The notes beneath the pieces are model-generated. The model was not told the origin of the DNA and did no database searches. It worked only from the letters and a program-made list of their open reading frames with translations. Shown here piece after piece: positions 1 to 54,637 of a stretch of DNA of 54,637 nucleotides. The stretch's first letter is position 1. Each line of letters starts with the position of its first letter. The position numbers were made by a program, and so were the translations under genes. This DNA is from Acidobacteriota bacterium (GTDB lineage Bacteria; Acidobacteriota; Terriglobia; Terriglobales; SCQP01), in the NCBI GenBank assembly GCA_027459505.1, contig DAIDIE010000034.1:1-54637 (forward strand). The letters run 5' to 3'.

Positions 1-140
1 AGGTGGAGGGCCGCGAAATTCCGAAGGGCGGACCCCTCGCGCGGGAGAGGAGCCCGGCATCGGCGGCTTCACGTTCTCACTGGAGAACGTGCCAGCGACC
101 AACGGGAGCGGGCGGCCTGAAGGAGACGAGGCCGTGCCTC
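1..140 (+). repeat. Dispersed structured repeat, family 1, copy 1 (cut by window edge)
   Basis: This is the 3' three quarters of an element found five times in the window; its 5' end lies outside. It contains the perfect hairpin CACGTTCTC-ACTG-GAGAACGTG (about 69-90) and ends with GAGGC-CGT-GCCTC (128-140). It lies 57 bp upstream of the larE start in the same orientation. A small reading frame runs through it, but the frame is not preserved among copies, so I treat it as non-coding. It could be a mobile MITE-like or REP-like element, or a structured RNA. Identity as a repeat is certain from the sequence; function is unknown. Confidence 0.9.
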
Positions 141-197
141 ATTGAGCTCTCTGGACGCCGAGCCTGCCCCGCCGGAGCCGCATGGTAACCTGAAGCA

Positions 198-1055
198 GTG
201 AGCAGTCTCGGCGAAAAACGCGCCCGTTTGCACCACATTCTGCGCGAACAGGGGCCTACCCTGGTGGCCTATTCCGGGGGTGTCGACTCGGCTTGCCTGG
301 CCTTTGAGGCTTGGCAGGTAATGGGAAATGACATGCTCGCCGTGATTGCCGATTCCCCCAGCCTGCCTCGCCGCCATCTCGCCGCCGCCTTGCGCCTTGC
401 TGAGCGGCAAGGGATTCCCTGCGAGGTCATCCGGACCCAGGAGTTGCAAAACCCCGATTACCAGCGCAACGACGAGCGCCGCTGTTTCTTCTGCAAAGAC
501 GAGCTGTTTCGTCAAATGGAGAGCGAGATGAGCCGCCGCCCCCGCTTTCGCGCCTTAGCCTATGGCGTCAACGTGGATGATCGCGGCGACTTCCGCCCCG
601 GCCATCAGGCGGCCGCGCAACACGGCGTCACCGCGCCTTTGCTGCAGGCCGGGTTGGGTAAAGCCGAGGTTCGCGAGCTGGCGCGTCAGGCCGGCCTGGA
701 GGTTTGGGACCGTCCCGCCTCAGCCTGCCTCTCTTCCCGAGTGGCTTATGGAACGGCGGTAACTCCGGAAATTTTGCGCCGTATTGAGGCCGGCGAGGAA
801 ATCCTCGAGGAGTTGGGTTTTCGCCAGTTCCGCGTGCGCTACCATGGCGAGATTGCTCGTATTGAAATTGCTCGTCCGGAGCTGCCCAGGGCGCTGGACC
901 TGGAAATGGCCGACCGCCTTACAGAACGCTTTCGCACTCTGGGATTCCGCTACGTCACCCTCGACCTGCAAGGTTATCGCACTGGTTCCATGAACGAGGT
1001 ATTGGCGCCGGAGTTGATTTCGGCGTCCAGTTTAATGGCCGCCGGCCGGAACTGA
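198..1055 (+). CDS. larE: ATP-dependent sacrificial sulfur transferase LarE
   Basis: LarE adenylates and then thiolates the carboxylates of pyridinium-3,5-biscarboxylic acid mononucleotide on the way to the nickel-pincer cofactor of lactate racemase and related enzymes. The 285-residue protein has the usual family length. The PP-loop SGGVDS lies at residues 26-31. Cys177 in the PASACLSSR segment matches the sacrificial cysteine of the Lactobacillus enzyme (Cys176). A CFFCK pair sits near residues 96-100. The start is GTG at 198. No larB, larC or larA is visible here, so the pathway partners must be elsewhere. pyrF follows 19 bp downstream on the same strand and the two may be cotranscribed. 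The family call is firm; which nickel enzyme it serves cannot be told. Confidence 0.93.
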   Translation: MSSLGEKRARLHHILREQGPTLVAYSGGVDSACLAFEAWQVMGNDMLAVIADSPSLPRRHLAAALRLAERQGIPCEVIRTQELQNPDYQRNDERRCFFCKDELFRQMESEMSRRPRFRALAYGVNVDDRGDFRPGHQAAAQHGVTAPLLQAGLGKAEVRELARQAGLEVWDRPASACLSSRVAYGTAVTPEILRRIEAGEEILEELGFRQFRVRYHGEIARIEIARPELPRALDLEMADRLTERFRTLGFRYVTLDLQGYRTGSMNEVLAPELISASSLMAAGRN

Positions 1056-1074
1056 ACGGCCAAGGCACGATTCT

Positions 1075-1815
1075 ATGTCGCAATTGCACTCGCTACGCCC
1101 TCATGAGCGCCTGATTGTGGCGCTGGATTGTTCTGAAGCCGCCGCCGCCGTGCAATGGACGCGGCGTTTGCGCGATCATATCGGGCTGGTGAAGATCGGC
1201 TTGGAGCTGTTTGTTGCCGAGGGGCCCCGCGTCGTGCATGAAATCAACGATCTCGGGGTAGGCATTTTTCTCGATTTGAAGTTCCACGACATTCCCAACA
1301 CCGTAGCTGGAGCGGTGCGCTCGGCTGGCCGGCTGGGGGTCAAAATGCTCAACGTGCACGCGGGTGGCGGCGTTGCCATGTTGCAGGCCGCCGCGCTGGC
1401 GGCCGAGGAGAGTCCCACCCAGCCGCTGCTGTTGGGCGTTACCGTCCTGACTAGCCTGCATGAGGAGTCGTTGCGCGCTTTGGGCATTGCCGGCCCGATC
1501 CCCGAACGCGTTGTGGAATGGGCGCGCTTGTGTCAGACCTGCAATCTCGGCGGTGTGGTCGCCTCCGCGCTGGAAGCCGCCCCCATTCGCCGTGCCTGTG
1601 GTCCGGATTTCGCCATCGTCACCCCTGGCATTCGCGCCTCTCAGGGCGCCCGCCACGATCAGGTGCGGGTGGCGACACCGGCTTCCGCGCGCCGCAATGG
1701 CGCCGATTACGTGGTCGTTGGCCGGGCGATTACCGGAGCCCCTGACCCGGTCGCGGCGGCTCAGGCCATGGCGGAAGAGCTGGGCGGAGTGACTCCCGAA
1801 ATGGCTGTGTCCTGA
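1075..1815 (+). CDS. pyrF: Orotidine 5'-phosphate decarboxylase
   Basis: Converts OMP to UMP, the last step of de novo pyrimidine synthesis, in the cytoplasm. The 246-residue protein starts with the VALD strand (Asp18) and has K40 in GLVKIG. The catalytic signature DLKFHDIPNT is at residues 67-76, with the Asp-Lys-Asp network. A VTPGIR phosphate-binding loop follows late in the protein. The ATG at 1075 is preceded by an AAGG purine run about 9 nt upstream. It belongs to the short (type 1) bacterial PyrF group. It lies 19 bp behind larE, and selB follows after about 120 bp. No other pyr gene is present, so the placement looks like a scattered housekeeping gene. Confidence 0.96.
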   Translation: MSQLHSLRPHERLIVALDCSEAAAAVQWTRRLRDHIGLVKIGLELFVAEGPRVVHEINDLGVGIFLDLKFHDIPNTVAGAVRSAGRLGVKMLNVHAGGGVAMLQAAALAAEESPTQPLLLGVTVLTSLHEESLRALGIAGPIPERVVEWARLCQTCNLGGVVASALEAAPIRRACGPDFAIVTPGIRASQGARHDQVRVATPASARRNGADYVVVGRAITGAPDPVAAAQAMAEELGGVTPEMAVS

Positions 1816-1937
1816 ATGGCTGCCACCCGAGCCAGGGCCGGGTTGAACTGATCTCAACTTCGAAATCGCAGGCCGAAGTGGTAGCAGAAGGTCAGAGCGG
1901 CCGTGCCGCAAAGTTGTAGCCTTGGACTGCTCCCGTC

Positions 1938-3953
1938 ATGAAATCAGTCGTTATCGGTACTGCTGGACACATCGATCACGGCAAGAGCGCCTTGGTGGAA
2001 GCGCTCACCGGCACCCACCCCGACCGGCTGGAAGAAGAGCGCCGCCGCGGCATTACCATAGACCTCGGTTTTGCCCATCTCACCCTCCCCGAAATTTCTG
2101 GACATCAGCCCCTCCGGCTGAGCTTTGTTGACGTGCCCGGGCATGAGCGCTTCGTTCGCAACATGCTGGCAGGCGTTGGTGGTATTGATCTCGTTCTGTT
2201 GGTGATTGCCGCCGATGAAGGCGTGAAGCCCCAGACCCGCGAGCATTTCGAGATTTGCCGGCTGTTGGGCATCCCGCGCGGGCTGATCGTACTATCCAAA
2301 ACCGATCTGGTCGAACCCGAATGGCTGCAGTTGGTGGAATCGGAAGTGCGTGAACTGGTACAAGGCTCGTTTCTGGAAAACGCCGCGGTGGTTCCGGTCA
2401 GCGCCCGCACCGGCGCCGGTATTGAGGTGCTGAAGAACGAGCTCCGTGTGCTTGCGGAACAGGTGCCTGGTCGCGATACAAAGCAGCCCTTCCGGCTCCC
2501 CATTGACCGCGCTTTTACTTTGAAAGGCTTTGGCACGGTCGTTACGGGCACACTGCTGCAGGGCGAAATGCAGCGCGAGCAGCCGCTTGACCTGCTGGGC
2601 TCATTGCAGGACGGAGGTTTTGCCCAACAGGAACGCCGGCATCCAGCATTGCCCGGAGGTTTGGAGCGTTCCCTCGCGCGGCCGCTGCGCTCGCGTGGCC
2701 TGCACGTCCATGGCGAAGCGACGCCGGTCGCGCGCGCCGGGCAGCGCACCGCGGTGAACCTCGCCGCCATTGAACCAGCCGAGATCCGCCGTGGCATGAC
2801 CCTGGCGCCTCCAGGCCTGTTCCGCTGCACGGTCCGCCTGGATGTCCGCTTGCAACTGCTGCCAGGCGCTCGTCCGCTGAAATCCTATTCGCGTCTGCGA
2901 CTCCATATCTACAGCCTGGATGTCACTGCCACGGTCGTTCTTCTGGAGGCCGACGTGCTCGCGCCCGGGGCATCGGCGCTCGCCCAGTTGCGTTTGCACG
3001 AGCCAGTGCTCGCGCTGCCCAACGACCGTTTTGTCCTGCGGCAGATCTCTCCCGCCGCTACGGTTGGTGGGGGCACCGTGCTGCGTGCGCTGGCGCGCCG
3101 CCCTCGCCAGCGCGAGAAAGCGGCCGCCAGCCTGCGCGATTGGGAACACGCGGGCTGGGAGGAGCGCGTCAGTGGCATGCTTGCCGAAGCGGGTGCCGAG
3201 GGCCTTGCCGAAGCCGACTTGATCGCCGCTACCGGCTTGGTGCCTGACTTCCTGCACTCTCTGCTAGAAGCGCTGCGGCGGCGTCAGGCCTGCTATGCGG
3301 CAGGGCAGAATCCACGGCTTTTTCTCCACGCCAACACCGTCCAGGAGCTCTCCGCCGCCTTGCTCGGAGCGCTGCATGCGTTTCACAGCGACAATCCTCT
3401 TTCTCCGGGCCCCGCCATCAGCGACCTGGAAGCGCGTACCGCGGCGGCCCTGCGGCTGCGGCCGGCGCCTTCCTGGCCGGTGGTGTTTCGCTTTGTCCTG
3501 CATGAACAAATCGAAGCCCGCAAGATCGAACAGGCTGGAGAGATCATCCGTGCAGCCGGACGCCAGCTCTCTCTCACGCCGGAAGAAGCCGCGGCGCGTG
3601 ACCGCATTGAGAGTGCTTTTCGCGATGCGGGACTGCGTGTTCCCCCCGTCCCGGAAGTACTCTCCGCCCTGCAACTCGATCAGCGCCGTGCCCAAAAGCT
3701 GCTGCAGCTCCTGCTGCGCGATCGCGTGCTGGTGCGGGTCAATGACGACTTGTTGTTTCATAGTTCTGCGCTGGATGCCTTGCGCACCCTTTTGCTGCGC
3801 CAGGCCAAACTAACGTCGCGCTTGAATGTCGCCGCGTTTAAGGAGCTAACCGGAGTCAGTAGAAAGTACGCGATTCCATTGCTGGAGCACCTGGACCGCT
3901 TGCGCTGGACACGGCGCGTCGCTGATGAACGCGAGATCCTGCTGCGCACCTGA
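1938..3953 (+). CDS. selB: Selenocysteine-specific translation elongation factor SelB
   Basis: GTPase that delivers Sec-tRNA to UGA codons bearing a SECIS hairpin. The G1 loop is GHIDHGKS (10-17), G3 is DVPGH (65-69) and G4 is SKTD (120-123). Domain 2 follows, and the C-terminal third consists of winged-helix modules that read the SECIS RNA. At 671 residues it is slightly longer than usual. Residues about 221-249, between LDLL and the [10 protein letters not shown] strand of domain 2, form an extra segment of roughly 24 residues coded by an imperfectly duplicated stretch (2602-2662). The reading frame stays open on both sides. No selA, selD or tRNA-Sec was found in the window, and no selenoprotein gene was recognised. 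The stop at 3951-3953 is followed at once by a fragment of the family 1 repeat. Confidence 0.93.
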
Positions 3954-3954
3954 T

Positions 3955-3973
3955 GGAGACGAGGCCGTGCCTC
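3955..3973 (+). repeat. Family 1 repeat fragment (terminal hairpin only)
   Basis: Nineteen bases identical to the 3' end of the family 1 element, including the hairpin GAGGC-CGT-GCCTC (3961-3973), start one base after the selB stop codon. There is no T-run, so it is not a canonical intrinsic terminator, though it may protect the 3' end of the mRNA. It may be the relic of a decayed full copy. Confidence 0.7.
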
Positions 3974-4030
3974 GGCAAGGCTGGCGACAAAGGTTCGGGG
4001 GTGCCCTTTAGGGCCCACGCCCGCGGTTTG

Positions 4031-4083
4031 GGGCGGGGCCGCACACCGTAGCGGGTGGAATAAAAGCGGCGGCCGTGCCGCCT
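4031..4083 (+). repeat. Dispersed repeat, family 2, copy 1
   Basis: Shares the core GCGGGTGGAATAAAAGCGG with 31891-31940 and, less exactly, 14109-14145. It ends with the hairpin GGCGGC-CGT-GCCGCC, whose GGCCGTGCC centre is the same as in the terminal hairpin of the family 1 repeat. The hairpin finishes only 7 nt before the pcm start codon, so it could influence translation initiation of pcm; that is inference. Confidence 0.65.
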
Positions 4084-4090
4084 TGAGCTT

Positions 4091-4762
4091 ATGTTTCGCT
4101 GGCTTCCATTTCGCCGCCCTTGGTCCTCAGCCGCCCCCGCCAGCCGGCAAGGCATGCTGGAATTGCTGCGGCGGCAGGGAATCCGTGATGAGCGTGTGCT
4201 TAGAGCAATGGCGCGCGTCCCGCGTCATTGCTTCGTGCCTGAGGCGCTGCAGCCCTTGGCCTACGCCGACCAGGCCCTGGAACTGTCGTCCTGTGCCACG
4301 ATTTCGCAGCCCTACATGGTCGCCCGCATGACCGAAGCGGCCAGCCTGTCGCCCGCAGACCGCGTCCTGGAGGTCGGCACCGGCAGCGGTTATCAGGCCG
4401 CGCTCCTGGCCGAACTGGCGCAACAGGTCTTTACCGTCGAACTGGATCCTGATCTGGCCGTTGCCGCCGCGGCAACGCTGCGCCAGTTGGGCTATGCGCA
4501 CCGGGTTCAGCTCTTAGCGGGAGATGGCAATCGCGGCTGGCCCGAGTTCGCACCCTTTCAGGCTATCCTTGTGACCGCCGCCGCCCCTACTTTCCCCCGC
4601 ACTTTATTTGAACAACTCGCCGAAGGCGGCCGCCTCATTTTCCCGGAAGCCGCTGCCGGCCAGTCCTGCAGCCATCGCCTGTATAAAGTGGAGCGCCAGC
4701 ATGGCCAGCCTCGTACCAGCTTGCTTGGCTACTGCCGGTTTGTACCGCTGCGCAGCGCTTGA
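4091..4762 (+). CDS. pcm: Protein-L-isoaspartate O-methyltransferase
   Basis: SAM-dependent repair enzyme that methylates isoaspartyl residues in aged proteins. At 223 residues it is close to the family norm (about 210-220). Key motifs are the substrate-binding TISQPYMVARM (70-80), the SAM motif I VLEVGTGSGYQ (92-102), an acidic residue after strand 2 (TVELD) and a GDGNRGW loop. The N-terminal 20 residues are basic and probably not part of the fold. The start at 4091 gives the whole conserved domain; the ribosome-binding site is weak and lies beside a repeat hairpin. It stands alone between selB and a family 1 repeat, without the surE or rpoS neighbours known from proteobacteria. Confidence 0.92.
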   Translation: MFRWLPFRRPWSSAAPASRQGMLELLRRQGIRDERVLRAMARVPRHCFVPEALQPLAYADQALELSSCATISQPYMVARMTEAASLSPADRVLEVGTGSGYQAALLAELAQQVFTVELDPDLAVAAAATLRQLGYAHRVQLLAGDGNRGWPEFAPFQAILVTAAAPTFPRTLFEQLAEGGRLIFPEAAAGQSCSHRLYKVERQHGQPRTSLLGYCRFVPLRSA

Positions 4763-4793
4763 CGGCCAAATATCTCCCGGGCGAGAGCCCTCC

Positions 4794-5026
4794 CTAGGAG
4801 CGAGCCACCGAGTTCTCCCTGCGGGAGGAGATCCTCGCGCAGCAACGGCAGACGACGCCGTTGCTGGGGCCCGTCGCAGGTGGAGGGCCGCGAAATTCCG
4901 AAGGGCGGACCCCTCGCGCGGGAGAGGAGCCCGGCATCGGCGGCTTCACGTTCTCACTGGAGAACGTGCCAGCGACCCAACGGAAAGCAATGCCAGCGGG
5001 CGGCTCAGGAGACGAGGCCGTGCCTC
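4794..5026 (+). repeat. Dispersed structured repeat, family 1, copy 2 (with inserted hairpin)
   Basis: Full-length copy beginning at CTAGGAGCGAGCCACCGAG and ending in GAGGC-CGT-GCCTC. Relative to the other copies it carries about 45 extra bases near 4833-4875, after the first CTCCC-TGC-GGGAG hairpin. The extra segment is itself a perfect stem, CAGCAACGGC-AGACGAC-GCCGTTGCTG. It fills most of the interval between pcm and the next gene, in the same orientation as both. The ACTG-loop hairpin (4947-4968) is perfect. Confidence 0.9.
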
Positions 5027-5162
5027 CCTCGCTTTTTCCCCCTCTCTGCGGCCAGTGACAACCTCTGCCTTCCCACCGGCTTCCTAACTTTGGAAAAACC
5101 CGTGCACTCAGCAGCACTGCCGCTGCGGCCGGGTTCGCGAGTTGTCTCGCAGGAGGGTCACA

Positions 5163-5888
5163 GTGGCTTCACATGCAACCAGGGATCACGAAGAAATTCG
5201 CAATTGGGCGGAACAACATGGCGCCTGCCCCACCGTGGTGAGCCGCACCGGCGGCATGTTGCGCTTCGAGTTCAACCCGCAGGACTCGGGAGATACACTG
5301 CAAGGAATCAATTGGGATGATTTCTTTCAGGTGTTTGATGAGAAAGGATTGGAACTGCTCTACGACGACAAGCCGGGAAGCCGGTTTCACAAGTTCGTCT
5401 ACCCGGAAACCATTGAGGCCAAGGCCGAGCACAAGCCGCCTGCCCGCCCGGCTCGGTCGCGTCTGCGGATGGACATTCCGGAAGCAGAACGCTCCGGCGG
5501 AAGCAAACGCGCCGCGTCCGGTTCCCGGGCCAAATCCACTGCCGGAACCGCAAGTGGCCGGACTACTCGCGCCGTAGGTGCGCGTGCCGGCGCCAGTTCC
5601 AAAGGGCGCGAAAAGCAAGCCTATGCGCTGCCCAAGCGCGGCGCCGGTACCTCCGCACGTTCTTCTCGTTCCTCCAATTCGCAGGGCGGCCATTCCGTCA
5701 ACGCGGTGAGCCGCACCCGTGCCACGGCGGCCACCGGACGCACTAGCGCTGGCCGAAGCACCACGGCCGGGGCTAACAAAACCACCGCCCGCGGCAAGAC
5801 CAATGCACCCGCCAAGACGGCCGGAAAGGCCCATGGCGTCTCCGGCCGCGCCAGCCGCACCGGTAGCCGTGGCCGCAAGGCCGCTTAA
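5163..5888 (+). CDS. Small N-terminal domain with long basic disordered tail
   Basis: No characterised function. GTG at 5163 is chosen because AGGAGG (5151-5156) lies 6 nt upstream; the more upstream TTG at 5142 would place this site inside the gene. The 241-residue protein has an ordered N-terminal part (about 1-85). It begins ASHATRDHEEIRNWAEQHG and contains INWDDFFQVFDEKGLELLYDD, a pattern I associate with a widespread small uncharacterised family sometimes misnamed glucan branching enzyme. The remaining 150 residues are almost only Ala, Gly, Ser, Thr, Lys and Arg, resembling histone-H1-like or AlgP-like tails. A DNA- or RNA-associated role is plausible from composition only. A strong terminator follows at once. 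Confidence 0.8.
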   Translation: MASHATRDHEEIRNWAEQHGACPTVVSRTGGMLRFEFNPQDSGDTLQGINWDDFFQVFDEKGLELLYDDKPGSRFHKFVYPETIEAKAEHKPPARPARSRLRMDIPEAERSGGSKRAASGSRAKSTAGTASGRTTRAVGARAGASSKGREKQAYALPKRGAGTSARSSRSSNSQGGHSVNAVSRTRATAATGRTSAGRSTTAGANKTTARGKTNAPAKTAGKAHGVSGRASRTGSRGRKAA

Positions 5889-5900
5889 CATCCGGTACTC

Positions 5901-5939
5901 CCAATAGAAAAGGGCCTCGCTGAGGCCCTTTTCTATTGG
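5901..5939. terminator. Bidirectional intrinsic terminator
   Basis: Perfect 18-bp inverted repeat (5901-5918 and 5922-5939) with a GCT loop. The stem starts CCAATAGAAAAGGGCCTC, so each strand has a GC-rich core followed by TTTTCTATT. It sits between the convergent genes ending at 5888 and 5976 and can serve both. Confidence 0.9.
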
Positions 5940-5975
5940 TTCCCGTCTGCCGCTACAATTCCCGTCTGCCGCAAC

Positions 5976-7280
5976 TCAGATCGCGAGATCGGCCCGGTTG
6001 ATTTTCAGCCCGTTCAGGTTCCCCAACGCGGTCAGGGCGATCTTCTCGGTGTGGAACGTGTCCTGCGCGATTTCGCGAATCTCTTCCGCGTTAACCGATT
6101 CGATGCGCTGGATCAGTTCATCCATGTTCATGTAGCGCTCGAAATAGATCTCCTGCCGGGCCAGGTTCGACATACGCGAGCCGGTCGATTCCAGCCCTAG
6201 CATCAGGCTGCCTTTCAAACTGTCTTTGCCCCGCCGCAGCTCTTCCTCGCTGATCAGGTTGTCGCGCAGGTCCCGCAATTCGTGCAGAATCGATCCAATC
6301 ACCTGCGGTACCGTCTGTACGCTGGTTCCGGCATAAACGCTGAACACGCCGGTGTCGCGATAGGGATTCAGGTCGCTGAAAACGGCGTAGGCCAATCCCT
6401 GGCGCTCGCGAATATTCTGGAAAAGACGCGACGACATCCCGCCTCCCAGAATGCCGTTCAACACCGACCAGGCATAGCGCCTTTCATGCGTGATGGGGTA
6501 GCTTGGCAGCCCCAAAAAGACCTGCACCTGCTCCAGCTGCTTCTTGTTGCGCAGCGTGATGCGCGAGTGGCTCTTGGGCGCCAGTTCCTCAGCCCCGGAG
6601 TCTTCCGGCCGCATGTCGCGGAAAAACTGGTGCGTCAGATCCACGAGCTGACCGTGTTCCAGATTGCCGGCGGCGGCAATGACCAGGTTGGAAGGACGAA
6701 ACACCTGTCCGTAAAAACGCCGCAGCTTTTCCTGATCCAGCTTGCCAACCGTATCCTTGGTGCCCAGGATCGGGCGGCCGAGCGGATGATCTTTCCAGAA
6801 GTTTTGCGTGAAGATCTCGTGCACGAGGTAGTCGGGATTGTCCTCGTCCATCTTGATCTCCTGCAGAATCACCCCACGTTCCTTCTGGATGTCGTCTTCC
6901 CGGAAGAGTGGATTGAGGACCAGATCGGAAAGCACCTCGAAGGCAATTGGCAGGTGTTGGTCCAGCACCTTCGCCGAAAAGCAGATCATCTCTTTCGACG
7001 TGAAGGCGTCCATGTTGCCGCCAATGCAGTCCATGGAGCGGGCAATCGCTTCGGCGCTGCGGTTGGTGGTGCCTTTAAACACCATGTGCTCGATAAAGTG
7101 AGCAATACCGTTTTCTTCCGCATTTTCCGCTCGCGAACCCGCTTTGATCCACATTCCCAGCGAGACCGAGCGGACGTGCTTCATCGTTTCCGAAAGCACA
7201 CAAAGACCGTTCGGCAAAATGGTCTTCTGTACGGCTTGCGGCTCTTGTGCGAGTGCGGTGGTAGACAAGGCAGCCTCCAA
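5976..7280 (-). CDS. M16 family zinc metallopeptidase (processing-peptidase-like)
   Basis: Soluble zinc peptidase of the pitrilysin/mitochondrial-processing-peptidase type, 434 residues. The inverted zinc motif HFIEH is at residues 61-65 and the third ligand Glu141 lies in QEIKMDEDNP, 76 residues on, as the family requires. The C-terminal half carries the non-catalytic M16 domain with a GGGMSSRLFQNIRERQGLAY type segment, typical of single-gene bacterial peptidases such as those often next to polynucleotide phosphorylase. No convincing signal peptide is present, so it is probably cytoplasmic. It is monocistronic, between a shared terminator and a 340-bp upstream region divergent from rlmN. Substrate unknown. 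Confidence 0.93.
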   Translation of the reverse strand: MEAALSTTALAQEPQAVQKTILPNGLCVLSETMKHVRSVSLGMWIKAGSRAENAEENGIAHFIEHMVFKGTTNRSAEAIARSMDCIGGNMDAFTSKEMICFSAKVLDQHLPIAFEVLSDLVLNPLFREDDIQKERGVILQEIKMDEDNPDYLVHEIFTQNFWKDHPLGRPILGTKDTVGKLDQEKLRRFYGQVFRPSNLVIAAAGNLEHGQLVDLTHQFFRDMRPEDSGAEELAPKSHSRITLRNKKQLEQVQVFLGLPSYPITHERRYAWSVLNGILGGGMSSRLFQNIRERQGLAYAVFSDLNPYRDTGVFSVYAGTSVQTVPQVIGSILHELRDLRDNLISEEELRRGKDSLKGSLMLGLESTGSRMSNLARQEIYFERYMNMDELIQRIESVNAEEIREIAQDTFHTEKIALTALGNLNGLKINRADLAI

Positions 7281-7623
7281 GGACCTCTAAACCAAGAACT
7301 GCTCGAATCCTCTTGGCAAATACGGCGTTACGGGCAGTGGTGACGCATGGTGGCACTAACGGCCGTTCCGGCCAGCGAGGGGACTCCAATCTTTGCAGAT
7401 GCCCACGTCTGGCGAACCGTCCACCTGAAACCGGCCTACTTTGATGAATGCCGGGAGATTCGGTGGGGGATGCGGCTCACCTCAGGGTCCATTTCCCTGA
7501 AAAACCGTTACTGATATTCTGACACAATCCCGGCAGGTGGAGGAAGTTCTTGTTTTTCAGTAACATAGGAGTGTTGGCAGGGCGCCTGCCGGTTACGTAG
7601 CCTGTCCTTTTGAACTCTGGAAA
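7281..7623. other. Divergent intergenic region between M16 peptidase and rlmN
   Basis: No gene is supported in these 343 bases. Near the rlmN side there is an inverted pair CTGAAAAAC (7497-7505) and GTTTTTCAG (7552-7560). A small hairpin GGCAGG-GCG-CCTGCC follows at 7576-7590, 33 bp before the rlmN ATG. These may be regulatory or 5' UTR structures for rlmN. No clear -35/-10 pair could be fixed by eye. Confidence 0.4.
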
Positions 7624-8730
7624 ATGCCCATGTCCCAAGGTCGAGAAAACATTCTCGGAATCGAGCTCAGCACCCTGCGTGATCAGATGACGGCTCAGGG
7701 CTTTCCCCCGTTCCGTGCTGATCAACTTTTTCGAGCCGTGCAGCGCAAACATGTTCCCGCATGGGACCACGTCCACACCTTGCCGCTGCCACTCCGCACC
7801 CGTGCCGGCGCCCAGTGGGGCCTGTCCTGGCCGCTCATCGAGCAGCGCTTTGTTTCGCTAGACGGTACAGTGCGATATCTGTTGCGTCTGCACGACGGAG
7901 AGACGGTGGAAGCCGTCTACCTCCCGGAGGAAGTGTTCGACGCCGAAGGCGAACGCATTCGCCACCGCTACACCTTTTGTATTTCCACGCAGGCGGGCTG
8001 CCCCGTCAATTGCCAGTTCTGCATGACCGCCCTGCTGGGACTCAAGCGCAGCCTGGAAGCCGGTGAAATCGTCGGCCAGGTGCTGACCTTAATGCGGGAG
8101 CATGGCCTGCGCGCTGGCGACGCCGGCGCCCACAAAGTGAACCTGGTCTACATGGGCATGGGCGAGCCCTTCCTCAATTACGATAACGTCCTGCGCTCGG
8201 TGCGGATATTGACTACGCCAGAGGGCGCGGCCCTGTCGCCCCGCCGGATCACCATTTCCACGTCGGGGATTATTGACAAGATTGTGCGCTTTGGAACCGA
8301 GCCCAACCGTCCCCATCTGGCCATTTCTTTGAACGCGACTACCGACGAAATGCGCCAGCGTATCATGCCGCTCAATAGGGGTCAGGGAGGGCTGCAGCGG
8401 CTGCTGCGGACAGCGCGCGCATTTCCCCTGCGCGAACGGGAGCGATTGACCTTTGAATATGTGCTGTTGGCTGGTGTCAATGACAGCCTCGAGGATGCTG
8501 CCCGCATTGTTGACCTCACCCGCGGCATACGCTGTAAGGTGAACCTGATTGCCTGGAACATGGGTCCCGAGCGGCCGTTTCAGAGTCCAGACGCCGACCA
8601 GGTGGATCGCTTTCAGCACGCGCTCACGCAGGCTGGCGTTCCCGCCTTCATCCGCCGTCCACGCGGCCGCGATATCTATGCCGCCTGCGGCCAGCTCAAG
8701 CGCACTGCTGCTGATGGACAGCAACCCTAG
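7624..8730 (+). CDS. rlmN: Dual-specificity 23S rRNA A2503 / tRNA A37 C2-methyltransferase
   Basis: Radical-SAM enzyme that methylates C2 of adenine 2503 in 23S rRNA and of A37 in some tRNAs. At 368 residues it has the standard length. The SAM-cluster cysteines are C126, C130 and C133 (GCPVNCQFC). The two mechanistic cysteines are also present, C119 (FCIST) and C355 (YAACGQL), so it is a methyl synthase and complete. There is a second in-frame ATG two codons in. The stop codon TAG (8728-8730) lies inside the CTAG that begins a family 1 repeat, so that insertion or its boundary defines the present C-terminus. Confidence 0.95.
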   Translation: MPMSQGRENILGIELSTLRDQMTAQGFPPFRADQLFRAVQRKHVPAWDHVHTLPLPLRTRAGAQWGLSWPLIEQRFVSLDGTVRYLLRLHDGETVEAVYLPEEVFDAEGERIRHRYTFCISTQAGCPVNCQFCMTALLGLKRSLEAGEIVGQVLTLMREHGLRAGDAGAHKVNLVYMGMGEPFLNYDNVLRSVRILTTPEGAALSPRRITISTSGIIDKIVRFGTEPNRPHLAISLNATTDEMRQRIMPLNRGQGGLQRLLRTARAFPLRERERLTFEYVLLAGVNDSLEDAARIVDLTRGIRCKVNLIAWNMGPERPFQSPDADQVDRFQHALTQAGVPAFIRRPRGRDIYAACGQLKRTAADGQQP

Positions 8731-8921
8731 CGAGCCACCGAGTCCTCCCTGTGGAAGAGATCGCCGGAGGAGATCGCAGGTGGAGGGCCGCGAAATTGCG
8801 AAGGGCGGCCCCGCCGGAGAGGAGCCCGGCATCGGCGGATTCACAGTCTCACTGGAGAACGTGCCAGCGACCCAACGGAAAGCAATGCCGGCGGGCAGCT
8901 CAGGAGACGAGGCCGTGCCTC
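8727..8921 (+). repeat. Dispersed structured repeat, family 1, copy 3
   Basis: This copy starts with CTAG overlapping the rlmN stop codon and ends with GTGCCTC, whose last base is the first base of the convergent gene's stop codon (8921-8923). It therefore makes up the whole intergenic interval. It has the perfect second hairpin GGGCCGC/GCGGCCC around 8785-8813 and a partly decayed third hairpin (CACAGTCTC against GAGAACGTG). A short internal duplication of GGAGGAGATCGC-like sequence is seen near 8760-8780. Confidence 0.9.
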
Positions 8922-9877
8922 TACGGAACCAACTTCACTGTCCCGCTGGAATGTATGGTCGTTGTGTCGTTCTCGCTCACGGGCCCCGCGATGGTGAGCT
9001 GCAGCGTGTTGGTTGACTGGCTGGTGCTCTGCTGCAGGACTCCCGACGCAATGCGGTATTGATTCTGCGAATGCGCCACGATGGTCATTTCGGCACTGAC
9101 CATCTTTCCCGCCAGCTCCGCTGGGCTTAGCCCCAGACTGCTCGGGGGTAATGCCGTGCTCCCCGTCATATCCATGTCGATCGTCGCCACGTCCCCGTGC
9201 ACTTCCGCAAGAACACATTTCATCTGCAGCGGTACGCTGGTGTGCAGGCTGCTGACGTGCTGTACCCGGATGCGGCTCCAATGTGCTCCGGGGGCTACCG
9301 CATGATTGGGAAACAGATCCGCGTAGGCAAACTGCTGCAGGATCGTGAGCGCCTGGTCGAGCTCTTCGTCTTTCGGCGCAGCAAGCGTGTGAATGGCTCC
9401 GTGATCGAGTACCTCGATCTCGATGGCGCCCATCTGTGCGACCTTGGCCTGCTCCTCGCCGGCTCGCTGCCGCAGCCTCGCCTCAAATCCCGGATCGTCG
9501 CTGCTGACCTGCGTGCTGTATTGCTGATAGCGCAGCGCAACCTTTCCTTCTCCCGGCTTGTCCGGTTTGAGGTCGCGCTCCTCCACACGGCAGTGCTGGA
9601 GCAGGTGCGCGCCCAGCATGCCGCTCGCGCCATTCATTTGAATGTCGGACCGGACCACGATTTCGTAGTGGCGCACTTTGCCTGGCGTAAACCGCCGGTT
9701 CAATGTGATGGTTGGCAATGTGATGGTTGGCCGCTGTGCCGCGGCGGTTGCGGGAACGGTTCTGCTCTGAGCGCTTTGGGCCAGCACCCCGCTTGTCAAC
9801 GCCAACCATACCGCCGCCATGAGCATGGGGCTGCCAAGCTGCGTACGCTTCTTTTGCCTCATGTGGGAAAGCGCCAT
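8921..9877 (-). CDS. Secreted protein of unknown function
   Basis: I do not recognise the family. The 318-residue protein has a basic N-terminus (RQKKRT) and a hydrophobic stretch (MLMAAVWLALTSGVLAQ, about 17-33) typical of a signal peptide, so it is probably exported. The mature part is rich in beta-strand-like alternation and contains a duplicated PTITLPTITL at about 49-58. That duplication is coded by a 15-base direct repeat near 9709-9735. It has no cysteine pairs or catalytic motifs that I can see. It shares a 117-bp divergent upstream region with the gene at 9995. Its stop codon touches the family 1 repeat. Confidence 0.75.
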   Translation of the reverse strand: MALSHMRQKKRTQLGSPMLMAAVWLALTSGVLAQSAQSRTVPATAAAQRPTITLPTITLNRRFTPGKVRHYEIVVRSDIQMNGASGMLGAHLLQHCRVEERDLKPDKPGEGKVALRYQQYSTQVSSDDPGFEARLRQRAGEEQAKVAQMGAIEIEVLDHGAIHTLAAPKDEELDQALTILQQFAYADLFPNHAVAPGAHWSRIRVQHVSSLHTSVPLQMKCVLAEVHGDVATIDMDMTGSTALPPSSLGLSPAELAGKMVSAEMTIVAHSQNQYRIASGVLQQSTSQSTNTLQLTIAGPVSENDTTTIHSSGTVKLVP

Positions 9878-9994
9878 TGAGATTACCTGTTTTCAGTGTA
9901 GCTCTAAGCGTCCACCCCGCGTTTGCCCTTCCGTTCCGCGCCCCGCCTTGAGCGAATTGCCCGCCCACCCTAAAATCAAAGTCGGCCTTTTTCC

Positions 9995-10708
9995 TTGAAC
10001 TACTTCAACTACTTCACCGAGATCGAAGAGCACTTTCAGCGGCAACGTGGCCAGTTGGTTTACCTTTCTCCCGTCGACTGGGCTCTGATCGCCTCCTGGA
10101 AAGATGCCGGCATTCCCTTGCCGGCGGTCCTTGACGGCATTTCCCGCTCCTTCGAAAAGTTCCATTCTGGAAAGCGGAAAGACATTTCCCGCCTCCGCTC
10201 CCTGCTCTACTGCGCTCCCGCGGTACTGGAGGCCGCCGAAGCCGCGCGCGAAGCGGCCGTTGGCGGCCGCCCGGAAAGCGCTTCAGGCGAAAAAAACGAA
10301 GATGCCGACGCCGGCTTGGAGATTGGCCGCATTCAGCGCCATTTGCAGCGCGCGATTCAGCACTTCCAGGCGGCAATCGACCTGCCGCAAACGCCCTCTG
10401 GCGCGAAGTCCACCTTCGCGGAGATCATCGCCGAGCTGAATCAGCTTTCTTCGGCGCTCTCGCAACAACGCCTGGAGGAACTTGATCGCCACCTTTCCGT
10501 GCTCGATGAACGCGCCGTTGCCGCTTTGGCGCAAAACACCCCAACCGCGGCACAACTGGAAATCAAAGCCTCGTTTGAACGTGAACTGGCGCCCTATCGC
10601 CGCGGCATGCGCCCCGAGCAAGTCGTCATGCTGGAGCGGCAATTTTTGCAAAAGCGCCTGCTCGAATCCCTGCATCTTCCCCGCCTCAGCCTCTTCTACA
10701 TGCTATGA
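9995..10708 (+). CDS. Conserved hypothetical protein coupled to rRNA methyltransferase gene
   Basis: A 237-residue, largely helical cytoplasmic protein that begins MNYFNYFTEIEEHFQ at a TTG start (9995). No other start keeps this region, which looks ordered. Its N-terminal half resembles proteins I have seen in acidobacterial genomes next to RumA-like methyltransferases, but I know no function. It ends in an ATGA overlap with the methyltransferase gene, so the two are translationally coupled and probably act together or are coexpressed. The middle (about 85-110) is a low-complexity Ala/Glu/Gly linker. There are no zinc or nucleotide-binding motifs. Confidence 0.75.
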   Translation: MNYFNYFTEIEEHFQRQRGQLVYLSPVDWALIASWKDAGIPLPAVLDGISRSFEKFHSGKRKDISRLRSLLYCAPAVLEAAEAAREAAVGGRPESASGEKNEDADAGLEIGRIQRHLQRAIQHFQAAIDLPQTPSGAKSTFAEIIAELNQLSSALSQQRLEELDRHLSVLDERAVAALAQNTPTAAQLEIKASFERELAPYRRGMRPEQVVMLERQFLQKRLLESLHLPRLSLFYML

Positions 10709-12111
10709 AGCCTCTGACCAATCCCAAAGACGTTGTCATTGAAAAGCTCATCTACGGCGGTGATGGGTTGGCGCGGCTCGCCGACTCGGGTGTTTCTACT
10801 GGAAACGAGGTGGTCGAGGCAGGGCCTGCGCCTTCGACTGATGTCGCCCCGCGTCCGCCTGAGCCTGGGTCCGCCCCCGCGGGCCGGGGAAAGGCGCTTT
10901 TTGTGCCTTTCGTGCTGCCCGGCGAGCGCGTGCGCATTGTCGTGGAGGAGCAGAAGAAGGGCTTTGCGCGCGGCCGCGCTCTCCAGGTGCTGCAGTCGTC
11001 CCCGGAGCGCATCGCGCCCGCCTGCCCCTACTTCGGCGAATGCGGTGGTTGTCAATGGCAGCACATCGGCCCCAGTGCTCAAACCGTTGCCAAACGCGAC
11101 ATCCTCCTGGAGACGTTGGCCCGTCAGGGCGGCGTGCGGGTCGCTGAGAGCGATCTCGAGGTTCAACTGCATGCGGCCGCGCCCTGGCAATATCGCAATC
11201 GCACCCGCCTGCGGCTCAGTTCGCGCCAGCAAACGCACGCGCAATTGGCCTACTACCGGCGCGGCTCGCACCAGCCGCTCGCGGTTGAACAGTGCCCCAT
11301 CAGCGCGGCGCCGATTCAGGACGCGATTGCCAGGGCGGCAAAACTATCCCCTCCTCCCGCCTCGTTGACGGAGTTGGAAATCGGCTGCAATGATGACTCC
11401 TCCGCCATGCTCTTCACGCTGCAGAAGGAAAGCGGCGCACCCGGCGCCAACGCACTCACCAGGCCTGAGCTCTCCTTTGCGCAGGAGCTTCTGGCGCTCG
11501 CCGGCGAGCGCCAGGCCTCGGTGGCTATTCAGACCGGCTCCCACGTTGCGGTTGTTGCCGGTTCCGGCGCCATGCAATATGCGGTCGGGAACGACCGCTT
11601 CCGCCTGAGTCATGGCGCTTTCTTTCAGGTCAATCGTTTTCTGGTTCAAGAACTCCAGGCAGTAGCAACCGCTGGCGCCTCCGGCGGCCTCGCACTGGAC
11701 CTGTTCAGCGGTGTGGGACTGTTTACTCTTCCGTTGGCGCGCCAGTTTGAGCGGGTCATCTCCGTCGAAAGCAACCTGGCCGCCAGCCAGGACTTGCGCC
11801 ACAACTGCGCGCCATGCGCGCCGGCTGTCGATGTACAGGCAGCCGATGCCCTGGTATTTCTACGGCGCTTTCGCGACACCCCGGACTTGCTGCTGGCCGA
11901 CCCGCCGCGCGGCGGACTCGATAGCTCCATGATTGCCGAAGTCTTGCGCCTGCAGCCCCGGCACATCCGTTTAGTCTCCTGTGACCCAACCACGCTGGCG
12001 CGTGATCTGAAAACCCTGCTGGCGGATGGCTACCGTCTGCAACAGCTCGATCTTTTCGATCTGTTTCCACAGACCTTCCATTTGGAAACCGTCGCCCGGC
12101 TGTGCCGCTGA
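10705..12111 (+). CDS. RlmD/TrmA-type rRNA or tRNA (uracil-5)-methyltransferase
   Basis: SAM-dependent methyltransferase that makes m5U in 23S rRNA or tRNA, 468 residues. An N-terminal TRAM domain carries a Pro/Ala-rich insertion (about 29-62). The iron-sulfur cluster cysteines are C107, C113, C116 (ACPYFGECGGC) and C197 (EQCPIS). The SAM motif is DLFSGVGLFTLPLA. The catalytic Cys426 is in SCDPTTLARDL and the general-base Glu461 in FHLETVARL. Cluster spacing matches RumA rather than cluster-free TrmA. Whether the target is U1939, U747 or tRNA U54 cannot be settled from sequence, so I give no symbol. The start overlaps the upstream gene by 4 nt. Confidence 0.92.
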   Translation: MKPLTNPKDVVIEKLIYGGDGLARLADSGVSTGNEVVEAGPAPSTDVAPRPPEPGSAPAGRGKALFVPFVLPGERVRIVVEEQKKGFARGRALQVLQSSPERIAPACPYFGECGGCQWQHIGPSAQTVAKRDILLETLARQGGVRVAESDLEVQLHAAAPWQYRNRTRLRLSSRQQTHAQLAYYRRGSHQPLAVEQCPISAAPIQDAIARAAKLSPPPASLTELEIGCNDDSSAMLFTLQKESGAPGANALTRPELSFAQELLALAGERQASVAIQTGSHVAVVAGSGAMQYAVGNDRFRLSHGAFFQVNRFLVQELQAVATAGASGGLALDLFSGVGLFTLPLARQFERVISVESNLAASQDLRHNCAPCAPAVDVQAADALVFLRRFRDTPDLLLADPPRGGLDSSMIAEVLRLQPRHIRLVSCDPTTLARDLKTLLADGYRLQQLDLFDLFPQTFHLETVARLCR

Positions 12112-12117
12112 CTAGCC

Positions 12118-12137
12118 GTGGCTGCTTCGGCTGCCAC
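12118..12137 (+). terminator. Possible terminator hairpin after the methyltransferase gene
   Basis: GTGGC-T-GC-TTCG-GC-T-GCCAC forms a UUCG-capped stem 7 bp after the stop codon. It has no downstream T-run, so it may be an mRNA 3' stabiliser rather than an intrinsic terminator. Confidence 0.4.
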
Positions 12138-12192
12138 CTCAAGTGATTCAAAACACAGCTCCGCCGGCCCACCGCCAAGTTAAAATAATGCT

Positions 12193-12369
12193 GTGCCGCT
12201 CTACGAATACCGTTGTCTGCAGTGTGGCCGCGTTTTTGAGCGCCTGCGTTCGCTGCATTCCCAGGAGCCGGTGACGTGTACCTGCGGAAGCACGGATGTC
12301 GAGCGCATTGAATTCTCGCGCGTCAGTGTTTCGGCCGGCGGTTGCAGCCCCGGGCCAGGCGGCGGTTGA
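12193..12369 (+). CDS. FmdB-like small zinc-ribbon protein
   Basis: A 58-residue frame starting at GTG begins MPLYEYRCLQCGRVFE, the hallmark of the putative regulatory protein FmdB family (single zinc ribbon). The first zinc knuckle is CLQC (residues 8-11). The second reads CTCG instead of the usual CPxCG, so it is one residue short and may bind zinc less well. The tail is Gly-rich and ends GCSPGPGGG, also typical. It lies about 80 bp behind the methyltransferase gene. FmdB members are found next to many housekeeping genes and none has a firm function. Confidence 0.75.
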   Translation: MPLYEYRCLQCGRVFERLRSLHSQEPVTCTCGSTDVERIEFSRVSVSAGGCSPGPGGG

Positions 12370-12486
12370 GCCCTCTAGCGCGCTTCCCGGCGGGAGGTGC
12401 TTACGCACGCGCTGACGATTTTCGTGGCGACGCATGCGCTCGCCACCGGATTTCTAACGCGCTCCGGCTTCATAGGCAAGGAATCT

Positions 12487-12672
12487 ATGTCCAGCAAACA
12501 ACTTCCACTGAAGCGCACTGGTGTCTTCAACCGCTTTCAGACCAGCGTTTATGGCTCCTATGTGCCCACCGCCGCGGACGCGCACTTTGACCCCCAACTG
12601 GAAGCAGGGACGCGTGTGCGCCGCCTGCGCCGTGATATGGAGCCCGTGGAGAAAATCGAAATACCCAGTTAA
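12487..12672 (+). CDS. Small hypothetical protein
   Basis: A 61-residue frame from ATG at 12487, with AAGGAA 4-5 nt upstream. It begins MSSKQLPLKRTGVFNRFQTSVYG and is polar and charged with no membrane segment or cysteine. A longer version from GTG 12397 (91 residues) is possible but its extra N-terminus looks like translated non-coding DNA. I do not recognise it. Support is only the open frame, the start site and the position between genes. Confidence 0.4.
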   Translation: MSSKQLPLKRTGVFNRFQTSVYGSYVPTAADAHFDPQLEAGTRVRRLRRDMEPVEKIEIPS

Positions 12673-12768
12673 CGCGGCAGAGCGCCCGCAAAAACTGCCC
12701 GCAACTCACAAGCTGTTCAATCCGGCGACACCCTTGGCATTGCTGCAAACTGCCTGCCCGCTCTGGCC

Positions 12769-13482
12769 TCAGGCCTGCGCCGCCATGGCCGGACGTTGCG
12801 CCCGTTGAAAGGCGCTGGAAGCCAACTGCCCGAACAGCCTTGCCGTAATCGCTTCGCGGTGTGTGAAGCGGTGGTTGTGCGGCTGCGAGAGCAGCAGCAC
12901 CGCGAAGCGCTGCTGGTAGCACAAGCGCACGCCCAGGGCTTCTCCCCGGATCTGCAGTGCGGTCAGACGTCGCAGTTCCGCCTCAAAGCCGGGATCCTCC
13001 AGCAGCAGGTGCCCAAATCCTTCCGTCATCGCCGTCCGTAAAAGCTGGCTGGTGGGGCTCAGGCGCCGCTCCTGCCCCGGCTGGCTGAGAATCAGCCACG
13101 TGCCGTCGCGGGTGACGTTCCACAACTGGATGTTGCCCGCGCTCGTACAACTGCGCACTCCCTCGATCAGCCATTCACGCGCCTGGTCAAAATAGCGGGC
13201 GTTCAATAAGCGCTCGGCATTGTCCAAAATGTGAGATGGAATCTCGCGTGTTTCCGAAGCCGGCGGACGGCTGGCGTGGAACTTGATAACCAGTTCCCGC
13301 GCCGAGTGCACATGCGCTTTGTGGTAGACCGCTTTCAAGTAATCCTTCACCGTGTTCACGCTGAGTTCGAGCCGCTCCGCGATTTCCTTTACCGAATGCG
13401 CCGCCATCAACTCAACGATGATGTCGCGTTCACGCGGCGAGAATTGTTCTTGCCAACTCGACGGCAGGGAAGAGTCGTACAT
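12769..13482 (-). CDS. LuxR-type regulator with N-terminal DNA-binding domain
   Basis: Transcription factor of 237 residues. The GerE/LuxR helix-turn-helix is at the N-terminus: FSPRERDIIVELMAAHSVKEIA with recognition helix SVNTVKDYLKAVYHKA (about 14-56). The C-terminal 130 residues look like a GAF- or PAS-like sensor domain (for example FGHLLLEDPGFEAELR and EALGVRLCYQQRFAVLLL). This is the reverse of the usual LuxR order, in which the HTH is last. ATG 13482 is preferred over TTG 13503 because GAGG lies 6 nt upstream. It is monocistronic with an AT-rich upstream region that holds a dyad (13599-13615). Ligand and targets are unknown. Confidence 0.85.
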   Translation of the reverse strand: MYDSSLPSSWQEQFSPRERDIIVELMAAHSVKEIAERLELSVNTVKDYLKAVYHKAHVHSARELVIKFHASRPPASETREIPSHILDNAERLLNARYFDQAREWLIEGVRSCTSAGNIQLWNVTRDGTWLILSQPGQERRLSPTSQLLRTAMTEGFGHLLLEDPGFEAELRRLTALQIRGEALGVRLCYQQRFAVLLLSQPHNHRFTHREAITARLFGQLASSAFQRAQRPAMAAQA

Positions 13483-13598
13483 AATTGCCTCGGTGCTCCC
13501 CAACGAGAAAAGATGAGGCCTATTTTGTCCGCTCTAAAGTGGTGATTTCACCGCAATAATTCGTAACTATTTTGCAAAGATTTTGAAACAATTGGGGC

Positions 13599-13615
13599 TA
13601 ACCCTAGTGGGGGTA
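13599..13615. promoter_or_regulatory. Candidate operator dyad upstream of the LuxR-type gene
   Basis: TAACCC-TAGTG-GGGGTA is an inverted repeat with five of six matching positions, in an otherwise AT-rich 160-bp region between the regulator gene and tRNA-Ser. It lies about 117 bp upstream of the regulator start. Autoregulation is a guess; a single site cannot be validated here. Confidence 0.3.
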
Positions 13616-13669
13616 TCCATTTGGGGGGGCGAGACCCGCGGACGCGGGGAGGTTCTGGGCAGGAAGCGA

Positions 13670-13759
13670 TGGCGGAGAGACAGGGATTCGAACCCTGGAT
13701 ACCCGTTAAGGTATACACGCTTTCCAAGCGTGCGCCTTCAGCCACTCGGCCATCTCTCC
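13670..13759 (-). tRNA. tRNA-Ser (anticodon GGA)
   Basis: The minus strand reads GGAGAGATGGCCGAGTGGC at the 5' end, then an anticodon loop TTGGAAA with GGA, a long variable arm as in class II tRNAs, the T-arm GGTTCGAATCC and a 3' end CTCTCC-G-CCA. The acceptor stem GGAGAGA/TCTCTCC pairs fully. The discriminator is G, the serine identity base, and CCA is encoded. It decodes UCC/UCU. Confidence 0.98.
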
Positions 13760-13766
13760 GGTCTGT

Positions 13767-13934
13767 TTAGTGTACCGCAAATGCTTCTGGGGCGGCCACT
13801 TGCGCGCCGCCGCGCCGTTCCTGGCGGAGCGCTTGCCGGAGCAGAAATCCCAACAACAGCCGCGCGCACCCCGCCCCCAGCACCATGGAAAGCAGGGCGG
13901 CCGCCAAAATCAGCACCAGGGCCAGCAAAGACAC
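13767..13934 (-). CDS. Possible 55-residue membrane peptide
   Basis: A short frame on the minus strand starts GTG at 13934 with GGGAGA about 7 nt upstream and ends TAA at 13767, 8 bp before the tRNA-Ser gene. It codes one hydrophobic helix (residues 2-20, SLLALVLILAAALLSMVLG), a short second hydrophobic stretch with one Cys, and then an Arg-rich tail, as in many small bacterial membrane proteins. I do not recognise it. Membrane composition and the ribosome-binding site support it; conservation has not been tested. Confidence 0.45.
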   Translation of the reverse strand: MSLLALVLILAAALLSMVLGAGCARLLLGFLLRQALRQERRGGAQVAAPEAFAVH

Positions 13935-14266
13935 CGATTTATCTCCCGGAGTGAACTAAATGCCTAACCTTAATCACTGAGCGTGAACTGCGGGCGCTTC
14001 GCAGGCGGTTCCGATTTGAAACCCCGGCGGCTTCCTGTGGGCGGGTTCACCCATCTCGGGCGACCAGAAAAGCCCGGCAATCATTTGTGAGCTTCGGACT
14101 GTGAGCTTCGACCGGACGCCGAAGCGGGTGGAATAAAGGCGGACCGCACAAATGGGGAGAGCCGCGGGGACTACACCCGCTCAGAGTAGATGCTCGCCGG
14201 GTCGCCAAGTGCTGCCTGGCGGCTAACCTCCGCAGCGTCGTCAAAGATCGTGATTGCTGCGGAAGT
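13935..14266. other. Intergenic region with family 2 repeat
   Basis: No gene is supported between the small membrane frame and the gene ending at 14267. The interval contains the degenerate family 2 repeat and a short direct repeat of TGAGCTTCG (about 14089 and 14102). Open frames here look like chance frames in GC-rich DNA. Confidence 0.5.
14109..14145 (+). repeat. Dispersed repeat, family 2, copy 2 (degenerate)
   Basis: Contains GACGCCGAAGCGGGTGGAATAAA, closely matching the core of the copies at 4031-4083 and 31891-31940, but its 3' end (GGCGGACCGCAC) has lost the GGCCGTGCC hairpin. Confidence 0.55.
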
Positions 14267-14689
14267 CTACTTGTAGATCGAGTACTGCTTCTGTGGTGGG
14301 CGAAGCTGAATGGTGATCGCTACCGCCGGTTTGTTGAGCGGATAGATTTTGCCGAACGTGTCGTAATGCGGCGCGATGACCTGGATTAGCACCGAACCCG
14401 GAGGAAGTTGCTGCAGATCAATTTTGCCTTTCAGCGATGTCTTCAGTTCCAGGTGCAGAGGGTGCTTGACCCTTTTCCCCTCCCAATTGCTGACCTGCTG
14501 CACAACGATCGGTGCAAACCTCACCGGAGTACCGTCCGGCCCATTCACCTGAACCTTCAGGTCAACATAGTAGGGCGGCTTCTTCGCCTGCACCGGCGTC
14601 CACAATGCCGCCACCAGAAGCGGAACAACTGTCAATGACAGCACCAGGTGGCGGGTGCGCTGCGGCGGTAGGGTGAGACGAAATCGCAT
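14267..14689 (-). CDS. Small exported protein, carboxypeptidase-regulatory-like
   Basis: A 140-residue protein from ATG 14689, chosen because GGAG lies about 6 nt upstream; the longer frame to 14734 lacks such a site. Residues 1-36 form a signal peptide with a twin basic region and a hydrophobic core ending VQAKK. The mature 100 residues contain alternating strand pattern and a phrase LQQLPPGSVLIQVIAPHYDTFGK. This is the style of a single Ig-like carboxypeptidase regulatory domain. No enzyme motif. It is probably a periplasmic or surface beta-sandwich; function unknown. Confidence 0.7.
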   Translation of the reverse strand: MRFRLTLPPQRTRHLVLSLTVVPLLVAALWTPVQAKKPPYYVDLKVQVNGPDGTPVRFAPIVVQQVSNWEGKRVKHPLHLELKTSLKGKIDLQQLPPGSVLIQVIAPHYDTFGKIYPLNKPAVAITIQLRPPQKQYSIYK

Positions 14690-14841
14690 AGAGACTCCGG
14701 GGTTGTTTTCTGGAATGTCCCGAGTGTACCGCAACCGGCAACACCGTGAAAGTCTAGCTCCCGGCCGAAGGGCGCCCTCTTTTACCCGCTAGCCTGCAAG
14801 GGTTTTCCGCACCCCCCGTTCCGCCTTGTGGCCAGCCGTTC

Positions 14842-14880
14842 CTGATCAACCGTTTCTGATCAACCGTTTCTGGCTAACCG
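14842..14880 (-). repeat. Short tandem repeat after ubiD
   Basis: The 14-base unit CTGATCAACCGTTT occurs twice in a row (14842-14855, 14856-14869), followed by a degenerate third unit (14870-14880). It lies 10 bp past the ubiD stop codon. Confidence 0.8.
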
Positions 14881-14890
14881 TCCGCATCCG

Positions 14891-16489
14891 TCACAGTCCC
14901 AGCTTTTTCCACATCACGTCCACACGCTTCTTCACATCCTCGCTCATGCGGATTTCCTTGGGCCAGGGGCGCAGAAAGCCTTCACTCGGCCATTTGCGAG
15001 TGGCGTCCACGCCCATCTTGCTGCCGAAGTTGGGCAGGCGCGAGGCGTGATCAAGAGCGTCCACCGGACCCAGCGTGAACTCGATATCGCGTTCGGGGTC
15101 GATGTTGTTGAACACCTTCAACACCACCTCCGCCACATTGCGCACGTCCACATCTTCATCCACCACCACGATGCATTTGGTGAACATTGCCTGCCCCAAT
15201 CCCCAGATGCCATTCATGATCTTGCGCGCATGTCCGGGATAGGACTTGCGCAGCGAGACGATCATCAGGTTGTGGAAGACGCCTTCCAGAGGCATGTGAA
15301 CATCCACAATTTCCGGGAATTGCATTTGCATGAGCGGGAGAAAGATGCGCCCAATGGCCTCCCCCATCCAGCCATCTTCCATGGGCGGTTTGCCGACGAT
15401 GGTGGTGGCGTAAATGGGATTCTTGCGGTGGGTGACACAGGTCACGTGCAGAACGGGGTACTGGTCGGCCAGCGAGTAGAACCCGGTGTGGTCGCCGAAG
15501 GGGCCCTCCTCGCGGCGCTCTTCGAGATCGACATAACCTTCCAGCACGATTTCCGCCGTGGCGGGCACCTCCAGGTCGACCGTCTTGCAACGTACCAACT
15601 CGACCGGCTTGCGCCGCAGAAAGCCGGCCAGCAACATTTCATCTATCCCCGGAGGCGCAGGCAAGACTGCCGCAAAGGTGGTGGCGGGATCGGTGCCAAT
15701 GGCGACTGCAACTTCCATGCGCTGACCACGTCCTATGGACAGGGGCGCCCCGCGCTGCACCTCCGGCAGAGCATGTGCGCGGGAAAGCACGTCTTGAGCG
15801 CCGGCGGCCTCCCCTTTGGGACCATGGGTGGAGGGCGCGCCGGGGATCGCGCCGCGGCCGCCGGGTTCGCTCGCGGCCGCCGCCCGTATCCGGTCGCGCA
15901 TCTGTTCGGCGCCTTGCTTGTGAATCTGCCAGTGCATGCCGCAGGTGCGCTCGTCAAAAACCTGCAGCCGGTACATTCCCACATTACGACGGCCGGTGCG
16001 GGGATCTTTGGTAAACACACAGGGGAGGGTGATGTAGCGCCCCGCGTCCTCCGGCCAGCACTTCAGGATCGGAAACTCCAGCAGGTTGAATTTCTGCTTG
16101 AGCACCACCTCCTGGCAGGGTCCAGAGGAAACGCTACGCGGAAAATAGGACCCGGCCTCGGCCAGCACCGGCAACAGCTTGAGCTTATTCAGCAGCCCCG
16201 GTTCCAGGCGCAGATTGAGGTACTCGCGAATCCGGCCGGCGATCTCCTCCATCGAGCGCACGCCTAAGGCCAGCTCCATGCGCCGCCTGGAACCGAACTG
16301 GTTGATCAGCAGCGGGCGATTGCGGTATCCGGACGGATGCTCGAAAAGCAGCGCCGGCCCCCCGCCCTTACTCACGCGATCAGTGACCTCGGTGATCTCC
16401 AGCAGAGGGCTGACCTCAGTCTTGATGCGTTTTAGTTCTCCGGCGCGCTCCAGCGCGGTAATGAACTCCCGCAAGTCGGCGTAGGGCAT
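14891..16489 (-). CDS. ubiD: UbiD family prenylated-FMN decarboxylase
   Basis: Reversible (de)carboxylase that uses prenylated FMN; in quinone synthesis it removes the carboxylate of polyprenyl-4-hydroxybenzoate. The 532-residue chain has the Arg of the catalytic triad (GMYRLQ, Arg174) and the acidic pair region EERREEGPFGDHTG (about 325-338). It also has a C-terminal segment with KCIVVVDEDVDVRN. Relative to the usual family it has about 55 extra residues, Pro/Gly/Ala-rich, at about 200-256 between HWQIHK and MEVAVAIGTDP. It looks like a surface loop. No ubiX or other quinone gene is adjacent. Paralogues acting on other aromatic acids are common, so the exact substrate is uncertain. Confidence 0.9.
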   Translation of the reverse strand: MPYADLREFITALERAGELKRIKTEVSPLLEITEVTDRVSKGGGPALLFEHPSGYRNRPLLINQFGSRRRMELALGVRSMEEIAGRIREYLNLRLEPGLLNKLKLLPVLAEAGSYFPRSVSSGPCQEVVLKQKFNLLEFPILKCWPEDAGRYITLPCVFTKDPRTGRRNVGMYRLQVFDERTCGMHWQIHKQGAEQMRDRIRAAAASEPGGRGAIPGAPSTHGPKGEAAGAQDVLSRAHALPEVQRGAPLSIGRGQRMEVAVAIGTDPATTFAAVLPAPPGIDEMLLAGFLRRKPVELVRCKTVDLEVPATAEIVLEGYVDLEERREEGPFGDHTGFYSLADQYPVLHVTCVTHRKNPIYATTIVGKPPMEDGWMGEAIGRIFLPLMQMQFPEIVDVHMPLEGVFHNLMIVSLRKSYPGHARKIMNGIWGLGQAMFTKCIVVVDEDVDVRNVAEVVLKVFNNIDPERDIEFTLGPVDALDHASRLPNFGSKMGVDATRKWPSEGFLRPWPKEIRMSEDVKKRVDVMWKKLGL

Positions 16490-16682
16490 GTTTTGAGTAT
16501 AGGCGGGGAAGTGGACGGTTTACGGTGTATTGGACTGCGTGAAACGCGCTTTGTCGCGGAGAAGCCGGCAGTTGCCGCTGCCGCTGTGACCGTCTTTTGC
16601 TTGTGCACTACCGCACGTCGCAAGTTATTGCTATTTTCAATCAAATACTTTACAGTGCGCGGGACCGGGTCAAGGAGGTCCA

Positions 16683-17294
16683 ATGAGTGAGCCAACTGTT
16701 TCCGGAATTCAGTTCAACCGGGCCGAGATGGGCGCCGCGCCCGCCTCCGCCAAGGCCTGCGCGCGCTGTGGCGCGGCCCTCACCAGCTACTATCTGGCTG
16801 CCCAGGAAATGATCTGCCCGAATTGCGCGCAAACGGAATTGGCCAACGATTCCGCCACGGCGCGGCTGCCCGCGGCGCTGGGCTTGGGGGTATTGACCGC
16901 CCTGGGCGGAGCGCTGGCCTACTACCTTTTTATTGTCCTCACCGGCTACTCGATGGCCATTGTCACTATCGGGGTGGCATGGGTCATCGCACGCGCCATG
17001 CGCAAGGCTTCGCATGGCCGCGGCGGGACGGCTTACCAGGTCTCCGCCGCGCTTCTGGTCTATCTGTCGGTCGGGATTGCCTGGCTGGGTGTGGGCCTGC
17101 ATCACAGCACCCTGCCGTTGTCGCCAGCTCTGCTGATCCGCCTGCTGCCGCTGGTTGTGACGTTGCCCTTGCGCATTATGGAGCATAGCCCTTTGGAGAT
17201 CGTCATCATTGGCTTTGCCGTTTTGCACGCCTGGAGGACAATGCGGCTCGACATTCAACCAATTCAGGGCCCGTTCCAGTTGAAAACTTCATGA
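16683..17294 (+). CDS. Zinc-ribbon membrane protein
   Basis: A 203-residue protein starting at ATG 16683 with a strong AAGGAGG 5 nt upstream. A cytoplasmic zinc ribbon (CARC at about 27-30 and CPNC at about 46-49) precedes four or five predicted transmembrane helices between residues 60 and 190. The gene ends in an ATGA overlap with an M50 protease gene that also begins with a zinc ribbon, so the two are translationally coupled. No family name is recognised. By context it may regulate or present substrates to the protease. Confidence 0.8.
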   Translation: MSEPTVSGIQFNRAEMGAAPASAKACARCGAALTSYYLAAQEMICPNCAQTELANDSATARLPAALGLGVLTALGGALAYYLFIVLTGYSMAIVTIGVAWVIARAMRKASHGRGGTAYQVSAALLVYLSVGIAWLGVGLHHSTLPLSPALLIRLLPLVVTLPLRIMEHSPLEIVIIGFAVLHAWRTMRLDIQPIQGPFQLKTS

Positions 17295-18325
17295 GCAGAG
17301 ACGAAGCCGTTACTATTGCGCCACCCCGTCTGGCGATCTGTCCGGACTGCGGGACCGAGGCCGCTCCGCGGCAATTGTATTGCCCGGCCTGCCACGCCCT
17401 GATCTATCGTGATCGACTGCTTGAACTCGCCGCCCAGGCCGACGCGGCCGAGACCGCCGGTTATTTGCGTCAGGCGATTGCCCTCTGGCGCAGCGCCTTG
17501 GCCCTGCTGCCACGCGAGTCGGGCCAGTATCAATCCATTCTCGAGCGGGTGGATCAGCTTTCGCGCCGCATTGAACGCGGTGAAGGAACAGAGCCGCCTC
17601 CGGAGGCGGCAAGCCCCGGCGAAAAGCGCGGCTGGGGCAAACGCGCCGCCGCCGGCGCGGGCACGGCCGGAGCTTTCCTGCTGAAATTTAAAACCTTGCT
17701 GCTGGGCCTGGCCAAGATGAGCACCCTGCTCTCCATGCTGGCCAGCTTTGGCGTCTACTGGTCATTCTGGGGCTGGAAGTTCGCCCTGGGCTTTGTGCTC
17801 TGTATTTACGTGCACGAGATGGGGCATATCGAACGTATCCGCCGCTATGGCATTCCCGCCTCCGCGCCCATGTTCATCCCCGGCTTTGGCGCCCTGATCA
17901 GCCTGCGCAGCAGCCATCTCACGCCCCGGGAAGACAACCGTATTGGGCTGGCCGGGCCGCTGTGGGGCATGGCTGCCACGTTCTTTTGTTTTGCCCTTTA
18001 CGCCTTCACCCGCAATCCGCTCTATGGCGCGCTTTCCTATACCAGCGCGCTGATCAATATCTTCAACCTGTTGCCGTTTTGGACTCTCGACGGTGCGCGC
18101 GGCCTGCACTCGATGAGCCGCAATCAGCGCTGGATGCTGGTGGCCGCCTTCGCATTCGCCTGGTTTGTGTCGCGCGAGGGCCTGTTCCTGATCATTGCCG
18201 CCTTCACTGTCTGGAAATGCTTCGAGAAAGACTTGCCCAGCGTAGAGGACTGGCCCGGTTTTTCCGAATTCCTCGCCATTGTCGCGGGGCTCACGTTTCT
18301 GCTGATGATGAGCCCGCGGGCGTAA
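17291..18325 (+). CDS. Zinc-ribbon M50 (site-2 protease type) membrane metallopeptidase
   Basis: Intramembrane zinc protease of 344 residues. The order is an N-terminal double CxxC zinc ribbon (17-20 and 31-34), a short helical TPR-like region (about 42-98), a linker, then a membrane domain. HEMGH at 175-179 supplies two zinc ligands and LDG at 266-268 (LLPFWTLDGAR) supplies the Asp. Both are inside hydrophobic stretches, as expected for M50. There is no PDZ domain, so it belongs to the PDZ-less SpoIVFB/S2P-like side. The zinc ribbon in front of the catalytic core is unusual. Coupled to the upstream membrane protein by a 4-nt overlap. Substrate unknown. Confidence 0.88.
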   Translation: MSRDEAVTIAPPRLAICPDCGTEAAPRQLYCPACHALIYRDRLLELAAQADAAETAGYLRQAIALWRSALALLPRESGQYQSILERVDQLSRRIERGEGTEPPPEAASPGEKRGWGKRAAAGAGTAGAFLLKFKTLLLGLAKMSTLLSMLASFGVYWSFWGWKFALGFVLCIYVHEMGHIERIRRYGIPASAPMFIPGFGALISLRSSHLTPREDNRIGLAGPLWGMAATFFCFALYAFTRNPLYGALSYTSALINIFNLLPFWTLDGARGLHSMSRNQRWMLVAAFAFAWFVSREGLFLIIAAFTVWKCFEKDLPSVEDWPGFSEFLAIVAGLTFLLMMSPRA

Positions 18326-18425
18326 GCTGTCAGCCGCGGGTTGGCCGGCGGTAAGTGGCTCAGGGCTTGGGAAGCTTCGGCGCTGAGGTCATCCCGGCTA
18401 TCCCTGGTTCGGTAATATCCTACGG

Positions 18426-18812
18426 TCAACTCTGAACCGTTAACTGTGTACCGCAACTGCCCTGGGCGTGCCCTTCCCGCCGCTGTTTGCGAAACAGACT
18501 GGCAACATCCATCAGCAGCATGCCCGCCAGCAGCGGAGCGGTGGCCAGCACGTTGTGATTGAAGGCGAGGGCTTGCCGCGGATGACCATGCAGTAACGCG
18601 CAGAGGGCGCGGGTCGTTCCACAGGCCGGGCAGGCTTTCAGGTGCAACAGCCAACTCCACACGCACAGCTTAGGGCCCCGCGCCAGCACACTTTGAGGAA
18701 TGATCGCCAAACCCAACAGCCCCAGCGCAACCAGTTGCGCGCGGCGTATGCCGCAGGCAAACCAAGCGACGCTCCGCCGCCTTGCCGGGGCTGGGTGAGG
18801 TGTTGAAGTCAT
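18426..18812 (-). CDS. DUF2752 membrane protein
   Basis: A 128-residue protein with the DUF2752 signature CPACGTTRALCALLHGHPRQALAFN between two transmembrane segments. ATG at 18812 is preferred because the longer frame would overlap the end of the upstream TM2 gene; GGGGAGG lies about 11 nt before it. The family is very common in Acidobacteriota and Bacteroidota, often beside TM2 proteins, and has no established function. The gene follows the TM2 gene by 28 bp on the same strand and probably shares its transcript. Confidence 0.82.
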   Translation of the reverse strand: MTSTPHPAPARRRSVAWFACGIRRAQLVALGLLGLAIIPQSVLARGPKLCVWSWLLHLKACPACGTTRALCALLHGHPRQALAFNHNVLATAPLLAGMLLMDVASLFRKQRREGHAQGSCGTQLTVQS

Positions 18813-18840
18813 CCTTGCAATTGCCTCCCCTGAGCGCGGG

Positions 18841-19236
18841 TCAATCACGCACCAAGCGGCGGCCATCGGCATCGGGAATGCTGTTGAGGATCAGCAAAAT
18901 GAAATCGATCAGCGACCAGATGCCGCAACCGCCAAAGGTGAGCAGCTTGAGCACGCCAAGTCCGACATAGCCCAGATAAAAGCGGTCCACGCCAAGGAAG
19001 CCCAGGAAAAATGACAGCAGGACCGCCGTCAACCAGCTCTTGGGGCTAGGCCCAGCCATAGGCCCAGCCATAGGCACGCCATAAGCGCCGCTGGCGCCCG
19101 CGCAACGCGCACACATCGCCGCGCCTGCCGGCATCATGCTGCCGCAATTGGGGCAAAAACGGGTTGCGGCCGGGGTGGGATTGCATTGCGGACAAGCGCC
19201 ATTCACCAGCGCCGTCCCACATTGGTTGCAGAACAT
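18841..19236 (-). CDS. TM2 domain protein with two zinc ribbons
   Basis: A 131-residue protein. Two CxxC-type ribbons come first (CNQCG and CPQC; CPNCG and CARC, residues 3-45). Next is a short MAGPMAGP linker with a tandem duplication (about 19054-19075), then the TM2 domain: two helices flanking [19 protein letters not shown], which holds the DRFYLG motif. TM2 proteins are small inner-membrane proteins of unclear function. The ATG at 19236 has a moderate ribosome-binding site. First gene of a probable two-gene unit with the DUF2752 gene. Confidence 0.88.
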
Positions 19237-19433
19237 GCTCCATCTCCTCTAGCTGTAGCCTGTAGCCTGAGTTGCAGGCAAAGCATAGGCAACCACGCTC
19301 AGGAACGCAAGGGGAAAGTGAGGCCACAGGTGGGCGAAAATGCCCGATCAGCGCCGCCGCCCGGCAGCGGTGGTGTGGGACGCCAGCCCATCCCAAGGCC
19401 AACCATGAACTGTGAATCGCTAATTACCGGACG

Positions 19434-20051
19434 CTACAGCTCCCTGCGGCCCTCCATGGCCTTTAGCATGGTGACCTCGTCGGCGTACTCGATCTCGCTG
19501 CCAACCGGAATGCCCATGGCAATGCGGCTGACCTTGACGCCCAGGGGCTTCAGCAGGCGCGCGATATACATCGCGGTTGCTTCGCCTTCCGTATCGGGAT
19601 CAGTGGCAAGAATCACCTCTCGCACCAGCGGCTGGCCATCTGGGCTGGTGGCGCGTAGCCGCTCGATCAGCGACTTGATGCGAATCTGGTCCGGTCCAAT
19701 CCCCTGCAGCGGCGAAATGGCCCCGTGCAGCACGTGGTAGAGGCCGTCGAACTGACGCGTCTTCTCGATGGAAAGCACGTTGTGAGGCTCCTCCACCACA
19801 CAGATCACCGCCGGATTGCGCTGCGCGTCGGAGCAAAAACGGCAGGGGTCAATGTCGGTAATGTTGTTGCACACTGAACAGAAGCGCAGGCTGTCTTTCA
19901 ACGCCAGCAACGCTTCAGACAGGTGCTGCACCGACTCGCGTGGGGCGCGCAACAGGTGAAAGGCAATACGCTGCGCCGATTTCTGGCCAATGCCGGGCAG
20001 GCGTTTAAGCTGGTCAATCAGTTCGGTAAGCGGCGCCGCCAAGTCGTTCAT
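19434..20051 (-). CDS. recR: Recombination mediator RecR
   Basis: RecR works with RecO and RecF to load RecA on gapped DNA. The 205-residue protein has the standard layout. An N-terminal helix-hairpin-helix ([20 protein letters not shown], about 15-34) is followed by a C4 zinc finger (C58, C61, C70, C73). The Toprim domain has EEPHN and [12 protein letters not shown], and the C-terminal Walker-B-like patch [16 protein letters not shown] completes it. recR often follows dnaX and a YbaB gene; neither is seen on the upstream side, where a repeat and the divergent S41 gene lie instead. Confidence 0.96.
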
Positions 20052-20244
20052 AGGGAATGCTTCAGGATAGCAGGAGCGCGCAAAGGGGCAGTTTGCAGAT
20101 TGAACCTTGGCCCTTGTCCCGGACGTCGGCTGTCATTACCGCTGGCTCAGCGTCAAAGCCCTGCCGTGTTCCCCTTCCGCGCCGCCTGCTTGCCGGCCAC
20201 CGGCCATCCCTCCGGGGCCGCCCGCACATCGCCAACTGGCCACG

Positions 20245-20426
20245 CTAGGAGCGAGCCACCGAGTCCTCCCTGCGGGAGGAGATCGCAGGTGGAGGGCCGC
20301 GAAATTCCGAAGGGAGGCCCCTTCGCGCGGGAGAGGAGCCCGGCATCGGTGGCTTCACGTTCTCACTGGAGAACGTGCCAGCGACCAACGGGAGCGGGCG
20401 GTCTGAAGGAAACGAGGCCGTGCCTC
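20245..20426 (+). repeat. Dispersed structured repeat, family 1, copy 4 (best full-length copy)
   Basis: Complete element of 182 bp from CTAGGAGCGAG to GTGCCTC. Four hairpins can be drawn: CTCCC-TGC-GGGAG; GGGCCGC against GAGGCCC with one mismatch; the perfect CACGTTCTC-ACTG-GAGAACGTG; and GAGGC-CGT-GCCTC. Copies 1, 2 and 5 agree with it over most positions. Confidence 0.92.
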
Positions 20427-20466
20427 ATCGATTGCTGAAACCGCATCTTTCTCCTGCGCTGGCGCG

Positions 20467-20472
20467 TATAAT
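20467..20472 (+). promoter_or_regulatory. Candidate -10 box for the exported S41/S55 operon
   Basis: A perfect TATAAT lies 78 bp upstream of the ATG at 20551. No good -35 hexamer is present at 16-18 bp (the nearest T-rich run is at the wrong spacing). It is a candidate only. Confidence 0.35.
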
Positions 20473-20550
20473 GGGTGAAGAACTCCGCTTCCCTGAGGTT
20501 CCGTTCTCAGAGGGCCGCATCTTCAAATCAACCCCCTTGTCTTCGCGCCT

Positions 20551-21810
20551 ATGAACCGGAAAGCCACGCTCATTGTCCTCGTCTTCTCTCTTCTCATTGT
20601 CGGATCGGTGGTGGCCGGTGTCGCACTGGATACCAACGGCGACGGAGCTCAGGGTGGGGGCGCGCCGTACCGCCAGATGAATGTCTACCAGGAGGTGCTG
20701 CAGCGGATCAATGATGACTACGTCACCTCTCCCAACCTTCAGAAGGTAGGCGCCGGTGCGCTGCACGGGCTGTTGATCTCGTTGGATCCCGACTCCAGCT
20801 ATCTCAGCCCCGCCGAGTACAAACAGTACCTCAGTGAGGAGCAGGCGCCTTCCAAGGGCAGCATTGGCTTGGTCATTTCCAAGCGTCTCGGTTATGCGAC
20901 TGTGGTGGACGTGACCCCTCAGAGTCCGGCGGCCAAAGCCGGCCTGCAACCCGGCGACTTCATTGAATCCATTGGAGCTTTGACCACCCACGATCTCTCT
21001 GCTGAGCAGATCAGGGACCTGATCAATGGCGCTCCCGGTACAGCGGTCGAACTGAACGTGGTCACCATTCACAGCACCAAGCCCAAGAAGTTCACTCTCA
21101 CCCGCATGGAACTGCCACAACTGCTGGTGCAGGCGCAAATGCAGGGCAAGGATATTGGCTACATCGCTCTGCCTGACCTTACCTCCGGGCGCAGCACGCA
21201 GGTAGCACGCGCGGTGCGCACGCTTCAGGCGCAAGGCGCAAAAAAGTGGGTCATCGACCTGCGCAACTGCGGACGTGGCAGTTTCCAGGAGGCACAGGCT
21301 ACGGCCAGCCTCTTCCTCAGCCATGGCCTGATTGGCTACCTCGAAGGACAAAAGTTTCCGCGCCAGAACCTGACCCCCAATGCCGGAGCGCAGATCGTCA
21401 ATGGCCCTGTCGCGGTGCTCACCAATGTCGGCACCTACGGGCCCGCCGAACTGCTGGCCGGCGCCCTCAAAGATAACGGGCGGGGCACTCTGGTGGGCGC
21501 GCGCACGTTTGGCGAAGGTGCGCTGCAAAAAATCATTCCCGTCGGCGACGGCTCCGCCCTGTTGCTCTCCGTGGCGGACTACTACACCCCCTCCGGCCAC
21601 CGCCTGGAAAAAAAGGGCGTCAAGCCGAATGTGGAGCAGGCACGCTACCCTGGATCACTTCCTGACGATGACGAGGAACTGCTGGGAGCGCCCTCCAATG
21701 TCGACCTGCAACTGCAGAAGGCGATTCAGATCCTCAGCCAGGGTGCTGGGGCCAGCACACAGGGCGCGGCTGCCGCGAGCGGAAGCTCGGGCGCTGGCAC
21801 GCGCGGCTGA
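20551..21810 (+). CDS. S41 (C-terminal processing peptidase)-fold protein lacking catalytic Ser and Lys
   Basis: Exported or membrane-anchored 419-residue protein. One N-terminal hydrophobic segment (about 5-25) is followed by the S41 cap helices, a PDZ domain (about 100-185, GLQPGDFIESIG) and the S41 core (about 190-350). Aligned to E. coli Prc, the catalytic Ser position is Gly297 (TNVGTYGPAE) and the catalytic Lys position is Glu322 (TFGEG). The 25-residue spacing and the accessory Asp308 are kept. It is therefore unlikely to be an active Ser-Lys protease and may be a pseudoprotease scaffold or use another chemistry. The C-terminal 40 residues are low complexity. It leads a probable operon with the S55-like gene, 114 bp downstream. 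Confidence 0.9.
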   Translation: MNRKATLIVLVFSLLIVGSVVAGVALDTNGDGAQGGGAPYRQMNVYQEVLQRINDDYVTSPNLQKVGAGALHGLLISLDPDSSYLSPAEYKQYLSEEQAPSKGSIGLVISKRLGYATVVDVTPQSPAAKAGLQPGDFIESIGALTTHDLSAEQIRDLINGAPGTAVELNVVTIHSTKPKKFTLTRMELPQLLVQAQMQGKDIGYIALPDLTSGRSTQVARAVRTLQAQGAKKWVIDLRNCGRGSFQEAQATASLFLSHGLIGYLEGQKFPRQNLTPNAGAQIVNGPVAVLTNVGTYGPAELLAGALKDNGRGTLVGARTFGEGALQKIIPVGDGSALLLSVADYYTPSGHRLEKKGVKPNVEQARYPGSLPDDDEELLGAPSNVDLQLQKAIQILSQGAGASTQGAAAASGSSGAGTRG

Positions 21811-21924
21811 TGACAGTGGACAGTTGATCGTCAATCGTTCACGGTTCACGGGTACTGGCGCCCGCGAATCTTCCGCGCCCCACCAGGAGCGAGGGTCATT
21901 ACGCTCGCATTTTGGGTTTGGTTC

Positions 21925-23895
21925 ATGAAGCATTTCGCATTGCTGTTCTCCCTCTCTTTTCTGTTGATCGCCACTGCGGGCGCTCAAGGCTCTGCCACGG
22001 CGAATGTGCGCCCCCGGCACAGTTGGCCGGCGCATGCGGCGGGAGCTGTCGCCAGAATTTCATCGAACAATTCTGTCGCCACCCGGAAGCGCGGTATGTT
22101 CCCAATCAGCCAGCTTCGCGCCGGAATGACCGGCTACGGCGAGACCGTTTTTTCGGGCGACAAGATCAGCCGCTTCCAGGTCAAGATTCTGGGTGTGCTC
22201 CCGAATATGAAGCCGCGCCAGAACGTGATCCTGGCGCAGCTCAGCGGTGGGCCACTGGCGGAAACTGGCGTCATTGAAGGCATGAGCGGCAGTCCGGTCT
22301 ATATTGACGGCAAGCTGGTGGGAGCGGTGGCGCTGGGTTTTCCCTACGCCAAGACGGCCATTGCCGGCATCACGCCCATTGGCGAAATGATCGCGCAGGA
22401 ACACCAGGCGGAGCGCGAGTCCAGCCAGCCGCCGGACGCGGGCGCCCTGGCCCCCCAATTGTTTGAGGCCACTGCGGGCGCGGCTGGCGCCAGTGTCCCA
22501 TTGCCCGCAAGCACGGTCGCGGCAAACCTGCCGGTCAACGGCTCGGCCGGCTTCGGCGTTGACGGGCTGCCGGTGCTGCACACTCCACTGGTGCTCTCCG
22601 GCTTCAGCAATGCGGCCGTACAACATTTCATGCCCCAGTTCGAGCGGCTGGGCCTGCTGCCGGTGATGGGCGGAAGCGCCGCCCCGGCCAGCGTCATTGG
22701 TGGCGGCTCGGCGAGTTCCGAACAGAGGATTCCGGTTGCAGTGGCGGAGAAAACGTTGCGCCCCGGACAGATGATCAGCGTCCAGCTCATCCGCGGCGAC
22801 CTGGGTGTTTCCGCCGATGGCACGGTCACCTACGTCCACGGCAAGCACGTCTATGCGTTTGGACATCGCTTTCTGATGAGTGGTCCGACGGCCCTGCCGT
22901 TCTCGCGTTCGCACGTGCTGGCGGTGATTCCGGAGTTGACCAACTCCTTCAAGCTGAGCCGCCCCGGACGCCAGCTCGGCGTGATCCGCGCCGACGACTC
23001 GCAAGGGGTTTACGGCACCTTCGGGGGTGAGGCGCCGATGATTCCGGTGCATGTCCACATGCACACCCCGGGCGGTGCGGAAGACTACAACTTCCAGATG
23101 GTGGATCACCGCTTTCTGTCGCCCTTTCTGTTGAACCTGGCGCTCTACTCCACGCTGGATATTGACGCGCGCGCCCTGGGCCCGGAAAGCATTCACGTTT
23201 CCGGTGATCTGAACTTGAACGGCGCGCCGCCCTTGCGAATTGACGAGATGTATTCCGGATTGATCGATGGGCCGGCGCACGCCTCCTCGGCGGTGGCGTT
23301 GCCCTTCAGCGCGCTCTACAGCAGCGGCATTCCCAACGTTCACGTCAGCAGCATCAATCTCGATGTGGACGCCAGTAATCAACTGCGCGTCGTTCAGTTG
23401 GAGCAGGCCTGGAGCGATCGCCGCGAGGTCCGCCCCGGGGAGTTGTTCCATATCACCGCCATTCTGCGCTCCAGCGGCGGAGGCGAAGTCACACGGCGAA
23501 TTCCTGTACGGCTGCCGCTGACTACGCCCGCCGGGCAGGTGCAGGTCGTGCTGGGCGCCGGCCAGATCCTCGACGCCATGGAAATGCCCCAGATCCAGCA
23601 GGGACTCACCGCCACGGAACTGCCGCAGCTGGTGCATGCGCTTAACAACCTGCGCCACGACAACCGGCTCTACCTGCGGGTGCTGCACCCGGATACGACA
23701 TACGTGCTGGGCGGCCAGCAGTTGCCCTCGCCTCCCCCCTCACTCGCGCGCGTTTTAACCGCCGTGCCTTCCATGGAGACCAATGTGACCGCGGTGCACA
23801 CGGCGACGCTGTTTGATTACCAGAGCCGGCCGCTGCCCTTTGTGGTCTCCGGTTCGAAAGAGCTCGTGATCAATGTTAAAGACAGCAATGACTAG
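21925..23895 (+). CDS. Exported SpoIVB/S55-like peptidase domain protein
   Basis: A 656-residue protein with a signal peptide (1-21, ending GAQG). The N-terminal third carries the S55 serine motif GMSGSPVYIDGKLVGAV (Ser121) preceded by an AGMTGYGETVFSG strand. A His motif, VYAFGHRFLMSG (His314), follows about 190 residues later. In Bacillus SpoIVB the catalytic His precedes the Ser, so the order here is reversed, as I recall for acidobacterial and deltaproteobacterial members. Activity is therefore plausible but unproven. The C-terminal half is beta-rich. The gene overlaps the next one, which starts inside it, so the two are coupled. Confidence 0.8.
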   Translation: MKHFALLFSLSFLLIATAGAQGSATANVRPRHSWPAHAAGAVARISSNNSVATRKRGMFPISQLRAGMTGYGETVFSGDKISRFQVKILGVLPNMKPRQNVILAQLSGGPLAETGVIEGMSGSPVYIDGKLVGAVALGFPYAKTAIAGITPIGEMIAQEHQAERESSQPPDAGALAPQLFEATAGAAGASVPLPASTVAANLPVNGSAGFGVDGLPVLHTPLVLSGFSNAAVQHFMPQFERLGLLPVMGGSAAPASVIGGGSASSEQRIPVAVAEKTLRPGQMISVQLIRGDLGVSADGTVTYVHGKHVYAFGHRFLMSGPTALPFSRSHVLAVIPELTNSFKLSRPGRQLGVIRADDSQGVYGTFGGEAPMIPVHVHMHTPGGAEDYNFQMVDHRFLSPFLLNLALYSTLDIDARALGPESIHVSGDLNLNGAPPLRIDEMYSGLIDGPAHASSAVALPFSALYSSGIPNVHVSSINLDVDASNQLRVVQLEQAWSDRREVRPGELFHITAILRSSGGGEVTRRIPVRLPLTTPAGQVQVVLGAGQILDAMEMPQIQQGLTATELPQLVHALNNLRHDNRLYLRVLHPDTTYVLGGQQLPSPPPSLARVLTAVPSMETNVTAVHTATLFDYQSRPLPFVVSGSKELVINVKDSND

Positions 23896-26092
23896 ATCCG
23901 GTTTCGCGCGCCTGCTGGCGGTGGCTGCCTTGCTTCTCCTGGCCCGTGAGGAGGCCTTGGCGGTGAACACGCGCTTCTGGCGCGCCGACGACTTCAAAGC
24001 GTTTTCCGAAGGCCAGCTTCACCTGCTCTCGCTCAGCCAGAGTGGCACTCTTTCGCTGGCGCCCTCGATGCACGAAGTGCTCGATACCGGGCAGGTGCTG
24101 GTGTGGTCCGCGGCGCGCGACGCGGCGGGAAACGTCTACCTGGCCACCGGCCACCAGGGACGCATTTACCGGCTCACGCCGGCCATGCTGCGCTCCAAAC
24201 ATCCCGTCAGCGCCCGCAAGGCCCTCTATTATCAGGCGCCCGAACCGGAGGTGTTTGCCCTGGCGGTAGGACCCGATGGCGATCTCTATGCCGGCACCTC
24301 ACCTTCCGGCAAGATTTACCGCATCAACGCCCATCGCCAGAGCTCCGTCTATTTCAACCCCAAAACCCGCTATATCTGGTCGCTGCTCTGGCACAAGGGA
24401 GCGTTGTACGCCGGTACTGGCGACAACGGCGAGATATTCCGCATCAGCGCGCCCGCTAAAGGCGAGGTGCTGTTCCGCACCGGCCAGCGCCAGGTGATGT
24501 CGCTGGCCGCCGGCCCCCAGGGCAACATTCTGGCGGGAACCGATCCCTCCGGACTGATCTTCCGTGTCTCTCCGCAGGGCAAGGGTTTCGTAATTTATCA
24601 GGCCCCACTCCCGGAAATCCATCAGCTTGCAGTCGCCGCCGACGGCGACATTTACGCCACCGCGCAGGGCGCCTCCCATGCCACGCCCGCGCCAGCCGCT
24701 CCCTTGCCGGCGACCTTGGCCACCACGGCGGTCGGGCAGAAACAGCCGGTGGTGCTGCAGAGCGCGGGCGCTGCGCCTGACGGCCCTCGCGGCACGCCAG
24801 CCGCGACCACGCTAACCGTCGGCGCTCCCGTGATCAGGCTGCCCGTATTGGCGCATCCCGCCGTGATGCCAGCGGCGGCGCCGCAGAGTGCCGTCTACCG
24901 TATTACGCCGCAAGGCTCCGTGCAGCGGCTTTGGGTTTCCGCTACCGAAAGCGCGGACGACGTTGTGCCCACCAACGGTGGCGTCCTTTTCTCAACCGAC
25001 GCCTCCGGACGCGTCTACCACCTCAACCAAGCATTGGAGTCACGGGTGCTGGTCCAGACCAACCAGGAGGAGACTACCCGGCTGTTGCCGCTGGGTCCTC
25101 AACTGCTGGCTACCACCGCGAATCTGGGCCGCGTCTATGTCATCGGCGACCGCCCCGCCCCGCGTGGCTGGTTTGAATCGCCGGTACAGGACGCCGGAAC
25201 CATCTCGCACTGGGGACACCTTTCCTGGACGGCGGAGGTGCCCAAAGGAGCGCAGCTCAGCTTCGTGACGCGTTCTGGAAACTCGGCTCGGCCCGACGCC
25301 ACCTGGAGCCCTTGGTCAAAACCCATCCAGGTCAGCGGCGGCGCCATCGCCAGCCCTCCGGCACGCTACCTGCAATACCGCGCACTGCTGAGCGCCGGCA
25401 AACACGACGGCGCCTCGCCCCGCCTGCAGCGCGTGGTGATCCCTTACTTGCCCGCCAACCGCCCGCCGGAAATCAGCCAGATCAACGTGACCGCTGCTCC
25501 GCAACCGCCGCAGGGCCCCAAGGTAAACGCTCCTGCCATTGAACTCTCCTGGACTGCCAGTGATCCTGACCACGACCACCTGCTTTACGATGTTTACTTC
25601 CGCGGAATACACCAGACGCAATGGCACCTGTTGAAGCGAAACTTCGCTGAGACCAGCCTGCGGGTGGGTAGCGATCTGCTGCCGGATGGCACCTATCGTT
25701 TTAAGTTGGTCGCCAGTGACGCCCCGGACAATCCGCTGCCGCTGGCGCTCACCGCCGAGGCGGTCAGCGCGCCCGCCGTACTCGATACGACCCCTCCCGA
25801 GGTGCGCAACTCCGGGGTGGAGGTGACCAACGGTGCCGCAGTCATCCACTTCAGCGCCACGGACGCTACCTCGCTGTTGACGCGGGCCGAATACGTCATC
25901 GATAGCGGCGCCTGGCGAGATCTCTACTCCGATAGCGGCATTATTGATTCCGCCCACGAAACATTCACCATTCCCATCCGCGGCCTTAGCCCGGGAGAGC
26001 ACCTGGTGGTACTGCGGGTTTACGATTCGGCGGGAAACCGGGGAACCGGAAAGGCTTACGTCTCACTCCCCGGGACAAGCACAAAACGGTAG
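23888..26092 (+). CDS. Exported beta-propeller / fibronectin-III-like protein
   Basis: A 734-residue protein from ATG 23888, which overlaps the upstream stop by 8 nt (an in-frame ATG at 23873 is the alternative). A signal peptide spans residues 1-26. The first 400 residues hold repeated propeller blades with the pattern DGDLYAGTSPSGKIYRI, LYAGTGDNGEIFRI and ILAGTDPSGLIFRV. The C-terminal 300 residues have two or three Ig/FnIII-like domains (SWTASDPDHDHLLYDVYFR; RVYDSAGNRG). No catalytic motif is seen. As the third gene of the S41/S55 operon it is likely a surface or periplasmic binding platform for the same process, which is unknown. Confidence 0.8.
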   Translation: MTRSGFARLLAVAALLLLAREEALAVNTRFWRADDFKAFSEGQLHLLSLSQSGTLSLAPSMHEVLDTGQVLVWSAARDAAGNVYLATGHQGRIYRLTPAMLRSKHPVSARKALYYQAPEPEVFALAVGPDGDLYAGTSPSGKIYRINAHRQSSVYFNPKTRYIWSLLWHKGALYAGTGDNGEIFRISAPAKGEVLFRTGQRQVMSLAAGPQGNILAGTDPSGLIFRVSPQGKGFVIYQAPLPEIHQLAVAADGDIYATAQGASHATPAPAAPLPATLATTAVGQKQPVVLQSAGAAPDGPRGTPAATTLTVGAPVIRLPVLAHPAVMPAAAPQSAVYRITPQGSVQRLWVSATESADDVVPTNGGVLFSTDASGRVYHLNQALESRVLVQTNQEETTRLLPLGPQLLATTANLGRVYVIGDRPAPRGWFESPVQDAGTISHWGHLSWTAEVPKGAQLSFVTRSGNSARPDATWSPWSKPIQVSGGAIASPPARYLQYRALLSAGKHDGASPRLQRVVIPYLPANRPPEISQINVTAAPQPPQGPKVNAPAIELSWTASDPDHDHLLYDVYFRGIHQTQWHLLKRNFAETSLRVGSDLLPDGTYRFKLVASDAPDNPLPLALTAEAVSAPAVLDTTPPEVRNSGVEVTNGAAVIHFSATDATSLLTRAEYVIDSGAWRDLYSDSGIIDSAHETFTIPIRGLSPGEHLVVLRVYDSAGNRGTGKAYVSLPGTSTKR

Positions 26093-26117
26093 CCCCCGCA
26101 ATTCCCCCATGCGGGGG
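26093..26117 (+). terminator. Hairpin after the exported three-gene operon
   Basis: CCCCCGCA-N9-TGCGGGGG begins one base after the stop codon at 26090-26092. The stem is strong (8 bp, GC-rich) but there is no immediate T-run. Confidence 0.5.
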
Positions 26118-26470
26118 GCGATTCCGCTCAGCTATACCGCTCTATTTGAGGACTTAGCCGGTCCGGCCACAGTCACTGTATTTTTATTTCATTGCCGGTT
26201 CCGCGGACATAAAATTCAGGAGTAGACTGGCGGTAGAAATGAGGCCGGTACCGCTCCACGCGTCGGGTTTCGGGTCACCGCCGGCCTTAAAGTTTTTACA
26301 AAACGTGTAAGCAGCACGGTTGCAAGTTCCAGAATCAAATCAGTATTCGCAGGTGTAGTGAGCTGTGTCCCTGGCGCCGTTGGGCCCAGGAGTCCCTGTG
26401 ACCTCAAAAGGGGGGCGGGGCGAAGAGCCGCCTCTAAACTCGCCTTGGCCGTGGGTGAAAGACGGCTGAC
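26118..26470. other. Intergenic region upstream of the nitrilase gene
   Basis: About 350 bp without a supported gene. The middle is T/A-rich (TATTTTTATTTCATT around 26178-26193, then ACATAAAATTC), consistent with a promoter, but no confident box pair can be placed. Confidence 0.35.
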
Positions 26471-27331
26471 ATGCCGGCGTCGAGGAACAGCCCGGAAGAA
26501 CAGGAAGGCGTACGCGTGAAATCCGCTCTCATTCAGCTCAGCCCTGAATTCGGCAAGGTCTCCGACAACCTCCAGCACGCCCTTGGCCTGATGCGGACGG
26601 TGAAGAGCCAGCTCTATGTTTTGCCCGAGCTGTTCAACACCGGCTACACCTTCGGAGACCGCTCGGAGCTGCTGCGCACCGCCGAAGATGCCCAGCGCGG
26701 ACCCACCTACGAGGCCATGCTGGAGTTCGCGCGCCAGCGCAACGCTTATGTGGTTTATGGTTTTGCCGAACGTGAGGGCGCGCATTTCTATAACGCCGCC
26801 AACACCGTCGGACCGCAGGGCCTGATCGGCACCTATCGCAAAATGCACCTGTTCGGGCGCGAAAAGCTGTTCTTCACGCCCGGCGGCAATCCGGCGCCGG
26901 TCTACAACCTGCCCATCGGCCGGATTGGGGTGATGATCTGCTTCGACTGGTACTTCCCCGAAACCGCCCGTTCCCTGGCGCTGCGCGGCGCGCAGCTCAT
27001 TGCCCACCCCGCCAACCTGGTGCTGCCGCACTGCCCCAACGCGATGATGGTGCGCTCACTCGAGAACCGGGTCTTCAGCCTGACCTGCGACCGCGTGGGC
27101 ATTGAGCGCAACGGCGATGTGATGCACCGCTTCATCGGCACCAGTCAGGCCATCGGACCGCGCGGCGAGATCCTGGTCCGCATGGATCCGGAACTTCCCG
27201 AAGCCCGTGTCCTCGATCTGAACCTGGAACTCGCCGATAACAAGCAGCTGGGTCCCTTCAACGACCTGTTTGAGGATCGCCGCCCGGAACTCTACGACGA
27301 GTTCCCCCTGAAACACATGGTCGCGGTGTAG
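26471..27331 (+). CDS. Nitrilase-superfamily carbon-nitrogen hydrolase
   Basis: Amidase-type enzyme of 286 residues with the complete Glu-Lys-Cys triad: Glu53 (VLPELFNTGY), Lys124 (TYRKMHLFG) and Cys157 (VMICFDWYFPE). The second conserved Glu is in the LENRVF region. The fold is the single-domain alpha-beta-beta-alpha type. N-carbamoylputrescine amidase, omega-amidase and generic C-N hydrolases share this pattern, and I cannot pick between them. The first dozen residues are polar and may be an artefact; GTG at 26513 would begin directly at the first strand. It stands alone, convergent with the DUF3857 gene. Confidence 0.88.
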   Translation: MPASRNSPEEQEGVRVKSALIQLSPEFGKVSDNLQHALGLMRTVKSQLYVLPELFNTGYTFGDRSELLRTAEDAQRGPTYEAMLEFARQRNAYVVYGFAEREGAHFYNAANTVGPQGLIGTYRKMHLFGREKLFFTPGGNPAPVYNLPIGRIGVMICFDWYFPETARSLALRGAQLIAHPANLVLPHCPNAMMVRSLENRVFSLTCDRVGIERNGDVMHRFIGTSQAIGPRGEILVRMDPELPEARVLDLNLELADNKQLGPFNDLFEDRRPELYDEFPLKHMVAV

Positions 27332-27492
27332 AAGGAGTCAACGCCAGGATTCTACAGGCGGCATCCATAGCAGCGTTTTGGGAGTAGCGCTTGGGCAGGC
27401 ATGAGATCGAAGATGCCGCCGTCGAGCACAACGCGGCAGTTTCCCAGCACCGCGAACAGGTGCCTTCTATTCGGAGTCAACACCGGTCCGCA

Positions 27493-27515
27493 TCGCCGCT
27501 CCTCTTCAGCGGCGA
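27493..27515. terminator. Hairpin between convergent genes
   Basis: TCGCCGCT-CCTCTTC-AGCGGCGA is a perfect 8-bp stem between the nitrilase stop (27331) and the DUF3857 stop (27532). No T-run on either strand. Confidence 0.4.
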
Positions 27516-27531
27516 CGCTACACTTCGCGAT

Positions 27532-30500
27532 CTACGCCGCCTTCGATTTCGGCGCCGCAGGCTTCTTTCCGTTCGCGGCCGCAGTGGCTAATGCCGCCAG
27601 GCGCCGCTGCACCAGGTTATATGTGTCGTCAGGACTCAGGATCGCCGGCTTGTTGTACTTGCTGTAGTCTTCGCGCGCGACTTCCGGGAGACCCAGATCT
27701 TCGGCAATGCGGCCCAGAACATACCAGCACTGCGCATTGGGTTCATCAATGCCCCAATATTTCATGGCCTGCAGCAGAACGATGCGGGCGTTGTGCACAT
27801 CGCCGGCTTCCGCCTCCAAAGCGGCAAGGGTATGCAGGATGGGCGGCGACTTGGGCTTCAGGAGAATGGCGTGTTCGGAACGCTTCAGGCCAGTTTGCAG
27901 GTCGCTTGCTCCAAACAAGGCAAGCCACGCGGCATCGTTCCAATACATCCCGCCGGCATTGGGCTGATTCAGCATCACCTGCACATCCCGATCAACCGGC
28001 TGATGCGCGAACACTTCGGCCTCTACCAACTGATGCAATGTGACCAAATCGCCGGGATGCTGTTGGAGACGCTGCTTGGCCAGGCTGACGCACCCGCCGG
28101 GATGCCCCAATTGCACTTCAGCGTCACACTCGACGTCGAATATGTGCTGTGAATCGGGATACCGGCGAGCAATTTGCCGGCTGACCCGCAAGGCGTCGCT
28201 GAATTGCCCATGATTCCAGTAGAGCTGTACCAGTTCAAGTTCAAAGGCGATTTTCCGGGCACCGCGACTGTGCTTTTCGCGTTTTATCCAGGGTTTCAAG
28301 TCTGTGTGGCGGCCGGTCTGCATCAGGGAACTGGCCAACAGGATTTCCCGCCGGCGGGGGTGTCCATTCCACAAGCGCGCGACAACGCTGCCTCCGGCGG
28401 GATCACTGCTTGTTCCAACCGCGGAGACATAAGTGTCGATCAAAGCCCGCGCTCCAGAGGCATTGCCCTGATTCAGCAGAAAAGCGGCTTCCGCGCCAAG
28501 CTCACTCTCATACTGTGGATCGTCTCCGTACGCTCCGCTGAGCGCCTTCCACGCTCCGTCCTCATGGACGAAAATTGCTGAAGTCTTGAAGCCCAGACCG
28601 GCAAGATGCACAAGAACCACATCCGGCGAAAGGGAAGTGGTTTGCATCCTCAGGTTCGAGACCGCGATATCAGCGATAACTGAAGCGGGCAACCCAGTGG
28701 AGCGCACCTGAAGCCGGGTGCGCTCGATGTCGTAAGGATCGTCACCCGGGTTTGGTTTGGCAAAGCGGCTCATGACCAGCTTGATATCGGCCGGATTTTC
28801 GCTAAAGGAAGCGAGCAGCATTTGGCGCGCCGCGGCTTCCGGGGTGGCCGCCGGCTTGGGGTCGAACTGTTGCGGCTGGACAGAGCCAATCAGATTCGCC
28901 CGGCTTAGAAGCTGGGTCGCGTCGTCGCTATCCTCAGCTTCGGCGTTCAACAGCGCCGACGCTTCCGCATAATGGCGTGTCATGGTGAGCAGTCTGCTCG
29001 CTGATGAGAGCGCTTGCCGCCATTGAGCTGCGGGCATTTGGTTCTTATGTTCCCCAATTGCCGGCCCCGATCCCTTGAGTGCGGCATCGGCACATAACAG
29101 CCATCCCAGTGATGCAGCCGAAAGCGGCAGCTTCGCTGCGTAGACCCGAAGTTTGTTCCAGTGCTGCGCGCGCGCCAGCGCCACTGCGAGATTCGCTCGC
29201 AGCCCCAAATCCGGCAGATGGGCGCCAATCATTTCATACTGCCGGATGGCCTCGTCCAAATTGGACTGGGGGCTATAGCGTGTGCCATGGGGCCCGAACT
29301 CCAGCAGGATTGCGTAATCTCCCCGGTAGGTATTGTTCTTGGGCTTCAGCTTCAATGCGTGCCGAAAGGCGTTGAGCGCCGCCGCGCGATCAAAGCTCGC
29401 CCCAAACTTCCGGCCTAGATCGTCATGTTCGAAAATGTGCGCCGCTTCGGCCCAGACGTGCGCGGAATTTGGCTGCAGTTGCGTGGCGCGCTTGGCTTCC
29501 TCGCGCGCCTGCTCGCCCGCTCCGGCGCTCAACATGGCTCGTGCCATTTGTAAGTGATGGAGAGCTTCCGCCGGATGCAGCGCCTCCAGGTGGCGAAACT
29601 GCTGGATCGCCCTACGCACCTTGCCGCTCTGCAGGGCAGCCATTCCGATCTGTTGGAATTGGATCTGGATGGCGTCCTCATCGGAGAGCTTCTGCAGCCC
29701 CTCCTGCACCTGCAACAATTCCGCGGCACTCCAAAGATGGCGGCCGCCAGTATCAAACGTCAACAGGCCCTTGATTCTGCCTTTGGAATCAACCCGGAAG
29801 CTGCGCGTATATACTGTCGGACCGAAGCGTCGCGTCTGCGCCTCTGGTAACGGCAACGGCCTAAAGCCAACTGGCGGGGTGATCGTATAGTGCCATTCCG
29901 TGCGGAAGGCAGTGGGCAGCCAAAAGTCCTCCGTCCTCCTTTTTGCGTCTGCTCCTGGTTTGTTTCTGGCAAGCCGAGGCAAGCGGTTCGTGATCGCCCA
30001 CGGGAAAATAGCCACCGCCGCGCTGCTCTCATCTGCGCTGCCTCGCTTGGCTTTGCTCGAGCTCAGAACCAGTTTGTACGGGTCGGCAAGATCGGTAGCT
30101 GGAGCGTGATCAAAGCGCTGCAGATCGCTGGCAAGGTAGACGGATTTCATGTAATTGAGCAGGCTCTTGCGGGTGCCCTTGCCCGGGTCCCCGTAGGCGC
30201 TACGGTAAGAACGGCCCACGCTGCCCCAGGCCAACGAGGTCTCCACGACTGCACCCGGACCGAATTCCGCCAGACGGAAATCGCGCTTTTCAATGAGCAG
30301 ATTCTCTTTCGCGCTGGACAACGGGATAGTGGTGAGCGCATCTATTCCGGGCGCAACGATCAGAGCGGTGCGCCCCTGGTCCATGGCGGGCAGTTGACCC
30401 GCCGGAGCGTAGCGCGCCGTGGCATCAACCCACATTGGCGGCGATCCGGCAGCCGCGGGAATATAGACAATCGCGTGATTGAAAACGCCCATGCCCGGAA

Positions 30501-31662
30501 GCTCTGGCGCGATATCCTCACCGAAGCCGGCGCGCAGCAGTGCGATAGAGGCCGGCACACCGGCCTGCCGCAAAAGGGCCACCAGCAGCGTTGCTTTATC
30601 TTTGCAATCGCCGTAGCCGCGCTGCAGGGTTACCGCCGGTGAGCGTGGAACCAGGCCCGCCTGATTGAACTCGACGCCGGTGTATCGTACCCGTTGATGC
30701 AACTGTGCCACCAGGGAGGCAATCAGGGCATAACGATCCGGATGGGCGGCGATCGAAGCCTGGGCCGCCTCCACGATCGGGCTCAGAACCGGAGCGGAAT
30801 CGGCGATTTGACGTTGCACCACCGCCCCATAACGGCTGGCGATGCTGTGCCATGACCGTCCCGTCGATATGCCGATAAGCGGCCAGTGGGCAATGTGAGG
30901 GGAGCGGTAGGAAGGAACTTCTCGGTCACCTTGAATACGTCCGTTGCTGAAGTGCAGAATGACGGCTTTGGCTGTCACCTGGCGCCGCACTTTCATGTTG
31001 GGCAACAACTCCAGCTTGTAACGCAGCTTTGTAGAACGGGGCGCAACCACTGTAACGTCCTCGCGCAGGCATGGGCTGCGGTAAAACGACGCGTACATGT
31101 TGTCGACCCAACCCGCCGCAAAGCTAGGGCGCAATCCACGCACAAGAATTTCGGTTTCAATAACAGATCCCGGCCGCAGGTCCGGTAGGGGCGCCTGCAG
31201 CACTCGCGCGTTGCTGTAAGTGCCGTTGTCGTTATTGTGGGCCGCTGTCTCCGCAATTGTGCCGGAATTCAACCAGTGAACGGCCCCGTCGTTACCAATG
31301 ACCCGGGCCTTAATTGTGGGTTTGCTGCTGTACCATGGTTCCCACCTGACACCGACGCTGCTATAACGGTCGACTCCAGCCTTAGTGAGGACACGTTCGA
31401 TCTGCCAAATACGCCGAGTTTCGGAACCGTCGGGGGCAAACGTGTGCACTTCGTTCCAGTACAGCACCACCCGGTCCAAACCGGCGGTCTTCCCGAGCGG
31501 GGCTTTTAGCAGTTCCGCCGCGGGCGTCGCGAACGGCGCCCTGTAGCCTATGGCCGCTGGTTTTGCTTTGGACGTTGGCTTCGCAGCCGCTACAGAAACT
31601 GTTGCGACTGGAGGCGCCAGTAAGGCAAACAGCACAAGCCGACGGATGACAATGGTGGGCAA
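27532..31662 (-). CDS. Giant exported DUF3857/transglutaminase-like protein with TPR repeats
   Basis: A 1376-residue protein. TTG at 31662 is chosen because GGGAGG (31670-31675) lies exactly 7 nt upstream; an ATG at 31683 would put that site within the gene. A signal peptide precedes a DUF3857 domain (about 60-270). A transglutaminase-like core then shows all three catalytic residues, Cys in GYGDCKDKATLL, His in FNHAIVYIP and Asp in MWVDATARY (about 353, 396 and 413). The second half consists of tetratricopeptide-like helices (for example LEALHPAEALHHLQMARAML). This architecture is frequent in Acidobacteriota and Bacteroidota, usually periplasmic, with an unknown role in protein crosslinking or proteolysis. 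Monocistronic. Confidence 0.9.
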   Translation of the reverse strand: MPTIVIRRLVLFALLAPPVATVSVAAAKPTSKAKPAAIGYRAPFATPAAELLKAPLGKTAGLDRVVLYWNEVHTFAPDGSETRRIWQIERVLTKAGVDRYSSVGVRWEPWYSSKPTIKARVIGNDGAVHWLNSGTIAETAAHNNDNGTYSNARVLQAPLPDLRPGSVIETEILVRGLRPSFAAGWVDNMYASFYRSPCLREDVTVVAPRSTKLRYKLELLPNMKVRRQVTAKAVILHFSNGRIQGDREVPSYRSPHIAHWPLIGISTGRSWHSIASRYGAVVQRQIADSAPVLSPIVEAAQASIAAHPDRYALIASLVAQLHQRVRYTGVEFNQAGLVPRSPAVTLQRGYGDCKDKATLLVALLRQAGVPASIALLRAGFGEDIAPELPGMGVFNHAIVYIPAAAGSPPMWVDATARYAPAGQLPAMDQGRTALIVAPGIDALTTIPLSSAKENLLIEKRDFRLAEFGPGAVVETSLAWGSVGRSYRSAYGDPGKGTRKSLLNYMKSVYLASDLQRFDHAPATDLADPYKLVLSSSKAKRGSADESSAAVAIFPWAITNRLPRLARNKPGADAKRRTEDFWLPTAFRTEWHYTITPPVGFRPLPLPEAQTRRFGPTVYTRSFRVDSKGRIKGLLTFDTGGRHLWSAAELLQVQEGLQKLSDEDAIQIQFQQIGMAALQSGKVRRAIQQFRHLEALHPAEALHHLQMARAMLSAGAGEQAREEAKRATQLQPNSAHVWAEAAHIFEHDDLGRKFGASFDRAAALNAFRHALKLKPKNNTYRGDYAILLEFGPHGTRYSPQSNLDEAIRQYEMIGAHLPDLGLRANLAVALARAQHWNKLRVYAAKLPLSAASLGWLLCADAALKGSGPAIGEHKNQMPAAQWRQALSSASRLLTMTRHYAEASALLNAEAEDSDDATQLLSRANLIGSVQPQQFDPKPAATPEAAARQMLLASFSENPADIKLVMSRFAKPNPGDDPYDIERTRLQVRSTGLPASVIADIAVSNLRMQTTSLSPDVVLVHLAGLGFKTSAIFVHEDGAWKALSGAYGDDPQYESELGAEAAFLLNQGNASGARALIDTYVSAVGTSSDPAGGSVVARLWNGHPRRREILLASSLMQTGRHTDLKPWIKREKHSRGARKIAFELELVQLYWNHGQFSDALRVSRQIARRYPDSQHIFDVECDAEVQLGHPGGCVSLAKQRLQQHPGDLVTLHQLVEAEVFAHQPVDRDVQVMLNQPNAGGMYWNDAAWLALFGASDLQTGLKRSEHAILLKPKSPPILHTLAALEAEAGDVHNARIVLLQAMKYWGIDEPNAQCWYVLGRIAEDLGLPEVAREDYSKYNKPAILSPDDTYNLVQRRLAALATAAANGKKPAAPKSKAA

Positions 31663-31998
31663 AACAGTACCTCCCGGGTGCATTCAGCATAGTAGGACAG
31701 CGCAGGCTCAGTCACAAGTGTTAATGAATAGTCTTTTTGAAGGCCTTTCGAGGTTCAAAGAGCGTGGTTAGAGGCATCAGCTTGCCAACGCGAGGCCTTC
31801 TGCAGTGAACCAGAGGAGGGCCGCGAAATTACTTCCCGGCCTCCGGCAAACTACAGTTGACTTGATCCCCGAGCCGCGCCGCGCGGCTTGGAGCGGGGCC
31901 GGACACCGAAGCGGGTGGAATAAAAGCGGCCGTGCCGCCGGCCCCTTCGCCCCGTACAATAAAACTAGAAACTGCCCGCGGAGAGGATCAGTCCTTTT
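31663..31998. other. Divergent region between the DUF3857 gene and tldD
   Basis: No gene is supported. It includes a 15-base relic of the family 1 element (GAGGGCCGCGAAATT, 31816-31830) and the family 2 repeat at 31891-31940. GTACAATAAAACTAG near 31957-31971 is an A/T-rich patch that could hold the tldD promoter. Confidence 0.45.
31891..31940 (+). repeat. Dispersed repeat, family 2, copy 3
   Basis: Shares GGACACCGAAGCGGGTGGAATAAAAGCGG with the other copies and ends in the hairpin GCGGC-CGT-GCCGC. It lies 59 bp upstream of the tldD start, in the same orientation as at pcm. Confidence 0.65.
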
Positions 31999-33465
31999 AT
32001 GCAGGATCTCGCCCTTTGGGCTCTCGACACGGCCGTGCAGCGCGGCGCCTCCTATGCCGAGGTGCGCGTGCTCGATGAACGCCACCGCTCGCTCAGTACC
32101 AAAAACGGCAAGGTGGGCCACGTCTCCGACGCCGATTCGCTGGGCATTGGTATTCGCGTCCTGGTCTCCGGCGCCTGGGGCTTTGCCGCCACCGATGTCC
32201 TCACCCGCCCCGGAATCGAGCGGGCGGCGGCGCATGCCGTCGCCATTGCGCGTGCCTCGGCCACAGTGAAGACCGCGGATGTCGTGCTCGTCCCCGAGCC
32301 CGCGGCGCAAATTCGCTGGAGTTCGCCCTGCGAGATCGACCCTTTTTCCGTCTCCATCGATCAGCAGATTGCCGAATTACTGGCGGTCGACCGCGAGCTG
32401 CGCGCCGTCCAGGGCGTCACCCTCGCCGAGGCGGACATGGAATTCCGCCGCATGCACCAGCTCTTCATAAACAGCGAGGGCGCCCGCATTGAACAGATCA
32501 GGACCACCGCCGGCGCCGGATATGTCGCCACCTCTTTTCATGAGGACGAAATCCAAAAGCGCTCCTACCCCAATTCCTTCGGCGGCCAGCATCAGCTTGC
32601 CGGTTACGAACTCGTGCGCGACCTGCGCCTGGTGGAGCACGCGCGGCGGGTGGCCGAGGAGGCGGTGGCGCTGCACAGCGCTGCGCAGTGCCCGCAGTTC
32701 ACCGGCACGCTCATCCTCGACAGCTCCCAGCTCGGACTGCAGATTCACGAGTCGATTGGGCATCCCATCGAGCTCGACCGGGTGCTGGGCATGGAGGCCA
32801 ACTTCGCCGGCATGAGCTTTCTCACCCTGGATAAGCTCAACAACCTGCGCTATGGTTCACCCCTGGTCAACGTGGTCGCGGACGCTCGCCTGGAACACGG
32901 ACCCGGACTGGGGACCTTTGCCTTTGACGATGAGGGCGTGGCCGCGCAGCGCACCGACATCATTCGCAACGGCGAGTTCGTGGGCTACATCAGCGGGCGC
33001 GATACCGCCGCCATGATCGGGCAGAACCGCTCCAACGGCTGCATGCGAGCCGAGTCCTGGAACCGCGTCCCCATGATTCGCATGACCAACATCAGCATTC
33101 TTCCGGGAGAGCGCCCGCTTTCGCCGGAGGAGCTTATTGCTGGAACCGATTCCGGTGTCTATATGGAGACCAACCGGAGCTGGTCGATCGACGACAAGCG
33201 CTACAACTTCCAGTTCGGCTGTGAAGTGGGCTGGGAGATCAAAAACGGCCGCAAAGTCCGCATGTTGAAAAACCCCAGCTACTCGGGCATCACCACCGAG
33301 TTTTGGAATTCGCTGGACGCCATCTGCTCGCGCGAGTACTGGACATTGTGGGGCACGCCCAACTGCGGCAAGGGCCAGCCCCAACAGACCATGGGTACCG
33401 GACACGGGGCCAGCCCCGCCCGCTTCCGCAACATCAAGATCGGCACCGCCTATCAAAAAAGTTAA
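31999..33465 (+). CDS. tldD: Metalloprotease TldD
   Basis: Catalytic subunit of the TldD/TldE protease, which in E. coli matures microcin B17 and degrades unfolded or modified peptides. The 488-residue protein carries the zinc motif HESIGH (250-255) in LQIHESIGHPIELDRV and the C-terminal PNCGKGQP cysteine motif that supplies the third ligand. The N-terminal domain with SLSTKNGKVGHV is standard. tldE follows 53 bp downstream. Present in most bacteria and archaea as this pair; no ribosomal peptide precursor gene was found nearby. Confidence 0.96.
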   Translation: MQDLALWALDTAVQRGASYAEVRVLDERHRSLSTKNGKVGHVSDADSLGIGIRVLVSGAWGFAATDVLTRPGIERAAAHAVAIARASATVKTADVVLVPEPAAQIRWSSPCEIDPFSVSIDQQIAELLAVDRELRAVQGVTLAEADMEFRRMHQLFINSEGARIEQIRTTAGAGYVATSFHEDEIQKRSYPNSFGGQHQLAGYELVRDLRLVEHARRVAEEAVALHSAAQCPQFTGTLILDSSQLGLQIHESIGHPIELDRVLGMEANFAGMSFLTLDKLNNLRYGSPLVNVVADARLEHGPGLGTFAFDDEGVAAQRTDIIRNGEFVGYISGRDTAAMIGQNRSNGCMRAESWNRVPMIRMTNISILPGERPLSPEELIAGTDSGVYMETNRSWSIDDKRYNFQFGCEVGWEIKNGRKVRMLKNPSYSGITTEFWNSLDAICSREYWTLWGTPNCGKGQPQQTMGTGHGASPARFRNIKIGTAYQKS

Positions 33466-33518
33466 GCGGTGAAGTCCGCGGCTTGGAGTCCGCGTGCCGC
33501 ATTCAAGGAACCAGCGCC

Positions 33519-34910
33519 ATGCAAGCAGAAACCCGCACCACCCCTCGTCTCAACCTGACGCCCGAACTGGCGCGACAACTTTTCGACCAGGTGTGCAGGC
33601 ACGTGCCGGCTGGCGCCGGCGTGGAGATCATGCTCAACGAGGGCATCTCCGAACTGACCCGCTTTGCCAATAACGCCATTACTCAAAACGTGGCGGAACA
33701 GCAGACCTCGCTCTCGATTCGTACCGTGCTGGACCGCAGGATGGCGCGCAGTTCGACTAACCGGCTTGACGCCGAGTCGATTCGCGCCGCGGTCGAGCGC
33801 GCGCTTTCCCTGACCCGTCTGCAGGAACCCGATCCGGAGGCGTTGCCGTTGCCTGGACCGCAGCGCTACCCGGCGGTGCAGCGCTCCTTCGCCTCCACCG
33901 CCGCGGTTACTCCCGAGGAGCGCGCCGCCGTGGTCGGCGACATGGTGCGGGTAGCCAACCAGGCGAAGCTGACCTCCGCCGGAACCTATTCCACCAGCCA
34001 GTCGGCCTCCGCCCTGCTCAATTCGGCGGGTTTGGAAGCCTTCTATGAGGACACCAGCGCTGAGTTCTCCGTCACGATGCTGGCGGGCAACAGTTCGGGA
34101 TGGGCCAAGGGCAATCACCCAGATGTCCATCAGATCGATCCCGTGGGCGCCACGCGCCGCGCGGCGGAAAAGGCGCGCGCCAGCGCCGATCCCATGGAAC
34201 TGCTGCCGGGCGCCTACACCGTCATCCTGGAACCGGCGGCCGCTCTGGACCTGTTGGGCTTTCTCTTCTGGGATTTTTCGGCTTTATCCGTGCTCGATCA
34301 GCGCAGCTGCCTGACCGGACGCACCGGAGAAAAGCTGTTTGGGGATAACATCACCGTCCACGACGACGCCTATCATCCGTTGCAGACCGGCGCTCCTTTT
34401 GACGGCGAGGGTATTCCGCGCCAACGGGTGGCGCTGATCGATTCGGGCAGGGCCGCCAACCTGGTCTACGCGCGCACCACCGCCGAGCGCTGGAATCAGG
34501 AAAACGCGGGCGCCAATGCCCGCGCCACCGGTCATGGCTTTCCGCTTCCCAATGAATATGGCGAGGCGCCGATGAACATCGTCATTGCCGGCGGCGAGAC
34601 CAGCCTGGAAGAAATGATCGCCACCACCGGCCGCGGCATCCTGGTGACGCGCTTGTGGTACATCCGCGAAGTCGATCCCTTTCCCAAGATTCTTACCGGC
34701 ATGACGCGTGATGGAACGTTTTTGGTGGAAGACGGCAAGATCGGCCGCGGCCTGCGCAATTTCCGTTTTAACCAGAGCGCGATCGAGCTTCTCAATAATG
34801 TTGTCGCGCTCAGCGCTCCCGTGCGCGCCAGCGGCGAGGAATCCTTTGACATGGTCGTGCCTGCGATGAAGGTAAACAACTTCAACTTCACCGAGGTAAC
34901 GCGGTTCTAG
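33519..34910 (+). CDS. tldE: TldE/PmbA, non-catalytic partner of TldD
   Basis: A 463-residue member of the PmbA half of the modulator-of-gyrase family. ATG 33519 is chosen because AAGGA lies 9 nt upstream; the open frame extends into tldD, but the extra 72 residues are translated from the end of tldD in another frame. There is no HExxxH zinc motif, as expected for TldE, which shapes the tunnel to the TldD active site. It ends with a GRGLRNFRFNQSAIELLNNV segment conserved in both subunits. Forms an operon with tldD. Confidence 0.95.
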   Translation: MQAETRTTPRLNLTPELARQLFDQVCRHVPAGAGVEIMLNEGISELTRFANNAITQNVAEQQTSLSIRTVLDRRMARSSTNRLDAESIRAAVERALSLTRLQEPDPEALPLPGPQRYPAVQRSFASTAAVTPEERAAVVGDMVRVANQAKLTSAGTYSTSQSASALLNSAGLEAFYEDTSAEFSVTMLAGNSSGWAKGNHPDVHQIDPVGATRRAAEKARASADPMELLPGAYTVILEPAAALDLLGFLFWDFSALSVLDQRSCLTGRTGEKLFGDNITVHDDAYHPLQTGAPFDGEGIPRQRVALIDSGRAANLVYARTTAERWNQENAGANARATGHGFPLPNEYGEAPMNIVIAGGETSLEEMIATTGRGILVTRLWYIREVDPFPKILTGMTRDGTFLVEDGKIGRGLRNFRFNQSAIELLNNVVALSAPVRASGEESFDMVVPAMKVNNFNFTEVTRF

Positions 34911-35001
34911 GCGAGCCAGGGCCGAGTCGAAATCTCGAATGATCGCCTCGTTTGATTCCCGCGTGGCCCTGGCGTATTCTTGCGCGCAGAGGATTCAGCA
35001 C

Positions 35002-35613
35002 ATGCGCATGTCAAGTGTTTTTGCGGCGGTGCTTCTGTCCGGCGCCGCGCTGCTGGCGCAAACCAAGCCCACTGTCTGGCGGCAGTTCACCGGCGGCGGC
35101 ATCAGCTTTCAGTATCCCGTATGGCCCGATGTCCAGATACGGGAGCGGCCGGCGGAACTGCTGAACGTGGGCATTGAAGGTCCAATGCAGCCGAATTCGG
35201 ATCAGGGGTGCGCCCAAGAGGTGGAAGACGCTGCCTCATTGGTGGTGGAGGTTAAACCCGCAATGAGCGCGGCGGCGCTTGCGAAATGGCTCGACCAGAA
35301 GTCCTCTGTGTTGGGCGGCGACACCTCGCTCATCGCGCTTTCTCAAAACGGCTTTGTCATCCGTGTGCTCGTGGCGCGCAACTCCCAACACCGCCGCCCC
35401 TGGGGTGAGACCGGGGGTGCCTATCGCCAGCTTCCCGGCGGACGTGTCGTACTGATCACCTGGACCCGGTGGAACGACGATGGCGAAAACGACTTTTCCT
35501 ACAGAAGGTACCTGCTGCCGCTCCTGTCTTCGTTCCAGCTGGCGGCCAAGCAGACTGCGGCCGATTCCACCGTGGTTCCCGCTTCTCATTCAAGCGCTCC
35601 CGCGCGGGGCTAG
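35002..35613 (+). CDS. Exported orphan protein, paralogue A
   Basis: A 203-residue protein with a signal peptide (MRMSSVFAAVLLSGAALLAQ). ATG 35002 is chosen so that the signal peptide is N-terminal; the longer frame from 34939 adds a meaningless stretch. The mature part has a GISFQYPVWP motif near the start and LPGGRVVLITWTRWNDD plus SYRRYLLPLLSSFQL near the end. Both motifs recur in the protein at 37629-38183, so the two are paralogues. Family and function are not recognised. It lies 90 bp after tldE and may be read through from it. Confidence 0.75.
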   Translation: MRMSSVFAAVLLSGAALLAQTKPTVWRQFTGGGISFQYPVWPDVQIRERPAELLNVGIEGPMQPNSDQGCAQEVEDAASLVVEVKPAMSAAALAKWLDQKSSVLGGDTSLIALSQNGFVIRVLVARNSQHRRPWGETGGAYRQLPGGRVVLITWTRWNDDGENDFSYRRYLLPLLSSFQLAAKQTAADSTVVPASHSSAPARG

Positions 35614-35660
35614 GGCGTCAGTTCTTCGCCAGTATCGTCAACGGCATCGCTCGCTCGCAC

Positions 35661-37472
35661 CTACGGCTGCAGGTTCAAAAACGTTGTGCCGTAGCCATTC
35701 AGGGTTACCGGCAGCGGGTCGGTCAGTGTGACCGGCTGAAATGAGGGGCCGGTCTGCAGGCTGGTGCTGGCGTCAAAGGTCAGCGTCTGTGCCGAGGTGA
35801 AGTTGCCCAGCCCGGTGAGGTTCAGCAGCACGGTGCGGGGCGCTCCCGGGCCATTGTTGTCACTGGGGTTGGCGACCGCGTGATCGGAGATCATGATGAC
35901 CACCGAGTTGTCCGCGCGCCGCACCGCCGCCACCTCCACGGTGGCGTCTTCAGTGGAAATGACCGGCAGTGACAGCGCGTTTGCCGGCATTTCCCTGGAT
36001 AGCCAGTAGTCCACCCAGTAGCTCAGGTAGGTGCCGTTGGTGAGCTGGTTGACCTCGCCAAACTGGGCATCCGCATCGTATTCCCAGTGCATGAGAGCCA
36101 CCGAGCCGGCCTTCTGCAGGGCGCTGAAAACGTAAGGGCGCCACGCTGCGAAATAGGCATCATTGGCGCGTTTGTCCACAACCCAGGGCTGCCCGGGATT
36201 ACAGGCACTCATGTTATTCGCGGTGGGGAAGTCGGCGTTGACGTTGTTTTCGTCCGCCCACACCGGCACATTCGCCAGCGCTGGATACAGGCCCAACTGC
36301 TGGTGGAAGTAGCGCACGTCGCTGGCGAATTGGGAGACGGAACTCATGACCGCCGCATCGTCGTCCAACTGATTGCAGGTGCCGTAAAAATGAGTGCCCA
36401 CGGCATCAACCTGCGCCGTTACGCCGCCAAAAAACGTAGGTAAAAAATTCTCCGGCTCCTGCCCAAAGTCCGATAGTTCAACCGCCACAAACTGAATCGT
36501 CGGATCGACCTGCTGCATGGCAGGAACCACCGTGTTGTACATGGTGACGTACTGTTGCGGGGTGATGTTGTTGATGTTGGGCTCGTTGTAGATCGCCCAC
36601 CAATGGATCGGAAGCTGCCCGGCGGGAGCGGCGTGGAAGACGTTGTTCTCGTCGTAAAAGCCGCCCTTGTTGTAATAGGAGACCAGACGCGCGCAATACG
36701 CCGCGAACTGCTTGAAGGTGGGGTCGAGAAAGGTGGTGCCCGTGCTGTCGTACATGAAGTCCGGCGCGCGCGCGATCTGAAACTCTGGGCTGTGGTCGCC
36801 GACGCTGAGAATGGGCTCCAGAACGGCATTGAGGTAACTGAAATCCCAGTTCCCCAGACTTTTTTCGGGAATGTCGCGCTCCAGCGCCTGCACGCGAATG
36901 TGTTGCGGAGCGAGGTTGCTCAACCCCTGCGTGGCATTGGGAAAGTCGACGAAGAACTGGTCGTCCCAACTGGCTGGCTGAAACGAGGTGGAGAGAAATT
37001 CGCCCCAGTTGCCATTGGATACCCCGGAAGGGGTTGCGACCACGGCAATGATGACCTGCAAGGGCGTCGACGCGGAAACGCCCTGATCGCTCACCACCAG
37101 CTTGGCGTTGTAGGTTCCGGCCGCCGCCTGGCTGACGTTGTTGACCTGCAATGTGACGGTTCCCGGCGTGGTCCCGGCTGGCGTCGCGATCACGGCGCTG
37201 ACGCCCGTGGGTAATCCGGTCACCGAGAATGCCGCTCCACTGGGCGCGCTGACGGTAAAATTCGCGCCTTCCGCGGTGCCGTCCTGCGGCAGAATGATGG
37301 CGCCCTGCTGCGCGAGCAGAATGCTCAGGCTGGGCCCAACCGTAGGCTGCAGGCTGCCGCCGCACGCGGCTGCAAAACCCGCCAGAAAAACCGTAAGCGC
37401 GGCCATGCCCACTGCGGGCAGGACCTGCCCGCGACGGGGGTCGCGGGGCGTGAGCCATTTGGGGAGAGACAT
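35661..37472 (-). CDS. Lipoprotein with Ig-like domain and clan-A glycosidase-like barrel
   Basis: A 603-residue protein from ATG 37472. A basic N-terminus and hydrophobic segment end in AGFAAAC-GG, a lipobox, so it is probably lipid-anchored. An Ig-like domain (about 35-150) precedes a (beta/alpha)8-type region. WWAIYNEPNI supplies the Asn-Glu of the acid/base and VWADENNVNADF is a candidate nucleophile strand, as in clan GH-A (GH39- or GH30-like). A beta-sandwich closes the C-terminus. Substrate cannot be told. It is flanked on both sides by the two paralogous exported orphans on the other strand. Confidence 0.78.
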   Translation of the reverse strand: MSLPKWLTPRDPRRGQVLPAVGMAALTVFLAGFAAACGGSLQPTVGPSLSILLAQQGAIILPQDGTAEGANFTVSAPSGAAFSVTGLPTGVSAVIATPAGTTPGTVTLQVNNVSQAAAGTYNAKLVVSDQGVSASTPLQVIIAVVATPSGVSNGNWGEFLSTSFQPASWDDQFFVDFPNATQGLSNLAPQHIRVQALERDIPEKSLGNWDFSYLNAVLEPILSVGDHSPEFQIARAPDFMYDSTGTTFLDPTFKQFAAYCARLVSYYNKGGFYDENNVFHAAPAGQLPIHWWAIYNEPNINNITPQQYVTMYNTVVPAMQQVDPTIQFVAVELSDFGQEPENFLPTFFGGVTAQVDAVGTHFYGTCNQLDDDAAVMSSVSQFASDVRYFHQQLGLYPALANVPVWADENNVNADFPTANNMSACNPGQPWVVDKRANDAYFAAWRPYVFSALQKAGSVALMHWEYDADAQFGEVNQLTNGTYLSYWVDYWLSREMPANALSLPVISTEDATVEVAAVRRADNSVVIMISDHAVANPSDNNGPGAPRTVLLNLTGLGNFTSAQTLTFDASTSLQTGPSFQPVTLTDPLPVTLNGYGTTFLNLQP

Positions 37473-37628
37473 GCGCTCACAGTAACAGCGCCAGCTCTGG
37501 TTGTGCAAGGATGCGCGTGACACGGCAGGATTTATTAACCTTGCGTTTCCAAGTGGAGCGCTGCTGTGAGGCTCCGCTGGCGCTGGCGGCGCGAGCGGGC
37601 TAGCCACCGGACCAGTTGCGGCTATGCT

Positions 37629-38183
37629 ATGAACATGCGGCGATTGGCTTTTTGTTTTTTGTTGGGTGGAGTGCTCCTGGCGCAGACGAGTTCCCTGAGC
37701 GCTGGCTGGAAGCGGGGCCAGGCGCCGCAGGGCATACGCTTCCGCTACCCGGACTGGCAGGCTTACCCGCAGCAGTCCGGCAAAAGTTTTGCCCTTAAGC
37801 TGATCGTTGAAGGCGCACGTGATCGCCAGACTCAGTCCTGCGCCGGGGACGTTCCCGACGGCGCTACCCTGAACATCCGCATCGCCGCGTTACCGGAAGG
37901 GCAGACCCGCGAGACCTGGGCGCGGCGGCGGATTCAGGGCTACAGCGGTGATCGCTTGCGGCAATTGCCGCTGCATCAAAATGGCTTCCGGGGCGTGCTG
38001 CGGCTTGTGTATGCGGGCAGCGGGGACCAGTCCATCGTTGAGCGCGGCGCCGCGGCGCGCAAACTGCCGTCGGGTCAATACATTCTGGTCACCTGGGAGC
38101 GCGACAACGCTTTCCAGGACAACTCGTACAGCTATCAGCGTTACTTAATCCCAACTCTGCAATCGTTCCGCTTGCAGAAATAG
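37629..38183 (+). CDS. Exported orphan protein, paralogue B
   Basis: A 184-residue protein starting ATG 37629 (MNMRRLAFCFLLGGVLLAQ signal peptide). It shares with the gene at 35002-35613 the early motif GIRFRYPDW and the late LPSGQYILVTWERD and SYQRYLIPTLQSFRL. Order, spacing and the C-terminal end agree, so they are duplicates that have diverged strongly. Cys in QSCAGDVPDGATL also has a counterpart (QGCAQEVEDAASL) in paralogue A. The family is not recognised. It is followed by family 1 repeat copy 5. Confidence 0.75.
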   Translation: MNMRRLAFCFLLGGVLLAQTSSLSAGWKRGQAPQGIRFRYPDWQAYPQQSGKSFALKLIVEGARDRQTQSCAGDVPDGATLNIRIAALPEGQTRETWARRRIQGYSGDRLRQLPLHQNGFRGVLRLVYAGSGDQSIVERGAAARKLPSGQYILVTWERDNAFQDNSYSYQRYLIPTLQSFRLQK

Positions 38184-38202
38184 CCTGGCAGCGGCCGATG
38201 AG

Positions 38203-38384
38203 GAGGCACGGCCTCGTCTCCTTCAGGCCGCACGCTCCCGTTGGTCGCTGGCACGTTCTCCAGTGAGACCGTGAAGCCGCCGATGCCGGGCTCCTCTCCC
38301 GCGCGAGGGAGCCGCCCTTCGGAATTTCGCGGCCCTCCACCTGCGATTTCCTCCCACAGGGAGGACTCGGTGGCTCGCTCCTAG
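38203..38384 (-). repeat. Dispersed structured repeat, family 1, copy 5 (inverted)
   Basis: The only copy on the minus strand: GAGGC-ACG-GCCTC at its low-coordinate end and CTAG at 38381-38384. The third hairpin has one mismatch (CACGGTCTC against GAGAACGTG). As with copy 3 it lies between convergent genes (stops at 38183 and 38443). Confidence 0.92.
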
Positions 38385-38442
38385 TGTTGCGCCACACGCT
38401 CTGTATCGCAAAGCGTCAGTTGGCAGTGGCTGCCGTCTGTGT

Positions 38443-39363
38443 CTAATTGCCGTACGCCATGCGGTGCGCTAGAAGCGTCCGCACCAGATCTCCCAACTGC
38501 GTGCCGGTATAGCGGTTTCCAACCAAATTAGCCTCCAGTCGGCCATGGGGGCCGATGATGACCGTGTGCAGCGAATGGGCAACCATGCCCATCTCCTGTT
38601 CCTGGTAGACCACTCCGAACTGGGCCGACATGGACCGCACCGCGGCGGGATTGCCCGTCAGAAAATGCCAGTTGCGGTCAGCCTTCCAGCGCCGGGCATA
38701 GTGGCGCAATTGGCGAGGCGTGTCGTGGACGGGATCCAGACTTACCGACAAGAGCACCACGCGTTTGCCCAGCAATGTCGAAAACCGGCGCTGCAGTTGC
38801 CAGAGGTTGTCGGACATGCGTACACAATAATTCGGAAACGGGCAATTGGTGTAAATGAAGTCAATCACCACGAGTTTGCCCGCCAGCGCGGAGAGGCTGA
38901 TCAGCCGTCCATTCTGATCGTGAAGTGAAAAATCCCTGGCCTTGTCCCCGAGCGCTAACAACTTGGCCGGACTGCTTCCACTCCCCAGGCGCGCATCCGG
39001 CAGCACATGGCTGAGCACTGTAAGCTGGCAGACCTCCCGCTGCTCTTCCTGTTGACTGCGGTACGGAACGGCCCGGAGCTGGCGGGCGTGAAGCGCCGAA
39101 GCGCCGGACTTCAGAACAAACTTCACCAGCATCCCGGGTTCAAGATCACGCAGGTGTTCGCCAGGGGCAAGCTGCAGCCGCGCCACCCTGGGGCCGGAGT
39201 ATCCCGGAGCCGCGTTGATGGACACCAGGATGGAGCGATGTTGCCGGTTGGCTCGCAGCAGCATTCCCGAGGCGGTGACTCCTTGCGCAGCCGAGGCATC
39301 CAACACCAGGCTGAGAAGGAGAAAAGCGAGTGCCAGAAGGCGACCGCGATGGAATGCTCTCAT
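38443..39363 (-). CDS. SCO1/SenC-type copper chaperone with N-terminal copper-binding-like domain
   Basis: A 306-residue exported protein; ATG 39363 lies 10 bp behind the upstream stop codon. A signal peptide is followed by an N-terminal small beta domain (GVTASGMLLRANRQH to VKFVLKSG, about 30-85) that resembles the CusF-like copper domain. The SCO1 thioredoxin-like domain carries DFIYTNCPFPNYC, a CX5C copper site instead of CX3C, and the distal His in MVAHSLHTVIIGP. SCO1 proteins insert copper into cytochrome oxidase or maintain thiols. It is the second gene after the FG-GAP/UnbV protein. Confidence 0.85.
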   Translation of the reverse strand: MRAFHRGRLLALAFLLLSLVLDASAAQGVTASGMLLRANRQHRSILVSINAAPGYSGPRVARLQLAPGEHLRDLEPGMLVKFVLKSGASALHARQLRAVPYRSQQEEQREVCQLTVLSHVLPDARLGSGSSPAKLLALGDKARDFSLHDQNGRLISLSALAGKLVVIDFIYTNCPFPNYCVRMSDNLWQLQRRFSTLLGKRVVLLSVSLDPVHDTPRQLRHYARRWKADRNWHFLTGNPAAVRSMSAQFGVVYQEQEMGMVAHSLHTVIIGPHGRLEANLVGNRYTGTQLGDLVRTLLAHRMAYGN

Positions 39364-39373
39364 TGACTGCACT

Positions 39374-41965
39374 CTAGGCTCCGGCCGTTTCTCCCGGAAC
39401 CGGGAGTTCGCGGCGCCGCAGCACGGTGGCGCGAACGGCAAACTCGCGAATTTCAATAAACTGGTTGACCTTCACATCGCGAATGATCTGCCGGGTCTTG
39501 CTGGCTGGCCACCAAACCTCGATGTGATCGATTTTCGCGCTCTGTCCCAATCCGATGTGCTGCTGCAGCGGATTACAGCCAAACGTGCCGCCGCTGCTCA
39601 CCATGCGGTGAATGAGCCGCGGGGGGCCGCCGTTGTTGCGGACCCAGACCGAAATGCGCGCTCCAATGCCCGCCCGGTTGCTCTTCACGCCGGTGGTCTT
39701 GATGCGGATCCAATCGTTCTCATTGCCTGGATTGCGGAAATAGCGGAACACGTGCCGGTCCCCAGGGGTGGCGCCACCGATAATCGTCAGGATGTCCTGA
39801 TGGCCGCGATTGCTGACGTCGGCGAAAGAGACGCCATGACCTTTGTGAAGTTCTCCGGTGCGCGAACTCGCGGTGACGTCTTCGAAGCGTTTTCCTGCAA
39901 CGTTGTGCAGCAGGACGTTGGGCAGCACGGAGCCGTAGGAGGGGTCGCCGGTACCCAGGTAGATGTCCAGAAAGCCGTCATTGTCGAAGTCGCCGAAGTT
40001 GGAGCCCATGGGCAGGAAGACCTGATTCAGGCCGGCTTCTTCGGTCACATCGCGAAACGTGCCATCGCGCTGATTTTTGAACAACCGTTGGGTAACCCCA
40101 TTCTGGGGCAGCGACAAATAAGTGCGAAGCGTCTCGTCAACCGAGCCGTTGTAGTAGCTGCTGACAAACAGGTCCAGCCAGCCGTCGTTGTCGTAGTCGA
40201 AAAACCAGCTCACGAAACTGCGCGCCTGGCTGTCCTGCACGCCGGCGGGTCCGGCGACTTCAGTAAACGTGTTGTCCCCATTGTTGCGGTAGAGAAAGTT
40301 GGCCGACCCCATGTTGGTGACATAGAAGTCGATCAGCCCATCGTTGTTGAAGTCCCCCGCGATCACGCCTTTGGTGAAGGCCAGACGGTCCACTCCCGAG
40401 CGGGCCGAGATGTCCTCAAAAGTGCCGTCGCCCTTGTTCAAAAAGAGCTTACTGGGCCCCTTCTCGTTTCCTACAAAGAGGTCAAGCAGGCCATCGTTGT
40501 TGATATCCGCCCAGGCGGCGGTCTGGGTCGCCATGGGTTCGGTGAGGCCCGCTTGCCTGGTCACATCCGTGAAGGTTCCATTCCCGTTACCGCGCAGCAA
40601 GGAGAGTGGCTGGGGATACTCCCAGGCGCCGCGCAGCAGCAGTACGTCGAGGTTGCCGTCGTTGTTGTAATCCGCATGCACCAGGTTCAACGCACCCGGC
40701 AATCCAACCAGCCCAGCCTCCGCGGTGCGATCCTCGAAACGGCCATCCCCTTGCGCCTGGAAATAGCGCACCGAGTTTTCCTTCTCGAAGTCGCCAAATT
40801 CGGAAAGAAAAACGTCCATGATGCCCTGGTTCCGGAAATCGTCAACGGCGATGCCGCCGGCGTTGGACATAATGTCCAGTCCGGCCGCCGCCGCCACATC
40901 CGTGAACGGTGCGACGGGGTGGGCGCGCCGGAAGTAATCCAGCGGAAAGCGCACGCCGGCAGGCAGCGCGCTCTGTCCCAGCCAATCGCTGGCCAGAGTC
41001 GCCAGCCACCGGCATTCGAGATCTCCTGGCTGCTCCTTCAAGGCGGCGAGCAAATATGCCAGTGCCGACTTGGCGAAATCCGGATCGGGCAGCGGTTTCA
41101 AATCCGCCTTGACGGGAAACAAACAGCGGTCGCCGGGATGGGTAAACAAGCCGTTTTGCATCCCCGCCTGGTGCAGGCAGGCAATGCCCAGCACTTCATT
41201 TACATAAGCACTGAGCTGCGGCTGGTCCGCTGCCGTGTGGTCAGCCACTCGCCGCCAAACTTCTATGGCTTCCCGCATTTCGCCCTGGAAGGTGTAGCAC
41301 TGCGCCAGGGTGTTGAGCGCCTGCATGCGCTGCTCATCGCTAAGGTGTTGGGGGTTGGCGGCGCTGGTGACAGTTTGCAGCGTGCGGATCGCACTGGCCA
41401 GTGAATTGCGCCGGACGGCTCGAATCGACGCGGAACTGTCTTGCCATCCCGGCGGTTTGGGGTATTGACCCAGGATGTAGTCGGCCTGAATGAGACCGGC
41501 AACCACCGGACCATAGTGAACGTCCTGCACGCCACCGCCGTCGCCGAGCTGTCCGCCGGTGCCCGCTTGATGAGTGGGGATGCGGCGGCAGCGCTTCACA
41601 ATGGCGTAGCCCGCCGGAATCCTCACGATCCCACTAATCTGCCCGGGCTTCAGGGGCGCGGCGGCTGCCCGCAACTGGGCCAGCAGATCGCCGGGATTCA
41701 CCTCTCCCAAATAGCCGCCAGTACTGGCGCTGGGATCAATTGATTGGTCCATCGCCAGGCGGGCGAAGTCGCTTCCGCGCAGCAGACTGGCCAAAACGTC
41801 TTTGGCTTCCGTGCGCGTGTCCACCACGATGAGCCGCAGCGGTAGCTTGCGGCCACTCTCCGCGTCGCTCTGCCCGAATAACGGCAGCGTTCCCGGCACC
41901 GTGATCGCGGCCAGGCCAGCGGCTATCCGCGCCAGCAGCGAGCGTCTTTCAAAACCTTTGCTCAC
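39374..41965 (-). CDS. CRTAC1-like protein: parvulin, TPR, FG-GAP and UnbV domains
   Basis: An 863-residue protein starting GTG 41965. The N-terminus (FERRSLLARIAAGLAAITVPG) resembles a twin-arginine signal. Residues about 56-130 match a parvulin-type peptidyl-prolyl isomerase (FARLAMDQSIDPSASTGGYLGEV then GYAIVKR). A helical TPR-like region (about 170-330) follows. About ten FG-GAP/VCBS units (DYNNDGNLDVLLLRG, DINNDGLLDLFVGN, DFDNDGFLDIYLG) form an integrin-alpha-like propeller with DxDxDG calcium loops. An ASPIC/UnbV C-terminal domain closes it. The parvulin domain in front is unusual. SCO1-like gene follows at 10 bp, so the two share an operon. Confidence 0.9.
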   Translation of the reverse strand: MSKGFERRSLLARIAAGLAAITVPGTLPLFGQSDAESGRKLPLRLIVVDTRTEAKDVLASLLRGSDFARLAMDQSIDPSASTGGYLGEVNPGDLLAQLRAAAAPLKPGQISGIVRIPAGYAIVKRCRRIPTHQAGTGGQLGDGGGVQDVHYGPVVAGLIQADYILGQYPKPPGWQDSSASIRAVRRNSLASAIRTLQTVTSAANPQHLSDEQRMQALNTLAQCYTFQGEMREAIEVWRRVADHTAADQPQLSAYVNEVLGIACLHQAGMQNGLFTHPGDRCLFPVKADLKPLPDPDFAKSALAYLLAALKEQPGDLECRWLATLASDWLGQSALPAGVRFPLDYFRRAHPVAPFTDVAAAAGLDIMSNAGGIAVDDFRNQGIMDVFLSEFGDFEKENSVRYFQAQGDGRFEDRTAEAGLVGLPGALNLVHADYNNDGNLDVLLLRGAWEYPQPLSLLRGNGNGTFTDVTRQAGLTEPMATQTAAWADINNDGLLDLFVGNEKGPSKLFLNKGDGTFEDISARSGVDRLAFTKGVIAGDFNNDGLIDFYVTNMGSANFLYRNNGDNTFTEVAGPAGVQDSQARSFVSWFFDYDNDGWLDLFVSSYYNGSVDETLRTYLSLPQNGVTQRLFKNQRDGTFRDVTEEAGLNQVFLPMGSNFGDFDNDGFLDIYLGTGDPSYGSVLPNVLLHNVAGKRFEDVTASSRTGELHKGHGVSFADVSNRGHQDILTIIGGATPGDRHVFRYFRNPGNENDWIRIKTTGVKSNRAGIGARISVWVRNNGGPPRLIHRMVSSGGTFGCNPLQQHIGLGQSAKIDHIEVWWPASKTRQIIRDVKVNQFIEIREFAVRATVLRRRELPVPGETAGA

Positions 41966-42093
41966 GCCGTGAATTCTAGCAGGCCGGAGCGCGAACCGAC
42001 GGCATTAATTGGGGATGACGGGACACTCCCTCTATGCCTTGGCTGGCCTTTTGGCGGCGGCACGCAGCGAGAGCTTTTGAAGCCTTCACGCCG

Positions 42094-42121
42094 CAAGGGC
42101 GACCCCGAAGGGTCGCCCTTG
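42094..42121. terminator. Strong hairpin between the low-complexity and CRTAC1-like genes
   Basis: CAAGGGCGACCC-CGAA-GGGTCGCCCTTG is a perfect 12-bp stem with a tetraloop, 25 bp past the stop of the gene at 42146-42985 (minus). No T-run follows on either strand. Confidence 0.55.
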
Positions 42122-42145
42122 GTCGCTAACGATGGGTGATTGCCA

Positions 42146-42985
42146 CTATTGCGCTGAGGCCTGCGCGGAGGCGCTGCTGGAGAGGCCGGCACTGTTTCCG
42201 GCGGCGCTGGCGCTGGCGCTGTTGGTGGTCGTCAGCGTCATATGCGTTCCGCGATCCAGGCGCAGGTTGCCGCGGCTGGAGCTGAGCACGCTGCCGCTGG
42301 CGCTGCCGGCGCCCCCGATCGAAAGAGGCAGGCCATTGCTGCTGCGCAGAACGCCAGACGCGTTCGCGCCCACGCCGCTGGCGATGCCGGAACCGGCCGC
42401 GCCCAGTGTCGAAGTCGCACTCCCGGCAATCCCACCCACGGCGTTGACGGCGCCGCCCAGCAGGCCACCGCGGCCGCCGCCGCCCATCGGCATTGCCGGA
42501 GGGGCGGCCATCCCTTCATCCTCTCCCGAGGCGCTCATCGCCGCGGCGGAGTTGACGACGCTGCTGATGCCGGCCTGCAGCGGGATGCGCTGCCCATGGG
42601 GCGTCACCGCCTGATCGAAGAGTACGGCCAGGCTCGAGCCCGCGTGTCCCTTGCCAGCGGCGGATACCTGGGTGACGCGGCCAAACAGCTTGCTGCCCTT
42701 GGGCAGCAAGACCTTGCCGTGCTCCTTAAGGGCGCTGGTGGTGGTGGCGGTAACGCGATCGCCAACGCGTGCCTTTTTCGCGTTCAACGTGGAGTTCAGT
42801 TTGGCGTTGATGTGGCTGCCGGCGGCCAATGCCGCGCCTTGTTGACCGGCGTGTGCCGAGCCGCGCGCGGCGGCCTGGGCCGCGGCGCTGGTGGAACTGG
42901 ATACCTGCGCCAGCGCCAACCCGGCACTCACTGCCAGGACGGCCGCCAGCTTTGCGGAAGTCGTGATGAGGTTCATGCGAGTCAT
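42146..42985 (-). CDS. Exported low-complexity protein with a C-terminal Gly/Ser/Ala region
   Basis: A 279-residue protein from ATG 42985; GGAGG lies 8 nt upstream. Signal peptide 1-27 (MTRMNLITTSAKLAAVLAVSAG). A compact beta-like region (about 60-145) contains VGDRVTATTTSALKEHGKVLLPKGSKLFGRVTQV, seen in acidobacterial proteins of unknown function. It may be a small OB-like barrel similar to TrbI or VirB10 phrases. The rest is Gly, Ser and Ala (SSASAQASAQ at the end). It is likely surface-exposed or periplasmic. Function unknown. Confidence 0.75.
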   Translation of the reverse strand: MTRMNLITTSAKLAAVLAVSAGLALAQVSSSTSAAAQAAARGSAHAGQQGAALAAGSHINAKLNSTLNAKKARVGDRVTATTTSALKEHGKVLLPKGSKLFGRVTQVSAAGKGHAGSSLAVLFDQAVTPHGQRIPLQAGISSVVNSAAAMSASGEDEGMAAPPAMPMGGGGRGGLLGGAVNAVGGIAGSATSTLGAAGSGIASGVGANASGVLRSSNGLPLSIGGAGSASGSVLSSSRGNLRLDRGTHMTLTTTNSASASAAGNSAGLSSSASAQASAQ

Positions 42986-43152
42986 GTCTATTGCCTCCAC
43001 CGGGATACAGGCAACTGACACGCCAAAACCCCCATGGAATGTGCAAAGCCTTGCATTTCAGGAACTTGCAATGAGGCGCCCCCTTGGCGGCGAAGGCGCA
43101 TCAGGCGGTAAATCTTGCCCTGCGGCTGGGCAATATTTCAGTTGGAGCGGGG

Positions 43153-44187
43153 TTATGGCGCGGCGGCAGCGGGCACCACTTTTTTGAGGCTGAGCAGCGT
43201 GGGAATCGGAGCTGGCCTTCCCAAAGCGCAGAAAAGCCCTTGCGCGAAGTAGCACGCGCTGTCGTTAGCGAAAGCGAACAAAGCTGATTTCCTGGCGCCC
43301 GCAGGCATGGTGTGGTAGGTGACTGGGGATATTCCCTGAAAGCTCAACCAGCCCTGTTCATGCGATATAAACAAGGCGCAATTTGCTCCTGTGCACGAGG
43401 AGAATGCCGGCAGGTTCGTCGAGGTTACCGATGTCCAGAACAACCCGTCGCGCGAACTCAAAAACAGCGGCAGCGCCCGCTCATGGGGCCGCTGCTGAAT
43501 GCCGTACGCAAAATATTGCCCACCCTGTACCGCCACGCTGTAGAGCCGCTGAGACTTGTGCATGAGCAGAAAATTCATCGATCTACCGCGATTGGTCAAC
43601 GCGAGTATGAAGTTCTTGTCGACAAACACGGCGTGCCGGTTGTCCAGCCATGCATTGGAGCGGTCCCCAGCGCTCTCGCTGTAAGTAACGCTTCCGTTCA
43701 CAGGCTTTATGCCGTACATGAGGGCGCTATTGAGCATCCAGTTTGCCTTGCTCCAAAGCCGCGAGAGTGTGTCATTCGCGGGCTTGAATTTGCCCCCATC
43801 GATACTTTGCCAATCTCTTAGCCAGGTGTCGTCGGCGTAAACGCGGTCTGGATCTATGAAGATCAGTGCGTCTATAGAGGCTTGCTCGGCCCCAAGGCTG
43901 GTTATGTACCACGTTTTCGCGCCGTCTGTGGATTTGGCCAGCATGTCATGTGAACCGTAAGCCCAAAAGGTCCCATCGTGGCTGGTCAGGTACATTATCT
44001 GAAAAGGCAGTTCGACGCGTGTCCAGTTCGCTCGTGAAAGCTCCGCTTGAACGCGGACAGGACTTTTTGCGGCAGCAACGCAAACCAGTACTGCTAGCAG
44101 CAGGTTTACTCTTACCGAGGCTCGCCGCGGTAGAACCGATGCGCGGCGGAATCGCCGTGTAATCTGGAACGTTTTTGCGAGAATCAT
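43153..44187 (-). CDS. Exported YCF48/BNR-like propeller protein, paralogue without TonB domain
   Basis: A 344-residue protein with an N-terminal basic stretch and hydrophobic segment (VNLLLAVLVCVAAA). Several short repeats have the form GTFWAYGSHDMLAKSTDGAKTWYI and SSRDGLFWTSV, where SxDGxxW is typical of YCF48/BNR blades. Line-up with the upstream gene shows the same order, including the CTGANC/CTGTAC pair and GWLSFQGISP against GWIRFRGTAS, so they are paralogues. This copy lacks the Pro-rich linker and TonB C-terminal domain. It follows the longer gene by 12 bp on the same strand. Confidence 0.78.
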   Translation of the reverse strand: MILAKTFQITRRFRRASVLPRRASVRVNLLLAVLVCVAAAKSPVRVQAELSRANWTRVELPFQIMYLTSHDGTFWAYGSHDMLAKSTDGAKTWYITSLGAEQASIDALIFIDPDRVYADDTWLRDWQSIDGGKFKPANDTLSRLWSKANWMLNSALMYGIKPVNGSVTYSESAGDRSNAWLDNRHAVFVDKNFILALTNRGRSMNFLLMHKSQRLYSVAVQGGQYFAYGIQQRPHERALPLFLSSRDGLFWTSVTSTNLPAFSSCTGANCALFISHEQGWLSFQGISPVTYHTMPAGARKSALFAFANDSACYFAQGLFCALGRPAPIPTLLSLKKVVPAAAAP

Positions 44188-44199
44188 CTGCTCCCCACG

Positions 44200-45489
44200 C
44201 TAAGGGTCGTGCCGGGCGACGTAGTTAATGGTAGCCGTTTTGTAAATCCCTATTGCCCTTCCGTTTTGCAAAAGCGTGGGGTGATAGCGCCACGTCGCAA
44301 TTGTCCTCAAAACGGCCTTGGCATCCTGTTTGAAACTGGCGAAATCCAGGATTTCTTTTGTCACGTCTCCGTGGGGCCCGACGATATACTCCACCCGGAT
44401 CGAATCAATGAGGCCCTCCGAAGGGGGAGGCGGACACGAAATGCAGCCTGCGGCTTTGACGACTTCGCCCCGTGGCTTTAGGTGCGGTGCTTTCGATCTC
44501 GCCGCTGTGGGTGCGGGCGCGGAAACGGAACTGGCCGGGCCCGGCATAGGCTGGGGCAGGCTCAACCCGCAATGCAAATGGACATCCAGAAAACAGACGC
44601 TTTGATTGGAGTAGGCCCAGGCGCGGTGATACAGGACATTAGTTGGTTGCGAAAAGTATGCAGCTGATGCGGTTCCGCGAAACCTGATCCAGCCCTTCCC
44701 CTTGGTGCCCTGGCAAGCGGTGCCCGTGCAGGAATATAAGGGAGGGAGTGAGCTGGCGATTTGTGTGGTCCATGACTGGCCGTCCGTGGATGTTTTGAAA
44801 AAGGGGGCCTGCTGTTTTCCCTTCAGCGATGCTTCGCCGTACGCTACATATTGCCCCTTCTGGGCTGTGATACTGAGCAGTCGCTGTGCCGCTGGCAGCG
44901 TCAGCGTCTGCCAGTTTTGGCCGCCGTCCACCGTCGCGGCGATTGTATGTGCGTTCAAAAGAAAAGCGGCGTGTTTGGCGTCGAGCAGTGCCGCGGATCG
45001 GGGATGAGCCGCCGCCTTGACTGCAAACAGCCGCTGCGGCGCCTCAACGTCGCTTACCCCTAGCAGCAGCATCTTTTCCTTGCTGTTTATGGCTGCGGAC
45101 CATACGCCAAAGCTGGTTTTTCTCCAAGGCTGGAAGTCGCCGCCGTTCAGGCTGCGCCAGGAGTGCAAGCCCGTGCCAAACGCGTAGGCGTGATCCGGGT
45201 CGGCAAAAGCCATGGGGAAGATCCATTCGCCATGCGGACGCCAGTGGCGAATGTACCAGGTGCTGCCGCCATCAGCGGACAAGGCGATCATCTCGTCCTT
45301 GCCATAAGCCCACAGCAGGCCGTTGTGGGCGCTCACGCCCAGCACCTCGGCGGGAAGCGGAATGGCAGTCCAGGCGCTCGCCGATAATGTGGCATGAACG
45401 GGCGGGGGTGGCACTGTTTTCGCCTGTGCGACCAACGGCAGGGCAAGCAGCAGGAGCAGCGAAGAGAACCGGCGCATAGTTCGCATCAT
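44200..45489 (-). CDS. Exported YCF48/BNR-like propeller with TonB C-terminal domain
   Basis: A 429-residue protein; the start is placed at ATG 45489 (ATG 45486 or 45477 are alternatives). A signal peptide ends VAQAKTV. The propeller part shows repeated SADGGSTWYI, TVDGGQNWQT and TSTDGQSWTT motifs. A Pro/Ala linker leads to a TonB C-terminal-like domain (about 350-425, VEYIVGPHGDV, ATWRYHPTLLQNGRAIG). Such domains contact outer-membrane receptors, and orphan versions are common in Acidobacteriota. It lies 105 bp from the divergent MFS transporter gene. Role in sensing or receptor coupling is inference. Confidence 0.85.
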   Translation of the reverse strand: MMRTMRRFSSLLLLLALPLVAQAKTVPPPPVHATLSASAWTAIPLPAEVLGVSAHNGLLWAYGKDEMIALSADGGSTWYIRHWRPHGEWIFPMAFADPDHAYAFGTGLHSWRSLNGGDFQPWRKTSFGVWSAAINSKEKMLLLGVSDVEAPQRLFAVKAAAHPRSAALLDAKHAAFLLNAHTIAATVDGGQNWQTLTLPAAQRLLSITAQKGQYVAYGEASLKGKQQAPFFKTSTDGQSWTTQIASSLPPLYSCTGTACQGTKGKGWIRFRGTASAAYFSQPTNVLYHRAWAYSNQSVCFLDVHLHCGLSLPQPMPGPASSVSAPAPTAARSKAPHLKPRGEVVKAAGCISCPPPPSEGLIDSIRVEYIVGPHGDVTKEILDFASFKQDAKAVLRTIATWRYHPTLLQNGRAIGIYKTATINYVARHDP

Positions 45490-45593
45490 CTTACCTGATC
45501 CGCCGTATGCCAACCAACAGCTGTTCCGTGGCGGTGCCGCGGCTTCCCGTTTTCCACGTTTCCCTGGAGCTCCGCTATTATGGCAGCGAGCCT

Positions 45594-46913
45594 ATGAACA
45601 CCACGTTGATCAAGAGCAGTCTGGCCGCGGCATTGGGCGGGTTGTTATTTGGTTTCGATACCGCGGTCATTGCGGGAACCACGGCGGGACTGACCCGCAC
45701 CTACCATCTGACGCCGGGCGGGTTGGGCGTAACGGTTTCTATCGCGCTCTGGGGTACATTTACCGGCGCGGTGTTGGCCGGCTACGCCGGCGACCGCTTT
45801 GGGAGGCGCGACAGTCTGCGCATTTTGGCGGCCGTGTTTTTGGCCTCGGCGCTGGGTTGTGGGCTGGCGTGGAGTTGGGGCGCGCTGGCCGCCTTCCGCC
45901 TGCTGGCCGGACTGGCGATTGGCGGCTCGTCGGTGCTGGCGCCCATGTATATCGCCGAGATTGCGCCCGCGCGGCTGCGCGGGCGCCTGGTGGGTCTGTT
46001 TCAACTGTTCATTGTCACCGGCATCCTGCTGGCGTATTTCTCCAACTATGTTGTCGGAGAACTTGGACTGGGTGCGGCGGAATGGCGCTGGAAGTTCGCG
46101 GTTTCCGCTCTACCGGCGCTGGTCTTCCTGGTGGTGCTCTATACCGCGCCGCGCAGCCCGCGCTGGCTGGCCACTCGCGGCCAGAACGCCGAGGCGGAGC
46201 GGGTGCTCTCCGACATTGGTTACCGCGATGCACCGGCGGAACTGGCGGAGATCAACGCTTCCATCTCAGCCGGCAACGCGGCGCGCTCGGAAGCGCTGTT
46301 TCAGCGCCGGCACCAGTTCCCAATTTTTCTCGCCGTCTCCATCGCGCTATTCAACCAGTTCAGCGGCATCAATGCCATTCTTTATTACCTGAACGACATC
46401 TTTGCCCGGGCCGGCTTCAGCAAGGTTTCCGGCGACCTGCAGTCCGTGCTGGTGGGCGCCACCAACCTGGTGTTTACGTTATTGGGAATGGCGCTGATCG
46501 ACAAAGTGGGGCGCAAACTCCTGCTGCAGATTGGCGCGGCCGGAACGCTGGCCTGCCTGCTGGCGGTGGCGGCGGTGTTCCACAGCGGCACGCACGCCGG
46601 TTTGCTGCTCTGGGCGTTGATCGCCTACATCGCGTTTTTCGCCTGCTCGCAAGGGGCGGTGATCTGGGTCTACATCGGCGAAGTTTTCCCCAATCGCGTG
46701 CGCGGCAAAGGGCAGAGCCTGGGCTGTTTTACGCACTGGTTCTGCGCCGCGGTAATCGCGCTGCTGTTTCCCAGTGTCGCTTCCCGCTGGGCTGCCGGCC
46801 CGTTTGTGTTCTTCGCCGCGGTTACCGCGGTGCAGTTCGTAGTGGTCTGGCGCTATTACCCGGAAACGCGGGGCGTGAGCCTGGAGGCGCTGCAGCAGCA
46901 ATTGGAGGGGTAG
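45594..46913 (+). CDS. Sugar porter family MFS transporter
   Basis: A 439-residue inner-membrane protein with 12 predicted helices. ATG 45594 (MNTTLIKSSLAAALGG) is chosen because the first helix follows at once; the longer open frame adds a non-membrane stretch. Sugar-porter signatures are GGLLFGFDTAVI in helix 1, GDRFGRR in loop 2-3, PMYIAEIAPARLRG after helix 4, QFSGINAILYY in helix 7, and PETRG at the C-terminus. It most likely imports a hexose or pentose by proton symport. It is followed convergently by the exported esterase gene. Confidence 0.93.
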   Translation: MNTTLIKSSLAAALGGLLFGFDTAVIAGTTAGLTRTYHLTPGGLGVTVSIALWGTFTGAVLAGYAGDRFGRRDSLRILAAVFLASALGCGLAWSWGALAAFRLLAGLAIGGSSVLAPMYIAEIAPARLRGRLVGLFQLFIVTGILLAYFSNYVVGELGLGAAEWRWKFAVSALPALVFLVVLYTAPRSPRWLATRGQNAEAERVLSDIGYRDAPAELAEINASISAGNAARSEALFQRRHQFPIFLAVSIALFNQFSGINAILYYLNDIFARAGFSKVSGDLQSVLVGATNLVFTLLGMALIDKVGRKLLLQIGAAGTLACLLAVAAVFHSGTHAGLLLWALIAYIAFFACSQGAVIWVYIGEVFPNRVRGKGQSLGCFTHWFCAAVIALLFPSVASRWAAGPFVFFAAVTAVQFVVVWRYYPETRGVSLEALQQQLEG

Positions 46914-46915
46914 GG

Positions 46916-51150
<4,235 letters not shown>

Positions 51151-51453
51151 TGGGAACCAAAGTCAGGGTGAATGATCCAGTGATAATGTTTGCAGGGAGG
51201 CGGCGAGCGTCCGCACTCCTGCCAGCCTTTGCACTACGCCTTCACCTACGAGCAGTGGGGGTTGACGGTTACAAATTCAGCGCAGAAATCGAGAGCTGGC
51301 GAGGATTTGTTTCGGCACGGGAAACCGCGGCCAACTCCGCCTGTACCGGGGTTTCTCGGAGGGCAACGCTGTGCACCCTTGGGCGCACATCTCCAGGCGG
51401 GCTGAATCAAAGCTGCATCCAAGACAGCCAAGGGTGTTGAACAAGGAGAGAGC
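51151..51453. other. Divergent region between the receptor and the P-loop gene
   Basis: No gene is supported in this 303-bp region. Frames present do not have ribosome-binding sites or family features. It is expected to hold two divergent promoters, but none could be assigned by eye. AAGGAG (51443-51448) at its right edge is the ribosome-binding site of the next gene. Confidence 0.4.
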
Positions 51454-52062
51454 GTGGCGCTAATCCTGGTGGGTGGTCATTCACGCAGCGTGGGCAAGAC
51501 CTCGGCGGTTGCCGCCATCATTGCCGCTCTCCCAGAATTTGAGTGGACTGCAGTCAAAGTGACCCAATTCGGCCACGGGATTTGCAGCCGTAGTGGTCAA
51601 CCCTGCGATTGCGCATGTGGAGATCGCGACTGGGTGATCGAAGAGGAGCTCTGTTCGAACTCGGGAACCGATACGGCACGGTTCCTGGCGGCCGGGGCCA
51701 CGCGGGTGCTCTGGGTTCGGAGCCGGGTGGGCGTGTTGGGCGACGTTCTGCCAGCGCTGCGAACCAGTTTGGAAGGCGCAAGAAATGTGATTGCCGAAAG
51801 CAATAGCCTGGCAGGACTCATTTCGCCTGATTTGTATTTGACGCTGCTGGATGCCGGGAACAGCGATTTCAAGCAGTCGGCGGCGCGCCACCTGCAAGCG
51901 GCCCATGCGGTTTTGGCGGTGGGTGGCTTGAAGGTGAACCCACAATGGCCGTCTCAGGTTCCAGAACGCCTGGAGGGCAAGCGGGTGCTGACGGTAAACC
52001 CTCCGTCCTATATAAACGACGAGGTGGTGAAGCTGGTCAGATCGGTAGTTCACGGGAGCTGA
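51454..52062 (+). CDS. P-loop NTPase, BioD/CobB/MobB-like, with Cys cluster
   Basis: A 202-residue protein with GTG start at 51454 and AAGGAG 5 nt upstream. The N-terminal GGHSRSVGKTS (7-17) has the G-x5-GKT spacing of dethiobiotin synthetase/CobB-type P-loops rather than the usual G-x4-GK[ST]. A strand TAVKVTQFGHG and a Cys-rich segment CSRSGQPCDCACGDRD (about 44-59) follow; this may bind iron-sulfur or zinc. A VIAESNSLAG strand resembles Walker B with the NxxG pattern. The family is not recognised. The neighbours (a ferritin-like protein 140 bp downstream) suggest metal or cofactor biology, but that is inference. Confidence 0.75.
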   Translation: MALILVGGHSRSVGKTSAVAAIIAALPEFEWTAVKVTQFGHGICSRSGQPCDCACGDRDWVIEEELCSNSGTDTARFLAAGATRVLWVRSRVGVLGDVLPALRTSLEGARNVIAESNSLAGLISPDLYLTLLDAGNSDFKQSAARHLQAAHAVLAVGGLKVNPQWPSQVPERLEGKRVLTVNPPSYINDEVVKLVRSVVHGS

Positions 52063-52201
52063 AGCCGACTTCGGGCGGCCGGCGTCACGGCGTTGGCGGC
52101 TATGCTGGATCGGCTGGGCGGGGTATCGCACCTGACGGGCACTCGCGTATCCTAGGAGAGCGTTCTTTAGGGGGGCCGCCCCGCCAGAGCGCACTCAAGG
52201 G

Positions 52202-52870
52202 ATGCCCGCTATGAACGGAGCCGAATTCGTAGAACAACTGCAACGTGAAATGGACGCCGTACTGGCCAAGCTGGACACCGTTCCAGTCGCCCCTCCGGGT
52301 CAGGAGTATGCCAGCGCCATTCAGGAACTGCTGAAGATCGCGCTCAAGAGCGAGTTGGAGGCCAGCGAGATGGCCGCGCTCTGGATGTCCACCACGCCGG
52401 AACTTGATGTGAAGTTGGCGCTGGCGCGGCAGTGCGGAGACGAGGCCCGCCACTTCCTGATGATTCAGCAGCGGCTGCAGCAGCTTGGAGTGGAAGCGCG
52501 CAACCTGAATCCGGTGGCGCATGGGTATTCGCCCCTTTACCACTATTTGCGGACACTGCATTCGACCGCCGAACGGCTGGCGGCGGGACAGTTTGCGCGC
52601 GAAGGGATTGCGCAGAAGGTCAACCTGCAGTTCATTGCCTACGTGGAGCAGTCCGGGGACGAGCAGACCGCCCGCATGTTCCGGGAAACGATTGCGCCGG
52701 AAGAGGACGCGCACCACGAGTTTGCGGTTCGCATGTTGCAGAAGTACGCCAATACCCCCGACGCCCAGGAGAAGGCCCGCGCCGCCATGCACAAAACGCT
52801 CTCACTGGCTGACGAGTTGCGCGAGGTGGCGGCGGAGCGCACCGGGGCGGCGGTGATTCCCGCATCCTAA
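52202..52870 (+). CDS. Ferritin-like diiron protein
   Basis: A 222-residue helical protein with two ExxH motifs: Glu81-x2-His84 (GDEARHF) and Glu168-x2-His171 (EEDAHHEF). Glu51, Glu53, Glu56 and Glu124 are further candidate ligands, so a four-helix diiron bundle is likely. An in-frame ATG at 52211 has a better spaced AAGGG and may be the real start. Family resembles small ferritin-like proteins of unknown function in Acidobacteriota; hydroxylase, oxidase and iron storage are all possible. Two more genes follow closely on the same strand (37 bp, then a 4-nt overlap) and form an apparent operon. Confidence 0.8.
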   Translation: MPAMNGAEFVEQLQREMDAVLAKLDTVPVAPPGQEYASAIQELLKIALKSELEASEMAALWMSTTPELDVKLALARQCGDEARHFLMIQQRLQQLGVEARNLNPVAHGYSPLYHYLRTLHSTAERLAAGQFAREGIAQKVNLQFIAYVEQSGDEQTARMFRETIAPEEDAHHEFAVRMLQKYANTPDAQEKARAAMHKTLSLADELREVAAERTGAAVIPAS

Positions 52871-52906
52871 ACAACCTCCAGAAAGCACCTCTCAATAGCT
52901 ACTGCG

Positions 52907-53479
52907 ATGAGTTCTCCCGCTTCCCAAACATCCGCTGAAACCACCCTGCCGCGCGTCGCCGTCATTGGCGCGGGAGCACTCGGTGAATTGCTGGCCGGAC
53001 GGGTGGCGTTAGCCGGCTATGAGGTGGTGCTGGAAGATCTTTTACCCTCCTCGCTGCGCCGCGCGCAGGGCGGCATCGAAGCCGGACTGGCCGATCATGC
53101 GGAATCGCGGCAAGCGCTCGCCCGCCTGCGCTATGCCAGCTCCCTGCACGAGGCGGTCAGCAACGCCGGCTTGATCATCGAGGCGCTTCCCGATGAGATG
53201 GAAAGCAAACTCGAGATTTTGACCACGCTCGACAAGATGGCGCCTCCGCAAACGGTCATCGCCATTACTGGCGAGCGGCTCAGCATCAGCGAACTGGCGG
53301 AGTTTACCTATCGCGCCGGGCGCTGCTTTGGACTGCAGATGACTCGAGAGGCATCCCCCAGCCTGCAGATCACAAGAGCCGAACAGACCAGTAGCTCGAC
53401 ATGGGAAATGGCCCGCACACTTGCGGCGCGTCTGCAACTCCCCGTGCGCGAAATTCCCGACCGCCCTTACGCCCCATGA
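52907..53479 (+). CDS. Stand-alone Rossmann domain of 3-hydroxyacyl-CoA dehydrogenase type, catalytic residues missing
   Basis: A 190-residue protein with the NAD-binding loop VAVIGAGALGELLAGR (about 18-33, GxGxxG) and the rest of the 3HCDH N-domain up to RDRP-like IPDRPYAP. The C-terminal dimerisation/catalytic domain is absent. Where dehydrogenases have NTSSLS the sequence reads TGERLS, and the catalytic His of HFFNP is replaced by Gln (GLQMTREA). It is therefore probably not a dehydrogenase and may bind NAD or a partner. The stop overlaps the start of the following membrane protein by 4 nt. Confidence 0.82.
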   Translation: MSSPASQTSAETTLPRVAVIGAGALGELLAGRVALAGYEVVLEDLLPSSLRRAQGGIEAGLADHAESRQALARLRYASSLHEAVSNAGLIIEALPDEMESKLEILTTLDKMAPPQTVIAITGERLSISELAEFTYRAGRCFGLQMTREASPSLQITRAEQTSSSTWEMARTLAARLQLPVREIPDRPYAP

Positions 53480-54237
53480 ACCGTTGGCGAACGATTGTTG
53501 CTCTGCTGCTGGCGGTGCCGCTGCTGCGCTATGGCGCGACCGCCCAAAGCGCCCCACCGCAGCGCGGGCATGAGCAAGAGACCAGCAGCGCGTCCGCCCC
53601 GGGCGCCCCGGATTCCGTTCCTCCCGCGGCGCGCACTCCTCAACCCTCTCGCGTTCCCCCGGCAGTGCGGAGCGCTCCCCACCCTCAGCCGGCGGTAGCG
53701 CCCTTTCACCTGAAGCCGCTGTTGCTGTGGGGTGGAGTGGGGCTGGCTTCCGGAATCGGCTTGGGAGTCGCCGCTGTTCGTGCGCAGGATGTGCCGGCGG
53801 GACAGCTCGGGGCGCATCGGCTGCGCGCCGGGTTGACCTACGGATTGATGGGAGCAAGTTTGGGGAGCGCATTGGCCTTGGCCCGTCAGCCGGATGCGCA
53901 GGAACCGCACCGCTTCTGGCTGGATCGCTGGAATACCCCGTTGTTTGTGGGGCTGGCGGCCACCCAGGTGCTCGATTACACCAGCACGCGCGACTTCCGC
54001 GAGCACAACCGCACCGAGTGGCTGCTTACGGACCGCATTGTGGATAACCGCGCCGCCCTGGTTGCCACCGAATGCACCGCCTGGGCCAGCGCCGTCGGCA
54101 TTGCCTACATCCTGCATCGCACCGGACATCACAAACTGGAACGGCTTTTCAGCGCCGGCTACATCACCATGGGCCTGGTCTCGGCGCATGCCAATTACCG
54201 CTACGCCACGACCGGTCACGATTTGTTTGGGGGGTAG
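53476..54237 (+). CDS. Exported or membrane protein of unknown function
   Basis: A 253-residue protein from ATG 53476, which overlaps the previous stop (ATGA); the open frame to 53401 lies within that gene and is not used. A signal-like N-terminus (MNRWRTIVALLLAVPLLRYG) precedes a long Pro/Ala/Ser linker. Hydrophobic segments then occur near 85-100 (LLLWGGVGLASGIGLGVAA), 120-140, 160-175 and 200-220. A polar segment with HRFWLDRWNTP and DYTSTRDFREHNRTEW joins them. It resembles small integral-membrane proteins; the family is not recognised. Coupling to the dead Rossmann protein and diiron protein implies a joint function. Confidence 0.72.
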   Translation: MNRWRTIVALLLAVPLLRYGATAQSAPPQRGHEQETSSASAPGAPDSVPPAARTPQPSRVPPAVRSAPHPQPAVAPFHLKPLLLWGGVGLASGIGLGVAAVRAQDVPAGQLGAHRLRAGLTYGLMGASLGSALALARQPDAQEPHRFWLDRWNTPLFVGLAATQVLDYTSTRDFREHNRTEWLLTDRIVDNRAALVATECTAWASAVGIAYILHRTGHHKLERLFSAGYITMGLVSAHANYRYATTGHDLFGG

Positions 54238-54401
54238 GCGGGGGACAGCGCAAACAGCTCACCGCGGACAGTGCACCGCTCACCGTATGGCGTTACCGTT
54301 GATCTGGCGTCGCGCTCGTCGGAAACGAGTTGTCAGTTGCCAGTTGCCGGTTGCCGGTGGGGCGTTGCAAGGAGTTGGCGACGCACATGACCTTGGCGCC
54401 G

Positions 54402-54428
54402 CCCACTCAACAAAAGACGTTGAGTGGG
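54402..54428. terminator. Hairpin between convergent genes (first)
   Basis: CCCACTCAAC-AAAAGAC-GTTGAGTGGG is a perfect 10-bp stem in the convergent interval; it has no T-run. Confidence 0.45.
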
Positions 54429-54462
54429 GCACCCGGTCACGTTGAAGGGTTGTCAGTTGCCG

Positions 54463-54490
54463 GTTGTCAGTTGTCCCTCCAACTGACAAC
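54463..54490. terminator. Hairpin between convergent genes (second)
   Basis: GTTGTCAGTTG-TCCCTC-CAACTGACAAC is a perfect 11-bp stem made from the local GTTGTCAGTTG repeat unit and its inverse. Confidence 0.45.
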
Positions 54491-54579
54491 TCGTCGGCGC
54501 CGCGTGGAATCCGCCGCGATGTGCGGTGAACTGTGAACTGTAAACTGTGAACTCTTCGTATGCGGCGTTCCGCCCGCGT

Positions 54580-54637
54580 TCACAGCTTGGGCAGGACCGG
54601 GTTGCGCGGGTCGCCTTCGCGGTAGATCTTGATGACC
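54580..54637 (-). CDS. 3' end of a gene running off the right edge
   Basis: The minus strand from 54637 reads VIKIYREGDPRNPVLPKL and then TGA at 54580-54582. Codon usage (GC-rich third positions, Lys/Arg/Pro mix) and position between a repeat region and the edge suggest a real C-terminus. Eighteen residues are too few to name a family. Confidence 0.5.
   Translation of the reverse strand, partial: VIKIYREGDPRNPVLPKL

Follow-up and report, generated by a model that had tools for sequence, protein, structure and literature searches.

Folded intergenic elements inserted three nucleotides downstream of a cytosine in the genome of an uncultured acidobacterium

Two families of folded elements dispersed through the genome of an uncultured member of the Acidobacteriota are mobile DNA that inserts three nucleotides downstream of a cytosine (CNNN^) without duplicating its target. 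The first family, F1, was recognized in the window, the whole 54,637-nucleotide stretch of DNA analysed here, which is one contig (C18) of a 4.06 Mb draft genome in 45 contigs (hereafter G000). A first-pass annotation had placed five copies there, and all five were recovered, at a similarity well above chance, with BLAST E-values down to 1e-79 in a search inside the window. Two are complete and belong to a short, 182-bp subtype: one at 20247–20426 on the plus strand (first placed from 20245), and one at 38203–38382 on the minus strand (first placed to 38384). Two more, both on the plus strand, carry the 3′ domain of a 189-bp type: the copy at 8729–8921 (first placed from 8727) has a small duplication in P2b and degenerate first bases, and the copy at 4796–5026 (first placed from 4794) is 231 bp long, its P2 internal loop holding an additional hairpin module (CAGCAACGGC...GCCGTTGCTG). 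The fifth (1–140, plus) is cut by the contig start and covers model positions 41–180, and a separate fragment of an F1 3′ end (GGAGACGAGGCCGTGCCTC) lies at 3950–3973 (plus).

The family is abundant throughout the sampled genome. An nhmmer profile counted 128 F1 members in 1.91 Mb (47%) of G000, sampled in stretches that include C24 and most of C14 and C8 as unbroken runs; many other stretches were chosen for holding matches, so that the resulting density of 67 copies per Mb leans high. The whole 4.06 Mb genome would hold roughly 200 copies or more, and the initial estimate of hundreds per genome was about right. A 17-base pattern from the F1 5′ end matched 122 times in G000, against 2 for a reversed control, and a first look gave at least 41 matches, with 40 of 189 candidates scored. 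Placement between genes, which had been claimed for every copy, holds within the window and for most copies genome-wide: 8 of 115 copies lie mostly inside gene calls (which come from a simple script based on hexamers and not from a standard gene caller), although coding calls cover 83% of the sampled DNA. Contigs C6, C10, C18, C24, C25, C26, C27, C28, C34, C35, C37 and C38 of G000 start or end within an F1 element, and so many contig ends inside F1 indicate that the assembly breaks at these repeats. On C6 (L036, 2083–2491), two F1 copies lie 43 bp apart, and a stretch of flank, CGAAATGAGCATGAACGG, is duplicated around the first.

The second dispersed family, F2, came to light in a search for empty insertion sites and numbers about 106 elements in the same 1.91 Mb sample. 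F2 differs from F1 in sequence, with a related 5′ motif (GAGCC..GCCGAGTC-hairpin-AATCGCAGG) and a terminal hairpin, GCGGC-CGT-GCCGC, of the same kind; G occupies position +1 in only 1 of 74. Four F2 fragments, absent from the first-pass annotation, are present on the plus strand of the window: a 5′ and middle part at 1821–1932, a 3′ part ending near GCGGCCGTGCCGC at 3988–4085, a fragment at 14045–14142 and a 3′ end (GGTGGAATAAAAGCGGCCGTGCCGC) at 31897–31939. G006, from a different genus, carries hundreds of candidate F2-type copies, which end in GCGGCCGAGCCGC or GCGGCCGTGCCGC, and elements of a further type, g3, run on past GCTGGGGCCCGCGCC for about seven bases, with CRAY, to their end. DNA matches to F1 were confined to the same family-level lineage: 8 of 41 genomes had them, G000 included, whereas the 27 from the sister family gave none. 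A search of 84,980 species genomes for the 25-base core of P3 gave 16 stretches, all from Acidobacteriota metagenome-assembled genomes, and an IMG/VR scan found it in no viral contig.

The boundaries of F1 are sharp. An alignment of copies places AGGAGCGAGCCACCGAG at the 5′ end and GAGGCCGTGCCTC at the 3′ end, with unrelated sequence outside. The CTAG originally taken as the start owes its CT to the flank and is not conserved. Copies begin instead with AGGAGCGAGCC, which is conserved; the three flank bases before it vary, and the C ahead of those is again conserved (C-NNN). The complete plus-strand copy has its target C at 20243, followed by GCT and then AGGAGCGAGCC. The other end had been assigned correctly to the terminal hairpin GAGGC-CGT-GCCTC (20414–20426, plus), and the stems named along with it are present. 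C stands at −4 in 56 of 56 F1 copies with intact ends, positions −3 to −1 being nearly free, and in 78 of 81 F1 junctions when looser ends are admitted (p = 6e-36). The same rule governs F2 (63 of 69 junctions, p = 1e-25) and g3-type starts (C-NNN spacing in 13 of 13); in flanks read by eye, all 19 copies in genome G013 have the C at a spacing of 3–4, and most copies in G006 share the same C spacing. The NNN bases correlate with other flank positions no more than 936 tests would give. The last four bases of the element itself also start with C: CCTC in F1 and G013, CCGC in F2 and G006 and perhaps CRAY in the g3 type.

Insertion leaves no duplication of the target. Matches between the two flanks of F1 copies equal those of shuffled pairs (mean 3.34 versus 3.39), and three paralogous empty sites show C-NNN already in the target before insertion, again with no duplication: ...GATTCCAG|CGCG versus ...GATTCCAACGCG, ...CTCCTG|CTGAAC versus ...CTCATCCTGAAC and ...GGGCCGA|CTGA versus GGGCCGAGTCGAACTGC. 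In two of these the insertion is clean; in the third, 6 bp are missing. That the elements are mobile, as the first-pass annotation had supposed, is supported by abrupt ends between flanks that share nothing, a target base that hardly varies, paralogous sites that stand empty and the many near-identical copies.

F1, F2 and their relatives in other genera of the same family-level lineage share an architecture of a 5′ domain and a 3′ domain, completed in most families by a terminal hairpin. The F1-type 5′ domain, or domain 1, is a three-way junction of P1, P2 and P3 in which P2 bears an inner hairpin; in the copy at 20247–20426 it extends approximately over 20251–20324 (plus), as read from the sequence with comparative support. 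P1 of this copy is GCGAG, which pairs with CTCGC in the consensus, P2 is CCACC/GGTGG with inner hairpin CCTCC/GGAGG, and P3 is GGGCCGC-GAAATTCCGNAGG-GCGGCCC, with a loop (GAAATTCCGNAGG) that is nearly invariant among F1-type elements. It is the 3′ domain that separates the two F1 subtypes (about 182 and 189 bp), and longer copies have additional hairpins in the loop of either P2 or P3. A smaller module, a REP-like hairpin of the form CCGGGGYCCCC...GGGGTGG, is nested in the loops of many elements; it frequently takes up one and the same place in the P3 loop, is sometimes in tandem, and occurs both in G013 (L067, L068, L069 and L071) and in other genera (L080, L082 and L087). In elements of G006 (L182 and L198) a short palindromic module, GCAATTCCGCAGGAATTGC, is repeated several times in tandem, resembling the variable modules of BOX elements.

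Comparison across genera supports this fold. From 13 representative sequences aligned by MAFFT without structure, RNAalifold returned P1, P2 and P3, with 5 of 13 pairs changed on both sides (for example, GC in 8 and CG in 5, or AU in 6 and GC in 6); base-pair covariation across divergent members is present for domain 1 in this structure-blind alignment, and covariation between genera is seen in the helices P1 and P2. Double changes were more numerous in a count parsed by hand, which leans to the structure because the parsing was done by eye. Among 107 copies within G000, by contrast, 9 compensatory cells compare with 102 G-T, 72 A-C and 132 other non-pairs. Compensation of stem changes among copies, as initially described, is therefore rare in this genome, and the conserved fold proposed at the same time is borne out by covariation between genera and not by the changes among G000 copies. 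A conserved multi-stem fold with covariation is common to these elements and to Rfam structured RNAs, and no Rfam family matches: nothing reached the gathering threshold for F1, its relatives or F2, only a tRNA matched in the window, and the known motifs, acidobacterial ones included, that had been flagged as possible identities can be set aside. A lead to the DUF3800-VI motif (22 bits on one relative, against a gathering score of 35) reflected GC stems only and was rejected; a search of G000 found no DUF3800 gene.

The elements are oriented coherently along contigs. Neighbouring F1 elements share an orientation by 84 to 9 (p = 1e-16), F1–F2 neighbours within 30 kb do so by 71 to 14 (71 of 85), and matches in G006 have a single orientation per contig. 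Gene direction had no effect on F1 orientation or position (36, 21, 19 and 17 copies in the four flanking arrangements), and neither gene strand share nor GGGNAGGG polarity correlated with element orientation. Orientation follows strand composition: at third codon positions, balanced over gene strands and tested with one value per contig piece, the F1 top strand is richer in C than G (GC skew, p = 0.001) and in T than A (TA skew, p = 0.0008), and skew on the F2 top strand was also significant (GC, p = 0.005; TA, p = 0.014). If the usual leading-strand conventions hold, the GC and TA skews imply opposite replication strands. On contig C39, GC skew changes at approximately 95 kb, and close by, between approximately 102 and 134 kb, element orientation reverses. 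On C8, which holds dnaA, GC skew switches at the putative origin but element orientation does not, so the link to replication is statistical, with origin and terminus placed on these draft contigs from skew and dnaA only. A search for a dif site gave no match, and highly expressed genes, sought as a leading-strand marker with approximate query sequences, were too few in the sample. Because orientation is coherent along contigs and follows strand composition, insertion is probably replication-polarized.

The reading that we favour, and to which we give about an even chance, is that F1 and F2, as non-autonomous mobile DNA, move in the form of a folded single strand, served in trans by an enzyme, into CNNN targets on the strand exposed at the fork. 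The trans-acting enzyme, which we infer to be HUH-like, would recognize the fold on one strand, in F1-type elements by means of the three-way junction with its nearly invariant P3 loop together with the terminal hairpin. It would cut after the CNNN tetranucleotide at the right end of the element and join the excised strand to a target immediately 3′ of its CNNN, leaving the target unduplicated. Replication would set the polarity, in that a single strand exposed at the replication fork would leave regional copies pointing the same way. No autonomous copy was found among the sampled elements, and no mobilizing gene was identified among the candidates examined (Y1, RT, DUF3800 and IS110). One split pair of element halves, on C24 (70.6–72.7 kb), was rejected as an autonomous copy; the enclosed genes lie on the opposite strand and read as those of an ordinary MoxR-like ATPase and of a small protein resembling pterin dehydratase.

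Mobility through RNA, with a folded transcript copied into DNA at forks in the manner of endonuclease-less group II introns, is unlikely. Replication-polarized insertion is known for such introns, the three-way junction with its nearly invariant P3 loop is RNA-like, and top-strand mismatches favour G-T over A-C (102:72 in G000 and 29:13 in G013, in cells that are not independent). However, a reverse transcriptase (RVT_1) occurs in only 2 of 13 family genomes, G000 and G006, as two unrelated proteins, many element-bearing genomes have none, and we rejected it as the mobilizer. The G000 protein, a lone 701-aa RT-domain protein near 90.9 kb of C39 (L157, 253–2358, minus), lies close to a GC-skew switch and is perhaps a defence-type RT, and that of G006 (C28; L156, 220–2316, minus) reads as an RT–Cas1 fusion next to a Cas6-like ORF. 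Nor do the copies form a series of 5′ truncations, the majority of those away from contig ends being full length.

We think it just as improbable that these are REP/REPIN-type elements mobilized by the RAYT (TnpA-REP) proteins of the genome. Strand-specific hairpin recognition and intergenic dispersal would fit, and a Y1 transposase (Y1_Tnp, PF01797) is found in 7 of 8 genomes with F1-like elements, compared with 1 of 5 tested without them; G000 has two such genes. Yet all 13 Y1_Tnp loci inspected lie beside REP-type or other repeats, or beside none, and never beside an F1-type element. Furthermore, no Y1_Tnp was found in G006, which is so rich in F2-type elements, and the GTAG tag is absent. 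RAYT was accordingly set aside as the mobilizer.

A site-specific recombinase, whether a tyrosine or serine enzyme that uses a variable coupling sequence (Tn916 is an example) or one guided by a bridge RNA in the manner of IS110, is very doubtful. Such an enzyme could explain the lack of terminal inverted repeats and of target duplication, and an IS110-family transposase gene does occur inside one element (C22; L119, 4122–5803; gene at 4557–5567, minus). That gene, however, has inserted in a REP-like hairpin nested in the F1 P3 loop and reads as a passenger, for which reason the C22 split pair was rejected as an autonomous copy; the empty sites place NNN in the target and not in the element, unlike coupling sequences, and orientation polarity is unexpected for double-strand recombination. 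It is similarly doubtful that the elements are functional RNA or DNA-structure sites under selection (serving, for example, the nucleoid or mRNA stability) whose mobility is incidental, a reading that suits their intergenic location and cross-genus fold but not their lack of preferred position relative to genes, their detection in one family-level lineage only or the decay of copies with few compensatory changes.

Compared with known systems, F1 and F2 are best read as working most like IS200/IS605 derivatives or REPINs, yet they fail the defining features of REPs and of MITEs, the two classes to which F1 had first been likened. Short, non-autonomous and high in copy number as MITEs are, they are not MITE-like in the strict sense: target-site duplication is missing, and the ends of intact F1 copies are not inverted repeats, AGGAGCGAGCC having no match to the complement of the other end, GAGGCACGGCC. 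With REPs and REPINs served by RAYT they share the character of high-copy, intergenic, non-autonomous hairpin elements with strand-specific handling. REPs, however, are palindromes of 20–50 nt after a tetranucleotide, most often GTAG (PMC8266576), whereas the elements here are 180–190 bp long and multi-helix, with a three-way junction and ends AGGAGCGAGCC... and ...GAGGCCGTGCCTC, carry no GTAG tag and adjoin none of the RAYT genes examined, so that the label REP-like fails in its strict sense too. IS200/IS605 elements target the lagging-strand template (PMC6006769), and the likeness to them extends to the lack of inverted terminal repeats and of duplication, insertion 3′ of a short target, structured ends and, probably, strand polarity. 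They differ in having specific tetra- or pentanucleotide targets, whereas only the first target base is fixed here; a three-way junction is conserved here, and no tnpA with these ends was found.

BOX, ERIC/IRU and RU-type dispersed repeats are likewise folded, intergenic and 120–200 bp long (for RU sizes, PMC2759123). BOX elements also have optional extra modules. The elements described here are set apart from these repeats by the exact C-NNN rule and regional orientation coherence. Open-licence papers on such repeats yielded no description of the present elements. We propose, only tentatively, that they represent an undescribed class of modular three-way-junction elements, distributed through one family-level lineage of uncultured Acidobacteriota, in which a folded single strand would insert 3 nt past a cytosine at replication forks by means of an enzyme other than a known REP transposase.

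With hundreds of copies, an exact target rule and two diverged families in one genome, the elements provide a countable record of strand-polarized insertion. The enzyme, if found, would be one that inserts DNA under the guidance of structure and requires very little of its target, and the elements may serve to mark replication polarity in draft genomes.
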